In this document: in pieces, positions 1 to 64,000 of the stretch | How the letters are laid out: each line of letters begins with the position of its first letter | Position numbering within the stretch: the stretch's first letter is position 1 | From: Thauera propionica | Lineage (GTDB): Bacteria; Pseudomonadota; Gammaproteobacteria; Burkholderiales; Rhodocyclaceae | DNA: 64,000 nt | Direction of reading: 5' to 3' | Assembly (NCBI RefSeq): GCF_002245655.1 | Contig: NZ_NOIH01000003.1 | Span: 744,001-808,000 of the forward strand | Notes under the pieces: model-generated | Told to the model about the DNA's origin: nothing | The model's database searches: none | Seen by the model: the letters and a program-made list of their open reading frames with translations, nothing else | Program-made: the position numbers and the translations under genes

Positions 1-204
1 CTCGGGCTGATCGACCTCGATGCCACGCGCCAGCGCCAACTGCTTGACCGGGCTAGGCGTGAGCTTCATGCCGCGACCGGCAGGGCGGTCGGGCTGGGTC
101 AGCACCAGCGGCACGTCGTAACCGGCCGCAAGGATGGCGTCCAGCGCACAGGCGGCGAATTCGGGCGTTCCGGCGAACGCCACGCGGAGCGGCGCGGCAG
201 CCAT
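1..204 (-). CDS. fmt: Methionyl-tRNA formyltransferase, N-terminal 68 residues (runs off left edge)
   Basis: This enzyme formylates initiator Met-tRNA using 10-formyl-tetrahydrofolate. Only the N-terminus is in the window. The start ATG is at 204-202 on the minus strand and the reading [18 protein letters not shown] shows the family's opening FAGTPEFA motif; further in comes [20 protein letters not shown], also typical of the formyltransferase domain. The ATG overlaps the TGA of def (ATGA), so the two are probably translationally coupled. The def-fmt pairing is common in bacteria because the two enzymes add and remove the same formyl group. The rest of the gene lies beyond position 1. Confidence 0.95.
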
Positions 205-707
205 CAGGCGGTGATGCGCGCTTTCTTCGCCAGCTTGCCCTTGATGCGGCTGAGCTTGAGCGAGGACAGGTATTCGACGAAGACCTTGCCGTCGAGATGG
301 TCGATCTCATGCTGGATGCAAACCGCCAGCAGGCCATCGGCCTCGATCTCGCGCGATTGACCATTTTCGTCCAGGGCGCGAACTTTCACACGCTCGGCGC
401 GGGTCACCTTCTCGTAGATTCCGGGTACGGACAGGCAGCCTTCCTCGCACACCTGTTCGCCCGAGCGCTCGAGGATCTCGGGATTGATCAACGCCATGAG
501 GCCAGACTTGTCCTCGGTGACGTCGATCACGACGACACGCCGGTGGACATTCACCTGAGTGGCCGCGAGGCCGATACCCGGGGCCTCGTACATGGTCTCG
601 GCCATGTCAGCGACGAGTTTGCGGATGTCATCATCGACACGCTCCACCGGTACGGCACGCGTGTGGAGACGGGGGTCGGGATAGCGAAGGATGGGTAGAA
701 GTGCCAT
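204..707 (-). CDS. def: Peptide deformylase
   Basis: Removes the formyl group from the N-terminal methionine of new proteins; a cytosolic metalloenzyme. The 167-residue product has all three family motifs: GIGLAATQV near residue 45, EGCLSVPG near residue 90 with the metal-binding Cys, and the QHEIDHLDG zinc/iron site near residue 131 with two His and the catalytic Glu. Length matches the E. coli enzyme (169). It is co-oriented with fmt and ends inside the fmt start codon. Transcription starts in the gap shared with the divergent LysM gene. Confidence 0.97.
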
Positions 708-754
708 GAATGCTTGCCGCGATAAACCTTTAAGTGCAGAATTTCAAGTGATTT

Positions 755-772
755 CACATGCATGCGCATGTG
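755..772. promoter_or_regulatory. 7-bp inverted repeat in the def / LysM divergent gap
   Basis: CACATGC, a 4-base centre and GCATGTG form a perfect 7-bp dyad, 48 bases from the def start and 110 bases from the LysM gene start. The placement between divergent genes fits an operator, but no regulator is identified. The sequence around it is relatively AT-rich and would hold both promoters. Confidence 0.3.
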
Positions 773-881
773 CTGAAGTAGTACGGTGGGATGATTCCCG
801 TTCCACTGCGCATTCGACATAACCTGGCCGACGGCGTTCCTGAGCTCGATCCGTACGCCCTGCAACCACCGGAAGCGATCA

Positions 882-1910
882 ATGATCCGAATTATATTCC
901 CTCTACTCGTCGGCATTGCGACCCTCTTCAGCGGTGCCTCGATCGCCCAGTCCGGTGCGCAGCTCGCCGACAACGCACCCGACAGCTACACCGTGGTCAA
1001 AGGCGACACGCTTTGGGACATTTCTGGCCGTTTCCTGCGTGAGCCCTGGCGCTGGCCGGAAGTCTGGCGCCTCAACCGCGACCAGATCCGCAACCCGCAC
1101 CTGATCTATCCGGGGCAGGTGATCATGCTCGACCGCAGCGGTCCGTGGCTGACGATCGGCCACCGCGTCGGCGGCAGCGACAAGCTGCAGCCGCAGATCT
1201 ACAACGAGTCACTCGACACCGCTGTGCCCAGCATCCCGCTGCATGTCATCGAGCCCTTCCTCAACAAGCCGCTGGTGATCGACCAGGCTCGCCTCGAAGG
1301 CGCGGCCACCATCGTCGCGACCGAAACCAGCCGCGTGCTGACCGGTTCGGGCGACACGGTGTTCGCCAAGAACGTCAAGGCCGATACCGAAGTCTGGCAG
1401 ATCCTGCGCCCGGCCCGCCCGCTGCTGGATCCGATCACCCGCGAAACCATCGCCTACGAAGCCGACTACCTCGGCACCGCCCGCGTGAGCGAGCACGGCG
1501 AGCCCGCCACCCTCGAGATCCTGTCGGCCGTCGAGGAGATCGGCACCGGAGACCTCATGGTGCCAAGCGAGCACCCGAGCGTGTTTTCGTATGCGCCGCA
1601 CGCCCCGGACCAGGAAGTGGACGGCCGGGTGATGTCGATCTACCGCGGCGTCACCGAAACCGGCCGCCTGAACGTCATCTCGCTTAACGTCGGCGCGCGT
1701 GACGGCATCGAGCGCGGTCACGTGCTGTCGCTGTTCCGCAACCGAGGTGCAGTCGAGTACAAGGGCGAGGACGGCAAGGAAGTGTTCAACCTGCCCGAGA
1801 AGCGCTTCGGCGTGGTGTTCGTGTTCCGCGTCTTCGACCGCGTGTCCTATGCGCTGGTGATGGAGACCGATGGCCCGGTAACCATCGGCGACGCAGCGCG
1901 CAAGCCCTGA
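882..1910 (+). CDS. LysM-domain cell-envelope protein
   Basis: A 342-residue exported protein. The start ATG at 882 is preceded by a GGAAG-type ribosome site and is followed by a short signal peptide (about residues 1-22, ending near GASIAQ). A LysM peptidoglycan-binding module follows at about residues 33-85, with YTVVKGDTLWDIS and a closing NPHLIYPGQVIML. The remaining about 250 residues have no motif I can name. Genes of this form commonly sit just upstream of dprA in betaproteobacteria, as here with a 26-base gap. The likely role is binding peptidoglycan in the periplasm; the specific function is unknown. Confidence 0.85.
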   Translation: MIRIIFPLLVGIATLFSGASIAQSGAQLADNAPDSYTVVKGDTLWDISGRFLREPWRWPEVWRLNRDQIRNPHLIYPGQVIMLDRSGPWLTIGHRVGGSDKLQPQIYNESLDTAVPSIPLHVIEPFLNKPLVIDQARLEGAATIVATETSRVLTGSGDTVFAKNVKADTEVWQILRPARPLLDPITRETIAYEADYLGTARVSEHGEPATLEILSAVEEIGTGDLMVPSEHPSVFSYAPHAPDQEVDGRVMSIYRGVTETGRLNVISLNVGARDGIERGHVLSLFRNRGAVEYKGEDGKEVFNLPEKRFGVVFVFRVFDRVSYALVMETDGPVTIGDAARKP

Positions 1911-1936
1911 CCGGCAGGCGCCCTGCAAACATACCC

Positions 1937-3070
1937 TTGGCCGCGGACGAGCTCGAAGACTGGCTGCGTCTGACCTCGGTGCCCGGACTGGGCGCGGAAA
2001 GGCAGCGCAGCCTGCTTGCGGCCTTCGGACTTCCGAAGCACATCTTTGCCGCAGGACGCAGCAGCCTCGCGGGCGTCGTCGGTGGCAAGCTGGCCGACGC
2101 GCTGCTCGCACCTCCTGAGGGTGATCGCGTCGCCCCGGCGCTGGCCTGGGCAGCCGAGCCCGGCAGCCACGTCCTCACCCTGGCCGACGAGGCCTACCCG
2201 CGAAGTCTCCTCGAGATTCCCGATCCGCCCGTCATGCTCTTCGTGAAGGGCGATCCGGCCCTTCTGCAGCATCCGGGGCTGGCCGTCGTCGGTGCACGTA
2301 GCGCGACGGCACAGGGCATGGCCAACGCCGAGGCCTTTTCGCTCGACCTCGCTGCCCGCGGCCTCACCATCGTCAGCGGACTCGCCGCCGGCATCGACGC
2401 AGCCGCGCATCGCGGCGCCCTCGCCGCAGGCCCTGCCGCTGGCCGCACGATCGCCGTCATCGGCACGGGCATCGACCGCATCTACCCCGCCCGCAATGCG
2501 GCACTGGCGCGCGAGATTGCGGCCTGTGGCGCCATCGTCAGCGAGTTTCCGCTCGGCACGCCGCCGCTGCAGCACAATTTTCCGCGCCGTAACCGCATCA
2601 TCGCCGGACTGGCGCAGGGGGTTCTGGTGATCGAGGCCGCGCTGAACAGCGGTTCGCTGATCACCGCGCGCCTGGCCACCGAGTGCGGGCGCGAAGTCTT
2701 CGCCATCCCCGGCTCGATCCATTCCCCGCTCGCGCGCGGCTGTCATCGCCTGATCCGCGACGGCGCCAAGCTCGTTGAAACGGCGGAAGACATCGTCGAG
2801 GAACTGGGTGCGCGTCCGGGCTGGTCGCCCCCGTCCAGCGCAGCAGTCGAAGCGAGCAGCCGACGCGCCGACGCACCATCCCAGACCCGCCTGCCTATCG
2901 ACGACGAAGCGGCTCGAATGCTCGCCGCAGTCGGGCACGACCCCGTCGACCTCGACACGCTGTCCGTCCGTTGCGGCTTGACGGTCGATGCCCTCTACGC
3001 CATTCTGCTGCCGCTGGAGCTGGACGGACACCTGACCCGCTTGCCGGGCGGACGCTTCCAGCGCGCCTGA
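1937..3070 (+). CDS. dprA: DNA-processing protein DprA (Smf)
   Basis: Cytosolic protein that protects incoming single-stranded DNA and loads RecA during natural transformation. The 377-residue product has the Rossmann-like core: VVGARSATAQG near residue 116, SGLAAGIDAAAHRGAL near residue 147, and the NFPRRNRIIAGL and SGSLITARLA blocks in the 215-245 region. The last about 65 residues resemble the winged-helix DML1 domain. TTG at 1937 is used as start; no in-frame ATG fits before the conserved N-terminus, so the exact start is moderately certain. It lies between the LysM gene and smg on the same strand. Confidence 0.95.
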   Translation: MAADELEDWLRLTSVPGLGAERQRSLLAAFGLPKHIFAAGRSSLAGVVGGKLADALLAPPEGDRVAPALAWAAEPGSHVLTLADEAYPRSLLEIPDPPVMLFVKGDPALLQHPGLAVVGARSATAQGMANAEAFSLDLAARGLTIVSGLAAGIDAAAHRGALAAGPAAGRTIAVIGTGIDRIYPARNAALAREIAACGAIVSEFPLGTPPLQHNFPRRNRIIAGLAQGVLVIEAALNSGSLITARLATECGREVFAIPGSIHSPLARGCHRLIRDGAKLVETAEDIVEELGARPGWSPPSSAAVEASSRRADAPSQTRLPIDDEAARMLAAVGHDPVDLDTLSVRCGLTVDALYAILLPLELDGHLTRLPGGRFQRA

Positions 3071-3146
3071 GAACCGCCCTCCAACCTGCCCGCGTGCGCC
3101 CTGCGCGTAGCCGGCCGCCTTCCCGCCGTTCCCCTGAGAGGCCGAT

Positions 3147-3617
3147 TTGTTCGACATCCTCGTCTATCTGTTCGAAAGCTACATCCACGCCGACGCCTGC
3201 CCGGAGTCCGATCTGCTCGCCCGTAAGCTGTCGGCAGCAGGTTTCGAAGACGAGGAAATCTCCGAAGCGCTGGAATGGCTGGCCGGACTGCGACGCGTGG
3301 CGCGCGACATCCACCCCGGCACCGCACCGGATGCGGGCTCGATCCGCATCTATTCCGAGGACGAACAGGCCCACCTCAGTCCCGACTGCCGCGGATTCCT
3401 CGCCCTGATGGAGAGTGCCGGCGTACTCGAAGGCGTTCACCGCGAGCTCATCATCGAGCGCGCCATGGCGCTGGAAGGCTTCAACATTACGCTCAACCGA
3501 CTGAAGGTCATCGTGCTGATGGTGCTGTGGCAGCAGGAACGACCGATCGACACCCTGATGGTCGACGAACTCCTGAGCGAGGACGACGACTGGGACTACG
3601 CGCCGACCCTGCACTGA
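3147..3617 (+). CDS. smg: Smg family protein (DUF494)
   Basis: A 156-residue acidic, helical cytosolic protein. It opens FDILVYLFESYIH and ends in an acidic stretch (DELLSEDDDWDYAPTLH), both typical of the Smg/DUF494 family. The start is a TTG. Smg genes are regularly found between dprA and a type IA topoisomerase gene in beta- and gammaproteobacteria, and that order is seen here. The biochemical function is not established, so this is a family call, not a functional one. Confidence 0.88.
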   Translation: MFDILVYLFESYIHADACPESDLLARKLSAAGFEDEEISEALEWLAGLRRVARDIHPGTAPDAGSIRIYSEDEQAHLSPDCRGFLALMESAGVLEGVHRELIIERAMALEGFNITLNRLKVIVLMVLWQQERPIDTLMVDELLSEDDDWDYAPTLH

Positions 3618-3729
3618 CGCAGGCATCGGCACAGCTTGCAAGGCGCGACGCGGCGTCTTTATCATCCGCGGCTTCAGCCCCACCACTCCCGAGGCTGGCA
3701 CCAGCCAGCCCGCCCCAACGCCAGAGAGC

Positions 3730-6312
3730 ATGAGCAAGCAACTGATCATCGCGGAAAAGCCCTCCGTCGCACAGGACATCGCCCGTGCGCTGGGCGGCTT
3801 CACCAAGGAGAAGGACTACTACGAGTCGGACGACTACGTGCTGTCGTCGGCCGTCGGCCACCTTCTCGAGCTCGCCGTGCCCGAGGAGTTCGAGGTCAAG
3901 CGCGGCAAGTGGACCTTCGCCCACCTCCCGGTCATTCCGCCGCACTTCGCGGTCAGGCCGATCGAGAAGACCGAGGACCGGCTCAAGCTGCTGACCCGGC
4001 TGATCAAGCGCAAGGACGTCACCGGCCTCATCAACGCGTGTGACGCGGGGCGCGAGGGTGAGCTGATCTTCAACTTCATCGCCCAGCACGCCGGCACCAA
4101 GAAGCCGATGCAGCGCCTGTGGCTGCAGTCGATGACCGCGCAGGCCATCCGCGACGGCTTTGCCCACCTGCGCGCCGCGCAAGAGGTCGAAGGCCTGCGC
4201 AACGCCGCGATCTGCCGTGCCGAATCGGACTGGCTGATCGGCATCAACGGCACACGCGCGATGACCGCGTTCAACTCCAAGACCGGTGGCTTCCACCTGA
4301 CGACGGTCGGACGCGTGCAGACGCCGACACTGGCCCTGGTGGTCGAACGCGAGGACAAGATCCGCAAGTTCAAGCCGCGCGACTACTGGGAGCTGGAAGC
4401 CGACTTTGCCGCGGCGGCCGGGCATTATCCCGGGCGCTGGTTCGACGAAAAGTTCAGGAAGCCGGAAGGTGATGAGCACGCCACCGCATTCCGCATCTGG
4501 GACAAGGCCCGGGCCGAGGCCATCCGTGCCAGGTGCGAGGGCAAGCCGGGCGTCGTCACCGAGGAGGCCAAGCCCTCCACCCAGCTGTCGCCGCTGCTGT
4601 TCGATCTCACCAGCCTGCAGCGCGAGGCCAACGGCCGCTTCGGCTTCTCCGCCCGCGTCACCCTGCAACTGGCGCAGGCCCTGTACGAAAAGCACAAGGT
4701 GCTGACCTACCCGCGTACCGACGCCCGCGCGCTGCCCGAGGACTACATCCCGACGGTCAACGAGGTCATCCGCAACCTGCCCGGTCAGTACGCGCCTTTC
4801 GCCAACGAGATCGTCAAGCAGGGCTGGGTGAAGCCGAACAAGCGCATCTTCAACAACGCAAAGATCTCCGACCACTTCGCGATCATCCCGACCGGAACGC
4901 TGCCCAAGAGCCTGTCGGAAGCCGAGCAGAAGATCTACGACCTGGTCACCAAGCGCTTCCTGGCGGTCTTCTACCCGGCGGCCGAGTACCAGATCACCAC
5001 CCGCATCACCCGTGTCGAGGGCGAGGCCTTCAAGACCGAAGGCAAGGTGCTGGTCAATCCGGGATGGCTGGCGGTGTACGGCAAGGAAGCCGCCAGCGAC
5101 GAGAAAGATGGAAAACCCGGGGACGCCAAGGAAGGCGGCGGTCCGCAGCTGGTCGCGGTGAAGCAGGGCGAGACCGTGTCCACAGACGACATCGTGGTGA
5201 AATCGCTGCAGACCAAGCCGCCGGCACGCTTCAACGAAGCCACGCTGCTGTCGGCAATGGAAGGCGCGGGCAAGATGGTGGACGACGAGGAACTGCGCGC
5301 GGCGATGGCCGAACGCGGCCTCGGCACCCCGGCGACGCGCGCGCAGATCATCGAAGGCCTGATCACCGAGCAGTACATCCACCGCGAAGGTCGCGAGCTG
5401 ATCCCCAGCGCCAAGGCCTTTTCGCTGATCACGCTGCTGAAGGGTCTGGGCGTCACCGCGCTGACCTCGCCGGAGCTGACCGGCGGCTGGGAGTACAAGC
5501 TGTCGCGCATGGAGCGGGGCGAACTCAGCCGCGAAGCCTTCATGCAGGAAATCGCCGACATGGCGCGCGAGGTCGTGGAACGGGCCAAGCGCTTCGAATC
5601 CGACACCGTGCCCGGCGACTTCGTCACCCTGCAGACACCCTGCCCGAAGTGCGGCGGCGTGGTAAAGGAGAACTACAAGAAGTTCGCCTGCCAGAGCTGC
5701 GACTGGAGCACCTGGAAGATCGTCGCCGGTCGCCAGTTCGAGTACCACGAGATCGAGACCCTGCTGCGCGAGGGTAAGGTCGGTCCGCTGCTGGGTTTCC
5801 GCAACAAGATGGGCCGGCTGTTCAATGCCGACATCGTGCTGAACGAGGACAAGCAGCCCGCCTTCGACTTCGGCCAGCCGAAGGAAGGCGAGGAAGCGGA
5901 GGCGGTCGACTTCTCCGCGCAGGAATCCATCGGTGCATGCCCCAAGTGTGCTAGCCGGGTGTTCGAGCACGGCATGGCCTATGTCTGCGAGAAGTCGGTC
6001 GGCCCCGGCAAGAGCTGCGACTTCCGCTCCGGCAAGATCATTCTGCAGCAGCCGATCGAGCGCGAGCAGATGGCGAAGCTGCTGACGGAGGGCAAGACCG
6101 ACCTGCTGAAGGGCTTCGTGTCGGCACGCACGCGGCGCAAGTTCTCCGCCTTCCTTGTGCGTGGCAAGGACGGCAAGGTCGGCTTCGAATTCGAGGCCAA
6201 GGCACCAAAAGCCCCCGCCAAGGCGGCTGCCGCGAAGGGCGCGACTGAAGGCGACGCCGAGACCACCAAGGCCCCGGCGAAGAAACGCAGCGCCCCGCGC
6301 AAGACCGGCTGA
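3730..6312 (+). CDS. topB: DNA topoisomerase III (type IA)
   Basis: Relaxes and decatenates DNA by a single-strand break with a 5' phosphotyrosine. The N-terminus (LIIAEKPSVAQDIARALGG) is the TOPRIM domain, and the DAGREGE metal site is near residues 102-108. The catalytic tyrosine is Tyr327 in VLTYPRTDAR, one residue from its place in E. coli TopB (Tyr328). At 860 residues it is about 200 longer than the E. coli enzyme. The extension carries Cys-pair zinc-ribbon-like motifs (CPKCGG near 638, CPKC near 738) and a Lys/Ala-rich tail. A terminator follows directly. Confidence 0.95.
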   Translation: MSKQLIIAEKPSVAQDIARALGGFTKEKDYYESDDYVLSSAVGHLLELAVPEEFEVKRGKWTFAHLPVIPPHFAVRPIEKTEDRLKLLTRLIKRKDVTGLINACDAGREGELIFNFIAQHAGTKKPMQRLWLQSMTAQAIRDGFAHLRAAQEVEGLRNAAICRAESDWLIGINGTRAMTAFNSKTGGFHLTTVGRVQTPTLALVVEREDKIRKFKPRDYWELEADFAAAAGHYPGRWFDEKFRKPEGDEHATAFRIWDKARAEAIRARCEGKPGVVTEEAKPSTQLSPLLFDLTSLQREANGRFGFSARVTLQLAQALYEKHKVLTYPRTDARALPEDYIPTVNEVIRNLPGQYAPFANEIVKQGWVKPNKRIFNNAKISDHFAIIPTGTLPKSLSEAEQKIYDLVTKRFLAVFYPAAEYQITTRITRVEGEAFKTEGKVLVNPGWLAVYGKEAASDEKDGKPGDAKEGGGPQLVAVKQGETVSTDDIVVKSLQTKPPARFNEATLLSAMEGAGKMVDDEELRAAMAERGLGTPATRAQIIEGLITEQYIHREGRELIPSAKAFSLITLLKGLGVTALTSPELTGGWEYKLSRMERGELSREAFMQEIADMAREVVERAKRFESDTVPGDFVTLQTPCPKCGGVVKENYKKFACQSCDWSTWKIVAGRQFEYHEIETLLREGKVGPLLGFRNKMGRLFNADIVLNEDKQPAFDFGQPKEGEEAEAVDFSAQESIGACPKCASRVFEHGMAYVCEKSVGPGKSCDFRSGKIILQQPIEREQMAKLLTEGKTDLLKGFVSARTRRKFSAFLVRGKDGKVGFEFEAKAPKAPAKAAAAKGATEGDAETTKAPAKKRSAPRKTG

Positions 6313-6330
6313 ACGCTGGCGACCAAGAAA

Positions 6331-6361
6331 GAAGGGCCGCATTCGCGGCCCTTTTGCTTTT
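6331..6361. terminator. Rho-independent terminator after topB
   Basis: GGGCCGC, loop ATTC, GCGGCCC, then TTTTGCTTTT. On the opposite strand the arm is flanked by an A-rich tract, so it could also serve oxyR, which converges on it. Confidence 0.9.
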
Positions 6362-6398
6362 CATGGCGGGTGGAGCCTGCGGCTGAGCCGCCGCGGGG

Positions 6399-7343
6399 TC
6401 AGGCGCGGGTGGCCACCTCAGGCATCGACACCCGGCCCACCGGCCTCGCCCCGGGCAGCTCACTGTCGAAGATTGCGCGCCGCAACACGTCGATGGCGCC
6501 GCTGCGCGGATAGGTTACCCGCCACGCCAGCGCGACGCGGCGCGATGGCTGGGGCTCGGCGAAGGGCCGCACGGCAACGAGCGGATTGGACGCCATCTCG
6601 TCCGCCGCCGAACTGGGCAACACCGTCACACCCAGGCCGGTCGCCACCATGTGGCGGATCGTTTCCAGCGAACTGCCCTCCAAGGTGCGCTGCAGGCCGC
6701 CGATGTTGCGGCAGCTCGGACACACTTCGAGAACCTGGTCGCGGAAGCAATTCCCGGCACCGAGCAGCAACAGCTGGTCCTCGGCCAACTGCTGCGCGTC
6801 GACTTCTCGGTGATGCGTCCAGGGATGATCGGCCGGCATCAGCACGCGGAAGGGCTCGTCATACACCGGCTGCGCCACCACGCCCACCTCCTCGAACGGC
6901 AGGCTGATGATGATGACGTCGAGTTCGCCGCGCTTGAGCGCCTCGGCCAGGCGGGCGGTGTAGTTCTCCTGGATGATCAGCGGCATGCGCGGCGCCAGCT
7001 GGTGCACCCGCGGAATCAGGCGCGGCAGCAGGTAGGGGCCGATCGTGTAGATCACGCCGACACGCAGCGGTCCGGCGAGCGGATCCTTGCCGGCGGCGGC
7101 GATCTCCTGGATCTGACTCGCCTCCATCAGCACCTTCTCAGCCTGCGCCACGATGCGACGGCCAGTCTCGGTGATCTTCACCTCGGACGCACTGCGTTCG
7201 AAGAGCTGGATACCAAGCTCGTCCTCGACCTTCTTGACGGCCACCGACAGCGTCGGCTGGGAAACGTGACATCTTTCGGCTGCACGGCCGAAGTGGCGCT
7301 CGTGGGCGAGGGCGACGAGATAGCGCAGGTCGGTCAGGGTCAT
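6399..7343 (-). CDS. oxyR: Hydrogen-peroxide sensing LysR-type regulator OxyR
   Basis: Cytosolic transcription factor that activates antioxidant genes when peroxide oxidises a Cys pair. The 314-residue product has the LysR winged helix at residues 1-60 (MTLTDLRYLVALAHERHFGR) followed by the inducer domain. The two redox cysteines fall at Cys199 and Cys208 in GAGNCFRDQVLEVC, exactly the E. coli OxyR positions, which separates it from other LysR proteins. It is divergent from the TonB-dependent receptor gene (130-base gap) and convergent with topB. Autoregulation is likely from the family but no operator was located. Confidence 0.93.
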   Translation of the reverse strand: MTLTDLRYLVALAHERHFGRAAERCHVSQPTLSVAVKKVEDELGIQLFERSASEVKITETGRRIVAQAEKVLMEASQIQEIAAAGKDPLAGPLRVGVIYTIGPYLLPRLIPRVHQLAPRMPLIIQENYTARLAEALKRGELDVIIISLPFEEVGVVAQPVYDEPFRVLMPADHPWTHHREVDAQQLAEDQLLLLGAGNCFRDQVLEVCPSCRNIGGLQRTLEGSSLETIRHMVATGLGVTVLPSSAADEMASNPLVAVRPFAEPQPSRRVALAWRVTYPRSGAIDVLRRAIFDSELPGARPVGRVSMPEVATRA

Positions 7344-7473
7344 GGTCTTGCCCCCAGCGGGCGTGGCTCAAAGCCTGAATTGGGCGTCGCCCGATGTTAC
7401 CGCGTCCACCCGTTTCCTGCGCGGCCCGATCACGCCCGGTATACTCGCGCCAACTCACATTCCAAGCCCGCCG

Positions 7474-9567
7474 ATGCCGCTCCATCCACGCCTCGCCCTC
7501 GCTGTCCTGCTCGCCGCGCCGGGCATGATGACGACTGCCGCGGCGATGGATTCCGAAGCGCACTTCTTCGAGTCGCTCCCGGTCGTGCTCAGCGCCTCGC
7601 GCCTGCCGCAGGCGCTGCAGGATTCGCCGGGTGCGGTGACGGTGATCGACGCCGACATGATCGCCGCCACCGGCTATCGCGACCTCGCCCGCCTCTTCCG
7701 CCTGGTGCCCGGCATGCAGGTCGCGCAGTAGCGCGGCAACCAGCAGTGGGTGACCTACCACGGCCTCGGTGCTGACTATCCGAACCAGATGCAGGTGCTG
7801 ATCGACGGACGCTCCGTCTATTCCCCGCACTATTCGGGCGGTGCGAACTGGAGCGCGCTGCCGGTCCTGCTGCAGGACATCGAGCGAATCGAGATCGTGC
7901 GCGGCTCGAACTCCGCCACCTACGGCTCGAATGCCTTCCTCGGCGTGGTGAACATCATCACCCGTCACACCGGCACCGAAACCGGCAGCTCGGTATCGAC
8001 GCGGCTCGGCAGCCACGGCATTGCCGACCTCGCCGGCCGGGCAGTGCTGCATGACGGGCCACTTGGCCTGCGCCTGAGCGCAGAGGAACAGCGCGACGAC
8101 GGCTGGTCGGGGCTGCGCGACACGCAACGCCTGCGGCGCTTCAACCTGCGTGGCGACCTCGCGCTCGATACGATGAACGCGCTGCAGTTCTCGGCCTCCT
8201 ATAGCGACGGCCGGCTCGGCGTCGGCTTCCGCGAGACGCTGTTCGACGGCAGCGGTGAGCGCGACCTCGAACAGCGCGACTACACGCTGCACCTCGGTTG
8301 GCGGCACACGCCAAACGCGGACGAGGAATGGTCGCTGTCCTGGTATCGCAACGGCGAGCGGACGCGCGACGAATGGCGGGTCGACTCGCGCGCCAACTGC
8401 GTGCTCCCCCAGATCTGTGACTTCCTGGCACTGCTGCCTCAACTGCGTGGCGACGTCGACAACAATCGCAGGAGCGTGCGCGACAACATCGAGTTGCAGC
8501 ATCGCTTCAGCCCCGCCGATGGCCTGCGCCTGCTGTGGGGGGCCGAGTGGCGCGAGGACCGCATCGAGTCGGCCTTCCTGTTCTCGGACGGCCGCACGCC
8601 CTCGCAACAGGAATGGCGTCTGTTCGGCAATGCCGAGTGGCGCATGGCACCCGAATGGCTGTGGAACGCCGGCGCGATGGCCGAGCATATCGAGGACGAC
8701 AAGCTGCGTCTTGCCCCACGCCTGTTCCTCAACTGGCAACCCGCGCCGGCCACCGCCTGGCGCGTCGGCTACTCGCGCGCCTGGCGCCAGCCGACCCTCT
8801 ACGAACGTTGGGCCAACGTGCAGGTGAGCACCGATGTATTCGGCGTGGTGAACCAGCGCCACACGCCCAATTCCGACATCCGGCCGCAACAGATCGACAG
8901 CTGGGAACTCGGCTATCTGGGCCCGCTTCCGTGGGGCGGACTGGCCGACGTGCGCGTGTTCGACGAGCACATCACCGACTACATCCGCCGCACGCCGGTG
9001 CTAGATCCTGCCCCTTTCGTCCCCGGCCAGGCGCTGCGCGACATGCTGGGCGGCAATCCCTTCCTGATCCACCAGATCATGGGGGGCACGCAGTGGGCCA
9101 ACATGCCGGGCAAGATCCGCCTGACCGGCATCGAATACCAGCTGACACTTCGCCCACGGGCCGGCACCACCCTGCTGCTAACGCACACGGCCATGCAGCG
9201 CCGCGCCGACGATCCGGCAGTACGCCGCAGCGTTGCACCCTATTCGGCCAGCCTGACCTGGCTGCAGGAGATCGGCGCCTGGCGTTCGGCCGCAACAGTC
9301 CTGCACATGGGCCCGCTCGAGGCCGGCACAGGCTACGTGCCGGGCCGACGCTACACCGTGCCGGCCTACACCACGCTCGACTGGAGCCTGGGCCGCAGCC
9401 TGCGCATCGGCGGACAGCCGCTCGAGGTCCAGGTCACGGCCACGAACCTGCTCGGCGCCCACCAGGAACTGGCCCACAAGCCGCTCCAGGCCATGCCACG
9501 CTACGCGGGCAAGGCTGCGAACGAGACCGGACGACAGGTCTTCGTCTCGCTGCAACTGCCGTTCTGA
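7474..9567 (+). pseudogene. TonB-dependent outer-membrane receptor, interrupted by an in-frame TAG
   Basis: The frame encodes a siderophore/vitamin-type outer-membrane receptor of about 697 residues. It has a signal peptide (ATG at 7474, cleavage near TTAAAM), a plug domain (VVLSASRLPQALQDSPGAV, LPVLLQDIERIEIVRG), a 22-strand barrel region and a C-terminal Phe (LQLPF) as needed for barrel assembly. Codon 86, at 7729-7731, is TAG. The frame is unbroken on both sides: VPGMQVAQ before it, RGNQQWVTYHGLG after it. A single substitution (for example from a Tyr, Gln or Trp codon) explains it. A sequencing error, true pseudogenisation or readthrough all remain possible. The substrate is unknown. Confidence 0.85.
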
Positions 9568-9744
9568 GTGGCTTCGCGCATCTCACCGCCAACCTGATCG
9601 AAAAGTCGTTCACCGGACTTTCCGGCTGCACTTGATCCGTGTCCCTGTCATCCCCATGTGGCGTGTTAATGCGATAGCGGGAACAGGATGCGCAAAACCG
9701 CGTCCACCGCCACTGTCGGCATCGAAAATCTTACGGACTCGATC

Positions 9745-11214
9745 ATGCGCAAACCACTCCTCGCCACCGCCCTTGCCGTTTCCATCGCTGCCCTGTTGCC
9801 CGGCGTGCCACTCATTCCCGCCGCGCATGCCCAGGCGACACCTGGCGCCTCGCTCGTCACACCCAACCGCTACGGACTGCCCGATTTTGGCGACCTCGTC
9901 GAGCAGGTGGGTCCGGCCGTCGTCAACATCAGCGTCGTCCAGCAACAGCAACAGGCGATGGGGGGCCAGAACCCCTTCGCCAACGATCCCTTCTACGACT
10001 TCCTGCGCCGCTTCGGTGTGCCGATGCCCGGCGTCCCTGGCCAGCCGGGCATGGGACCGCGCGCGCGACAGGGCATCGGCTCGGGCTTCATCGTCAGCCA
10101 GGACGGCTACGTGCTAACCAACGCCCACGTCGTCGCTGGCGAGGATGGCGATGCGGCGCTGTCCGAAGTCACGGTGACGCTGATCGACAAGCGCGAATTC
10201 AAGGCCAAGGTGGTCGGCATCGACCGCCGCACCGACGTCGCGCTGCTCAAGATCGACGCCAAGGGCCTGCCCGCGGTGAAGATCGGCAAGCCGGACGATG
10301 CCCGCGTCGGCGAATGGGTCGTGGCGATGGGCTCGCCCTTCGGCTTCGACAACACCGTCACCGCCGGCATCATCTCGGCCAAGGCGCGCCGCCTGCCGGA
10401 CGAGACCTACGTGCCCTTCATACAGACAGACGTCGCGATCAACCCCGGCAACTCCGGCGGCCCGCTGTTCAACCTGGCGGGCGAGGTCATCGGCATCAAC
10501 TCGCAGATCTACTCGCGCTCCGGCGGCTTCATGGGCATCTCGTTCGCGATCCCGATCGACGTGGCGATGAACGTCAAGGACCAGCTCGTCACCCACGGCC
10601 GCGTCCAGCGCGGACGCCTGGGCATCGCCATCCAGGGCGTGGACAAGGATCTCGCCCAGTCCTTCGGGTTGCCGGACGCACGCGGCGCGCTGGTGGCCAG
10701 CGTGGAGCCGGGCAGTGCGGCCGAGAAGGCCGGACTGCAGGCCGGCGACGTGGTGCTGGGGGTGGACGGCAAGCGCATCGGCGATTCGGCCGACCTGCCG
10801 CGCGTGATCGGCGAAAAGCGCCCGGGCACGCGCATCCGCATGGAGGTGTGGCGCGACGGCCGCAGCCGCGACATGGTCGCGACACTGGACGAGCTGACCG
10901 CCGACAACGTCGCCAGCGCGCCGACGCCGAGCCAGGTCGAAAGCGTGAATGCCGGCATCGGCCTCACCGCGCGCGCCCTGACTTCGCAGGAAGCCGCCCA
11001 GTTGCGCCTGCGCGGCGGCCTGGTGGTGGAAGGCGTCGATGGTCCGGCGGCCCGTGCCGGCCTGCAACGCGGCGACATCATCCTTGCGCTCAACAATCAG
11101 GCGGTCACCAGCGTCGCGCAATTCCGCAGCCTGGTCGAAGCCTCGGGCAAGCGCTTCGCGCTGCTGATCCAGCGCGGCGAATCGCGCATCTTCGTGCCGC
11201 TGCGGCTGGAGTAA
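9745..11214 (+). CDS. Periplasmic serine endoprotease of the Do family (DegQ/MucD type)
   Basis: Degrades or holds misfolded envelope proteins. I use ATG 9745 because a clean signal peptide begins there (MRKPLLATALAVSIAALLPG, cleavage near AHAQA); an upstream in-frame ATG at 9688 would add 19 unsuitable residues. The 489-residue product has a trypsin-like domain with catalytic His128 (TNAHVVAG), Asp164 (RRTDVALLKI) and Ser237 (NPGNSGGPLF), then two PDZ domains (about 275-365 and 390-480). The Q-rich loop after the signal is typical of proteobacterial DegQ/MucD. It is convergent with the chemoreceptor gene. Confidence 0.94.
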   Translation: MRKPLLATALAVSIAALLPGVPLIPAAHAQATPGASLVTPNRYGLPDFGDLVEQVGPAVVNISVVQQQQQAMGGQNPFANDPFYDFLRRFGVPMPGVPGQPGMGPRARQGIGSGFIVSQDGYVLTNAHVVAGEDGDAALSEVTVTLIDKREFKAKVVGIDRRTDVALLKIDAKGLPAVKIGKPDDARVGEWVVAMGSPFGFDNTVTAGIISAKARRLPDETYVPFIQTDVAINPGNSGGPLFNLAGEVIGINSQIYSRSGGFMGISFAIPIDVAMNVKDQLVTHGRVQRGRLGIAIQGVDKDLAQSFGLPDARGALVASVEPGSAAEKAGLQAGDVVLGVDGKRIGDSADLPRVIGEKRPGTRIRMEVWRDGRSRDMVATLDELTADNVASAPTPSQVESVNAGIGLTARALTSQEAAQLRLRGGLVVEGVDGPAARAGLQRGDIILALNNQAVTSVAQFRSLVEASGKRFALLIQRGESRIFVPLRLE

Positions 11215-11231
11215 GCCGCAAGACCCGGGCA

Positions 11232-11263
11232 GGCAGGCCGGTCCGCCAGGGCACCGGCCTGCC
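11232..11263. terminator. GC-rich hairpin between the protease and chemoreceptor genes
   Basis: GGCAGGCCGGT, a 10-base loop and ACCGGCCTGCC form a perfect 11-bp stem between two convergent genes. No T-tract follows on either strand, so it may be a transcript-end stabiliser or Rho-assisted stop instead of a classical terminator. Confidence 0.55.
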
Positions 11264-11268
11264 CCGCC

Positions 11269-12891
11269 TCAGACGCGGAAGCGGGCCACCGATTCCTGCA
11301 TGCGGCGGGCGAGCTGTTCCAGTTCGCGCGCCGCATTGACCGTCTGCTCGATCGCAACGTTGTTCTCGCGCGCCATGCCGGCGATGTCGTCGATGCTCGC
11401 GGTCACCGACTCGCTCGAACGGCGCTGCTCTGCCGTCGCGGTCGCAATGCGGTCCAGGCCTTCGCCCACCTCGGCCACCAGCGCATTGGCCGTCACCAGC
11501 ACGCGGGCGACATCGTCAGCGACGCGGCGGCTCGACTCGAGGTGCTCGAGGCCGCTGTTGATCGCGCCCTGCACCGAATCCGAGCGCCTACCGATCTCAC
11601 GCGTGATCTCGTCGATCTCACCTGCCGAGCGGGCGGACTTCTCCGCCAGCTTGCGCACCTCATCCGCCACGACGGCAAAGCCGCGGCCCTGCTCGCCGGC
11701 GCGCGCGGCCTCGATCGCCGCATTGAGCGCCAGCAGGTTGGTCTGCTCGGCGATCTCGCGCACCTCGCTCGTCATGCGCGTGATGGCGGCAGTGGACTGG
11801 ACGAAGTCGCCGACGGTGCCCGCCATCTGGCGTACCGCGGCCTCGACCTGGCCGACGCCCTCCACCAGCCGCTGCAGGCTCGCCTGGCCTTCGCGCGAAC
11901 GCTGCAGGCTCTCGTGCGAACGTTCACGCACCGAGGCCGTGCTGTCGGCGATATGGGTGACGTTCTCCATCATCGCGTCAACGGCCGCTGCCGCCGTCAC
12001 CGAACTGTCGTTCTGGCGGTGCGAGCGAACCGCCAGATCCGCAGCGCCACTCGCCAGGTCCTGCGCCGCCACGGTCACCGCGCCAGCGGCATTTCCAACC
12101 TGGCGCACCAGCGCGCCGATCGTACCCATCATGTTGTTGAAGGAACCGGCCGTGCGCCCGATCTCGTCCTCGCCGCGGCTCTCCAGGCGCCGGGTGAGAT
12201 CACCCTCGCCCTGCGCAATCTCGGACAGGCTTCCCGCCAGATGTGACAACGGACGACTGACGAAACGGCGGATGAACAGGAACACGAAGCCGAGCAGTGG
12301 CAGAGAGACCAGGACAGCAAACAACAGGCTCTGGTTACGGAACTCGCTGACCGCCGCCTCGGCCTTGTCGAGCGAGATTCGCATGCTCACCAGCCCCAGC
12401 GGCGTGCCCTCGTTCACCTGATGGCAGGCGATGCAATCCTTGCCGAGCCAGTTCTTCGACGCCAGCGAGGGCATCACCACGCGCAGGTAATCGCCATGCT
12501 CGGCACTGTGCTCAACAACCATCAGCGGTTTGCCGTCGGCCATGGCCTGGCGTTCCGCTGCGTCCATGGCCACCTCGCCCGCAGTGCCGGGGCCGAAGAT
12601 CTTGCTCACCGCTTCGCCGCGGATCACCTTGAGATCGTGGACGACCGACAGTTCCTTGATCTGGTCGAGGAAGACATCGCGCTGGCCGACCGTGCCGGTG
12701 ATCATCATGCCGGTCAGGCCCGCCATGGTCATTTCATTGACCGTGCCGGCGAAGTCCTTGGCCTGCGCGATCGCCATGTCACGACTCGCCTTCGTTTCCC
12801 AGGCGATCATTCCCCCCCAGGCAAGCACCAGCATCAGCCAGATGGCTCCGGTCAATCGAACCCAGATCGGGGTATCCGCGAGACGACGCAT
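11269..12891 (-). CDS. Methyl-accepting chemotaxis protein with a CXXCH-containing periplasmic sensor (DUF3365-like)
   Basis: Inner-membrane chemoreceptor of 540 residues. TM1 is about residues 13-31. A periplasmic domain of about 155 residues ends with DCIACHQ (Cys153, Cys156, His157), a c-type haem-binding signature. TM2 is about 188-208, followed by a HAMP linker and a cytoplasmic signalling domain with the conserved hairpin tip ([20 protein letters not shown]). Haem attachment would make it a candidate redox, oxygen or nitric-oxide receptor; that is inference from the motif and from haem-containing DUF3365-like chemoreceptors. A cytochrome c' gene starts 275 bases away on the other strand. 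That gap holds promoters but no gene I can see. Confidence 0.88.
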
Positions 12892-13166
12892 TACTGTTTC
12901 TCCATCTCCGCAAAAGCGGCGAATGATTGCCCATTCCGGGCTGACGTGCCATTAACGACTGCACGCTGCGGCTTCTTTAGTTTTGGCAGCAATCAATGTC
13001 TGGCACGATGGATGTGAAAGCAATATCATCCATATCTAATATAAATTCGGCTGAACCGGCTGAACCAATTCCCGCCTTCCCCTGTCGCAAGTCGGTCACG
13101 ACCGCGCCACGGCGCCGTCGTCACTGCGATAGAGACAACACCTTTTCACCCGCTCACGAGGTCAAC

Positions 13167-13619
13167 ATGAAGAAAACCATCGCTCTCGGCATCCTCGCCC
13201 TCTCGCTCGCCGGCACGGCCTCTGCCCAGGTCAAGCCCGAAGACCAGATCAAGTACCGCCAGGCCGGCTACAGCTTCATGGCCTGGAACATGGGCAAGAT
13301 CAAAGCCAACGTCGAGGGCGAGTACAACGCCCAGCAGGTCCAGGCCGCCGCCAACGCCATCGCCGCCATCGCCGGCTCGGGCATGGGCGCGCTCTACGGT
13401 CCGGGCACCGACAAGGCCGTCGGCGACCGCAAGACCCGCGTGAAGCCCGAGTTCTTCCAGAACATGGAAGACGTCGGCAAGCTCGCCACCGACTTCAACG
13501 CCGCCGCCGCCAACCTTGCCAAGGTGGCTGCCACCGGCGACAAGGCTGCGGTGCAGAAGGCGTTTGGCGAAACCGGCGCCACCTGCAAGGCCTGTCACGA
13601 CAAGTATCGCGCCGACTGA
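13167..13619 (+). CDS. Cytochrome c' (class II c-type cytochrome)
   Basis: Periplasmic haem protein that binds nitric oxide and is thought to protect against it. The 150-residue precursor starts at ATG 13167 after an ACGAGG ribosome site, with signal peptide MKKTIALGILALSLAGTASA. The mature part is a four-helix bundle with the class II haem motif at the extreme C-terminus: Cys140, Cys143 and His144 in TCKACHDKYRAD. Length and C-terminal motif position fit cytochrome c', not class I cytochromes. It converges on a cytochrome b561-type gene; the two often occur together, suggesting linked electron transfer. Confidence 0.92.
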   Translation: MKKTIALGILALSLAGTASAQVKPEDQIKYRQAGYSFMAWNMGKIKANVEGEYNAQQVQAAANAIAAIAGSGMGALYGPGTDKAVGDRKTRVKPEFFQNMEDVGKLATDFNAAAANLAKVAATGDKAAVQKAFGETGATCKACHDKYRAD

Positions 13620-13640
13620 ACCCCGGCAAGCCAAAGAAGA

Positions 13641-13664
13641 AAGCCGCCTTATGGCGGCTTTTCT
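13641..13664. terminator. Rho-independent terminator after cytochrome c'
   Basis: AAGCCGCC, TTAT, GGCGGCTT then TTTCTG. The flanking A and T runs make it usable from both sides, between convergent cytochrome genes. Confidence 0.88.
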
Positions 13665-13691
13665 GCATCTGGACGCCCTGCAGGGCGGCGA

Positions 13692-14390
13692 CTACCAGGC
13701 GGGCACCGCCTGTGCGGGCGGCGGTGGCGGGGGAGGCGGCAGCAAGGCACCGGTCGACGCCCATGCCACGAAGACAGCCACCAGCAGCGCGATCACGAAG
13801 GCCGCCGGGCCGCCGCCGCGGGCCGGCTTCGCTTCGGGATCCGACACTTCCTTGACCCCGGTGATCATCGGCTTCACCAGGTTGTCCTTCTTCACGTGGG
13901 CGTAGTACAGGATCGCCAGCACGTGCAGCGACACCAGTACGATGATCGGCCAGAAGTTCTGCCGGTGCAGGCTGCTGAGCCAGTCGCTGGTGTCCTTGCT
14001 GACCAGCACATACAGCGGCCCCTCGAAGGCAATGTCGTCGTTCGCCACCAGCCCGCTTGCGGCCTGGAAGAGGAGGATTCCGAGCAGGGCCAGAACCGAG
14101 AGGGCGCCGAAGGGGTTGTGGCCCAACCCGTTCCATTCGCCGCGGATGTGGGCCCAGATGTGGGCCGGGCCGGGAACGAAGTCGGCAAAGCGGGCGTAGG
14201 TCGAGCCGATGACGCCCCACACCAGGCGGAAGGCCAGCAGCGCCGTGATGGCGATGCCCGCGCGGCCATGCCATTCGATCAGGTTGCCACCCAGCCAGCC
14301 GGTCACGAAGGCCGCGACGACCAGCAAGGCCAGCAGCCAGTGGAAGACGCGCGTGGGCAGATCCCACACCTTGATTGTTCGAGTACTCAT
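13692..14390 (-). CDS. Cytochrome b561-type membrane protein
   Basis: Inner-membrane b-type cytochrome of 232 residues that probably passes electrons between the quinone pool and periplasmic c-type cytochromes. I chose ATG at 14390 because the family's opening (IKVWDLPTRVFHWLLALLV) follows at once. Four to five membrane segments are visible, with paired haem-ligand His residues in FHW, EWHGR and SLHVLAILYY. The C-terminus is a short proline run (LPPPPPPPPAQAVPAW). It faces cytochrome c' across a shared terminator. Confidence 0.88.
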   Translation of the reverse strand: MSTRTIKVWDLPTRVFHWLLALLVVAAFVTGWLGGNLIEWHGRAGIAITALLAFRLVWGVIGSTYARFADFVPGPAHIWAHIRGEWNGLGHNPFGALSVLALLGILLFQAASGLVANDDIAFEGPLYVLVSKDTSDWLSSLHRQNFWPIIVLVSLHVLAILYYAHVKKDNLVKPMITGVKEVSDPEAKPARGGGPAAFVIALLVAVFVAWASTGALLPPPPPPPPAQAVPAW

Positions 14391-14537
14391 TCCGGTATTC
14401 CTGCGTTGAAGCGCAAAGGGAGTCTCACGACACCCCATCGCGACTGATGATTGCGACGGTCTTCCGCCGCTGAACGGCAGATGAAACATGCCGCGTAGAT
14501 GACCCCGACACAGGGGCCGGGGTTCCGCTGCACTGCA

Positions 14538-20219
<5,682 letters not shown>

Positions 20220-20319
20220 GGGAGGCGAGGCTCGGACACAAGACGCCATTCTAGGCGCGGACCGGCATCCGACTCATGTCCAGGGGTGAAAGGTTCCCCT
20301 GCGGGCAACGATCCGGGGC

Positions 20320-21456
20320 CTACATCAGCCACTGCGGGCGCAGCAGCATCGTCAGCCCGAGCGCCAGCATCACCGCACCGGACAGCAGCTTCAGAATGCG
20401 CCCGCCGCGCTCGGTGAGCTTGCCGCTGCCCAGCGCCAGCACCGCGGCACCGACCATCAGCGCATCGTCGGCGATGTAGGCGAGGATGTAGAGGCCGAGG
20501 TAGCCGTAATGCGCCAGCGCAGACAGGTCATGCTGGGTGAGCACCGCGGTATAGATCGCCGGCAGCCCTGCAGTGCACAGCAGCTCGACGAAATTGACCA
20601 CCACCGCCAGCACCGCCACCGCGGCGAGCGAGGCGGGCAGCGATTCGGCCTTCATGATCACGCGTGCCCGCGCATAGAGGCCGGGCTTCGCCGACTCGGG
20701 GATCGACAGCGACACACCGCGGCGGAAGGCGAAGAAATCCTTGATGTTGATGAAGCCGATCAGCATCGCCAGCGCCGCCAGGCCGATGCGCAGCGCGTTC
20801 GTCATGCCCACGAAGAGGAACACGTTGAGCCACGCCGCCATGAAGGCGTAATAGACCGCGCCGCTCGCGAGCACGAAGGTGCCGGCCACCAGGGCCATGC
20901 GCCGCCTGTCCTTCAGCCGCACCAGCAGCGACAGCAGGAACAGCAGGACCCACATCGCACAGGGATTGAAGCCGTCGAGCAGGCCCAGCGCGAGGGTGAA
21001 CAGCGGCAGGCCCATCTCGCTGGCACTGAGCGTGCCGAACAGCGAGGATTCGACGGTGTTGCGCGATTTCGGCGGCTCGCCGAGCAGGGCGACGAGTTCC
21101 TTGCCACGGTGCTCGCCATCATCGAAGCCGACCAGCACCTGATCGCGAAAGACGAAGGTCGGCACCCCCGGCGGCCACGAGCCGGCCGCGCGGCTGATCT
21201 CGATCAGCGCATCGCGCGCCGCCCGGTCGCGATCCACCTGCAGATAGACAATGCGGATGTCCGGCCGCGTCGGCGCCAGTTCGGCGAGAAAAACCTTGGC
21301 TTCCGCGCAGTGCGGGCAGCCCTCCCGCACGAAGACCTGAAGTTCTCCCCGGACCGGCATCTCCGCAGCCTGCGCAAGCGGCAGGCACGCCGCCCACAAC
21401 AGCACCAGGCAAAGGAAGAAACGCCAGCCGCCCAGCCGGCGCAGGGCTGGACTCAC
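20320..21456 (-). CDS. Redoxin-fused DsbD/CcdA-like membrane protein
   Basis: A 378-residue envelope protein. A signal or anchor segment (residues 12-30) is followed by a thioredoxin/glutaredoxin-like domain with a CPHC active site at Cys47-Cys50 (VFVREGCPHCAEAKVFL) and a cis-Pro loop (GVPTFVF). After that come about six membrane segments with the Cys of GFNPCAMWVL and of ELLCTAGLPA, the two positions used by CcdA/DsbD to carry thiol electrons across the membrane. The order is reversed from DsbD, whose thioredoxin domain is C-terminal. The likely role is moving reducing power to a periplasmic partner; the partner is unknown. Its ATG overlaps the stop of the upstream lipoprotein gene. Confidence 0.85.
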   Translation of the reverse strand: MSPALRRLGGWRFFLCLVLLWAACLPLAQAAEMPVRGELQVFVREGCPHCAEAKVFLAELAPTRPDIRIVYLQVDRDRAARDALIEISRAAGSWPPGVPTFVFRDQVLVGFDDGEHRGKELVALLGEPPKSRNTVESSLFGTLSASEMGLPLFTLALGLLDGFNPCAMWVLLFLLSLLVRLKDRRRMALVAGTFVLASGAVYYAFMAAWLNVFLFVGMTNALRIGLAALAMLIGFINIKDFFAFRRGVSLSIPESAKPGLYARARVIMKAESLPASLAAVAVLAVVVNFVELLCTAGLPAIYTAVLTQHDLSALAHYGYLGLYILAYIADDALMVGAAVLALGSGKLTERGGRILKLLSGAVMLALGLTMLLRPQWLM

Positions 21457-21944
21457 TTCACCCCGTCGGGCTTCGCTTCGGCCGCCGCCTCGGTCGCGGC
21501 GTCCTCGACCGGTGCACCGTCCTCGCGCGGCCTTACGCTGCCGAGGGCGCCCTGGCCCACTTCCTTCAGGCGCTGCGCTGCGCCGCGCGTGGCCTCGGCG
21601 ATGCGCTGGGCAGCGGCTTCGGCGGCTTCCTTCGCATCCCGCACACCGGCATCGGTCACTTCGCGGGCGACATCCGAATTCTCGCGCACCGCCTCTCCGG
21701 CGACCTCAGCACCTTCCTTCACCTTCTCCGCGGCGGACTCGACGACTGCCTGGGCGGCCGCGCTGCCGGACTCACCGAGCTTCTTCACCGCTTCACCCGC
21801 CTTGTCCAGCGCCTCGCGCGCGGCCTCGGCCGCTTCGCCGACCGCCTTCTCCGCGGTTTTCGCCTTTTCAACGGGTACCTCGGGCGCACAGCCGGCGAGC
21901 AGCATCAGGACCGGAACGGCAAGGGTGAGCATCAGGGGCTTCAT
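21453..21944 (-). CDS. Alanine-rich coiled-coil lipoprotein
   Basis: Predicted 163-residue lipoprotein. ATG 21944 gives a clean signal with lipobox LLAGC at about residues 14-18; the longer upstream reading lacks a signal. The mature protein is almost all Ala, Glu, Lys and Val in heptad-like repeats (EKAVGEAAEAAREALDKAGE), so it should form long amphipathic helices or coiled coil. It overlaps the redoxin-DsbD gene by 4 bases (ATGA), so they are co-translated. No specific function can be assigned; such proteins may link envelope layers. Confidence 0.75.
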   Translation of the reverse strand: MKPLMLTLAVPVLMLLAGCAPEVPVEKAKTAEKAVGEAAEAAREALDKAGEAVKKLGESGSAAAQAVVESAAEKVKEGAEVAGEAVRENSDVAREVTDAGVRDAKEAAEAAAQRIAEATRGAAQRLKEVGQGALGSVRPREDGAPVEDAATEAAAEAKPDGVK

Positions 21945-22028
21945 GACGGAAATGACAAAGGATTGACGGGAGACAACAGGATTGTGCCAAGGAAGACAGC
22001 GCACGGCACGCCTGGTTCGACGCTCAAA

Positions 22029-22060
22029 AAAACAAAAGGGCCACGCGGGCCCTTTTGTTT
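22029..22060. terminator. Strong bidirectional terminator after efp
   Basis: AAACAAAAGGGCC, loop ACGC, GGGCCCTTTTGTTT. On the minus strand it ends efp, with TTTTGTTTTTTT after the stem. It separates efp from the downstream lipoprotein operon. Confidence 0.92.
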
Positions 22061-22075
22061 GCGGAACGGCGTCGA

Positions 22076-22633
22076 TTACTTGACGCGGTTCTTGTACTCG
22101 TCGGTACGGGTGTCGATTTCGATCTTGTCACCGATTTCGACGAAAGCCGGCACCGGCAGCTCGAAACCCGTGGAGATCTTGGCCGGCTTCATGACCTTGC
22201 CCGAGGTGTCGCCCTTGACGGCGGGCTCGGTGTAGATGACTTCGCGCACGACGCTGTTCGGCAGTTCGACCGAGATGGCCTTGCCGTTGTAGAACACGAC
22301 TTCGCACTGCAGGCCGTCTTCGAGGTACTTCAGCGCGTCGGTCATGTTCTCGGCTTCGACTTCGTACTGCTCGTAGTCGGCGTCCATGAACACGTACATC
22401 GGATCGGCGAAGTAGGAGTAGGTCACTTCCTTGCGGTCGAGCACGACCACTTCGAACTTGTCATCAGCCTTGTAGACCGACTCGGACGGCGCACCGGTGA
22501 GCAGGTTCTTGAGCTTCATCTTGACGACCGCGGCGTTGCGGCCGGACTTGTTGTATTCGGCCTTCTGCACCACCAGCGGGTCGCTGCCGACCATGATGAC
22601 GTTGCCGGAGCGGAGTTCCTGAGCGGTTTTCAT
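22076..22633 (-). CDS. efp: Elongation factor P, arginine-modified type
   Basis: Binds ribosomes stalled at proline runs and restores peptide-bond formation. ATG 22633 follows a GGAAAC ribosome site; the 185-residue length matches the family. The tip of domain I reads [17 protein letters not shown] with Arg32 where E. coli has the modified lysine. Arg32 EF-P is activated by rhamnosylation by EarP, and earP lies directly upstream on the same strand (65-base gap). The three beta-barrel domains are intact and it ends DEYKNRVK. Confidence 0.96.
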
Positions 22634-22698
22634 GCTGTTTCCTGGATGAAATCGACGCGGCACGAGCCGCATGTCTTTGAAAATTTAGGCGCGGGATT

Positions 22699-23874
22699 CT
22701 ACCCCGCGGCGGCCCGGATGTGCGAAGAGAATTTTGTCAAGCGTGAAACAAGATCCGATTGCCGGGCCAGGTCGTCGCACCAGCGCACGGCGTGACGATG
22801 CAGCTCGGGCAGCGCGGCGGCGAAGGCCGGCCAGGCGGCCGCCGGGTCACCCCGGCCGTTCCACGCTCGCCAGAAGGCAGAGAACGCTTCCGGCTCGCGC
22901 ACGGCCACACCGGCAAGGTAGCGTGCCATGAAGGCCTCGAGCTTGTCGAAGTGCGCATCGTCGTCCTGTGGGTAGATCTGCCACACGCAGGGCACGCCGG
23001 CCCACTGTGCGCGCACGAAGGAATCCTCGCCGCGCACGAAGTTCAGGTCGCAGGCCCACAGCAGCTCGTCGTAGCCATCCTGGTCGGTGAAGGGCAGCAC
23101 ATGCACGGTCAGATTGCCGTCTTGGATGCAGTCGCCAGCCACGAGCCCGGTACGACCCAAGGCACGCGCCACGTCGCCCAGCACCCGCCCTTCGGGAACG
23201 AGCACGCGCAGTCGCTGCGGCCCCCGCGCCCAGACCCGCATCAGCTCGGGCAGTCGGGCTTGCTCGTAGGCGAACAGCGACACGCAGGTCTCGCCCTCGC
23301 CCAGGACCACGCCACGGCGCGCGAGAAAGTCGCGGCGCCCGGATGCATCGGCGCGGAAGGCATCGCGGCGCGCAAGCAGATCCGGCTCGCGCAGCAGACC
23401 ACCGGTGCCCTCATCGAAGCCGGGAAAGAAGAAGTGCTTCACCAGCGGCAGGCGCGGATGCGGGGATGCCATCGCGTGGCAGCCGGCCACCCAGTCCTCG
23501 GCCGACAGGTATTCGAGGTTGATCCACACCGGCGCCGGACACCGCGCCGCCATCGCCTGCAGGTGAATCTCGGGGATCTCGCAGGCAAAGGCCTCGATGA
23601 CGACATCCGCCGCCGCAACCCGCGGGAACGGATCGGCCCAAAGGCGCAACTCGACACCGGCGACCTTTCCGCCCCGCACCGGATCAAGCCCCCCGGCCGC
23701 AGGGCAGATGCGCGTCAGCACCGTCCAGTCGTCCACCCACAGACGCACATCCGATCCGGTCTGCGCAGCAAGATCGCGTGCAAGTCGCCAGCAGACACCA
23801 ATATCCCCAAAATTATCCACAACCTGGCAGAAGATCTCCCAAGTGGGCGTGGATGAACGGTGAGCGAACTGCAT
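22699..23874 (-). CDS. earP: EF-P arginine rhamnosyltransferase EarP
   Basis: Transfers rhamnose from dTDP-rhamnose onto Arg32 of EF-P, an inverting N-glycosylation of arginine. I start at ATG 23874 (391 residues) because the conserved N-terminal EIFCQVVDNFGDIGVCWR follows within 13 residues. The acceptor-site aspartates are Asp20 and Asp24, matching the catalytic Asp pair of pseudomonad EarP. The C-terminal GEDSFVRAQWAG (Glu283, Asp284) is the nucleotide-sugar site. Adjacent, co-oriented efp supports the call. The start lies at the edge of an AT-rich gap with DnaA-box words. Confidence 0.95.
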   Translation of the reverse strand: MQFAHRSSTPTWEIFCQVVDNFGDIGVCWRLARDLAAQTGSDVRLWVDDWTVLTRICPAAGGLDPVRGGKVAGVELRLWADPFPRVAAADVVIEAFACEIPEIHLQAMAARCPAPVWINLEYLSAEDWVAGCHAMASPHPRLPLVKHFFFPGFDEGTGGLLREPDLLARRDAFRADASGRRDFLARRGVVLGEGETCVSLFAYEQARLPELMRVWARGPQRLRVLVPEGRVLGDVARALGRTGLVAGDCIQDGNLTVHVLPFTDQDGYDELLWACDLNFVRGEDSFVRAQWAGVPCVWQIYPQDDDAHFDKLEAFMARYLAGVAVREPEAFSAFWRAWNGRGDPAAAWPAFAAALPELHRHAVRWCDDLARQSDLVSRLTKFSSHIRAAAG

Positions 23875-24216
23875 GGGTGTGGATATTCCTGGACAGAAAG
23901 GCGGGAAAGCTTGTGAACAAGCCAGACAATCCGCTTGTCGCCAAAAACGATGGACAATTGGCACACAGCCGTTTACGGGGTTTGTCCACGGTGTTCTACC
24001 GAGACCCGATCCATATCCCTCAAGGCGATGCCGGAGTTATCCACAGCTTTGGCCCGACTGTTTACATCTTTATTATTTAAATTAAAAGAAAAACAGAACA
24101 AACAAACCGTCCCCCCTCTTCTGGCCGACAGCGGCTGGCCCCTCCTTCCAGCAGGAGCAGCTCCAATCGACCGGCGTAGAATCGGAGCTACAAGAAACGG
24201 CCAAAGGGAGGCAGCC
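23875..24216. other. AT-rich divergent gap with DnaA-box words
   Basis: This 342-base gap between earP (minus) and the lipoprotein gene (plus) holds no gene. It contains a perfect TTATCCACA at 24037-24045, a one-mismatch box on the minus strand at 23878-23886, a palindrome GCTTGT-GA-ACAAGC at 23909-23922, and a strongly AT-rich run at 24060-24110. A further perfect box lies just inside earP at 23813-23821. The gap must hold both divergent promoters. The DnaA-box reading is from sequence match only. Confidence 0.5.
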
Positions 24217-25217
24217 ATGACCTGCCGGCATGTGTGGCACTTCGCCCTTGTTCTTGCACTTGCAGGTTGTGCAGGCACGACCTCGGCACCTTTGCAGGAT
24301 GGTCATAGGCATGCAACCGACGCATTGCCCTCCATGGACCGGGCCGCCATGGACGCCGAATCGGAAGCGTTTGTCGATACGACCCGGCGCAAGGTGCGCG
24401 AATTAGCACACTGGTTGGGCGAAGAGGTGAACGACTGGTTCGGCGACAAGCCCTTTTCCGACGGTGGCAAGGTCTCGCATGGGCGACTCGGCATGCGCGC
24501 CAGCAGGCGTGAGGACGATGGCGGCAGCACCAGCGTTCGCTTTCGCGCCCGCTTCGACCTGCCGAACCTGAAGGACAAGGCCTACGTGTTCTTTGGCCAG
24601 GAGAACGAACGCGAACTGATCTCCGACCAGCCGGAAGCTTTCACCCGCGAGCAGCTCTCCTGCGTGAGAGTCGCAGGGCTGACCAGACGGGATTCCTTGG
24701 CTTGGGTTTCAATCTGCGTGACTACGTCGATCTCAGGATCGGCGTGCGGGGCGGCATCAAGCCCTATGCCCAGGCGCGCTACCTGCGTTCATGGGCGCTG
24801 TCCGCTTCGAACCGCGCCGAGTTCCGCGAAACCGTGTTCTGGCGTGTCAGTGACGGCTTCGGCTCGACCACCGCGATCAACCTCGAGCACGCCTACTCGC
24901 CGTCGCTGGCACTGAAATGGCAGAACGCGGCGACCATCACCAGGGAAACCGACGGCTTCGCATGGTCAAGCAGCATCGGGATGTTCAAGACCTTCGGCGA
25001 CACCAAGCTGTTGTCGCTCGAGGCGCTGGCCAGCGGCGAAACGGGTGCGGAGACTGACGTAGGCGAATACGGTGTCCGCCTGAAGTGGCTGCAGCCCGTC
25101 TATCGCGACTGGCTGCTGGCGGAGTTCATCGTCGGCCATTTCTGGCCCCGGAGCCACGAGGATCGCGAGCGCGACCGCAGCTGGGCCGTCGGGGCCGGCC
25201 TGGAAATGCGTTTCTGA
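24217..25217 (+). pseudogene. Outer-membrane-type lipoprotein gene with a 2-base frameshift
   Basis: ATG 24217 follows AAGGGAGG and opens a lipoprotein signal with lipobox LALAGC. The first frame reads on to about 24657 (EAFTREQLS); the true continuation is in another frame from there (LRESRRADQTGFLGLGFNL) to the stop at 25217. The switch fits a duplicated TC: CTCTCCTG where CTCCTG would keep the frame. The C-terminal part has alternating beta-strand segments and ends GAGLEMRF with a terminal Phe, as in outer-membrane barrels. The full product would be about 333 residues. The family is not recognised. It may be a pseudogene, a slippage-controlled gene or a sequencing error. Confidence 0.75.
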
Positions 25218-25242
25218 ACGCCGGCCCGACCGGCGTGTTGGA

Positions 25243-25977
25243 TCAGGCGTAGTCGGCCAGGGTCTGCAGGTCGGCCGCTTCCAGCCAGCGCCATTCGCCT
25301 GGCGCCAGCGCGGGATCCAGCGCCAATCCGCCCACCCGACTGCGGTGCAGGGCTTCGACACGGTTGCCCGCCGCGGCGATCATGCGCTTGACCTGGTGGT
25401 ACTTACCTTCGCAGATCGTCAGGCGCAGGGTGGTATCGGACGTCAGTTCGCACGCGGCCGCGGCGATGGGCGCCGGCTCATCGTGCAGCTCGACGCCCGT
25501 GATCAGTTGTGCGACGAAGTCCTCGCCCACCGCGTGCTTCAGCGTCACCTCATACACCTTCGGCGTGCGCTTCTTGCCCGAGCTCCACTGGTGGATGAAC
25601 TGGCCGTCGTCCGACAGCAGCAGCAGTCCGGTCGTGTCCTGGTCGAGCCTGCCGACGCACTGCACGTCGCGCAGCAGCATCTGCTGCGGCAGCAGCGTGA
25701 AGACCGAGGGATGGAAGGTCGGCTTGTGCGAGCACTCGTAGCCTGTGGGCTTGTGCAGCATCAGGTAGGCCTTGGCGCGATAACGCCAGGTCTCGTCGCC
25801 GACGCTGAATTCGAGGCCGGCCGAACCATCGCTGCTGCCGGGGTCGAAATCCGCATAGGGGTCTTCGCAGGAAACGCCGGCAACGCTGACGTGGCCGGCA
25901 CGGATCAGGGCGCGGCATTCCTTGCGGCTGCCGAAGCCCTGGGCATGGAGAAGTCGTTCGAGTTGCATGGCGCGCAT
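25243..25977 (-). CDS. rsuA: 16S rRNA pseudouridine-516 synthase
   Basis: Converts U516 of 16S rRNA to pseudouridine. The 244-residue product has an S4 RNA-binding domain at the N-terminus (LERLLHAQGFGSRKECRALI) and the RsuA/RluB-type catalytic motif GRLDQDTTGLLLL with Asp112. The C-terminal YHQVKRMIAAAGNRVEALHR block is diagnostic of RsuA. Two ATGs, 25977 and 25968, are possible; I use 25977 because GGGAT precedes it at a good distance. It converges on the frameshifted lipoprotein gene. Confidence 0.92.
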   Translation of the reverse strand: MRAMQLERLLHAQGFGSRKECRALIRAGHVSVAGVSCEDPYADFDPGSSDGSAGLEFSVGDETWRYRAKAYLMLHKPTGYECSHKPTFHPSVFTLLPQQMLLRDVQCVGRLDQDTTGLLLLSDDGQFIHQWSSGKKRTPKVYEVTLKHAVGEDFVAQLITGVELHDEPAPIAAAACELTSDTTLRLTICEGKYHQVKRMIAAAGNRVEALHRSRVGGLALDPALAPGEWRWLEAADLQTLADYA

Positions 25978-26029
25978 GGTATCCCGGCCCGGCCGGTCGA
26001 CGGGGTAAACTGTCGCGCCTGCCCAGGAG

Positions 26030-26509
26030 ATGCCCTTGAAATTCGAACACCTGATCGAGGTCAACGATCTCGCCAACCCGCTGCAGGAACCGCTCACGCG
26101 GGAAGAACTGTGGTTCGGGCTGCTGTGCCGGGCCGAGGATGCCCGCGCCTTCCTGCCGGGCCTCGAGGCCTGCCGCATCGTCGAGCGCGGCGAGGGCAGC
26201 CTCGTGCGCGACCTCGACTTCGGCAGCGTTGTCGTGCGCGACCGCGTCACCTTCAGCCCGCTCGACTGGATCCGCTTCGAATCCGAGGCAAACGCGCAGC
26301 ATGCAGGGGGCAGCCTGACGATCCGCATCGAGGAGCCGCAGGCCGGCGCGCTGTTCCTGCGTTTCTGCTACCAGACCACGCTGCCGGAGGCCAGCGGAAG
26401 CGAAGACGCGCGCTATGCCGATTTCGTGCGTTCCGCCTACCACCAGTCCGACGTCGACACCGTTCGCGTCATCCGCATGATCGCCGCATCCGGCGGTCTG
26501 CAGCAGTAA
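26030..26509 (+). CDS. SRPBCC-fold protein (DUF1857, AtaL-like)
   Basis: A 159-residue cytosolic protein with the START/SRPBCC helix-grip pattern. It opens KFEHLIEVND, continues with REELWFGLLCRAEDARAF and FLPGLEACRIVERGEGSLVRDLD, and ends in a long helix. This matches the AtaL-like DUF1857 family, which is thought to bind hydrophobic ligands; no reaction is assigned. It is divergent from rsuA (52-base gap) and 70 bases upstream of rdgC on the same strand. Confidence 0.75.
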   Translation: MPLKFEHLIEVNDLANPLQEPLTREELWFGLLCRAEDARAFLPGLEACRIVERGEGSLVRDLDFGSVVVRDRVTFSPLDWIRFESEANAQHAGGSLTIRIEEPQAGALFLRFCYQTTLPEASGSEDARYADFVRSAYHQSDVDTVRVIRMIAASGGLQQ

Positions 26510-26579
26510 TCCCCTCCATTGACCGCGCCCGTTGCCGATGCAGCGGGCGTGCGTTCGTTTACGACAAGGAAGACACCCC

Positions 26580-27557
26580 ATGTGGTTCAAGAACCTGCAG
26601 ATCTATCGCCTGCCCGCCAAGTGGGACATGAGCGCCGAGCGCCTCGAGGAACAACTGGCGAAGAAGCCCTTCCATCCCTGCGGCAGCCAGGACATGGAGA
26701 GCCGCGGCTGGCTGTCGCCGCTGAACAATGACGTACTGGTGCATGCGGTCGGTGACCAGTGGCTGGTGTCGCTCGGCTTCGAGCACCGCCTGCTGCCTTC
26801 GGCCGTGGTCAAGCAGGAAGCCGACGAGCGTGCCGAGGAACTCGCCGAGCAGCAGGGCTACAAGCTCGGCCGCAAGCAGATGAAGGAACTGCGCGAACAG
26901 ATCACGCAGGAACTGCTGCCGCGCGCCTTTACCCGCCGCCGTCGCATGTTCGCCTGGATCGACCCGGTCAATGGCTGGCTCGTCGTCGATGCGGCCAGCC
27001 AGAGCAAGGCCGAGGACATGCTCGAACAGTTGCGTCACACCCTCGACAGCTTCCCCTTGACGCTGCTGCGCACCGAGCTGTCGCCGATGTCGGCGATGGC
27101 CGACTGGCTGGCCGGCGGCGAGGCCCCGACGGGCTTCACCATCGACCAGGACTGCGAGCTGCGTTCGGTCAGCGAGGACAAGGCGGCCGTGCGCTACGTG
27201 CGTCACCCGCTTGAAGGCGACGAGGTGAAGGGCCATCTGGAAGCCGGCAAGTTGCCAACCCGTCTGGCACTGACCTTTGACGACCGCGTCAGCTTCGTGT
27301 TGACCGAGAAGCTCGAGATCAAGCGCCTCGACTTCCTCGACGTGGTCCGCGACCAGATCGACGGCGAGAAGGAAGATGCGGAGGCGCTGTTCAATGCCGA
27401 ATTCGCGCTGATGACTGGCGAACTGGCGCATCTGCTGCCCGCCGTGGTGCAGGCCCTGGGCGGCGAGATCGCCGTTGCAGCGGGTGATCAGAAGCCTCTG
27501 GAAGCGGCATCCTCGCAGCCTGAAGCGAAAGCCCTGGCTGACGATCCGCCGTTCTGA
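26580..27557 (+). CDS. rdgC: Recombination-associated protein RdgC
   Basis: Forms a ring around duplex DNA and limits RecA activity. ATG 26580 is chosen because AAGGAAG precedes it and the family's start MWFKNLQIYRLP follows. The product is 325 residues (E. coli 303), with conserved SRGWLSPL, LLPSAVVKQE and RRMFAWIDP segments, and a C-terminal Ala/Glu-rich tail ending DDPPF. A strong terminator follows, then an AT-rich gap with DnaA-box words. Confidence 0.95.
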   Translation: MWFKNLQIYRLPAKWDMSAERLEEQLAKKPFHPCGSQDMESRGWLSPLNNDVLVHAVGDQWLVSLGFEHRLLPSAVVKQEADERAEELAEQQGYKLGRKQMKELREQITQELLPRAFTRRRRMFAWIDPVNGWLVVDAASQSKAEDMLEQLRHTLDSFPLTLLRTELSPMSAMADWLAGGEAPTGFTIDQDCELRSVSEDKAAVRYVRHPLEGDEVKGHLEAGKLPTRLALTFDDRVSFVLTEKLEIKRLDFLDVVRDQIDGEKEDAEALFNAEFALMTGELAHLLPAVVQALGGEIAVAAGDQKPLEAASSQPEAKALADDPPF

Positions 27558-27580
27558 TGTCTGCCTGAGAGTCACTGTCG

Positions 27581-27612
27581 AAAGCGCCGGCCCTCGTCCG
27601 GCGCTTTTTTCT
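27581..27612 (+). terminator. Rho-independent terminator after rdgC
   Basis: AAAGCGCCGG, a short loop, CCGGCGCTTTTTT: a 10-bp stem followed by a T run, 24 bases after the rdgC stop. Confidence 0.93.
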
Positions 27613-27894
27613 TCTGGGTGTACACATGTTTTATATATTTAAAGAACAGTAAACATGGTGTACCCCGTGTTTCTGTGGATAAGTCTGTTTTACGCTTTGA
27701 AGACAAACATTTGCATTCAGGATAAGCGAGTGCATATCGCCCCCTGAAGGCCGGGATCGTTTGTTGATCAAAAATCCGCTCCTGCCCGGAAGTCAGCTTA
27801 TCCACAATTTCATCCCTGTCGCGGCCACAGCTTTCCCACCGCGCTCTGCGACACGTCAAATAACTTTGTCGTCGAGCTGCGCTAAAGTCGCGCC
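27613..27894. other. AT-rich gap with inverted DnaA-box words and an imperfect palindrome
   Basis: No gene is visible. Two perfect DnaA-box words lie in opposite orientations, at 27674-27682 (minus) and 27798-27806 (plus). Upstream is an imperfect inverted repeat with arms GGTGTACACATG near 27618-27629 and CATGGTGTACC near 27655-27665, around a very AT-rich centre (TTTTATATATTTAAAG). The nfeD promoter must lie in the right half. Confidence 0.5.
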
Positions 27895-28350
27895 ATGGAC
27901 AACATGCTGATCATCGAATGGTGGCACTGGGAGCTCGCCGGTCTGGGGCTGGTGATGCTCGAACTGGCGGTGCCGGCCTTCTTCGTCATCTGGTTCGGCT
28001 TTGGCGCGCTGCTGGTCGGGCTTGCGCTGCTGGTCGCGCCGGAATTGTCGCTGACCGCGCAGATTTCGGCCTGGGTCGTCGCCTCGGTGGCGATGGCGGT
28101 GCTGTGGTTCCGCGTGTTCAAAAGGTCGCAGCACAAGACCCTCATCGGCACCGCGGCTGGCGAGGTGATCGGCGAGGTGGGCCTGCTGGTCAGTGCGGTC
28201 GCCCCGTTCCAGCGCGGCAAGGTACGTTTCCAGCGTCCGGTGCTGGGCGCCGAGGAATGGGCTTGCATGGCGGAAAATCCGATTGCAGCCGGCGAGCGCG
28301 TGCGCGTCGTCAGCGTCGAAGGCAGCTTCGTCAAGGTGGCGAAGGCCTGA
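27895..28350 (+). CDS. NfeD family membrane protein (short form)
   Basis: A 151-residue inner-membrane protein with two hydrophobic segments near the N-terminus (about 13-50 and 56-75) and a C-terminal OB-fold (RGKVRFQRPVLGAEEWACMA, then a closing VVSVEGSFVKV), the layout of short NfeD. NfeD proteins work with SPFH/stomatin-like partners, and one is encoded 25 bases downstream. The pair is thought to organise membrane microdomains and membrane-protein quality control. Confidence 0.9.
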   Translation: MDNMLIIEWWHWELAGLGLVMLELAVPAFFVIWFGFGALLVGLALLVAPELSLTAQISAWVVASVAMAVLWFRVFKRSQHKTLIGTAAGEVIGEVGLLVSAVAPFQRGKVRFQRPVLGAEEWACMAENPIAAGERVRVVSVEGSFVKVAKA

Positions 28351-28375
28351 TCAATTCAAACGAAAGGAAGAACTC

Positions 28376-29239
28376 ATGACCGAAGGCCTCGCCATTGCGC
28401 TCGCCATTCTGGTGTTTGTCGTCATCACCATCGCCAAGGGCGTGCGCCTCGTGGCGCAAGGCGAGGAATGGGTGGTGGAGCGCCTGGGCAAGTACCACGC
28501 CACCTTGCGTCCCGGCCTCAACATCCTGATTCCCTATCTCGACAACGTCGCCTACAAGCTGGTGACCAAGGACATCATCCTCGACGTGCAGGAACAGGAA
28601 GTCATCACCCGCGATAATGCGGTGATCCTGACCAATGCCATCGCCTTCGTGAAGGTCACCGACCCCGTCAAGGCGGTGTATGGCGTGACCGATTTCTCCG
28701 AGGCGATCCGCAACCTGATCATGACGACATTGCGCTCGATCGTCGGCGAAATGGAACTGGACGAGGCGCTTTCGTCGCGTGACAAGATCAAGGCGCGGTT
28801 GCGCGAGAGCATTGCCGACGAGGCGGTGGATTGGGGCCTGACGGTGAAGTCGGTCGAGATCCAGGACATCAAGCCATCGCAATCGATGCAGAAGGCGATG
28901 GAACTGCAGGCCGCGGCCGAGCGCGAGCGCAAGGCTGCGGTGACCAAGGCCGAAGGCGCCAAGCAGGCGGCCATCCTCGAAGCCGAGGCCCGGCTGGAGT
29001 CCGCCAAGCGCGACGCCAATGCCCAGGTGATGCTGGCCGAGGCCTCGGCCGAATCCATCCGCCGCGTGACGGCCAGCATCGGCGACCAGACCACGCCGAT
29101 GCTCTACCTGCTGGGCGAGAAGTACATCGCCTCGCTCGAGAAGCTGGGCGAGTCCGGCAGTTCGAAGGTGGTGGTGATGCCGGCCGACCTGCAGGAGACC
29201 CTGCGCGGCCTCGTTGGCCGCCTGGGCGCACGCGGCTGA
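28376..29239 (+). CDS. SPFH/stomatin-like membrane protein (QmcA type)
   Basis: A 287-residue protein anchored by one N-terminal membrane helix (residues 5-25), followed by the SPFH domain (VAQGEEWVVERLGKYHATL, RDNAVILTNAIAFVKVTDP) and a long Ala/Glu-rich coiled coil. ATG 28376 has an AAAGGAAG ribosome site. With nfeD upstream this forms the standard two-gene stomatin-NfeD operon. It likely forms a ring-shaped membrane scaffold that regulates proteases such as FtsH; that role comes from the family. Confidence 0.93.
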   Translation: MTEGLAIALAILVFVVITIAKGVRLVAQGEEWVVERLGKYHATLRPGLNILIPYLDNVAYKLVTKDIILDVQEQEVITRDNAVILTNAIAFVKVTDPVKAVYGVTDFSEAIRNLIMTTLRSIVGEMELDEALSSRDKIKARLRESIADEAVDWGLTVKSVEIQDIKPSQSMQKAMELQAAAERERKAAVTKAEGAKQAAILEAEARLESAKRDANAQVMLAEASAESIRRVTASIGDQTTPMLYLLGEKYIASLEKLGESGSSKVVVMPADLQETLRGLVGRLGARG

Positions 29240-29325
29240 GCGTGGTGGCAGCGGCACATGCAGTGGATGAACAATCGCGGGACCTTCCGCATCAACCGAC
29301 CGAAAGTACGCAAATGAGGACGAAC

Positions 29326-29709
29326 ATGAAGCTCAAGCTCGGGAACACGGGACGCGCCCTGGTGGCGGCGCTGGCACTGTCTGCAACGGCTGGTGGCGCG
29401 CTGGCGCAGAACTTCATCACCAGCAAGGCCGAAGTCGAACAGATGCTGAGCGGCGCGACCTTCATCGGCGTGTATCTGCGCACCGAGTCCGCCTACACGC
29501 TCAGGTTCGGTACCGATGGCACGCTGACCGACACCACCGGGGCCAAGGCGCGCTGGTGGGTGGACGACCAGGCGCGCTACTGCCGTGAATGGCTGGACGG
29601 CAAGCTCAAGGGTAATACCGGCTGCATGAACGTCGAGTTCGAGGACGGCCAGGTGGCCCTGTATTCGGAAGGCAAGAAGGTCGTCGAGGGCGTGCTGACC
29701 GGCAAGTAG
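29326..29709 (+). CDS. Small exported protein of unknown function upstream of hemG
   Basis: A 127-residue precursor with a signal peptide (MKLKLGNTGRALVAALALSA, cleavage near GALAQN). ATG 29326 has GAGG six bases upstream; an alternative ATG at 29314 lacks that spacing. The mature domain has two Cys (YCREW and TGCMNVEF) that could form a disulfide and a Trp-rich middle (ARWWVDDQ). The pattern resembles small periplasmic ligand-binding or inhibitor folds, but no family is recognised. Only 2 bases separate its stop from hemG, so they are co-transcribed. Confidence 0.7.
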   Translation: MKLKLGNTGRALVAALALSATAGGALAQNFITSKAEVEQMLSGATFIGVYLRTESAYTLRFGTDGTLTDTTGAKARWWVDDQARYCREWLDGKLKGNTGCMNVEFEDGQVALYSEGKKVVEGVLTGK

Positions 29710-29711
29710 GC

Positions 29712-30233
29712 ATGCGGCTGCTGATCGCGTACTCGACCATCGACGGCCATACTCGGGAGATCTGCGAACGGATCGCGTCGATCGCCGCGGCCGAAGGGCA
29801 TGCGGTCGATCTTTGCGATGTCGGGCAGGTCTCCGCGCAGATGCTCGACGCCTGCGATCGTGTCGTGATCGGCGCCAGCATCCGTTATGGTCACCACCGT
29901 CCGGCGGTGAAGGACTTCATCGACCGCCACCAGGCCGCGCTGGCGGCGCGCCCCAACGCCTTCTTCTCGGTCAATGCCGTGGGCCGCAAGCCGCACAAGC
30001 GCCAGGCCGACACCAACCCCTACGTGCGCAAGTTCCTGCGCCAGATCCGCTGGCAGCCGCAGCAAGTCGAGGTGTTCGGCGGCAAGATCGACTATCCGCG
30101 CTACGGCGCGTTCGACCGCAACATGATCCGCCTGATCATGTGGATCACCGGCGGGCCGACCGACCCGCGTTCGGTCACCGACTTCACCGACTGGACGCAG
30201 GTCGAGGCTTTCGCGCGGCGCCTCATCGCCTGA
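29712..30233 (+). CDS. hemG: Menaquinone-dependent protoporphyrinogen IX dehydrogenase
   Basis: Oxidises protoporphyrinogen IX to protoporphyrin IX, the penultimate haem step, passing electrons to quinone. The 173-residue flavodoxin-like product opens LLIAYSTIDGHTREICERI, an FMN-binding P-loop, and has GASIRYGHH near residue 56. The long insert KPHKRQADTNPYVRKFLRQ separates HemG from ordinary flavodoxins. The C-terminal NMIRLIMWITGGPTDP fits membrane contact. Confidence 0.92.
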   Translation: MRLLIAYSTIDGHTREICERIASIAAAEGHAVDLCDVGQVSAQMLDACDRVVIGASIRYGHHRPAVKDFIDRHQAALAARPNAFFSVNAVGRKPHKRQADTNPYVRKFLRQIRWQPQQVEVFGGKIDYPRYGAFDRNMIRLIMWITGGPTDPRSVTDFTDWTQVEAFARRLIA

Positions 30234-30252
30234 GGCGCCGCCGTCGCGAGGA

Positions 30253-31860
30253 TCAGCCCAGCACTTCGCCGTGCTCGCGCGTGGCGTGGAAGGTCACTTT
30301 GGGCCACTTCTCGGCCGTCACTTCCAGGTTGTAGCGGCTGGTGGCCAGATACACCGGGTTGCCGTCGATGTCCTTGCCCAGGCGCAGCGCCTGTTCGCGC
30401 TCGAAGTTGCGGCGGGTAACGTCGTCCGGGAAGGTCAGCCAGCGCGCGGTGTGGATGTCGGCGGGCTCGAAGATCGCATCGACCTTGTACTCGTCCTTCA
30501 GGCGCTGGGCGACGATCTCGAACTGCAGCACACCGACTGCGCCCAGCAGCATCTGACCGCCTTCGAGCTCGAACACCTGGATAGCGCCTTCCTCGCCCAG
30601 CTCCTGCAGCCCTTTCTGCAACTGCTTGGACTTGAGCGGGTCGCGCAGGCGGGCCGCACGGAACATTTCGGGCGAGAAGTAGGGGATGCCCTTGAAGCCG
30701 AGGTTCTCGCCTTCGGTCAGGGTGTCGCCGATCTGCAGCTGGCCATGGTTGTGGATGCCGACGATGTCGCCGGCGACGCCGTCCTCCATGATCACGCGCT
30801 CGTTGGCCATGAAGGTGAGCACGTTGGCGAGCTTCATGTCACGGCCGGCGCGCACGTGCTTCACCTTCATGCCGGCGCTGTAGCGGCCCGAGCAGATGCG
30901 GAAGAAGGCGATGCGGTCGCGGTGCTTCGGATCCATGTTGGCCTGGATCTTGAACACGAAGCCGGTGAATGCCGGTTCGGCCGGCTGCACCATGCGCTTG
31001 CCGGCATCGCGGGGCTGCGGCGGCGGCGCCCAGTCGATCAGCGACTGCAGGATCTCCTGCACACCGAAGTTGTTGATACCCGAACCGAAGAACACCGGTG
31101 TCTGCTGGCCGGCAAGGAAGGCGTCGAGGTCGAAGGGCGGCGAGGCACCGTCGATGAGCTCGACGTCGTCGCGCAACTGGCCGACTTCCATCGGGAAGCG
31201 CTTGTCGAGTTCCGGATTGTCCAGACCCTTGATGATCTCGCCGTCGCTGCGGCGTTCCTCGCCCGGGGTGAAGGTCAGCACCTGTTGCTGCAGCAGGTGA
31301 TACACGCCGCGGAATGCCTTGCCCATGCCTAGCGGCCAGGTCACCGGCGCGCAGGTGATCTTGAGCACGTCCTCGATCTCGGCGAGCAGCTCGAAAGGCT
31401 CGCGCACCTCGCGGTCGAGCTTGTTGACGAAGGTGATGATGGGCGTGTTGCGCAGGCGGCAGACGTTGAGCAGCTTGATCGTCTGCGCTTCCACGCCCTT
31501 GGCGGCATCGATCACCATCACCGCGGCGTCGACCGCGGTCAGCACGCGGTAGGTGTCCTCGGAGAAGTCCTCGTGGCCCGGGGTGTCGAGCAGGTTGATG
31601 GTGTGGCCCTGATACTCGAACTGCATCACCGAGCTGGTCACCGAGATGCCGCGCTGCTTCTCCACCTCCATCCAGTCCGAGGTGGCGTGGCGGGCGGACT
31701 TGCGCGCCTTCACCGTGCCGGCGAGCTGGATGGCGCCGCCGAACAGCAGCAACTTTTCGGTCAGCGTGGTCTTGCCCGCGTCGGGGTGGGAAATGATGGC
31801 GAAGGTGCGGCGCTTCTCGACATCGCGCAGCAGTTCGGGCGGGAAGGGGGTGGTCGTCAT
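30253..31860 (-). CDS. prfC: Peptide chain release factor 3
   Basis: Translational GTPase that removes RF1/RF2 from the ribosome after peptide release. I use ATG 31860 (535 residues; E. coli 529), right before the conserved start [20 protein letters not shown]. Visible GTPase motifs are [19 protein letters not shown] and NKLDRE. The RF3-specific sequences [20 protein letters not shown] and [17 protein letters not shown] follow. It converges on hemG and is divergent from chrA across a 248-base gap. Confidence 0.97.
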
Positions 31861-32108
31861 CAGGACTCGTCGGCAAAAAGAAAAACCGCCTGCGCAGGGG
31901 TGGGCAAGGCGGGACAAGCGCAATTCTATCAAGGAATTAGCGGACTGCCTTGCGGGGTTCGCAGCCCGGTCGGGGATGTGCGTCGAATGCCTGCCGATGC
32001 GCCACCAGGGGCATTCTTGCGCGGCGACCGTAGCCACTGGGCACGATCGTGCGTCATGGGGAATGCCCGATAATGCAGCTCGATGACGCCGCAGCGAGAC
32101 ATTCACTC

Positions 32109-33314
32109 ATGACCGAATCCTTTCGCGACGACCGCAACGCCTGGTCCGTCTTCCTGGCCTTCCTGCGTCTCGGCCTCACTTCCTTCGGCGGCCCGGTGGC
32201 GCATATCGGCTACTTTCGCGAGGAGTTCGTCGCACGCCGGCGCTGGCTCAGCGAGCGCAGCTACGCGGACCTGGTGGCGCTGTGCCAGTTCCTGCCCGGG
32301 CCGGCGAGCAGCCAGATCGGGCTCGCGCTCGGCCTGTCGCGCGCCGGCTATGCGGGGGCGCTGGCGGCCTGGGCGGGCTTCACCCTGCCTTCGGCCCTCG
32401 CGATGATCCTGTTCGCGTTCGGTGTCGCGGCGCAGGACACCCTGCTGTCGCCGGCCGTGCTGCACGGGCTCAAGGTCGTTGCCGTGGCCGTCGTCGCGCA
32501 GGCGGTGTGGGGCATGGCGCGCACGCTGTGCCCCGATGCGTCCCGTGTCAGCATCATGGCGGCAGCGGGCTGCATCGTGCTGGCGAGTCCGTCGGCTTGG
32601 ACACAGGTGGGCGTGATCGTCCTCGCGGCGCTCGTCGGCCTTGCCTGGTTTCGTCCGGCGGCGAGCGACGGGCACGAGCCGCTGCCGATCCGCGTCGGGC
32701 GCCCGGCGGCAATCGCGTCGCTGGCCCTGTTCTTCGGCCTCCTGTTCGGTTTGCCATTGCTGGCGGACTGGTGGGACTCGAGCGCACTCGCGCGCATGGA
32801 CGTCTTCTATCGCTCGGGTTCGCTGGTGTTCGGTGGCGGCCACGTGATGCTGCCGCTGCTGCAGGCCGAGGTCGTGCCCAATGGCTGGGTAGACAACGAG
32901 ACCTTCCTCGCCGGTTATGGAGCGGCACAGGCCGTACCCGGTCCGCTGTTCACCTTCGCTGCCTTTCTTGGCGCGTCGATGACGGGTGTGCCGACCGGCT
33001 GGATCGGCGGCCTGCTGTGTCTGGCGGCCATCTTCGTGCCGGCCTTCCTGCTCGTGGTCGGCGTGCTGCCGTTCTGGGAAGGCCTGCGTCGCCGTGCGCG
33101 CATGCAGGCCGCGCTGATGGGGATCAACGCCGCGGTGGTCGGTCTGCTGCTCGCAGCGCTCTACCAGCCGGTATGGACGAGCGCGATCCTGGGTCCGGCA
33201 GACTTCGCGCTGGCGCTGCTTGCGCTGGTGGCGCTGATGTTCTGGAAGTTGCCGCCGTGGCTGGTCGTCGTTGCCACTGCGCTGCTCAGCGGGGTGCTGG
33301 GCGCGGTGAGCTGA
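32109..33314 (+). CDS. chrA: Chromate transporter ChrA (two-domain, CHR family)
   Basis: Inner-membrane transporter expected to export chromate. The 401-residue product has two homologous halves, each opening with the CHR motif: FLRLGLTSFGGPVAHIGYFR in the first and RSGSLVFGGGHVMLPLLQAE in the second. The QFLPGPASSQIGLALGLSRA and YGAAQAVPGPLFTFAAFLGA blocks are also diagnostic. About 10-12 membrane segments are visible. ATG 32109 is preferred to upstream in-frame starts that add unrelated residues. The mercury transposon begins 13 bases after the stop. Confidence 0.92.
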   Translation: MTESFRDDRNAWSVFLAFLRLGLTSFGGPVAHIGYFREEFVARRRWLSERSYADLVALCQFLPGPASSQIGLALGLSRAGYAGALAAWAGFTLPSALAMILFAFGVAAQDTLLSPAVLHGLKVVAVAVVAQAVWGMARTLCPDASRVSIMAAAGCIVLASPSAWTQVGVIVLAALVGLAWFRPAASDGHEPLPIRVGRPAAIASLALFFGLLFGLPLLADWWDSSALARMDVFYRSGSLVFGGGHVMLPLLQAEVVPNGWVDNETFLAGYGAAQAVPGPLFTFAAFLGASMTGVPTGWIGGLLCLAAIFVPAFLLVVGVLPFWEGLRRRARMQAALMGINAAVVGLLLAALYQPVWTSAILGPADFALALLALVALMFWKLPPWLVVVATALLSGVLGAVS

Positions 33315-33319
33315 GGCGG

Positions 33320-33327
33320 AATAGAAA
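33320..33327. repeat. Left copy of 8-bp target-site duplication (AATAGAAA)
   Basis: AATAGAAA here is identical to 37949-37956 and abuts the left terminal inverted repeat. An 8-bp duplication is the usual ISL3-family size. Confidence 0.92.
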
Positions 33328-33350
33328 GGGTATCCGGATTTTAGTGTGGG
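33328..33350 (+). repeat. Left terminal inverted repeat (IRL) of the mer transposon
   Basis: Begins GGGTATCCGGA and ends GTGTGGG; matches the reverse complement of 37926-37948 at 20 of 23 positions. Confidence 0.93.
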
Positions 33351-33429
33351 AAGACCGCACTAGCCCTTCTTGTCTGACAGCTCTCGTTCGGTAGGTTTCT
33401 GGTATCGCAAGGCTTACGCGCTTTTAGCC

Positions 33430-33440
33430 TTCAGTGTGGG
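33430..33440 (+). repeat. Left subterminal copy of the end motif
   Basis: TTCAGTGTGGG repeats the inner part of the terminal repeat 90 bases further in. It is probably a second transposase-binding site. Confidence 0.6.
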
Positions 33441-33553
33441 CTTTGTCTGGCGCATGTCGGTGCAAGGAAACAATCAGTGGCAGGTCACCTTGCCCCCGGC
33501 TCGAACTGGGGTTTGAGGCGCAGTGGAACGGAAAACCGGGTTAAGCCACGCGC

Positions 33554-33961
33554 CTAGCTCCCGTGTAGAGAATCGATCAGCGGGCACGACACAGTGCCTC
33601 GCTGCGCATGGCACTCGTTGACCAACCGTGACAGCACCGCTTCGATTCGCGTCAGGTCCGCCATCTTGGTGCGCACGTCGGTGAGCTGGAGCGCAGCCAG
33701 CTCGGCGGCTTCGCTGCAGTGAGTGCCGTCCTCAAGCTGTAGGAGTTGGCCGACTTCGTCCAGGTTGAACCCCAGCCGCTGGGCGGATTTCACGAAACGC
33801 ACCCGCGCCACGTCCGCCGATCCGTAGCGGCGAATACTGCCGACGGGCCGACCTGGTTCTGGCAATAACCCCTTGCGCTGATAGAACCGGATGGTCTCCA
33901 CGTTGACCCCAGCGGCCTTGGCGAAAGCCCCGATGGTCAGTGTTTGCGGATCGTTCACCAT
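33554..33961 (-). CDS. merR: Mercury-responsive regulator MerR
   Basis: Represses the mer operon without Hg(II) and activates it when Hg(II) is bound, by untwisting a promoter with an over-long spacer. The 135-residue product has the MerR winged helix ([20 protein letters not shown]) and the three mercury-ligand cysteines at Cys82, Cys117 and Cys126, the same numbers as in classical Tn501/Tn21 MerR. It is divergent from merT and shares the operator region. Confidence 0.97.
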
Positions 33962-33966
33962 CGCGC

Positions 33967-33997
33967 TTGACTCCGTACTTGACTACGGAAGTAACCT
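33967..33997 (+). promoter_or_regulatory. mer operator-promoter (19-bp spacer)
   Basis: A -35 TTGACT at 33967-33972, a 19-base spacer containing the dyad CCGTAC-TTGA-CTACGG, and a -10 TAACCT at 33992-33997. The 19-bp spacer is the hallmark of MerR-controlled promoters. It lies between divergent merR and merT. Confidence 0.92.
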
Positions 33998-34035
33998 TAG
34001 CGCATCACGCAACGTCTCGGAAGGAGATCCCTCAC

Positions 34036-34386
34036 ATGGCAGACCCCAGCAACGGCCGCGGTGCACTGGCCGCCGGTGGCCTCGCCGCCATCCTCGCCTC
34101 GACCTGCTGCCTCGGTCCGCTGGTGCTGATCACGCTGGGTTTCTCCGGCGCCTGGATCGGCAACTTGACCGCGCTGGAACCGTACCGGCCGATCTTCATT
34201 GGCGTGGCGCTCGTGGCGCTGTTCTTCGCGTGGCGTCGCATCTTCCGGCCGGCTCGCGCCTGCGCGCCGGACGACGCATGCGCCGTGCCCCAGGTGCGGA
34301 CGGCCTACAAGGTGATCTTCTGGATCGTCACCGCCCTGGTGCTGATCGCGCTCGTGTTCCCCTACCTCATGCCCCTGTTCTACTGA
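34036..34386 (+). CDS. merT: Mercuric ion transporter MerT
   Basis: Inner-membrane protein that takes Hg(II) from periplasmic MerP and delivers it to cytosolic MerA. It has 116 residues, three membrane segments, and a Cys pair in the first segment (ASTCCLGPLVLITLGFSG) with a second pair in the cytoplasmic loop (ACAPDDACAVP). ATG 34036 follows AAGGAG. It is the first gene of the merTPA transcript. Confidence 0.96.
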   Translation: MADPSNGRGALAAGGLAAILASTCCLGPLVLITLGFSGAWIGNLTALEPYRPIFIGVALVALFFAWRRIFRPARACAPDDACAVPQVRTAYKVIFWIVTALVLIALVFPYLMPLFY

Positions 34387-34398
34387 AAGGAGATTGCC

Positions 34399-36382
<1,984 letters not shown>

Positions 36383-36464
36383 TGGCTGGGCCTCTTACCT
36401 ATGCTTCATCGGCTGAATCACAAATTCAGGCTGAAGCGCCGCCTCTTGCACAATGGGCTGAGGA

Positions 36465-37805
36465 CTATTCGAAATACCCCTCTTCGAGTAGCCGCGCCAG
36501 CGTCGGGAGATAGGGGCCGTACTCGACCACGCGCGTGATCTTCTTCTTGCGCGTTGCCGCCGTGGTCATCCGCTGGAACACGAAGTCCGTGGTCATTGGG
36601 TCGTCGTCATCGACCAACACGGTTTCGATAACCGAGCCATCCTTGCGCGCCTTCTTGTCGTAGAGCATGCGCGCCCGAAGCACCTCGAAGCTGTAACCCC
36701 TGCCCATGCGGTTCATGTCTTTGGCCACTCGGTTGACTGACTCAGTATAGGCATTGGTAATCGGCTGCTCGAAGTAGGCGAAGATTTCGTCGTGCCAGTT
36801 GTGCACGGCGGTGGTCAGGTCCTTGAACGTGGCCGCCAATTCGGTCGGAATATTGGCCTGCCACTTCGCGCAGGCGGCTTCTGCTGCTGGGCGGGTCTTC
36901 TGATCCCAGATCGACAGAAATCCTTCCTTGAGCGCGTGGGCTTCGCTTAGGAGCGGGAACTGTTGGAACCATTCCCGCATCCGGTCCATATCTCTCCCTG
37001 TCAGGTCGTGCTGCCGCTTGAGCAGCAGGAACCGCTCGTCCTTGAGTTTGAGGCGCTGCCGGGTGGACAAATCCTTGCGAATGCGCTTGCGCAGCTTCTC
37101 CAGCGCGTCGTTCGCCATGCGCTGGATATGGAATCGATCGACCACGATCCGGGCCTGTGGCAGCGTGGCGCGCACCACCTGCCGATAAACGTGGTACATG
37201 TCCATCGCCACCCACTCGACCGAGTCCTTGTCCCGCAGGTCGCGGAAATAGGGCATCAACTCGGCTTTGGCCCGGCTGGGGCGGATATCGAACACGGTCT
37301 TGCGCTCGACGTTGGTGATCATGGCCCGGTACTGGCCGATGATCTTGAGCTCGTCGATACCCAGCACCCGCGGCGTCCGGAACTGGGTCTTGGCCTCGAC
37401 CTCCTCGATGAAATCGTCGAAGACGTGGCGGACCGTCTTTTCGTCCACGGCTACTTCCCGGGCAAGGGCCGCAAAGGTCTTGGAGAAGGACTGGTCGCGG
37501 ATATAACGCACCAGACGCGCCGTGGCTTGGCGTTTTCCATCAAGGTCCGCCACAGGCTCAAACAAGGTCTTGGTGCAGCTTGTACAGCGATAGCGACGGC
37601 GCTGGATGAAGATCACGACGGGTTTGCCGTGCGTCGGTGTGTCCTGAAACGACTGTTCCTGTGAGCCGTGACCATGCAGGCGTCCGGTCTTGCACAGCGG
37701 GCAGGTCACCCACTGATTGACGCCTTCGGCCTTGACGACGTAACTGTCCTCGCTGGTCAGGATTTCAAGCGTCTTCAGGCTTCGCAGCTGGAGAAAGTCC
37801 GTCAC
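36465..37805 (-). CDS. ISL3-family transposase
   Basis: A 446-residue transposase. The N-terminus carries zinc-finger-like Cys pairs (CPLCKTGRLHGHG, RRRYRCTSCTKTLFEP) and a helix-turn-helix stretch, followed by a DDE catalytic domain. Likely acidic residues are in GIDELKI, VAMDMYHVY and the C-terminal NAYTESVNRVAKDMNRMGRG, the last of which is typical of ISL3 enzymes. It reads inward from the right end and appears intact, so the element may be mobile. Confidence 0.93.
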   Translation of the reverse strand: MTDFLQLRSLKTLEILTSEDSYVVKAEGVNQWVTCPLCKTGRLHGHGSQEQSFQDTPTHGKPVVIFIQRRRYRCTSCTKTLFEPVADLDGKRQATARLVRYIRDQSFSKTFAALAREVAVDEKTVRHVFDDFIEEVEAKTQFRTPRVLGIDELKIIGQYRAMITNVERKTVFDIRPSRAKAELMPYFRDLRDKDSVEWVAMDMYHVYRQVVRATLPQARIVVDRFHIQRMANDALEKLRKRIRKDLSTRQRLKLKDERFLLLKRQHDLTGRDMDRMREWFQQFPLLSEAHALKEGFLSIWDQKTRPAAEAACAKWQANIPTELAATFKDLTTAVHNWHDEIFAYFEQPITNAYTESVNRVAKDMNRMGRGYSFEVLRARMLYDKKARKDGSVIETVLVDDDDPMTTDFVFQRMTTAATRKKKITRVVEYGPYLPTLARLLEEGYFE

Positions 37806-37822
37806 TCAGCACCTTGGGCGAA

Positions 37823-37837
37823 CCCACACTGAAATCC
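37823..37837 (-). repeat. Right subterminal copy of the end motif
   Basis: On the minus strand this reads GGATTTCAGTGTGGG. It matches the inner part of the left terminal repeat (33336-33350) at 14 of 15 positions and lies 103 bases inside the right end. Confidence 0.65.
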
Positions 37838-37925
37838 GACTTTTACTCTAGCACATCCGCTCAGCCGTCCAACACCAAAATCCATTCTTTGAAAGTGATA
37901 GCTACAAAGACCCAAGGAGCCAGAA

Positions 37926-37948
37926 CCCACACCAGATTCCGGATACCC
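37926..37948 (-). repeat. Right terminal inverted repeat (IRR) of the mer transposon
   Basis: On the minus strand it begins GGGTATCCGGA and ends GTGTGGG; 20 of 23 positions match the left end. Confidence 0.93.
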
Positions 37949-37956
37949 AATAGAAA
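37949..37956. repeat. Right copy of 8-bp target-site duplication (AATAGAAA)
   Basis: Identical to 33320-33327 and directly outside the right terminal repeat. It overlaps the T-tract of the adjoining terminator. Confidence 0.92.
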
Positions 37957-37993
37957 ACGGGGCATGTCGGCCGCGTGCGGCGTCGATGCCCCG
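37949..37993 (-). terminator. Terminator of the glycine-zipper lipoprotein gene, at the transposon junction
   Basis: On the minus strand: CGGGGCAT, a 20-base loop with its own small stem, ATGCCCCG, then TTTTCTATT. The stem is 8 bp with an adequate T-tract. The transposon's target duplication lies within that tract, so the insertion left the stem intact and preserved most of the tract. Confidence 0.82.
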
Positions 37994-38028
37994 AATGAGG
38001 AGAGCGGGGGGAGGAAAGCTGCTGCTGC

Positions 38029-38247
38029 TTACTTGTTCTTGCCGACCTGGTCGCCGATGACGCCACCGATGGCTGCACCGCCGACCGTGCCCAGCACACC
38101 ACCGTTGGAGATGACCGCACCGGCCACGCCGCCGACGGCAGCACCGGTGGCTGCGCTCTTCTCGCGCGACGACATGTTGTCCCAGGTGGCACAGCCGCTT
38201 GCGGCCACGGTGATCAGGAGGGCGGGAATCAGGGTCTGGATCTTCAT
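38029..38247 (-). CDS. Small glycine-zipper lipoprotein (OsmB-like)
   Basis: A 72-residue lipoprotein with an AAGGAGA ribosome site. The signal ends in lipobox ASGC (residues 16-19). The rest is a glycine-zipper two-helix hairpin (AATGAAVGGVAGAVISNGG, GTVGGAAIGGVIGDQVG). Such proteins are envelope-stress lipoproteins of the OsmB type; a precise function is not known. Confidence 0.85.
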   Translation of the reverse strand: MKIQTLIPALLITVAASGCATWDNMSSREKSAATGAAVGGVAGAVISNGGVLGTVGGAAIGGVIGDQVGKNK

Positions 38248-38552
38248 GCTGTTCTCCTTATGCCTTATCAAGGGCGGGAACTGTTGTGTTCCACGGGCTG
38301 GCATGGATATGAACACGGCTTGGCGCCAGCGATCCCGAAGGAGCGTGACGAGTTGTTTCACAGTGCTCTATCGGGAACCATGTGCTGGTCGCGGCAGCCC
38401 ACCGCGCGCGGCCAAGGTGTTCACGCAGGCTCGCCGCTTGCAGGTTGCTGCAAGGCAATTACATTTCGACGCATGTTGAAGCCTCAATCGGGTCAAGGGT
38501 CAGCGGATTGGCCCTGTCCCTCGTCCTGTTGTCCTGTCCGGAGCTCGTTGCA
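38248..38552. other. 305-base gap, nothing identified
   Basis: Between the lipoprotein gene and glycerate kinase, which are divergent. It must carry both promoters. I see no gene, hairpin terminator, RNA gene or clear operator. Confidence 0.6.
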
Positions 38553-39707
38553 ATGAAGATCGTGATCGCCCCCGATTCATACAAGGAAAGCCTGTCGGCG
38601 CTGGAGGTCGCGCAAGCGGTCGAGGCGGGCTTCCGTGTGGTGTTTCCGGAGGCCCACTACGTGCTGGTGCCGGTGGCCGATGGCGGTGAGGGCACGGTCG
38701 AGGCCATGATTGCCGCCACCCGCGGGCGCAGGCTGGAGGTTGCGGTGACCGGTCCGCTGGGCGAGCCGGTTCAGGCCTTCTACGGCCTAACCGGCGATGG
38801 CGAAACGGCGGTGATCGAGATGGCCGCGGCCAGCGGCCTGGCGCTGGTACCGCCGGTCCGGCGCAATCCGCTCGTCACCACCTCGCGTGGCACTGGCGAG
38901 CTGATCCGCAGCGCGCTCGACGCCGGCGCGCGCCGCTTCATCCTCGGCATCGGCGGTAGCGCAACCAACGACGGCGGCGCCGGCATGGTGCAGGCGCTCG
39001 GCGCCCGCCTGCTGGATGCTGACGTGCAGGAACTGCCTCCGGGGGGTGGTGCGCTGGCGGCGCTGGCGCGTATCGACCTGTCCGCGCTTGACCCGCGCCT
39101 GGCCGAGTGCCGCATCGAGGTGGCCTGCGATGTGGATAACCCGCTCACCGGCCCGCGCGGCGCTTCGGCAGTGTTCGGTCCGCAGAAAGGGGCGACGCCG
39201 GACATGGTGCAGACGCTCGACGCCAATCTGGCGCATCTCGCCCTCATCATTCAGCGCGATCTGGGCGTTGCCGTCGAGCAGGTGCCCGGCGCCGGTGCGG
39301 CGGGCGGCATGGGTGCGGCGATGCTCGCCTTCTTCGGCGCCACGCTGAAGCCCGGCATCGAGATCGTCACTGCCGCGGTTGGGCTCGACGCCCATGTCCG
39401 CGATGCCGACCTCGTCATCACCGGCGAAGGCCGCATCGATTTCCAGACCATCCAAGGCAAGACGCCGGTCGGTGTCGCTCGCGTGGCCAAGCGCCACGGC
39501 AAGCCGGTGATCGGCATTGCCGGTTCGCTCGGTGCCGAGGTCGGCGTGGTGCACGAACACGGCATCGATGCGGTGTTCAGCGTGCTGAGCACGCCGTGTA
39601 CGCTGGACGACGCCCTGCGGGACGCCGCGCTCAATCTCGAGCTCACCGCGCGCAATGTCGCCGCGAGCCTGCGTATCGGTGCCTTGTCAGGCCTGACACG
39701 CCAGTGA
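38553..39707 (+). CDS. Glycerate kinase
   Basis: Phosphorylates glycerate to 2-phosphoglycerate, linking glyoxylate/tartronate metabolism to glycolysis. The 384-residue product has the GarK/GlxK family start ([20 protein letters not shown]), the ADGGEGT motif near residue 48, [14 protein letters not shown] near residue 133 and the C-terminal [23 protein letters not shown] 38553 is placed by the family N-terminus. Two transporter genes follow on the same strand, 80 bases downstream, which may supply its substrate; that link is inference. Confidence 0.93.
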
Positions 39708-39787
39708 GACCGCGTAATGCGCATTACTACCACTACCAGTCGTCGGCCCCCGATGGGATGATCGGCCCTCGAAACTGAAGGGCATTC

Positions 39788-40723
39788 GTGGACATCATTT
39801 TCGGCATCATCCTGCCGGTCTTCGGCACGCTCGGCCTCGGCTACGCCGCGGCGCGCTTCGGCGTGTTCGACGAGGCGGCCAACCGCGGCCTGTCGCTGTT
39901 CGTGTTCAACTTCGCGCTGCCGCTGATGCTGTTCCGCGCCATCGCGCAGGCCGAACTGCCCGATGCGATGCCGTGGGGCTACCTGCTGTCGTACTACATC
40001 GGCGCGTTCGCCGTCTTCGGTCTCGCGATGGTGGCGGGGCGGATGCTGTTTGCGCGCCGCACTGACGAGCAGGCGGTGCTTGGCATCGGTGCGGGCTTCT
40101 CCAATACCGGCATGCTCGGCATTCCGCTGGTGATGACCGCCTACGGCCCGTCCGCGGCCCTGCCGCTGTTCGTCATGATCGCGTGCCACAGCCTGTTGAT
40201 GCTGCCGCCCACCACGGCGCTGATCGAGGCTGCGCGCGGCGGCACGCAATCGACCGCGGCGACCCTGCTGAACCTGGCAAAAGGCGTGCTCGGCACGCCG
40301 ATCATCTGGGGCCTGTCCTGCGGGCTGGCTTTCGCGCTGACCGGTGTCGCCCTGCCCGGCCCGCTCGACGCCGTGGCCAAGGGCCTGGGCAGCGCGGCCA
40401 CGCCCTGCGCGCTGTTCGCGCTCGGGGCTTCGCTGACGCGCTACAGCCTGGGCGGCAACCTGCGCGAGCCGGCGGTGCTGGTGGCGCTGAAGACGCTCGT
40501 GCATCCGCTGCTGGTGTGGCTGCTCGCGACCCAGGTGTTCGACGTGCCGGCGCTGTGGGTGATGACCGGCGTGCTGCTCGCCGCGCTGCCGGCGGGGATC
40601 ACGCCCTACCTGTTCGCCCAGCGCTACAACATCTGCCAGTCCACCGTCGCCTCGGCTTTGTTCCTGTCGACCGTGCTGTCGGTGTTCACGCTGTCAGGGC
40701 TGCTGTTCCTGTTGCGACCCTGA
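39788..40723 (+). CDS. AEC family transporter, first of a tandem pair
   Basis: A 311-residue inner-membrane carrier of the auxin-efflux/malonate-transporter family with about ten membrane segments in two repeats. Family marks are LGLGYAAARFGVFDEAANRG near the start and GAGFSNTGMLGIPLVMTAYG in the first half. The start is GTG at 39788. The substrate is unknown; relatives move dicarboxylates or malonate. It overlaps nothing but sits 9 bases before a second AEC gene. Confidence 0.88.
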   Translation: MDIIFGIILPVFGTLGLGYAAARFGVFDEAANRGLSLFVFNFALPLMLFRAIAQAELPDAMPWGYLLSYYIGAFAVFGLAMVAGRMLFARRTDEQAVLGIGAGFSNTGMLGIPLVMTAYGPSAALPLFVMIACHSLLMLPPTTALIEAARGGTQSTAATLLNLAKGVLGTPIIWGLSCGLAFALTGVALPGPLDAVAKGLGSAATPCALFALGASLTRYSLGGNLREPAVLVALKTLVHPLLVWLLATQVFDVPALWVMTGVLLAALPAGITPYLFAQRYNICQSTVASALFLSTVLSVFTLSGLLFLLRP

Positions 40724-40732
40724 CGCGCGCCG

Positions 40733-41683
40733 ATGACCGATTTCCTCTCCATCCTGGGTTTCTCCTTCTCGGTCACCGGACCGATCTTCGTGCTGCTCGG
40801 CCTCGGCGTGCTGCTGTGCCGTACCGGCATGCTCACCGACGGTTTCATCGAGGGCGGCTCGAAGCTGGTGTTCACCATCGCCCTGCCCACCTTGCTCTTC
40901 ATCAGCATCGCGCGCACGCGCATCGCGGAGTCGGCCAACGCCGGCATGATCGCCTACGGCCTGCTGGCGACGCTGGCGATCTACCTCGCCCTGGAGTGGG
41001 TGGCGAAGTACATCGTCCAGCCCGAGCGCGACCGCGGCGTGGTGGTGCAGGGCGCCTTCCGCTCCAATTTCGGCGTCATCGGCCTGGCCTACTGCGTCAA
41101 TGCCTACGGCGATGCGGGTCTGGCGGCAGCTTCGCTCTACCTCGGACTGGTGACGATCCTGGTCAACATCCTCGGTGTCATCACCCTCAGCCGTTCGCTG
41201 CATCGCAGCCAGGGCGCCGGCCGCATCGCGCGCGGCATCGCGACCAATCCGCTCATCATCGGCATCCTGCTGGCGCTGCCGGTGTCGGCGCTGGAGATCC
41301 GCCTGCCGGCGCTGGCCCTGCAGTCGGCGCAATACGTCGCCGACATGACGCTGCCGCTGGCGCTGCTGTGCACCGGCGCGTCGCTGAACTTCCGCAGCCT
41401 GCGCTCGGAGATCGCCAGCACCGCGCTGGCGACGGTCGGCAAGCTGGTGCTCGTGCCGCTGGTGCTGACAACGGGCGCCGTCGCGCTCGGCTTCCGCGGC
41501 ATCGAGCTCGGCATCCTGATGCTGATGGCCTCCTCGCCCTCGGCCGCGGCCGGCTACGTCATGGTGCGCGCGATGGGCGGCAACGCCGCGCTGGCGGCCA
41601 ACATCATCGCGCTGACGACCCTCGGCTCGCTGCTGACGACGAGTCTGGGCGTGATGCTGCTGCGCAGCGGCGGGCTGATCTGA
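40733..41683 (+). CDS. AEC family transporter, second of a tandem pair
   Basis: A 316-residue protein of the same family as its upstream neighbour but clearly diverged (opening FLSILGFSFSVTGPIFVLLG, then GAFRSNFGVIGLAYCVNAYG). It has about ten membrane segments. Both genes lie in one transcription unit downstream of glycerate kinase. The low similarity suggests different substrates or two subfamilies, not a recent duplication. It converges on the cobalamin operon with a 10-base gap. Confidence 0.88.
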   Translation: MTDFLSILGFSFSVTGPIFVLLGLGVLLCRTGMLTDGFIEGGSKLVFTIALPTLLFISIARTRIAESANAGMIAYGLLATLAIYLALEWVAKYIVQPERDRGVVVQGAFRSNFGVIGLAYCVNAYGDAGLAAASLYLGLVTILVNILGVITLSRSLHRSQGAGRIARGIATNPLIIGILLALPVSALEIRLPALALQSAQYVADMTLPLALLCTGASLNFRSLRSEIASTALATVGKLVLVPLVLTTGAVALGFRGIELGILMLMASSPSAAAGYVMVRAMGGNAALAANIIALTTLGSLLTTSLGVMLLRSGGLI

Positions 41684-41693
41684 GCCACGGCGC

Positions 41694-42701
41694 TTACACC
41701 GCAGCTTCGGGCGGTGCTTCGGCTGCGCCTGTCGCCTCGTCCGCCGGTTCCGCCAGCAAGGTGGCGATGTAGTCCTGCGGCAAGCGGTACTCGGCGGCGA
41801 GTTGCGCTGCATCGACGCCGCTGGCGCGAATCGCCTGCAGCCACCCTTCCAGACCGGTCGACAGCGAGCGGCCCGCCCGTTCCCCGTCGCGAGTGGCGCG
41901 TTCGCCTGCGGCGACCTCGTACTTGTTGCTGTAGCCGCGTGGCGTCACCATCAGGCCGTCGCGCACGAAGGTGTTGGAGTTGCCTATCAGCACGGTGGTC
42001 AGCATGCCGATATCGGCCTCGGCCATGCGTGCCAGCGTAGTGAATTCGATGCGCTGCTTCGGCCGGTAGGCCGATTTGACGATGGCGACCGGGGTGTCGG
42101 GGCGGCGGTGGCGCAGGAACAGGCGCTGGGCCTCGACGATCTGGCGGGTGCGGCGGCCGCTCTTGGGGTTGTAGAGGGCGACGACGAAATCCGCGTAGGC
42201 GACGGCATCCAGGCGGCGGGCGATGGTCGGCCACGGCGTGAGCAGGTCCGACAGCGAGATCGCACAGAAATCGTGCGTCAGCGGCGCGCCGACCAACGCG
42301 GCGCAGGTGTTGAGCGCCGAGGCGCCGGGGACGATCTCGACCTCGATGCCCGAGTCCGGCGTCCACCCGGCCTGGAACAGCACCTCGAAGGTGGGACCGG
42401 CCATGCCGTAGACACCGGCGTCGCCCGAGGACACCAGCGCGACCTTGCGGCCCTGGCGCGCGCGTTCGAGCGCCTCGATGGCGCGGTCCAGTTCCTCGGT
42501 CATCGACTTCCTGATGACCTCCTTGCCTTCGAGCAGGTCGGCGACCAGGCGGATGTAGGTGACGTAGCCGATCACGGTGTCGGCTTCGGCGATCGCGGCG
42601 CGCGCGCGCGCCGTGAGGTGCGCGTGGGCCCCGGGGCCGAGGCCGACGAGCATGATCTTGCCGCCGGAAGCGGCGGGGCGGAGGGGGTCGGGCGCGTTCA
42701 T
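41694..42701 (-). CDS. cobJ: Precorrin-3B / cobalt-precorrin-3 C17-methyltransferase
   Basis: Methylates C17 with ring contraction in corrin synthesis. The 335-residue product has the SAM-dependent tetrapyrrole methylase pattern: LVGLGPGAHAHLTARARAAI, DTVIGYVTYIRLVADLLEGK (specific to CobJ/CbiH), SSGDAGVYGMAG and EIVPGASALNTCAALVGAPL. It is about 80 residues longer than usual; the C-terminal extension has no motif I recognise. It is the last gene of the operon, its ATG overlapping the cobE stop. Confidence 0.94.
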   Translation of the reverse strand: MNAPDPLRPAASGGKIMLVGLGPGAHAHLTARARAAIAEADTVIGYVTYIRLVADLLEGKEVIRKSMTEELDRAIEALERARQGRKVALVSSGDAGVYGMAGPTFEVLFQAGWTPDSGIEVEIVPGASALNTCAALVGAPLTHDFCAISLSDLLTPWPTIARRLDAVAYADFVVALYNPKSGRRTRQIVEAQRLFLRHRRPDTPVAIVKSAYRPKQRIEFTTLARMAEADIGMLTTVLIGNSNTFVRDGLMVTPRGYSNKYEVAAGERATRDGERAGRSLSTGLEGWLQAIRASGVDAAQLAAEYRLPQDYIATLLAEPADEATGAAEAPPEAAV

Positions 42702-43138
42702 GCGGGCATCCTTGCGATGGAGACGGTGGCGTTGCGGCCATCGGAGCCGCGCAGCCGGTGTTTTTCGACGCGCAGGGCGCCGGGGTCGGTGGCGAGATCG
42801 GTTCCGGCGGCAAGCAGTGCGGCGGCTTCGGCCACCGAGGGTGTGCCGGTGTATTTGCGCACCGTTTCCGACGGGTTGGGCACGGCGACCGCGGCCAGCA
42901 GCTGCGGCGGAAAGAAGCGTGGCGTCCAGCCCGCCGCGGCGACGGCCTCGAGCAGGCCGGCTTCGTCGGCCTTGAGCGTGATGCTGGCCACGGTGACGAC
43001 ATCGCGGCGCGATGCGCCGATGCTGGCGAGGGCCGTGTCGATGGCCTGCGCGATGGTCGCGGCCGGTGTGCCGCGGTCGCAGCCGAGGCCGAGCGCGAGC
43101 CTCTGAAGAGCCCGGCCGGCACCCCCGTCCGCGCTCAC
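42698..43138 (-). CDS. cobE: CobE / CbiG C-terminal domain protein
   Basis: A 146-residue protein matching the C-terminal domain of CbiG (CobE in aerobic-pathway names): LALGLGCDRGTPAATIAQAI, VTVASITLKADEAGLLEAV, and VRKYTGTPSVAEAAALLAAG. I start at GTG 43138, which overlaps the cbiG stop (GTGA), giving tight coupling. The N-terminal part of CbiG is encoded by the preceding gene, so CbiG is split into two here. Confidence 0.88.
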   Translation of the reverse strand: MSADGGAGRALQRLALGLGCDRGTPAATIAQAIDTALASIGASRRDVVTVASITLKADEAGLLEAVAAAGWTPRFFPPQLLAAVAVPNPSETVRKYTGTPSVAEAAALLAAGTDLATDPGALRVEKHRLRGSDGRNATVSIARMPA

Positions 43139-43923
43139 GCCGCCTCCGGCGCGGAGGGACGGTAGATCACCCGCTTGCCGGTGAGGCGTCCGGCGTAGCT
43201 TGCGGGCAAGGGGCGGTGGCTGATCCACAGCACCGCGCCGAAACGCTCGGGATCGACGTCTTCCAGCCGTTCGAAGCGCTGGATGTTGGCCGGCAGCGGG
43301 CCGCTGCGGCCGTTGGCATGGCGCGACCACCAGTCGGTGCTGCCGGCTTCCTGCACCAGCGCGACCGGCTCGTCGTTCACTACTGCGGCGCTGGCGCGCA
43401 CGATCTCGTCGTGGCTGGCCTCGAAGATCCAGCCCAGCTCGCGCCCCAGCAGGTCGACCGCCAGCGTCTCGCGTGCGTCCGATGCGGTGGTCAGCACCGG
43501 GGTGGCGCCTACTGCCTGTTGCAGCACGCCGGCGATGGCGTTGGCGCCGCCGAGGTGGCCGGACAGCACCGGGATCGCCCAGCGCCCCGCTTCGTCGAGC
43601 ACCACCACGCCGGGGTCGGTCTCCTTGTTCTTCAGGTGGGGCGCGACCAGACGCACCACCGCGCCCAGCGACACGATGGCGACGATGCCGTCGAAGCCGG
43701 CGAACAGCGCCGGCACCTGGTCGCCGACCTTGCCTTCGTAACAGGCGAACGCGCCGGGGGCGGCGGCTTCGGCCTCGATGCCGAACTTCTGCGGCGCGAA
43801 CAGCGTGGCACCGGGCAGCGCCGCGATGACGCGGCCGGCCAGCGCGATGCCGTGGCGAGTGATCGACACCACGGCGATGCGGGTGTTGGGAAAGGGCAGG
43901 TGTTGGGTCGTCTGTGGAGACAT
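43135..43923 (-). CDS. cbiG: CbiG N-terminal/central region (cobalt-precorrin-5A hydrolase)
   Basis: Opens the delta-lactone of cobalt-precorrin-5A and releases acetaldehyde, an anaerobic-route step. The 262-residue product has the family signatures IVAIVSLGAVVRLVAPHLKN, PGVVVLDEAGRWAIPVLSGH and GGANAIAGVLQ. It lacks the C-terminal CbiG domain, encoded separately by the next gene. The start is ATG 43923, 11 bases after cobI. Confidence 0.92.
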   Translation of the reverse strand: MSPQTTQHLPFPNTRIAVVSITRHGIALAGRVIAALPGATLFAPQKFGIEAEAAAPGAFACYEGKVGDQVPALFAGFDGIVAIVSLGAVVRLVAPHLKNKETDPGVVVLDEAGRWAIPVLSGHLGGANAIAGVLQQAVGATPVLTTASDARETLAVDLLGRELGWIFEASHDEIVRASAAVVNDEPVALVQEAGSTDWWSRHANGRSGPLPANIQRFERLEDVDPERFGAVLWISHRPLPASYAGRLTGKRVIYRPSAPEAA

Positions 43924-43934
43924 CGGGAGGGACC

Positions 43935-44741
43935 TCAGGAAACGGCCGTTACAGCCTGTTGTTCGGCGCGCTTGCGGCAGCCGCGGCGCAGCTCGCCGCG
44001 CTGGCGCTTGGGGTTCTGCACCAGCAGCAGCGACAGGTAATTGACCTTTTCGCCGCGCAGGCTGGCCACGTCATGCACGACGCGCTGTTTGGGCGCACCC
44101 ACCTTCTCGACGAAGCAGCTGCTGGCGAGCAGGCCGCGGCGTGCGAGCAGGTCGAGCACCTCGTCGAGCAGCGGCTTCACCTTCATCAGCACCACGGTGT
44201 CGAACTCGTCGAGCAGGTGGTCGATGACGGCGGTGCCGTAGGCGGCGGGGATCACCGCCATCGTTTCGTCCTCTTCGGCCAGCGCGAGGTCGGCCACGGC
44301 CGCAGCGGCAGCGAAGGAGCTGACGCCGGGGATGGTGTCGACCTCGACCTCGGGTGCCAGCTCGCGTACGGCGCGCGCCAGGTGGCGGAAGGTGGAGTAG
44401 GTGGAGGCGTCGCCTTCGACCAGGAAGGCGAGGTCGCGGCCTTCGGCCAGCAGCTGCAACGTCTGCGCGGCGGCTCGTGCCCAGGCTTTGGCGAGCGTGA
44501 TCGCGTCGCGTGTCATCGGGAACACCAGCTCGACGGCGTCGTCCGGAACCGCCAGCCCGCCACGGCGGGCGATGTCCAGTGCGTAGGAGGACTCCTCGGC
44601 GCGCTTGACCGGATAGGCCCAGCGTGCGCCGGACTGCAGCGCGGCCCAGCCCCGGCGGGTGATGAGGTCGGGGTCGCCGGGGCCGAGCGAGACGCCGATC
44701 AGGCGGCCGAAACGACGGGGGGTCAAAGTGGGCGCGTTCAT
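43935..44741 (-). CDS. cobI: Precorrin-2 / cobalt-factor-II C20-methyltransferase
   Basis: First methylation specific to corrin synthesis. The 268-residue product has the methylase start LIGVSLGPGDPDLITRRGWA, the GDASTYSTF motif and DTIPGVSSFAAAAAVADLAL, typical of CobI/CbiL. Its ATG overlaps the cobL stop (ATGA). The C-terminal tail is Arg-rich (RQRGELRRGCRKRAEQ), about 25 residues longer than usual. Confidence 0.94.
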   Translation of the reverse strand: MNAPTLTPRRFGRLIGVSLGPGDPDLITRRGWAALQSGARWAYPVKRAEESSYALDIARRGGLAVPDDAVELVFPMTRDAITLAKAWARAAAQTLQLLAEGRDLAFLVEGDASTYSTFRHLARAVRELAPEVEVDTIPGVSSFAAAAAVADLALAEEDETMAVIPAAYGTAVIDHLLDEFDTVVLMKVKPLLDEVLDLLARRGLLASSCFVEKVGAPKQRVVHDVASLRGEKVNYLSLLLVQNPKRQRGELRRGCRKRAEQQAVTAVS

Positions 44742-46132
44742 GCGGTTTCCTTGCGGGCGGTGACGATCCACACCGGGTTCTGCGCAGCGAGCCGGTGCAT
44801 GTCGAGGATGGGTTGGCTGCGCGCGGCCGACAGCATGGTCACGTCCCAGGCAGCACCGCTTGCGGCCAGTGCGGACGTGGCAGTGGCGAGGTTCTCGAGG
44901 GTGACGAAGTTCATCACCAGCCGGCCGCCGGCTCTGAGCCGGCGAAGCGCCAGGGCGATCAGTTCGCCCAGTTCGCCGCCCGAGCCGCCAATGAAGACCG
45001 CGTCGGGGTCGGGCCAGGCGTCGAGCCCGGCCGGGGCCTTGCCTTCGTGAAGGCTGTAGTTGCTCGCGCGCAGGCGACAGGCGTTGGCGCGCGCATTGGC
45101 GGCATCGCCCGCATTCTTCTCGATCGCCCACACGTGGCCATGGCGGGCGATGCGGCTTGCTTCGAGGCCGACCGAACCGGAACCGGCGCCGATGTCCCAC
45201 ACCCGGCTGTCGGCACGCAGCGCCAGCTTGGCGAGCGACACCGCGCGTGCCTCCACCTTGGTGATCAGGCCCTTCTCGGGGCTGCGCTGCACGTAGTCGA
45301 GATCGTCGAGGCCGAACAGGGGCGTATCCGCGGGCAGGGCGCGGAGCGCGACGTCGGCTGCAGTCGCCGTCTCCCTGCCCACTGCCGCCCCGTCTCGTCG
45401 CTCGGGGGAGCGCGAGCGTTCGATCACGAGGATGTTGGGCTCCGGAAAACGCCGGGTGGCGGCCTCGTGCAGGCTCAGTCCCTCGAAGATGGCCTCGTCG
45501 TCCAGGCACAGGCGGGCGACCACCGACAGGCGCAGGTCCTCGTCGCTGCCTGGCTCGCCATAGCCGGCCGCCAGCAAGGCGCGGGCGATGCGGTCGGGGC
45601 TGTTGGCCGGGCTGGTGAAGGCGGCGACCAGCGGATGCTCAGTGACAGTGCGGATCAATCGGTACAGGCCGTGTTCCGGCGTCGGACCGGGCTGCAGCGG
45701 ATCGGCCTGCCATTCGCCGGCATCGGCGCCGTGGCAGGAGGCGAAGCGGGCCTCCTGCCACGGCTTCTTCAGGCGGGCGAAGGCGAGCTGCAGTGTCGAC
45801 GGCGCGGGCAGTACCGCGACCCGCGTGGCGTCGAGCTTGCCGATCAGGAAGCCGGCGATGCCGTGGCACAAAGGGTCGCCGGTGGCGAGCACCACGGCGT
45901 GGCCGCCCTGCCCGGCGACCTCCTCGATCCAGCCCGGCACACGGCTCAGCGCGCCGTCCATGTTCAGCAGGCGGGCGGCCGGCGCATGTGGCGCGATCAG
46001 TTCCAGCGTGCGTTCGGCGCCGATGACGCAGGCAGCGGTGTCGATGCGCTGGCGCGCCGTGGCGCCAAGGCCGTCCCAGCCGTCGTCGAGGACGCCGACG
46101 ATGCTGCAGACAGGAGCGGTAGGTTCAGGCAT
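44738..46132 (-). CDS. cobL: Precorrin-6Y C5,15-methyltransferase / decarboxylase (CbiE-CbiT fusion)
   Basis: Methylates C5 and C15 and decarboxylates the C12 acetate. The 464-residue protein joins a CbiE-like methylase (about 1-235; VVLATGDPLCHGIAGFLIGK) to a CbiT-like SAM domain (about 260-464; VWDIGAGSGSVGLEASRIAR, AVFIGGSGGELGELIALALR), as in CobL. It overlaps cbiD upstream by 8 bases and cobI downstream by 4. Confidence 0.94.
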   Translation of the reverse strand: MPEPTAPVCSIVGVLDDGWDGLGATARQRIDTAACVIGAERTLELIAPHAPAARLLNMDGALSRVPGWIEEVAGQGGHAVVLATGDPLCHGIAGFLIGKLDATRVAVLPAPSTLQLAFARLKKPWQEARFASCHGADAGEWQADPLQPGPTPEHGLYRLIRTVTEHPLVAAFTSPANSPDRIARALLAAGYGEPGSDEDLRLSVVARLCLDDEAIFEGLSLHEAATRRFPEPNILVIERSRSPERRDGAAVGRETATAADVALRALPADTPLFGLDDLDYVQRSPEKGLITKVEARAVSLAKLALRADSRVWDIGAGSGSVGLEASRIARHGHVWAIEKNAGDAANARANACRLRASNYSLHEGKAPAGLDAWPDPDAVFIGGSGGELGELIALALRRLRAGGRLVMNFVTLENLATATSALAASGAAWDVTMLSAARSQPILDMHRLAAQNPVWIVTARKETA

Positions 46133-47291
46133 GCGTGGGCTCCGTCAGGTCGGCCTCGTTCACGGTCACGATCGGCACGCCCTCGAAGTTGCAGGCCAGC
46201 ACCGTGAGCCGGTGCGGGCCGGGGTAGCGCTGGCGCAGGCTGCGAATGGCGCGCGCGGCCAGCGCGCGGTGGAAGGCCGCGGCCAGGCCGAGTCCGGCCA
46301 GGCGTTCGGCGGCGAAGCGGGCGGTCTCGGCTGCGCGGATCTCGGCCACGAGATCGGGCGGCGCACCGACCTCGGCGGCGGCGGCGGCGATCAGCTCGCG
46401 GTCCACTTCCTCGCGCCAGGCGTGCGTGACCGACAGGCCCTGGGCGATCTTGGTGAGCTTGCCGACCATCGCGCCGACGATGATGTGCTGCATGCCCTGT
46501 TTGACCGCGGTGGTGAAGGCGGCCTTGACGAAGTCGCCCATCTGCACGAAGCAGGCTTCGTCCAGTTGCGGAAATTCGCGCATCGCACATTTCTCGGTGC
46601 GGCCGCCGGTGGTGAACACGACGCTGGTCTGGCCCTGGTTGGCGGCGACATCGATGGCCTGGATCACGCTGGCGCGGAAGGCGGCGGTCGAATACGGGCG
46701 GACGATGCCGGTGGTGCCGAGGATGCTGATGCCGCCGAGGATGCCGAGGCGGGCGTTGAGGGTCTTCTTCGCCATCTCCTCGCCGCCCGGTACCGAGATG
46801 GTCACCTCCAGGCTGTCGCCGGCCTCGAGGATGGGGGCGCCTGCCGCGCGTACGTTGTCGACGATGTTTCGCCTTGGTACCGGGTTGATCGCCGGGCCCC
46901 CAACGTCCAGCCCAAGGCCGGGCCTGGTGACGACGCCTACGCCGGGGCCGCCCTTCAGGATCACTGAACCTCCTCCGCCGGGGATGCGGCACACGTCGGC
47001 GGTGAGATGGGCGCCATGGGTGGCGTCCGGGTCGTCGCCGGCGTCCTTGACCGACACCGCACGGGCATGATCGCCGTCGACATGGCCGTCGGTGACTGCA
47101 AAGCGCACGCGCATCATGTTGGGCAGGACGCACTCCACCGCGTCCGGCACCTCGCCCTGCACCAGGCCGAGTGTGGCCGCGGCGGCGGCGGCGGCCGAGT
47201 TGGCGCCGGTCGAGAAGCCGGTGCGGTTGCCGCGGTCACGCTTGGCATCGCCCTTGCGCACCTTATCCGGCAATGCGTGTCCTGCCGCCAT
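46125..47291 (-). CDS. cbiD: Cobalt-precorrin-5B C1-methyltransferase
   Basis: Adds the C1 methyl group in the anaerobic pathway. The 388-residue product has the family N-terminus RTGFSTGANSAAAAAAATLG, the glycine-rich GILGGISILGTTGIVRPYST motif and FTTGGRTEKCAMREFPQL. CbiD replaces CobF of the aerobic route, so with CbiG and CbiX it points to early cobalt insertion. The start is ATG 47291, 9 bases after cobH. Confidence 0.95.
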   Translation of the reverse strand: MAAGHALPDKVRKGDAKRDRGNRTGFSTGANSAAAAAAATLGLVQGEVPDAVECVLPNMMRVRFAVTDGHVDGDHARAVSVKDAGDDPDATHGAHLTADVCRIPGGGGSVILKGGPGVGVVTRPGLGLDVGGPAINPVPRRNIVDNVRAAGAPILEAGDSLEVTISVPGGEEMAKKTLNARLGILGGISILGTTGIVRPYSTAAFRASVIQAIDVAANQGQTSVVFTTGGRTEKCAMREFPQLDEACFVQMGDFVKAAFTTAVKQGMQHIIVGAMVGKLTKIAQGLSVTHAWREEVDRELIAAAAAEVGAPPDLVAEIRAAETARFAAERLAGLGLAAAFHRALAARAIRSLRQRYPGPHRLTVLACNFEGVPIVTVNEADLTEPTHA

Positions 47292-47300
47292 GGCCGGTTC

Positions 47301-47981
47301 TCAGCCCTGCAGGGCCTGCAACTGGCGGGCCTCGGCCAGCCCCAAGAGGGCGTGGATTGCCGCCACTACCAGGGTCGAGCCTCCCTTGCGGCCACGGATG
47401 ACGATCCAGGGCACTTCGTCGAGCTCTGCCATCAGGTCCTTGGATTCGGCCGCCGACACGAAGCCGACCGGCATGCCGACGACAAGGGCCGGGCGCACGC
47501 CTTCGTCGCGGATCAGCCGCACCAGCTCGATCAGCGCTGTGGGTGCGTTGCCGATGCCGACGATGGCGCCGTCGAGCAGGCCGAGGCGGTGGGCCTTGCG
47601 CATCGCCTGTACCGCGCGCGTGGTGTCCTCGGCGCGGGCGCGTTCGATGACGTCGGTGTCGGAGATGAACTGATGGGTGCGCATGCCGAAGTGCGCGAGA
47701 CGAGAGGCCGACAGGCCGACGCAGATCATCTCGACGTCGGCGACGATCTGCGTGCCGCCACCGAGGATGGCGGCCAGGCCGGCTTCCACTGCGTCCGTGT
47801 GGAAAGCGGTGAGGCCGTTGAAGTCGAAGTCGGCGTTGGCGTGGATCATGCGGCGCACGACCGGCCACTCCCCGGCGCCGTAGGCGTGGGCGCCGACCTC
47901 CGCGTCGATGATGGCGAAGGAGTCGTGCTCGATCGCGCGGCCGGCGGCGGTGAGCTGTTCGGTGACGGTGTTGGTGTTCAT
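47301..47981 (-). CDS. cobH: Precorrin-8X / cobalt-precorrin-8 methylmutase
   Basis: Moves the methyl group from C11 to C12, giving (hydrogeno)cobyrinate. The 226-residue product has AIEHDSFAIIDAEVGAHAYG and RRMIHANADFDFNGLTAF with the catalytic His of the family, and ALVVGMPVGFVSAAESKDLM. I start at ATG 47981; an in-frame ATG at 48014 would overlap cbiX. Length fits CobH/CbiC (about 210). Confidence 0.94.
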   Translation of the reverse strand: MNTNTVTEQLTAAGRAIEHDSFAIIDAEVGAHAYGAGEWPVVRRMIHANADFDFNGLTAFHTDAVEAGLAAILGGGTQIVADVEMICVGLSASRLAHFGMRTHQFISDTDVIERARAEDTTRAVQAMRKAHRLGLLDGAIVGIGNAPTALIELVRLIRDEGVRPALVVGMPVGFVSAAESKDLMAELDEVPWIVIRGRKGGSTLVVAAIHALLGLAEARQLQALQG

Positions 47982-47994
47982 CGCGGCGCCGGCC

Positions 47995-48909
47995 TCAGGC
48001 GTGAGCATGTTCATGGGCGTGGCCATGGACGGAACCGTGGTGATGGCCATGGTCGTGGTCCGTGTGATGGACGTGTGTATGGCTGTGGTCATGCAGATGC
48101 TCGGCCTCGGCGGCAAGGCGGTACTTGCAGCCGTCGCACTCCAGCAGCGCGCCCTCGGGCAGTTCCTGGCCGCCGACCTTGGCGTCGAGCAGATCGAAGA
48201 TGCCCTTGTCGAACCCGAAGTGCGTGCCGAGGGCGAAGGCGATCTGCGGGTACTGGCGCTGCAGGCGTGCGACCTGGGCCTTGATGCGCTCCATCAGCAC
48301 CCCGGTGAAGAGGTACACCGGCACGACGCAGATCTGCGTCATGCCCAGCCGCGCCTGGCGCTGGACGACGGTTTCGAGTCGCGGCCAGGTGACGCCGGTG
48401 AAGGCGAGGTCGACCAGCTCGTGGTCGCCGTCCTCGAACAGCCAGCGTGCCATCTTGGCCAGCTCGCCGTTGGCGCCCGCGTCCGACGAGCCGCGGCCGA
48501 GCAGCACCACGCCGGTGGTGCGCGGGTCGGGCATGTCGAGCTGCTTCAGCAGGCGGTCGAGCTGGCCCTTGAGCACGGTGAAGATCTCGCGCCCCATGCC
48601 GAGGTGGCGGGCGCAGGCGAAGGCGACGCCGGGGTGGCGCTGGCGCGCGCGCTCGATGGCGGCCGGCAGCTCCATCTTGACGTGGCCGGCGGCGTTGAGG
48701 ATGAAGGGAATGGTGACGACGTGCCGTGCTCCGAGCGCGGCACGGTCGAGGCCCTCGTCGAGCAAGACCTCGGCGTGCTCGATGAAGCAGGTCTCGATGC
48801 GCCAGCCAGGGTGGCGGTCGCGCCACTGGGCGGCGAAATGCAGGATCTCCTTGTTGCCCTCGCGATTGCGCGAGCCGTGGCCGACGAGGAGGATGGCGGT
48901 GTCGTTCAT
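47995..48909 (-). CDS. cbiX: Sirohydrochlorin cobaltochelatase CbiX with a histidine-rich tail
   Basis: Inserts Co(II) into sirohydrochlorin, the committing step of the anaerobic route. The 304-residue product has two chelatase-like repeats, each with a metal-site His (LLVGHGSRNREG with His11; VVLLGRGSSDAGANGELAKM in the second half, where the His is Arg). The last about 34 residues are extremely His-rich (HDHSHTHVHHTDHDHGHHHG), a likely cobalt store or delivery site. Its ATG overlaps the cobM stop. Confidence 0.92.
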   Translation of the reverse strand: MNDTAILLVGHGSRNREGNKEILHFAAQWRDRHPGWRIETCFIEHAEVLLDEGLDRAALGARHVVTIPFILNAAGHVKMELPAAIERARQRHPGVAFACARHLGMGREIFTVLKGQLDRLLKQLDMPDPRTTGVVLLGRGSSDAGANGELAKMARWLFEDGDHELVDLAFTGVTWPRLETVVQRQARLGMTQICVVPVYLFTGVLMERIKAQVARLQRQYPQIAFALGTHFGFDKGIFDLLDAKVGGQELPEGALLECDGCKYRLAAEAEHLHDHSHTHVHHTDHDHGHHHGSVHGHAHEHAHA

Positions 48910-49733
48910 GCGGATTCTCCGGTGGGCAGGCCGGCTTCGGTGGCAGGCGCGGAGGCCTTGCGGAAGCGGTGGCCGAAGCCCGGGTCGTAGAGCTTGGAGC
49001 GGGCGATGTCGGGCCAGTGGCGGGCGCCGAGCGCGGGGCTGGCGATGATCATGGCCTGGCTGGCGATCTTCTCGTCCTGGCAGCGGCGCTTGATGTCGGC
49101 CAGCGTGCCGCGGACGATCTTCTCCGCGCCCGGCCAGCTCGCCTTCTGCACCACCACGATGGGCGCCTCTTCCGGCCAGCCGGCGGCGCGCAGCGCGCGC
49201 TGCACCTCGTGCAGCAGCGTGATCGACAGGAAGATGCACAGCGTCGTGCGGTGCGCGGCGAGCGCCGCCAGATCCTCGTCCGGCGGCATCGGCGTGCGCC
49301 CGGCGACGCGGGTGAGAATTACGGTCTGCGTCACTTCCGGCAGGGTCAGGGTCTCACCGGCTGCGGCGGCCGAGGCCATCGCCGAGGACACCCCCGGCAC
49401 GACCTGCCAGGTGATGCCGGCCGCGTCCAGCGGGCGGGTCATCTCGACCAGCGCGCCATACAGGCCGGGGTCGCCGGTCTGCAGGCGCACCACGGTGTGA
49501 TGGCGGGCGCAGGCGTCGAGCAGCCAGGCGCTCATGGCCTCGAGCGTCATGTCCCTGGAGTCGCGGATCTCGCAGTCGGCCGGCGCGTACTGCGTGGCCG
49601 TGCGGTCGACCAGCGAACCGGCGAACAGGATCGCTCCGGCCTGCTCGAGCAGGCTGCGGCCCTTCACGGTGATCAGGTCCGGGTCGCCGGGTCCTGCGCC
49701 GACGAACCAGACCGTGCCGGGTATTCCGGCCAT
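48906..49733 (-). CDS. cobM: Precorrin-4 / cobalt-precorrin-4 C11-methyltransferase
   Basis: Methylates C11. The 275-residue product has VWFVGAGPGDPDLITVKGRS, LQTGDPGLYGALVEM, VVPGVSSAMASAAAAGETLT and IFLSITLLHEV, all typical of CobM/CbiF. I use ATG 49733, where the family N-terminus begins; it overlaps the stop of the upstream membrane gene (TGATG). Confidence 0.94.
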   Translation of the reverse strand: MAGIPGTVWFVGAGPGDPDLITVKGRSLLEQAGAILFAGSLVDRTATQYAPADCEIRDSRDMTLEAMSAWLLDACARHHTVVRLQTGDPGLYGALVEMTRPLDAAGITWQVVPGVSSAMASAAAAGETLTLPEVTQTVILTRVAGRTPMPPDEDLAALAAHRTTLCIFLSITLLHEVQRALRAAGWPEEAPIVVVQKASWPGAEKIVRGTLADIKRRCQDEKIASQAMIIASPALGARHWPDIARSKLYDPGFGHRFRKASAPATEAGLPTGESA

Positions 49734-50371
49734 CAGCCGCGCGCCGGGACGGCGAAGCAGAGCTGGACCAGCGGGCGATGCGCCTGCGACTGCAGCAGCC
49801 TGACCACGGCCACCGTCAGCACCGGCTCGATCAGCACCACCGGCAGGTAGGCCGCGGCAAAGGTCATCCATTCGGCGAAGGGTGTGGCGACCTCGCCCAT
49901 CGACAGCCAGAAGCCGACCATCGCTGCAACGCCGGCGTAGTAGGCGGCGTCGAGCTTGAGCACCGACCTGATCTCGGTCGCCGCACCCGCGGCGAGCTTG
50001 CGGCCCAGGCCGAGATGCAGCGCAAGCAATGGCATGGCCAGCGACAGGAAATTGACGCCCAGATGCAGCAGGTCGGCCGGCTCGAAGATTACGCCCTGCA
50101 GCAGCAGGCCGAGGCCGAAGCCGAGCAGCGTGGGCACGAAGCCCAGCGCCAGATAGATCGGCATCGCGCCGATGAAGTGCAGTTCCGACGCGCCGGCAGG
50201 CAGGTGGAAGCTCTGCATGAAGACCGAGAAGAACAGCGCCGCGAGCAGTGTGCGCAGGATGAGCTGTGGCCGCTTGACCACTTGCGGTGCCTGGGCGGCG
50301 ACAAGGCCGATGGCGGCGAGGTTGGCGGCGGCGATCTTGGCGCCGGAAAGGATGCCCGGTTCGATATGCAT
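49733..50371 (-). CDS. CbiM-like membrane component (energy-coupling-factor type metal uptake)
   Basis: A 212-residue membrane protein with about six hydrophobic segments. It starts MHIEPGILSGAKIAAANLAA; an N-terminal Met-His is used by CbiM/NikM to bind Co(II) or Ni(II), and the MHIEPG form fits this family. ATG 50371 is therefore chosen. It is the first gene behind the cobalamin riboswitch, so cobalt uptake is the likely role. The usual partners (CbiN, CbiQ, CbiO) are not next to it. Confidence 0.82.
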   Translation of the reverse strand: MHIEPGILSGAKIAAANLAAIGLVAAQAPQVVKRPQLILRTLLAALFFSVFMQSFHLPAGASELHFIGAMPIYLALGFVPTLLGFGLGLLLQGVIFEPADLLHLGVNFLSLAMPLLALHLGLGRKLAAGAATEIRSVLKLDAAYYAGVAAMVGFWLSMGEVATPFAEWMTFAAAYLPVVLIEPVLTVAVVRLLQSQAHRPLVQLCFAVPARG

Positions 50372-50567
50372 GATGACTCCCCACGAGTGCTTTGAATCAA
50401 CGATGGGAGCCACGCAGGCGGAGTGTGCGTACGTGCGCGCACCCTGGCCTCGCCAAGAACGTGCGGACGCATGCAATACGAATCGGCTGGAGCTTCCGGC
50501 GCACGCGGGCAGCCGGCGGAAAACCAGTCGGATCGAACCCTCACCCCGGGGCTCACATCAACCAAAC

Positions 50568-50762
50568 TCGATCGGGCCGGTCTTCTGGCTTGCCTTCTTC
50601 CTCGTCCGCCGACCTTCCCGAGCGCAAGGCTCAGTGGCGTGTGGCGGAGTCGTCAGGCTTACAGCAGCGGGGGCTGCGCCGGACTGGTCGTACGCGCGGG
50701 GCGGACGACGTCACCGGACTTCCCGTTTCACCCTGTCATGCGGTTGCATGACAAGGCACCCG
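50568..50762 (-). ncRNA. Cobalamin riboswitch
   Basis: Read on the minus strand, conserved blocks appear in the canonical order: GGTGCC near the 5' end (50760-50755), GAAACGGGAAGTCCGGTG, GCGCAGCCCCCGCTGCTGTA, GCCACTG (50638-50632), and the B12 box AGCCAGAAGACCGGCC toward the 3' end. It lies 197 bases before the first gene of the cobalamin operon. Binding of adenosylcobalamin would be expected to switch the operon off. The exact ends are approximate. Confidence 0.9.
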
Positions 50763-50907
50763 GATCGAATGCGGGCGCAGACTAATCGAAACCGATCGGG
50801 ATACGCAAGTTGCCGCTGCGGAAGGTCGCGGCGTGACCGCAGGGTAGAGGTGACATTCCGATGGGCTGCGCCACGTCTTGAATAGCGTGCGCGCCTGGGC
50901 TTTAGTG

Positions 50908-50939
50908 AAAGTGCGCCGACGGCCGCGGGGGCGCGCTTT
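50908..50939 (+). promoter_or_regulatory. Terminator-like hairpin just before the GH19 ribosome site
   Basis: AAAGTGCGCC and GGCGCGCTTT can form a 10-bp stem with one G-T pair, followed by a short T run and then the CGGGAG ribosome site at 50941. It could act as an attenuator or a weak terminator. The functional reading is inference. Confidence 0.4.
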
Positions 50940-50953
50940 TCGGGAGACGCAGC

Positions 50954-52555
50954 ATGTTGATCACACGCGAGGTGCTGACCCGCATGGGGGCGACCGGTCC
51001 AAATGCCGATCGCTATGTCGAGGCGCTCAATGCGGAGATGGCCCGGCATGCCATCGACACGGCGCCGCGCGTCGTTCATTTCCTGGCCCAGACGCTGCAC
51101 GAGTCGGGCTGCCTGCGCCTGACCGAGGAGAACCTGAACTACTCGGCAGACGGTCTGCTGAAGGTCTTTCCGCGCTATTTCCCCGCGCGTGCCGAGGCCG
51201 AGGCCTATGCGCGCAAGCCCGAGCGGATCGGCAACCGCGTGTATTGCGGGCGCATGGGCAACGGGCCCGAAGCCAGCGGGGACGGCTTCCGCTACCGCGG
51301 CCGGGGTCTGATCCAGCTTACTGGCAAGGACAACTACCGCGCCCTGGCACGCTGGTGCGGACAGGACGTGGTGGCCGAGCCCGACCGCGTGGGAAGCGAA
51401 CTGGCCGTGCAGTCGGCGGTGTTCTTCTGGGAGCGCAACGCCCTCAACGACCTGGCCGACATCGATGACCTGAAGGCGATCACGCGCCGCATCAACGGCG
51501 GCCTAAACGGCTTTGCCGACCGCCGCGAACTGCTAGAGAAAGGCCGCCACGCCCTGCGCGAGCTGGGGCTGGCTGGCTCGGTCGCCCCGGCCTCGGTGCC
51601 GTTTGCCCCCACCCACCGCGTCGTGCCGCTGCAGCTCAACCTGCGTTCCGCGCCGCGCGTGTCGCCAGCGACCTTGCTGGCCTCGCTTGCCCAGGGAACC
51701 GAGGTCGAGGTGCGCGGGCCGGCGTCGGCCGCGGGCTGGCTGCGGGTCCGCGTGATGCTCGGCGGAACGATGCGCGAGGGCGTGGTGGCCGAGCAGTATC
51801 TTGCCGCACTCGCGCCGCAGCCGCGCGCCCGCGGCCGCGCACGTGCCGCGATGTCGGGCGGGGCGGCGCTTCCCGCCTTGCCGCCCGCGGTGCTGCACGA
51901 CGAGTTCTCGGCCGCCAGCCGGGCTCGCCCGGAGGGGCGCATCCATCCGCTCGCCGAGGCCGACCGGCCCGCGCGCCGTGCGCGGGCATCTGCGGCGCGT
52001 GCTGCCGAACTGCAGGCTATCCTGGACTGGCTCGATGTCACCAACCCGGTGCATCGCCGCTATCGGCCGCTTGATGGCAGAGGTGTGGCCTTGGCCTATG
52101 TTGCCGACTGCGCCGACCTGGCCGGTGTCTATCTGCCGCACGTGTGGTGGACCGATACCGCGCTGCGCCGCCTGACGCTGGGCGATGCGGTCGATCCCGT
52201 CCTTGGCCAGACCGTGCACGAGATCGGCATCAATGCGCTCCACGACTGGCTCGACGACCACGGCCCCGCCTTCGGCTGGGTGCGCGAACTCGATCCAACG
52301 CTGCTGCAGGCGGCGGCAAATGCGGGCGAGGTCTGCGTGATCGTGGCGCGCCATCGTGACATCGACCAGGCCGGACAGGTCTCGCTGGTCGTGCCGGAGC
52401 AGCCGGGCGCCGAGGCCTTGCGCCGCGCGGATGGCGAAGTGCTGCGGCCGCTCGAGTCGATGGCCGGCCGTCGCGGCGTGCGCGCCGCGGTGTCGCGCAA
52501 TGCCTGGTGGACGGGGCGCCGCTTTCAGTCCTTCGCCTTCTGGCGCCACCCGTGA
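50954..52555 (+). CDS. GH19 muramidase/chitinase-like protein with SH3 and extra C-terminal domain
   Basis: A 533-residue protein with no signal peptide. Residues 1-215 are a GH19 domain: HFLAQTLHESGCLRLTEENL with the likely catalytic Glu50 and a second Glu at 58/59, and YRGRGLIQLTGKDNYRALAR. A bacterial SH3 module follows (about 220-285; LQLNLRSAPRVSPATLLASL). The C-terminal about 200 residues include YVADCADLAGVYLPHVWWTD (Cys386) and GQVSLVV (Gln475); I read this as a degenerate or variant cysteine-hydrolase fold, low confidence. The enzyme should cut peptidoglycan; lacking a signal, it would need lysis or a secretion system. ATG 50954 has a GGGAG site. The CHAT gene starts 142 bases later. 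Confidence 0.82.
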   Translation: MLITREVLTRMGATGPNADRYVEALNAEMARHAIDTAPRVVHFLAQTLHESGCLRLTEENLNYSADGLLKVFPRYFPARAEAEAYARKPERIGNRVYCGRMGNGPEASGDGFRYRGRGLIQLTGKDNYRALARWCGQDVVAEPDRVGSELAVQSAVFFWERNALNDLADIDDLKAITRRINGGLNGFADRRELLEKGRHALRELGLAGSVAPASVPFAPTHRVVPLQLNLRSAPRVSPATLLASLAQGTEVEVRGPASAAGWLRVRVMLGGTMREGVVAEQYLAALAPQPRARGRARAAMSGGAALPALPPAVLHDEFSAASRARPEGRIHPLAEADRPARRARASAARAAELQAILDWLDVTNPVHRRYRPLDGRGVALAYVADCADLAGVYLPHVWWTDTALRRLTLGDAVDPVLGQTVHEIGINALHDWLDDHGPAFGWVRELDPTLLQAAANAGEVCVIVARHRDIDQAGQVSLVVPEQPGAEALRRADGEVLRPLESMAGRRGVRAAVSRNAWWTGRRFQSFAFWRHP

Positions 52556-52697
52556 GGGGACTGCGGCGGGGCATGGTCGATTGCTCCGCAGCTCCGTCGC
52601 ACAGTCGGGGTACGACGCTGGCTGAAAATTCCATGGGCATGAGAAGATCGTCGCTCCGACGGGTGGGGACTCCGCGGATCGAGAAAGGGAGAGCATC

Positions 52698-55600
52698 GTG
52701 GCCAACAGTCAATCCACCCGGCGCGGTGCGCCTGCGCTGAAGCTGCCCGTGCAGGCCGAGGCGAGCGCAGTCCCGGCACTGCCCGGCGTGCTGCGCAGTG
52801 CCGGAAGTCGTGCCGACGGCAGCGACGGCATCGCCCTGGTGCCGGGCCTCAAGGTCGTGCGCACGCTCGAGCTTGCCGAAGTCAGCCGCAGCGCCGACGC
52901 TCCCGCACCCGAGCGGCTCGACGCCGGGCCGCGCCTGCTGGCGCTGGAGGCGTCTGACGGCACGACGGTATTCATGCGTGCCGATGCGCTCGCCGAGCAA
53001 CTCGCGCGGACCCGTCCCGAGTTGCTCGACGCTGACGGATGCATCGATTTCGCCGGCTTCCGCGACAGCCGCGACACCGCGCGTGGTGCGCTGGGCTGGG
53101 TGTGGCGCCGCGTGCTGGAACTGAGCCTCGACGAAGACGAGATCAGCATCGAGGCGAAGGACAGGCTGCGGCAACTGCTCGCCGGCAAGGCCGAGGACTG
53201 GGCGGCCGCCTGGGCCTCGCGCAAGGGCGCGCAGGCCCTGATGCAGACCATCGAGGCCCGCCTTGCCGGCGCGCCCGGCCTCTACCGCTGGAAGGGCGGC
53301 GTGCTGCACGACAGCGACCGCTACGCGGCCGACGACGCCCGGCTGCACGAGGCTGCACGCGCGGGCAGCCTGCTGGTGTTCATCCACGGCACCGGTTCCC
53401 ACACCCTCGGTGGTTTCGGCGACCTTCCCGGCAGTGCCGCATGGGGCGTGCTGGAAGCGGCGTTCGGCGAACGGGTGTTCGGCTTCGAGCACCGGACCTT
53501 CTCCGAAAGCCCGATCGACAATGCGCTGACGCTGGCCGAAACCCTGCCCGCCGGCAGCCGCCTGTGCCTGGTCACGCATTCGCGCGGCGGCCTGGTCGGC
53601 GACCTGATGTGCCTCGACCCCGACGATGCGCAACTCGACGAACTGATCGAGGCTTGGCGTCCGGCCCCGACCGCGCGCGTCGGCACGGCGCGCGAGCGGG
53701 CCGCCGTGGCAGCGGCCGAGCGGGCCAAGCTGCGCCGCCTGGCCGGACTGCTGCGCGACAAGGGCCTCAAGGTCGAGCGCTACGTGCGCGTGGCCGCGCC
53801 GGCGCGCGGCACCGCCCTGCTGTCGGACAACCTCGACCTTTTCCTCTCCACCCTGCTGAATCTGGTGCGCCGCTTCGGCGCCTGGAGCAGCGGCGTCGTG
53901 GCCGGCGCAGTGGCTTCGCCGCTCGCCGCCGAAGCGGCGAAGAAGGCTGCCGACCGTGGTCTCGCCTTCCTGTCGCGCGTGGTGCTGGAGATCGCCGACA
54001 AGCGCCTGCAGCCCGAGGTCGTGCCCGGCATCGAGGCCATGCTGCCCGAGTCGCCGATGGGCATGCTGCTCGGCCGTGCCGCGCTGGCGCCCCAGGTCAG
54101 GATGGCGGTGATCGCCGGTGATATCGAAGGCGGCGGGATGTTGCAGCGAATCGGCGTGATGTTCGTCGATTGGGCCTTCTTCGAGCGCGCGCGAAACGAC
54201 CTTGTAGTTGATACGGACTCGATGTACGGCGGCCTGCTCGCCCGCGCGGCGGACGACGCGGACGCACCGCACCGCGCGATCTACGTGCAGGGCCCGGAGG
54301 TCAGCCACTTCCGTTACTTCCGCGACGACGTGAAGAGCGCCAGCGTGCCGCTGCCCGGTGCGCTGGGCAGCTGGCTCACGCACGACGTGCCGGAGCAGGC
54401 CGCGCCCTGGCTGCCGCTCACGCTGCCGGATCTGGAGCCCGCTGGGGGCCGTGCCAGTCGCGGCGAGGCGGAGCCCGCCGACAACACCCTGCCGGTGCTG
54501 GTGCTGCTGCCCGGCATCATGGGCAGTCATCTCGCGGCCGATGGCGACCGGATCTGGCTCGACCCCGTCGATCTCGCGCGCGGCCGGCTGTCGCGCATCG
54601 CGATGGGCGGACGCCGGGCCGTGCGTGCGCAGGGGCTCGTCGGGCTGGCCTACGGCCGGCTGGCCGAGCACCTCGAAGGCAGCCACCGCGTGATCCGCCA
54701 CGATTACGACTGGCGCCAGCCCATCCGTGCGCTGGGCGTCGAGCTTGCCGGCGTGCTGCGCGAGGCGCTGCGCAAGCATCCGGACCAGCCGGTACGCATC
54801 CTCGCCCACAGCATGGGCGGGCTGGTGGTACGCGCCGCCTTTGCGGCCGACAAGACCCTGTGGCGCGACCTCGTCGCCCGGCCGGGCGGCCGGCTGCTGA
54901 TGCTGGGCACGCCCAACCACGGCTCCCACCTGTTCGTGGAAACCCTGCTCGGCCAGTCGGAGACGGTCCGCATGCTGGCGCGGCTGGACATGAAGAACGG
55001 CCTGCAGTCGGTGCTCGACATCGTCGCCGCCTTCCCCGGCGCGGTGCACCTGCTGCCGGCGCCCGGCTTCGAGGACACCGGTGGCGTGGCGGAACGGGAC
55101 TACTTCCGTGCCGAGACCTGGCCCGGACTGGCGTCGATCAACAACGACTTCTGGTTCGGTCGTCGTCTCGCCGGCAAGCCGGCGCAGGGCCTGCTCGACG
55201 ACGCCGTCGACTTCTGGCGCGAGGTGGCCGACACGCAGTGGGTGGCCGAGGCGCCCGACCGGATCACCTACGTCTTCGGCCAGGCGGACAACACGCCTTG
55301 CGGCATCCTCGTTCACACCGAGGACGGCAAGCCCAGGAACATCGTGATGCGCGGCACGCCGTTTGGCGACGGCTCGGTCACCTGGCAGTCCGGCCGTCTG
55401 CCCGGCCTGCCCGACGAGCGCTACTGGATGATGCCGGTGGACCACATGGGCCTGACCAGCACGCCGAAGTTCTTCGCCGAGATCGACTCCCTGCTGGCCA
55501 ATGGCACGCCGATTCGCCTCGGCCGCCTGCCGGTGAGCCGTGGCGAGGAACTCGACGCACCGCTGCTGAGCTATCGCGCCGGGCCGCCGCCTGCCTACCC

Positions 55601-58600
55601 GACCGACGCCGAGATCGTCAGCCGTGTGCTGGGCGGGCACCTGCAGCCCTTGCCGCGGCGCAAGCGGGCCACGCTGGCGGTGTCGGTGCGGGCGATGGAC
55701 CTGCGCTTCGTGCAGGTGCCGATCCTGTGCGGCCACTATGCGGGCGATCCCATCGCCGGCGCCGAGGGCGTGATCGACCGCTGGCTGGTGGGCGGCGCGC
55801 TGAGCCACCGCCAGCGCCTGGGCGTCCATGCCGCCGAGCTCGGCAGCGCCGCGGTCGTGCTGATGCCGCGCAGCCGCGAGGAGCGCCTGCGCGGTACAGG
55901 GCGCGGCGCGGTGGTCGTCGGCCTGGGCGAGATGGGGCGACTGGGCGCCGAAGGCGTCACCGAGGCGGTGCGCGCCGGGGCGCTGCGCTACCTGCTGCAT
56001 GCCTGCGACCGTAGCATCGAGGAGCACTGCATCCAGGGTGCGGGGGGCGAGGGGACGCTGCCGCTGCGTCTGGCCAGCCTGCTGATCGGCACCAACTCCG
56101 CGGCCCAGCTCGAAGTCGGCGACGCGGTGAAGGCGATCGTGCGCGGCGTGCTGCTCGCCAACCGCGATTTCGCCCAGGGCGCGGGCGGGCGCAAGGCACC
56201 GTCCGGGCGCATCGTCGAGCTGGAACTGGTCGAGCTCTATCGCGATGCGGCGATTTCCGCGGCCGATGCCGTCAGCACGCTGGGGCAGGCGCTGGCGGGC
56301 GAGCTCGCGCAACTGGGTGTCGAACTCGAGGCCGCCACCGAACTTCGCCACGGCGAAGGCGTGCGCCAGCGCCTGACGGTGACGCCCTTCTCCGACTATT
56401 GGCCGCGCCTGGCGGTGGGCGATGCCGACCGCGACGACAGCGACTGCCCGGCCGACGGCTGGACGCCCCGCCTGCGCAACCCGCTGCCACCGGATGTTCT
56501 GCGCCGCTGGCTGAGCCTGTACGGCTGCGGTGCCGAGGCGATCGACGCCGCTGCGCTGCAGCCGGGGCTCGAGTCGCCGCCGGTGGTACGCCATGCCGAG
56601 CGCCTGCGTTTCACCTACATGGGCGAGAAGGCGCGTGCCGAGGCGGTGGTGCAGCAGCGTCAGCCGGGCCTGGTCGAGAAGCTCGCCACCGAGGCGCTCA
56701 CCGGCCCTGCCGCCACACGCCATGCGCGGGGCGAACAGGCGCTGGGTCATCTGCTGTTCCAGCTGCTGGTGCCGGTGGAGTTCAAGGCCGCCGCGCGCAA
56801 GGCCAACAACCTGATCCTGGTGGTGGACGAGCGCACGGCCAACCTGCCGTGGGAGCTGCTGGAAGCCGATGGCGAACCCCTGGTGCGCACGACCCGCATG
56901 GTGCGCCAGTTCATGACCACGCGCTTCCGCCGGGAGATCGTGCGCACCGATGCGATCAGCGCGTGCGTGATCGCCAACCCCAGCACCGAGGGCTATCACG
57001 CGCAGTTCGGCGGTCCCGGCTGGAAGCCGCGCCTCGATGCCGAGGGCAAGCCGCGTCCCGATCGCCTGCCCAGCCTGGAGGGCGCTGCGCGCGAAGGCGA
57101 TGCCGTGGTCCGCATCCTCGAGGCGGCGGGCTACACGGTCAGCCATGCGCCACCGGATTCGCGCGCGCCCGAGGTGTTCGCCCGCCTCTTCGCCCGCCCC
57201 TGCCGCATCCTCGCCATCGCCGCGCACGGCATCTACGCCAGGCGCGGCGCCGACGGGCGTTATCGCAGCGGCGTCGTGCTGTCCGACGGACTGCTGCTGT
57301 CTGCCGCCGAGATCGGCCTGATGGAGACGGTGCCCGACCTGGTGTTCCTGAGTTGCTGCCACCTCGGCCGGATCGGCGAGGGCGAATCCGGCCAGCGCCT
57401 GGCGGCCAGTCTCGCGCGCGAGCTGATCGACATGGGCGTGCGCTGCGTGGTCGCGGCCGGCTGGGAGGTCCGCGACGATGCCGGGCTCACCTTCGCCGAG
57501 ACCTTCTTCACCCACATGGCGGTTCGCGGCGCACGCTTCGCGGATGCGGTCTTCGCCGCCCGCCGTGCGGCGCTCGATACCTATCCCGACTGCAATACCT
57601 GGGGCGCCTACCAGGCCTACGGCGATCCGGCCTTCCAGCTCCGGCTGGGCGAGCCGGCGAGCCGCGACGACACGCCGCTGCGGGCACCCGAGCAATTGCT
57701 TGACTGGCTGGAGCAACTGCGGCTCGACACCCGCCTGCCGGCGGCTGTCCGCGGCGAGCGTGATTTCGCCGCCCTGCAGAAGCGCGTGCGACGCCGCCTG
57801 GGCCGGCTGCCGCCGCACTGGGCGGAACGCACCGATGTGCTGCAGGCGCAGGGGCGCCTTTATGCCGAGTACGGCGGTGCGGGCTTCGCGGCGGCACGCG
57901 CCGCGCTGCTGCGGGCAATTGCCGAGGATTCGTCGCAGGGGCTGGTGCCGATCAGCGCCATCGAGCAGCTCGTCAACATGGAGGCGCGCGAAGCCGAACG
58001 CCTGAGCGCGCCCGGCGACGGACAGGACCTGGAGGCCGCGTCGACGCTGATCGACGATGCGCTGGCGCGGGCCGGCGCGCTGTCCGCCCTGTCCGGCGAG
58101 CATCCGGCCACGGCTGCACGTGGCGCGGAGACCCCACCCGTCCCCAATGCCGAACGCCAGGGCATCTTCGGCAGCGCCTGGAAGCGCAAGGCCATGGTCC
58201 TGCTGCGCGGACCCGAACCCGAGCTGCAGGCCGTGCGTGAAGCCCTGTCCCGCGCGCGCGACGCCTACGCCGCCGGCGAGGGCGATGCGCGCGCCGTGGA
58301 CTGGAACCCGCAGGCGCGCATCAACCGCCTGCAGCTCGATGCCGTCCTGGGGGATGCCAGCACGGGCGGAGCCGATGCGCTCGCGTGCGTGGAGCGGGCC
58401 CGACGACGCTTCGAACGCAGCTTCGTGTTCTGGGATGCCGCGATGGTGGCCGATGCGACCGTGGCCGCCTGGCTTGCGGGCGGCCGCCTGCCCGAGGGGC
58501 GCAGCGCAGAAGCCGTGCTGGGCGACCTTTACCGCGATGCCCTGGCGACGGTCGCCGCGTCGGCGCGCGAGCTCGATTCGGTTCGTGCGCAACTGGCGAT

Positions 58601-58691
58601 GCTGGCCGCCTTCCTGCGTCTGCGCGCAAAGCGGGGCGACACGGGCAAGGCGGAGGTGCTGGACGCGGTCGCGCTGTCCTTGCCCGACTGA
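52698..58691 (+). CDS. Giant CHAT-domain protein with two serine-hydrolase domains (1,997 residues)
   Basis: One uninterrupted frame from GTG 52698 (AGAAAGGGA upstream). Hydrolase I (about 215-330) has oxyanion-type HGTGSH (His230) and nucleophile Ser295 in THSRGG. Hydrolase II (about 595-930) is lipase-like: LLPGIMGSH, Ser705 in HSMGG, Asp891 in FGDGSV, His916 in DHMGL. A middle region (about 975-1130; VPILCGHYAGDPIAGAE, VVVGLGEMG) vaguely resembles an M17-peptidase N-terminal/macro-like fold. The CHAT caspase-like domain (about 1350-1660) shows NLPWELLE (1382-1387), His1510 (AAHGIY) and Cys1554 (LSCCHLG). The last about 330 residues are Ala/Arg-rich helices, TPR-like. No signal or membrane segment, so cytosolic. 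A protease-activated lipase/esterase is plausible; nothing shows the trigger. Confidence 0.85.
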   Translation: MANSQSTRRGAPALKLPVQAEASAVPALPGVLRSAGSRADGSDGIALVPGLKVVRTLELAEVSRSADAPAPERLDAGPRLLALEASDGTTVFMRADALAEQLARTRPELLDADGCIDFAGFRDSRDTARGALGWVWRRVLELSLDEDEISIEAKDRLRQLLAGKAEDWAAAWASRKGAQALMQTIEARLAGAPGLYRWKGGVLHDSDRYAADDARLHEAARAGSLLVFIHGTGSHTLGGFGDLPGSAAWGVLEAAFGERVFGFEHRTFSESPIDNALTLAETLPAGSRLCLVTHSRGGLVGDLMCLDPDDAQLDELIEAWRPAPTARVGTARERAAVAAAERAKLRRLAGLLRDKGLKVERYVRVAAPARGTALLSDNLDLFLSTLLNLVRRFGAWSSGVVAGAVASPLAAEAAKKAADRGLAFLSRVVLEIADKRLQPEVVPGIEAMLPESPMGMLLGRAALAPQVRMAVIAGDIEGGGMLQRIGVMFVDWAFFERARNDLVVDTDSMYGGLLARAADDADAPHRAIYVQGPEVSHFRYFRDDVKSASVPLPGALGSWLTHDVPEQAAPWLPLTLPDLEPAGGRASRGEAEPADNTLPVLVLLPGIMGSHLAADGDRIWLDPVDLARGRLSRIAMGGRRAVRAQGLVGLAYGRLAEHLEGSHRVIRHDYDWRQPIRALGVELAGVLREALRKHPDQPVRILAHSMGGLVVRAAFAADKTLWRDLVARPGGRLLMLGTPNHGSHLFVETLLGQSETVRMLARLDMKNGLQSVLDIVAAFPGAVHLLPAPGFEDTGGVAERDYFRAETWPGLASINNDFWFGRRLAGKPAQGLLDDAVDFWREVADTQWVAEAPDRITYVFGQADNTPCGILVHTEDGKPRNIVMRGTPFGDGSVTWQSGRLPGLPDERYWMMPVDHMGLTSTPKFFAEIDSLLANGTPIRLGRLPVSRGEELDAPLLSYRAGPPPAYPTDAEIVSRVLGGHLQPLPRRKRATLAVSVRAMDLRFVQVPILCGHYAGDPIAGAEGVIDRWLVGGALSHRQRLGVHAAELGSAAVVLMPRSREERLRGTGRGAVVVGLGEMGRLGAEGVTEAVRAGALRYLLHACDRSIEEHCIQGAGGEGTLPLRLASLLIGTNSAAQLEVGDAVKAIVRGVLLANRDFAQGAGGRKAPSGRIVELELVELYRDAAISAADAVSTLGQALAGELAQLGVELEAATELRHGEGVRQRLTVTPFSDYWPRLAVGDADRDDSDCPADGWTPRLRNPLPPDVLRRWLSLYGCGAEAIDAAALQPGLESPPVVRHAERLRFTYMGEKARAEAVVQQRQPGLVEKLATEALTGPAATRHARGEQALGHLLFQLLVPVEFKAAARKANNLILVVDERTANLPWELLEADGEPLVRTTRMVRQFMTTRFRREIVRTDAISACVIANPSTEGYHAQFGGPGWKPRLDAEGKPRPDRLPSLEGAAREGDAVVRILEAAGYTVSHAPPDSRAPEVFARLFARPCRILAIAAHGIYARRGADGRYRSGVVLSDGLLLSAAEIGLMETVPDLVFLSCCHLGRIGEGESGQRLAASLARELIDMGVRCVVAAGWEVRDDAGLTFAETFFTHMAVRGARFADAVFAARRAALDTYPDCNTWGAYQAYGDPAFQLRLGEPASRDDTPLRAPEQLLDWLEQLRLDTRLPAAVRGERDFAALQKRVRRRLGRLPPHWAERTDVLQAQGRLYAEYGGAGFAAARAALLRAIAEDSSQGLVPISAIEQLVNMEAREAERLSAPGDGQDLEAASTLIDDALARAGALSALSGEHPATAARGAETPPVPNAERQGIFGSAWKRKAMVLLRGPEPELQAVREALSRARDAYAAGEGDARAVDWNPQARINRLQLDAVLGDASTGGADALACVERARRRFERSFVFWDAAMVADATVAAWLAGGRLPEGRSAEAVLGDLYRDALATVAASARELDSVRAQLAMLAAFLRLRAKRGDTGKAEVLDAVALSLPD

Positions 58692-58703
58692 AGTGTGTCG
58701 GCA

Positions 58704-59933
58704 TCAGGGCGCCAGCAGCCATTGCCAGGCTTCGGCGGCGCGGTCCGCCAGTCGTCGGGCGTGTCGAGCCCGCAGCGCCGGATCCTGGCGAGTTGCGGCT
58801 GCCAGCGCCGAGTCGACCGTATCCGGCAGTGCAAGCGGGTTCAGTCCGTCCGGGTCCCAGGTCCGTGCGTAGGCCGACTGCTTGCGCCCGGCCCGGGGCA
58901 TGCGCAGCAGGGTGACCACCGGCCGGGCGAAGGCCTCGCCGACGATGCGCGCATGCAGGCTCGAGGCGCACACCGCGGCGGAATCTGCGATCAGCCCGCA
59001 CAGCGCCCACAGTCCGCGGGCCGGGCTCGACACCAGACGTTGCGGGTCGGCGAGGAAGCGGCGCAGGCGCCGGTGGATCGCCGGGTCGTCGTGCCACGGG
59101 GCGCGCCCGGCGCAGAAGGCGACGATGCCGAGTCCGCGCGCGGCGGCGAAGGTTTCGACCCCGTTGGCGAGCTGGCGCAAGGTGCTGTCGTCGCCGAAAT
59201 CGGCGCTGAACTGCAGGGCCAGATAGCCCCGCGGAAAGCGTGCCCGCAGGGTCGTCGCTCGGGCGCCGTTGGCACATGCGGCGATCCGCGCCGAGAAAAG
59301 GCGGGCGACGAGGGCTGCGGGGTCGGGCGCGAGCCGGCTGTCGAGGCCGGCTTGGCTCAGTGTGTCCTGCGTCATTGCATCGCGCACCCAGACGCGGTCG
59401 GCTTCGCGCAGCCGGACCAGCGCGGTGTCGCGCAGCGTCGCCGGCAGGGTCGTGAGTTCCACACCGCCTATGCCTGCATGCAGGATGCGGCGCACGCCGG
59501 GCAAGGCGCCGCGCGAGGCGACATAAGGCAGTTCGCGTTCAGTGCCGGGCTGGCCTGCCGCCCAGTGCTCGCGCGCCGCTGCGTCGCGGTCGAGGCGGGC
59601 GACCGCGTGGGCGGCTTCGTCGGTTGAGAGCAGCATTACCGCGGCTTCGTAGCGCGAACAGCCCAGGATCTCGCCACCGACCTGCAGCAGGTCGAAGGCA
59701 TCGCCCGCCTGTGCCGCCACGATGTCGTCGAGCGCCGCCACCGCAAAGCCGCCGGCGCGGCGCAGCTCGCGCGCCGCGAGGCCTGCGGCGATGGCGTCCG
59801 CCCGTCCTGTCGTCCGGGCCGCGATGCGGCCGAGCAGAAGGTCGCCGAAGTTGTGGCGGTCGAAGGCACCGAACAGGATCAGCGGGACCGGATGCTGCCC
59901 GTTCCTGTGCGCAGGGCGTTGCTGCGATGACAT
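58704..59933 (-). CDS. Polysaccharide pyruvyl transferase family protein
   Basis: A 409-residue protein of the WcaK/CsaB-like family, which adds pyruvate ketals to cell-surface sugars. It opens LILFGAFDRHNFGDLLLGRI (the family NxGD motif) and has VRDAMTQDTLSQAGLDSRLA and the C-terminal CASSLHARIVGEAFARPVV, where SLH is the conserved active-site block. ATG 59933 removes 48 unsupported upstream residues. It converges on the CHAT gene with a 12-base gap and is otherwise isolated from sugar genes; the acceptor is unknown. Confidence 0.82.
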   Translation of the reverse strand: MSSQQRPAHRNGQHPVPLILFGAFDRHNFGDLLLGRIAARTTGRADAIAAGLAARELRRAGGFAVAALDDIVAAQAGDAFDLLQVGGEILGCSRYEAAVMLLSTDEAAHAVARLDRDAAAREHWAAGQPGTERELPYVASRGALPGVRRILHAGIGGVELTTLPATLRDTALVRLREADRVWVRDAMTQDTLSQAGLDSRLAPDPAALVARLFSARIAACANGARATTLRARFPRGYLALQFSADFGDDSTLRQLANGVETFAAARGLGIVAFCAGRAPWHDDPAIHRRLRRFLADPQRLVSSPARGLWALCGLIADSAAVCASSLHARIVGEAFARPVVTLLRMPRAGRKQSAYARTWDPDGLNPLALPDTVDSALAAATRQDPALRARHARRLADRAAEAWQWLLAP

Positions 59934-60129
59934 GACGTGGCCTCCGGCTCGAACGCCTCCGAGACTAGCGCAGCTTGCATCGGCATGGGTTTGCTGGTGC
60001 ACTGTCGGCCGCTGTCGTTTCATGCTGAAACAGGCGCGGGCAGGAATCTTTTGTCCGGTCCGGGCTCTGACCTGCAACCCGTCCAGGCACGCAGGGCCTG
60101 CAGGCCCCGATCCCTACCAGGAATCCCTC

Positions 60130-60438
60130 ATGTATCGCGATCCGAAGTTCTCCAGTCTCTTCAACCAGTTCGGCCGTGGCGACGGTGCGCCGCCCAGCCT
60201 GCTGCAGAAGATCGTCACGGTGCTCGTCACCATTGCGGTGTTCGGCGTTGCCCTGATGTTCTCGGTCGTGCTGTTCGCCGTCGTCGTCACCGTCGGCGCG
60301 GTGGCGTGGGGCTACCTGTGGTGGAAGACGCGCGCACTGCGCAAGCAGATGCGCGAACATCCGCCGACGGGTCGCGGCATGGTCATCGAGGGCGAGGTGA
60401 TCCGAGAGGTCGAGATCGAGGACAGGCCGCCGCGCTGA
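60130..60438 (+). CDS. Small one- or two-helix membrane protein
   Basis: A 102-residue protein with one long hydrophobic region (about 28-62; VTVLVTIAVFGVALMFSVVL), which may be one or two membrane helices, and a polar tail ending VIREVEIEDRPPR. The start is ATG 60130. Codon use matches neighbouring genes. The family is not recognised and no function is proposed. It lies 108 bases upstream of tpx on the same strand. Confidence 0.7.
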   Translation: MYRDPKFSSLFNQFGRGDGAPPSLLQKIVTVLVTIAVFGVALMFSVVLFAVVVTVGAVAWGYLWWKTRALRKQMREHPPTGRGMVIEGEVIREVEIEDRPPR

Positions 60439-60545
60439 GCGTCCCGGTCGCCGGATGTCATGCCTTGGTGTAGGCTGACGATCCGCCGACCGATGCCGAC
60501 AAGAGCATGGCGGCCCCACCCATCCTGAGACAGAGGACAGAACCC

Positions 60546-61046
60546 ATGAGCAAAGTGACCCTTGGCGGCAACCCGATCGACGTTGCCGGCCGTTTCCCGC
60601 AGGCGGGCGACCAGGCCCCCGCGTTCAAGCTGACCGGTGCCGACCTGGCCGACGTCGGCCTCGACGCCTTCGCCGGCAAGCGCAAGGTGCTGAACATCGT
60701 TCCCAGCCTGGACACCCCGGTGTGCGCCACCTCGACGCGCAAGTTCAACGCCGACGCCGGCAGTCTGGCCGACACCGTGGTGCTGGTCGTGTCCGCCGAC
60801 CTGCCCTTCGCCGCCAAGCGCTTCTGCGAGACCGAGGGCCTGCAGAACGTGAAGACGCTGTCGACCTTCCGCAACCCGGCCTTCGCGCAGGACTACGGCG
60901 TCGCCATCACCTCCGGCCCGCTGGCCGGCGTCACCGCGCGCGCGGTGGTGGTGGTCGATGCGAACGACAAGGTCGTGTATTCGCAGCTGGTGCCTGAGAT
61001 CAAGGACGAGCCGGACTACGCCGCCGCGCTCGCCGCGCTTAAGTGA
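60546..61046 (+). CDS. tpx: Thiol peroxidase Tpx
   Basis: Peroxiredoxin that reduces lipid and other hydroperoxides using thioredoxin. ATG 60546 gives 166 residues. The peroxidatic cysteine is Cys60 in [13 protein letters not shown] and the resolving cysteine is Cys94 in [10 protein letters not shown], the Tpx-specific pair. Family segments LNIVPS and [15 protein letters not shown] are present. An upstream in-frame ATG at 60507 adds 13 residues without a better ribosome site. Confidence 0.97.
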
Positions 61047-61105
61047 GGCACTGAAGTCGTCCGGCACCGGTTTGCGACCGGCGGCCTGGCGACGGCACTG
61101 AAAGC

Positions 61106-61144
61106 AAAACGCCCCGCGTCCGGGAGGACGGCGGGGCGTTTTTT
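61106..61144. terminator. Rho-independent terminator after tpx
   Basis: AAAACGCCCCGCGTCC, loop GGGA, GGACGGCGGGGCGTTTTTT; a long GC stem with one bulged base and flanking A and T runs. It can serve both tpx and the converging CorC-like gene. Confidence 0.93.
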
Positions 61145-61173
61145 CATCTTCGGCTGGTCGCGGGGAGAGCGGC

Positions 61174-62499
61174 TCAGGCGCCGGGCTCGCTGCCCTCCGG
61201 GGTTTCCTCGCCGCTGGGTTCCGGCACGCGGCTGGCGAGCACTTTGTCGATGCGCTTGCCGTCGAGGTCCACTACCTCGAAGCGCCAGTCTTCCCACACG
61301 GCGATGTCGCCGGTGCTCGGCAGGCGGCCGAGCAGCCACATCATCATGCCGGACAGGGTGTGGTAGCGCCCCTTGTCTTCCTCCGGCACGGCCTTCATGT
61401 CGAGGCGGTCCTTCAGTTCGAGGATGGGGATCAGGCCGTCGAGCAGCCAGGAGCCGTCCTCGCGCTGCACCGCCCAGGATTCCTCGGCGTTGTCGGTCTG
61501 GAACTCGCCGGTCACCGACTCGAGCAGATCGTGCAGCGTGACCATGCCCAGCACCTCGCCGTACTCGTCGATGACGAACACCATGTGCGTGCTGGAGGCG
61601 CGGAACTGGTCGAGCAATTCCATGCCGGTGAGCGATTCGGGCACGTAGATCGGCGCCTGCAGGGCTTCGGTCAGGTCGACCTCGGCGCCCCGCAGGGTCT
61701 GGTTGAAGAGCTGTTTGGAGCTGATGATGCCGAGGATCTCGTCGAGGCCGCCGCGGCACACGGGGAAGCGCGAGTGGGCCGAGTCCGCCATCAGCGCCAG
61801 GTTCTCGTCGAGCGGGCGGTTCACGTCGAGCCACACGATGTCGGAGCGCGGCACCATCAGCGAGCCGAGCTGGCGTTCGTCGAGACGGAACACGTTACGC
61901 ACCATCTCGTGCTCGCTTTTCTCGATGATGCCGGCCTCCGAGCCTTCGTCGAGCATGGCGCGGATTTCCTCCTCGGTCACGCTCGGGCCGCTGGTTTCCC
62001 GCTGACCCATGAGGCGCAGCAGCAGCGCGGTCGAACTCGACAACAGATGGACGAAGGGGCGCGAGGCGATCGACAGCATGTTCATCGGCCGCGCCACCAG
62101 GCGGGCGATACCTTCCGGGTTGATCTGGCCGATGCGCTTGGGTACCAGTTCGCCGATCACGATCGACACGTAGGTGATGACGACAACGACGAGTACGGTC
62201 GAGCCGATCTCGCTGGCCCGCTGCTCGACGCCGAGCGACTGCATCCACTGCGCGAGCGGCCCGGCCAGCGCAGCCTCGCCGACGATACCGTTGAGGATAC
62301 CGATCGAGGTGATGCCGATCTGGATCGTGGACAGGAAGCGGGTCGGTTCCTCGCCGAGCTTGACGGCGACCGCCGCGGCGTTGTCGCCGTCCTCGGCGAG
62401 CTTGGCCAGCCGTGCCCGGCGCGCGGTGACGAGCGCGATCTCAGACATGGCGAACAGGCCATTCAGGATGATGAGGGCGATGAGTACGAATATTTCCAT
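61174..62499 (-). CDS. CorC/HlyC-type membrane protein (CNNM, CBS pair)
   Basis: A 441-residue inner-membrane protein. An N-terminal CNNM/DUF21 domain with three to four membrane segments (about 1-190; LNGLFAMSEIALVTARRARL) is followed by two CBS domains (about 210-335; LMVPRSDIVWLDVNRPLDEN, MVFVIDEYGEVLGMVTLHDL) and a C-terminal CorC_HlyC domain. This is the PaeA/YtfL/CNNM layout, proposed to export Mg2+ or polyamines. The haemolysin name is historical. The start is ATG 62499. Confidence 0.92.
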   Translation of the reverse strand: MEIFVLIALIILNGLFAMSEIALVTARRARLAKLAEDGDNAAAVAVKLGEEPTRFLSTIQIGITSIGILNGIVGEAALAGPLAQWMQSLGVEQRASEIGSTVLVVVVITYVSIVIGELVPKRIGQINPEGIARLVARPMNMLSIASRPFVHLLSSSTALLLRLMGQRETSGPSVTEEEIRAMLDEGSEAGIIEKSEHEMVRNVFRLDERQLGSLMVPRSDIVWLDVNRPLDENLALMADSAHSRFPVCRGGLDEILGIISSKQLFNQTLRGAEVDLTEALQAPIYVPESLTGMELLDQFRASSTHMVFVIDEYGEVLGMVTLHDLLESVTGEFQTDNAEESWAVQREDGSWLLDGLIPILELKDRLDMKAVPEEDKGRYHTLSGMMMWLLGRLPSTGDIAVWEDWRFEVVDLDGKRIDKVLASRVPEPSGEETPEGSEPGA

Positions 62500-62875
62500 T
62501 GGGGGTATTTGTGGCAGGGCTCAGGCGTGCGGACGCACCTGCGGGCCCGCAGTTGCGGCGCGCATGGGTGTGGGCGACAGGTGTTCAGCGCACACGGCAA
62601 CGCACGTGCGCGGGGATCGCATCAGGGAAATGGCGCGTGCACGAGAGACACGCGCAGGCAGACGGCCGACGGACAGTGCCGCCGACGGCGGGGGCGGGCA
62701 AGATCGCCCCGGCGAGTCGGCATCCGCATCGGGCGAGGATTCATCCTCGGCGCGGACCGGCTCGTTGGTGTTCGACAGGGAGCAACGACTCATAGCGCGG
62801 AGTCATCTTTTCTGACCCCGCCCGACCCTTGATTTGTTTGAGGAAAAATAATCATGCCGCAAGCGCCCGGAATTG
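62500..62875. other. 376-base GC-rich gap, no supported gene
   Basis: Between two minus-strand genes. A 90-codon frame at 62521-62793 (minus) exists but has no good ribosome site and reads as low-complexity Arg/Ala/Pro sequence. I see no terminator with a T-tract and no riboswitch that I recognise. Confidence 0.55.
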
Positions 62876-64000
62876 TCACCTTTCGTTGCCGGGCTTGCCC
62901 TCGTCCTCGAGCGCGAAAACACCGAGTCCGTGCTCGGCCAGGCGCACGGTGCTCGGTCCGCGGTGACCGGGGATCGCAAGCCGGGCCTCGCCCATCGACA
63001 CGACCACGCCCTCGTGCAGAGCCTGTTCCGCGTTGACGCGTGCCTGCTTCGCCAGGGCGAGCAGGTAACGCATTTCGTCCTCGTTTTCGCGCAGGGATTC
63101 GACTTCGAATGAAAGGTTCGTCGCGGTCTGCTCGGCCCGATCGCGCAGCTCGGCCGGGATGCGGCCGGGCTGACGGTCTGACAGCGTGAGGACCTTGCCG
63201 ATCTCAAGCAGTTGGCTTTCCTTGCCGTCACGCAGCTGCACCATGTCCTGCAAGGCGCGCGACAGCGCGCTGTCAGTCCCGATCTCGAGTTCGGTGCGGA
63301 TGCGGTTCGGGGCGCCGATCACTCGCGCGTGGATCGACAGGGTGGCGCGCAGCGTGCCGCCGATGACATGACCGCGGCGCGTGTTGCCGACGCGGATGTG
63401 GTTTCTTGCGTGCAACTCGCACTGCATGGCGAGATCGTCGATGAAGATCGAGTCGCCGGCCTCGATGCGGGCCTGTTGGGCATAGGTCGCCGAGAAGCTC
63501 CCGTCGCAGCGGATGCGGTGCTTGCCCGGATTCTTCTTGCCGACGGCACCGAGCACGCCGTTCTTGACCACGATGTTGCCGCGCGCCTCCACCGTCGCCG
63601 GCTCGACTACGCCGCCGATCTCGATGTCGCCGCTGGCTTCGATGCGCATGCCGGCCTTGACGTCGCCACGCACCTTGACCGTGCCGTCGAACACGATGTT
63701 GCCGGTCGTCATGTTGACGGTGTCGACCGTGTAGATCGGTTCCACCATCATCCCGCCGCGCACCTGCACCGGCTGGCCATCGCTGGCCGCCACCAGCAGG
63801 TCGGGGTCGTCGGCATGCGGACGCACGCCGCGCAGGCCGCTGGCGAAACGCTGGTCCCGGCCGGGCTGCGGTGCGATCGCGCGGCCGGTCACGTCGAGCC
63901 CGGGCGTGCCGGTGGTGGGCGGGTGGCGCCGCATCAGCGCGTCGCCTTCATGCACCACCTGGACCTCGCCGAGGTCGCGGTAGTCGGTGCGGCCGCTGGG
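62876..64000 (-). CDS. FapA-like (DUF342) protein, C-terminal part (runs off right edge)
   Basis: The open frame continues past 64000, so the N-terminus is missing. The visible 374 residues open with DYRDLGEVQVVHEGDALMRR and HPPTTGTPGLDVTGR, the DUF342 N-terminal border, then a beta-helix of short hexad-like repeats (TGNIVFDGTVKVRGDVKAGM, VEPATVEARGNIVVKNGVLG), and a coiled-coil C-terminus. FapA family proteins are cytosolic polymer-forming or regulatory proteins of unclear function. The stop is at 62876. Confidence 0.85.
   Translation of the reverse strand, partial: PSGRTDYRDLGEVQVVHEGDALMRRHPPTTGTPGLDVTGRAIAPQPGRDQRFASGLRGVRPHADDPDLLVAASDGQPVQVRGGMMVEPIYTVDTVNMTTGNIVFDGTVKVRGDVKAGMRIEASGDIEIGGVVEPATVEARGNIVVKNGVLGAVGKKNPGKHRIRCDGSFSATYAQQARIEAGDSIFIDDLAMQCELHARNHIRVGNTRRGHVIGGTLRATLSIHARVIGAPNRIRTELEIGTDSALSRALQDMVQLRDGKESQLLEIGKVLTLSDRQPGRIPAELRDRAEQTATNLSFEVESLRENEDEMRYLLALAKQARVNAEQALHEGVVVSMGEARLAIPGHRGPSTVRLAEHGLGVFALEDEGKPGNER

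Follow-up and report, generated by a model that had tools for sequence, protein, structure and literature searches.

The window analysed here, a stretch of 64,000 nucleotides from Thauera propionica, encodes a protein of 1,997 residues that joins two predicted hydrolases, a macro-like domain, a CHAT protease and a TPR-S tail in one chain. Among its relatives, a second caspase gene is a repeated neighbour, as are immune-type genes on some plasmids and, thus, the protein is likely a machine for self-destruction upon infection. The explanation favoured here, with moderate confidence, is that it acts as executioner in an anti-infection pathway of regulated cell death, switched on by a partner caspase or sensor. 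The observations behind this explanation are the chain of domains, the near-invariant catalytic residues, purifying selection, the linkage to C14 caspase genes, and restriction-modification or nSTAND1 neighbours, each on a single plasmid.

Domain Organization of the Main Protein

52698..58691, + strand: main gene, GTG start, double-hydrolase / macro-like / CHAT / TPR-S protein of 1,997 aa (ORF, Pfam, homologues, purifying selection)
52698..53354, + strand: N-terminal region, residues 1-219 (AlphaFold2, partly of low confidence)
53355..54332, + strand: hydrolase I, residues 220-545, alpha/beta hydrolase, DUF7379 (Pfam, conservation)
53580-53582, 54198-54200 and 54306-54308, + strand: predicted hydrolase I triad, Ser295, Asp501 and His537
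54378..54491, + strand: inter-hydrolase linker, residues 561-598 (low pLDDT at 577-593; column counts)
54459-54461, + strand: Arg588 in the inter-hydrolase linker, candidate cleavage site
54486..55532, + strand: hydrolase II, residues 597-945, lysosomal phospholipase A2 / LCAT fold
54810-54812, 55368-55370 and 55443-55445, + strand: hydrolase II catalytic residues, Ser705, Asp891 and His916
55665..56318, + strand: macro-like domain, residues 990-1207, related to the N-terminal domain of M17 leucyl aminopeptidase
56382..57647, + strand: CHAT / separase-type cysteine protease, residues 1229-1650
57225-57227 and 57357-57359, + strand: CHAT catalytic residues, His1510 and Cys1554
57648..58688, + strand: TPR tail, residues 1651-1997, with Pfam TPR-S at 1731-1877

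Pfam recognized DUF7379 in three stretches of the protein (best 226-306), CHAT at 1348-1643 (E 9.9e-27) and TPR-S at 1731-1877 (E 3.4e-6), the last passing its curated cut-off with 28.0 against 27.6 bits; LCAT/PGAP1-type matches at about 665-780 stayed below their cut-offs. The giant chain contains no long hydrophobic segments. Neither NCBIfam nor PADLOC returned a significant family for the main protein (best in PADLOC, BovA, E 0.018). A PDB sequence search with the single protein gave no match, and profile searches did give matches. An antisense ORF of 2,120 aa overlaps the main gene.

Both hydrolases are predicted to be lipase-type enzymes. For hydrolase I, DUF7379 was matched in 39/39 members and Abhydrolase_6 in 11/39, and its profile found PDB sequences weakly (best E 0.064 to a reductase, followed by lipases). 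With sequence matches this weak, and with hydrolase II taking up the fold comparison, the fold assigned to hydrolase I rests on Pfam, the triad and predicted secondary structure. Hydrolase II adopts the lysosomal phospholipase A2/LCAT fold and has its Ser-Asp-His triad. In the window copy, the Pfam LCAT family (PF02450) scores 17.5 bits, under the cut-off of 21, which three plasmid homologues pass (27.1, 31.1 and 29.8 bits).

The segment 975-1130, left unassigned in the original prediction, resolves into the macro-like domain related to the leucyl aminopeptidase N-terminus, on which NCBIfam gave nothing useful. The protease is nearest in fold to separase and Craspase. Both the N-terminus and the tail had been put forward as sensor candidates; this suits residues 1690-1997, a TPR-S repeat region and a plausible sensor or assembly part, but finds nothing to build on in residues 1-219, which have no Pfam match and no known domain, and where the AlphaFold2 model has block-mean pLDDT values of 34-83 over residues 1-180, rising afterwards. 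It is plausible that the macro-like domain, together with TPR-S, forms the sensor or assembly parts of the protein.

Genomic Context and Distribution

Of the 44 readable loci, 14 have a caspase (C14) gene directly upstream of the main gene and in the same orientation; these are spread over several families. In the clade of the window, a C14 metacaspase persists unlinked to the main gene (in the window genome, at contig C23:543050-543841), and five genomes with the main gene gave no metacaspase match (G002, G007, G014, G018 and G020). Four of nine plasmid records were examined; the main gene lies next to a membrane protein in two of these four, to a restriction-modification cluster in one and to an nSTAND1 NTPase in one, and the neighbours of the two Paracoccus plasmid copies are otherwise metabolic. 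A TIR gene was seen as a neighbour at a single locus, and PADLOC, run on nine neighbour proteins, put a name to none but the C14 gene ("caspase") and a TIR protein. Labels such as TPR-S "sensor", DRHyd and SLOG for some neighbours are tentative.

These neighbourhoods bear on two points of the original prediction. The idea of a self-contained device has to be given up in view of recurrent partner genes (metacaspase and endolysin-like GH19) and of the TIR, nSTAND1 and membrane-protein neighbours at single loci. The question whether homologues sit near defence genes finds a positive answer in several relatives in conflict-type contexts, but not in the window copy, whose flanks, scanned with Pfam, hold cobalamin genes, a pyruvyl transferase, a redoxin and CNNM/FapA genes, that is, housekeeping and not defence functions.

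The partner gene in the window lies directly upstream of the main gene:

50954..52555, + strand: upstream gene, 533 aa, phage-endolysin-like GH19 with a bacterial SH3-like part and a C-terminal domain

The profile of the GH19 protein matches the lytic enzyme 9eoi in the PDB (E 5.4e-51); in Pfam, the protein matches GH19 (E 2.3e-7), with SH3_3 under its cut-off. The profile search gave no fold for its C-terminal domain, which looks papain-like (Cys...His) by eye alone; the Cys/His pair of several relatives is lost in the window copy. The GH19 gene adjoins the main gene in the clade of the window and lies near it in two Pseudomonas loci. It also occurs without an adjacent main gene in nine genomes of the genus, one of which has no main gene altogether, and two chromosomal sites are polymorphic, with the main gene following directly on the same GH19 gene in some genomes and missing there in others. 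Thus, the case for an obligate partner is weakened, and the GH19 gene is a resident of the genus. It is possible that GH19 acts as a lysis partner of the main protein.

Named relatives of the main protein occur in Zoogloea, Azoarcus, Aromatoleum and Pseudomonas. No copy of the main gene was found in 50,697 phage records and, thus, there is no viral counter-context; in viral contigs, the two matches seen were weak and confined to hydrolase II.

Several of these observations count against the favoured explanation, among them the five genomes without a metacaspase match, the metabolic neighbours on the Paracoccus plasmids, the GH19 genes that stand apart from the main gene, the lost Cys/His pair of the window GH19 protein and the absence from phage records. 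Others point the same way: the main gene is present, as some copy, in 22 of 25 Thauera genomes, steadier than a typical patchy defence gene, the flanks in the window are of the housekeeping type, no PADLOC model is significant, and a directly upstream C14 gene is missing from 30 of the 44 loci. The protein could instead serve in housekeeping or stress regulation, as a protease-lipase that processes envelope regulators or remodels the lipids of membranes and has no killing role, and regulatory CHAT-like folds do exist, e.g., in the transmembrane anti-sigma factor DdvA. This explanation is rather unlikely, considering the presence/absence polymorphism behind the same GH19 gene at two sites, the restriction to 22 of 399 genomes of the order for the full-length form, and the restriction-modification, nSTAND1, TIR and caspase neighbours of several relatives.

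Conservation of the Active Sites

At E<=1e-3, 737 proteins match the main protein (7,984 candidates scored), which is beyond chance. The alignment comprised the window protein, 43 locus proteins and 119 of 120 listed database proteins, a length filter of 1,500 aa leaving out one protein of 1,442 aa (P0102); removal of eight near-identical duplicate pairs gave 154 distinct homologues. CHAT (PF12770) was matched in 44 of 44 members and TPR-S (PF20308) in 39 of 44 at E<=0.01. The domain order is conserved among homologues and the catalytic residues are near-invariant.

All the catalytic residues originally named for both hydrolases and CHAT are present in the real 1,997-residue ORF. The protease dyad is kept throughout (His1510 and Cys1554, 154/154 each), so a non-conserved Cys1554, named in the original prediction as part of a refuting finding, was not observed. 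Since Ser295 (153/154), Asp501 (154/154) and His537 (154/154) are near-invariant, hydrolase I appears to have a complete triad of its own, which the original prediction lacked. The lipase triad described for hydrolase II is present in full, with Asp891 in 154/154 and His916 in 153/154, but Ser705 is the least constrained active site, kept in 145/154 and replaced by Gly in nine. An arginine is aligned at the Arg588 column in 149 of the 154 homologues, a count that the alignment may inflate by favouring any linker arginine; Arg588 is perhaps a cleavage site, and is a lead only.

The main gene is under purifying selection, with dN/dS of 0.14 against a 95%-identical copy and 0.21 against a 78% copy. 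The lowest values were found in CHAT (0.057 and 0.115, respectively) and, against the 95% copy, in hydrolase I (0.060).

The loss of the hydrolase II Ser in 9/154 counts against the favoured explanation. Together with the CHAT residues being the most constrained, it speaks for a defence role in which the CHAT protease kills by cleaving host or phage proteins and the hydrolases regulate, for instance by hydrolysing or sensing a lipid or acyl signal. Such a division of labour seems improbable given the practically invariant triad of hydrolase I and the retention of the hydrolase II Ser in 145/154 within a phospholipase fold. A toxin pair for rival bacteria, with a lipase effector and a GH19 wall hydrolase delivered by a type VI secretion system, is highly improbable, since the chain also bears protease and TPR parts and the sheath gene VipB is absent in 7 of 12 tested carriers (present in the other five), including the window genome (completeness rated at 100%), for which this delivery is rejected.

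Proposed Mechanism

If the protein is an executioner of regulated cell death, a signal would be read by its TPR-S tail and macro-like domain, together with the proteins of the variable neighbour genes. Cleavage of the chain by the CHAT protease, the partner caspase or both would follow, perhaps in the linker of low confidence near Arg588, and the freed hydrolases would attack membrane phospholipids. In the clade of the window, the endolysin-like GH19 protein would pass through the inner membrane, once this is damaged, to the cell wall and bring lysis to completion.

A more elaborate form of this pathway, tentative and rather doubtful as a whole, is a two-tier caspase cascade with lipid attack as its last step. 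An initiator metacaspase would activate a separase-like executioner equipped with two phospholipases of its own and with a nucleotide sensor, the macro-like domain; in one clade, a phage endolysin that has been domesticated would finish lysis. If true, the upstream switches would be interchangeable (metacaspase, NLR-like nSTAND1, TIR or membrane receptor).

The linked metacaspase would provide an example, rare in bacteria, of a caspase-fold protease that acts on another such protease. As the gene is common in Thauera and has relatives in other genera, it may be relevant to the survival of activated-sludge and soil bacteria under phage attack.

Comparison with Known Systems

In the caspase-type immunity known from bacteria, the effector that is released or activated is a separate protein, e.g., a gasdermin or a nuclease. 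Unlike in those systems, the protease and two lipase-type enzymes share one chain, an arrangement that opens the idea of an auto-processing executioner to direct tests. No description of this architecture was recognised in the open-licence papers searched, and the name DUF7379 occurs in no paper of the open-licence library searched.

In Craspase (Csx29, type III-E CRISPR), TPR precedes CHAT; here, TPR follows CHAT, and two hydrolases and a macro-like domain are fused to it. Among the window neighbours scanned with Pfam, there was no Cas7-11-type gene and no MoxR or vWA gene, no MBL-fold pro-nuclease came up among the neighbours scanned, and neither CARD nor gasdermin turned up in the families scanned. 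Hydrolase II shares its fold and the conserved Ser/Asp/His with the lysosomal phospholipase A2/LCAT superfamily and the bacterial lipases Tle4 and PlaB, although it is embedded in a giant chain and the window copy stays under the Pfam LCAT cut-off.

MoxR-vWA (VMAP) ternary conflict systems pair a caspase and an alpha/beta hydrolase in neighbouring genes, with MoxR and vWA partners (Kaur 2020, PMC7159879); the coupling of a caspase-type protease with an alpha/beta hydrolase is similar, whereas here two hydrolases and the CHAT protease share one chain. Likewise, the canu caspase-nuclease defence has a caspase gene beside an MBL-fold pro-nuclease effector that it would activate by cleavage (PMC12799240). 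The likeness is a caspase gene adjoining a putative effector gene; the effector here would be lipase-type, with its own protease, and not an MBL-fold pro-nuclease. Finally, some CARD-NLR/gasdermin-type systems use phospholipase effectors (PMC13236601), and the common plan is a protease-gated, membrane-attacking effector, with the difference that protease and putative membrane enzyme are here one protein. If true, the two-tier cascade would parallel, in bacteria, the pairing of initiator and executioner caspases, phospholipases taking the place of a gasdermin.

Domain Architecture, Active Sites and Selection

The best-supported reading of the main gene of the window is that its protein acts as an executioner of regulated cell death. 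This gene and its upstream neighbour are located as follows:
52698-58691, + strand: main open reading frame, 1,997 aa
50954-52555, + strand: GH19 gene, directly upstream of the main gene, encoding a GH19 domain, an SH3-like part and a C-terminal domain

DUF7379 (hydrolase I), CHAT and TPR-S are matched in the main protein above the Pfam cut-offs, while the LCAT/PGAP1-type Pfam matches of hydrolase II lie below theirs. In a search of 5.8 billion proteins, 7,984 candidates were scored and 737 relatives were found at E<=1e-3; among the 120 matches listed, DUF7379 and CHAT were both recognized by eye in 119, the single exception being the partial entry P0102. The window protein was aligned with 43 proteins from fetched loci longer than 1,500 aa and 119 listed database proteins above the same length, of which eight pairs represent one protein from two sources (at least 98% identity), leaving 154 distinct homologues. 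Among these, hydrolase I retains Ser295 in 153, and Asp501 and His537 in all 154, hydrolase II retains Ser705 in 145, Asp891 in 154 and His916 in 153, and the CHAT residues His1510 and Cys1554 are each kept in 154/154. The nine homologues without Ser705 (L076, P0070, P0082, P0085, P0093, P0094, P0095, P0099 and P0106) all carry Gly at this position and retain the surrounding Gly-rich motif, which suggests, from the alignment, that the nucleophile site of hydrolase II can be dispensed with; Ser295 is retained in eight of them. The main gene has a dN/dS of 0.14 with one relative and 0.21 with another, and the lowest values are in CHAT. An antisense open frame of 2,120 aa (window 52230-58592, - strand) covers nearly the whole gene and is probably a by-product of high G+C.

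Distribution

A copy of the main gene was found in 22 of the 25 genomes of the genus Thauera, although some drafts hold only part of it. The close type (66-95% identical) occurs in six genomes, including that of the window, and the distant type is about 33-41% identical. In the order draw, 29/399 genomes match, 22 of which (window genome included) span the hydrolases and CHAT, while seven match one domain only; in the phylum draw, 25/397 genomes match, six at full length. At E<=1e-20, the main protein has matches in nine plasmid records, none covering more than 80% of the query and two covering less than 20%, and in no phage record.

The Endolysin-like GH19 Gene

The GH19 domain is nearest to phage-type lytic enzymes (9eoi, E 5.4e-51), and the C-terminal ~200 residues of the protein form a conserved domain whose Cys/His pair, present in several relatives, is lost in the copies of the window and of locus L022. 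In the close Thauera clade and at one Pseudomonas locus, the main gene follows this gene directly; at a second Pseudomonas locus, a metacaspase gene lies between the two. The GH19 gene was found in 15 of the 25 genus genomes (split over two contigs in two of these), nine of which lack an adjoining main gene. Two chromosomal sites exist in versions with and without the main gene directly behind the GH19 gene. At one, the redoxin site, L021-L024 carry the main gene, and L129 and L130 lack it (CNNM was recognized in L129 alone). At the other, the tripartite tricarboxylate transporter (Tct) site, L025 carries it, and L131, L132, L133 and L137 lack it, as does L135, which was assigned to this site by matches to TctA and TctB only. 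Thus, the main gene behaves as an accessory element, and the endolysin-like GH19 gene is a resident of the genus that is possibly, though not obligately, its partner.

The C14 Caspase Partner

Neighbours were surveyed at 49 loci, a few of which hold incomplete or split copies; two genomes supplied two loci each, and the upstream gene was visible in 44 of the 49. A C14 caspase gene lies directly upstream on the same strand in 14 of these 44, at a gap of 26-162 bp, and is called at 262-422 aa except for one whose start was placed too far upstream. The 14 loci comprise five distant-type Thauera, seven from the order draw, one Pseudomonas and one Azoarcus, and all five upstream genes submitted to Pfam matched C14 (E 2e-28, 1.2e-31, 3.7e-34, 4.9e-26 and 6e-25). 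Two further genomes carry the caspase nearby, in one directly behind the main gene and in the other at a distance of one called ORF. Within the order draw, a sample taken without regard to linkage, C14 is directly upstream in seven of the 21 other genomes, from five families (upstream gene not visible in two of the 21); a rough chance estimate for linkage in 7/22, based on 3,900 genes in each genome and ignoring relatedness, is 4e-18. However, the 30 of 44 loci without C14 directly upstream count against a strict partnership, as does the absence of a metacaspase match in five genus genomes that carry the main gene.

All six close-type genomes, that of the window among them, hold the same metacaspase subtype (at least 80% identical to that of the window genome) in unlinked form, about 250 kb from the main gene in the window genome. 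The metacaspase locus was examined in three genomes, G000 (the window genome), G012 and G003. In two of them, G000 and G012, a gene flanking the metacaspase also occurs (80-83% identical) in the distant clade's linked operon; in G000 it lies ~7.6 kb from the metacaspase. Since this gene is shared, the close-type metacaspase appears to be a remnant, left in place after loss of the other type of main gene.

Related Architectures and Other Neighbours

A second lipase-caspase link in the genus is a GDSL-type lipase/acylhydrolase fused to C14, about 630-640 aa in length:
L100:4876-6795 (genome G005): fusion confirmed by Pfam
L101:5938-7821 (genome G009): fusion read as sequence

C14 matches of similar identity to this fusion (40-44%) occur in 8/25 genus genomes. 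A split form was observed at L092:7908-10919 (G346), where a distinct protein of 303 aa, without a Pfam match but with what looks by eye like a hydrolase-type Ser motif, adjoins a 696-aa CHAT protein of the main-protein family.

Among other neighbours are two TIR-domain proteins at L084, one of them 1,520 aa long, a further TIR protein at L093, a DUF4062-TPR protein at L019 and, near L075, a caspase protein of 995 aa on the opposite strand. Azoarcus sp. L1K30 also encodes a 1,005-aa second CHAT protein (L016:7940-10954), whose gene immediately precedes those of the metacaspase and the main protein, so that three consecutive genes specify caspase-fold proteins. Three distant-type genomes of the genus (L033, L034, L037) carry, directly upstream of the main gene, a gene for a 219-249 aa protein that is SLOG-like by eye and gave no Pfam match. 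Four of the nine matching plasmid records were examined for context. Type I R-M genes, Fic, PD-(D/E)XK and a recombinase, on the other strand, stand beside the main gene on an Azotobacter plasmid, and genes for an nSTAND1-propeller and a periplasmic-binding protein lie upstream on an Ensifer plasmid (ORFs called in this analysis). On two Paracoccus plasmids, the upstream proteins are related (48% identical), with 6-7 hydrophobic segments and, in one, an SBP_bac_3 match; this membrane-protein-type gene overlaps the main gene or stops 37 bp before it, and the other neighbours are metabolic. Metabolic or unremarkable neighbours are also found at many other loci. The leading alternative explanation for the main protein is a housekeeping function. 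The executioner reading is supported by the domains, the conserved active sites, selection, partner linkage and some conflict-type contexts.

Proposed Mechanism and Comparison with Known Systems

As an executioner, the main protein would read a signal through TPR-S, the macro-like parts and neighbour proteins, and would be activated by the partner caspase or by its own CHAT protease. The cut may fall in the low-confidence linker, where an arginine aligns in 149/154 distinct homologues. The hydrolases could then attack membrane lipids, and the GH19 protein the wall.

CHAT/caspase immunity, lipase effectors and caspase-hydrolase pairing are already known as kinds, while the literature searched yielded no description of one polypeptide that combines two hydrolases with a macro-like domain, CHAT and TPR-S and has a recurrent caspase partner. 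The caspase-hydrolase coupling of the main protein is paralleled by VMAP systems, in which, according to PMC7159879, a neighbouring alpha/beta-hydrolase gene always accompanies caspase domains. Its proposed proteolytic activation resembles that of a pro-nuclease activated by a caspase, as described in PMC12799240, and its hydrolases find a parallel in CARD-NLR systems, for which PMC13236601 names phospholipases as an alternative kind of effector.
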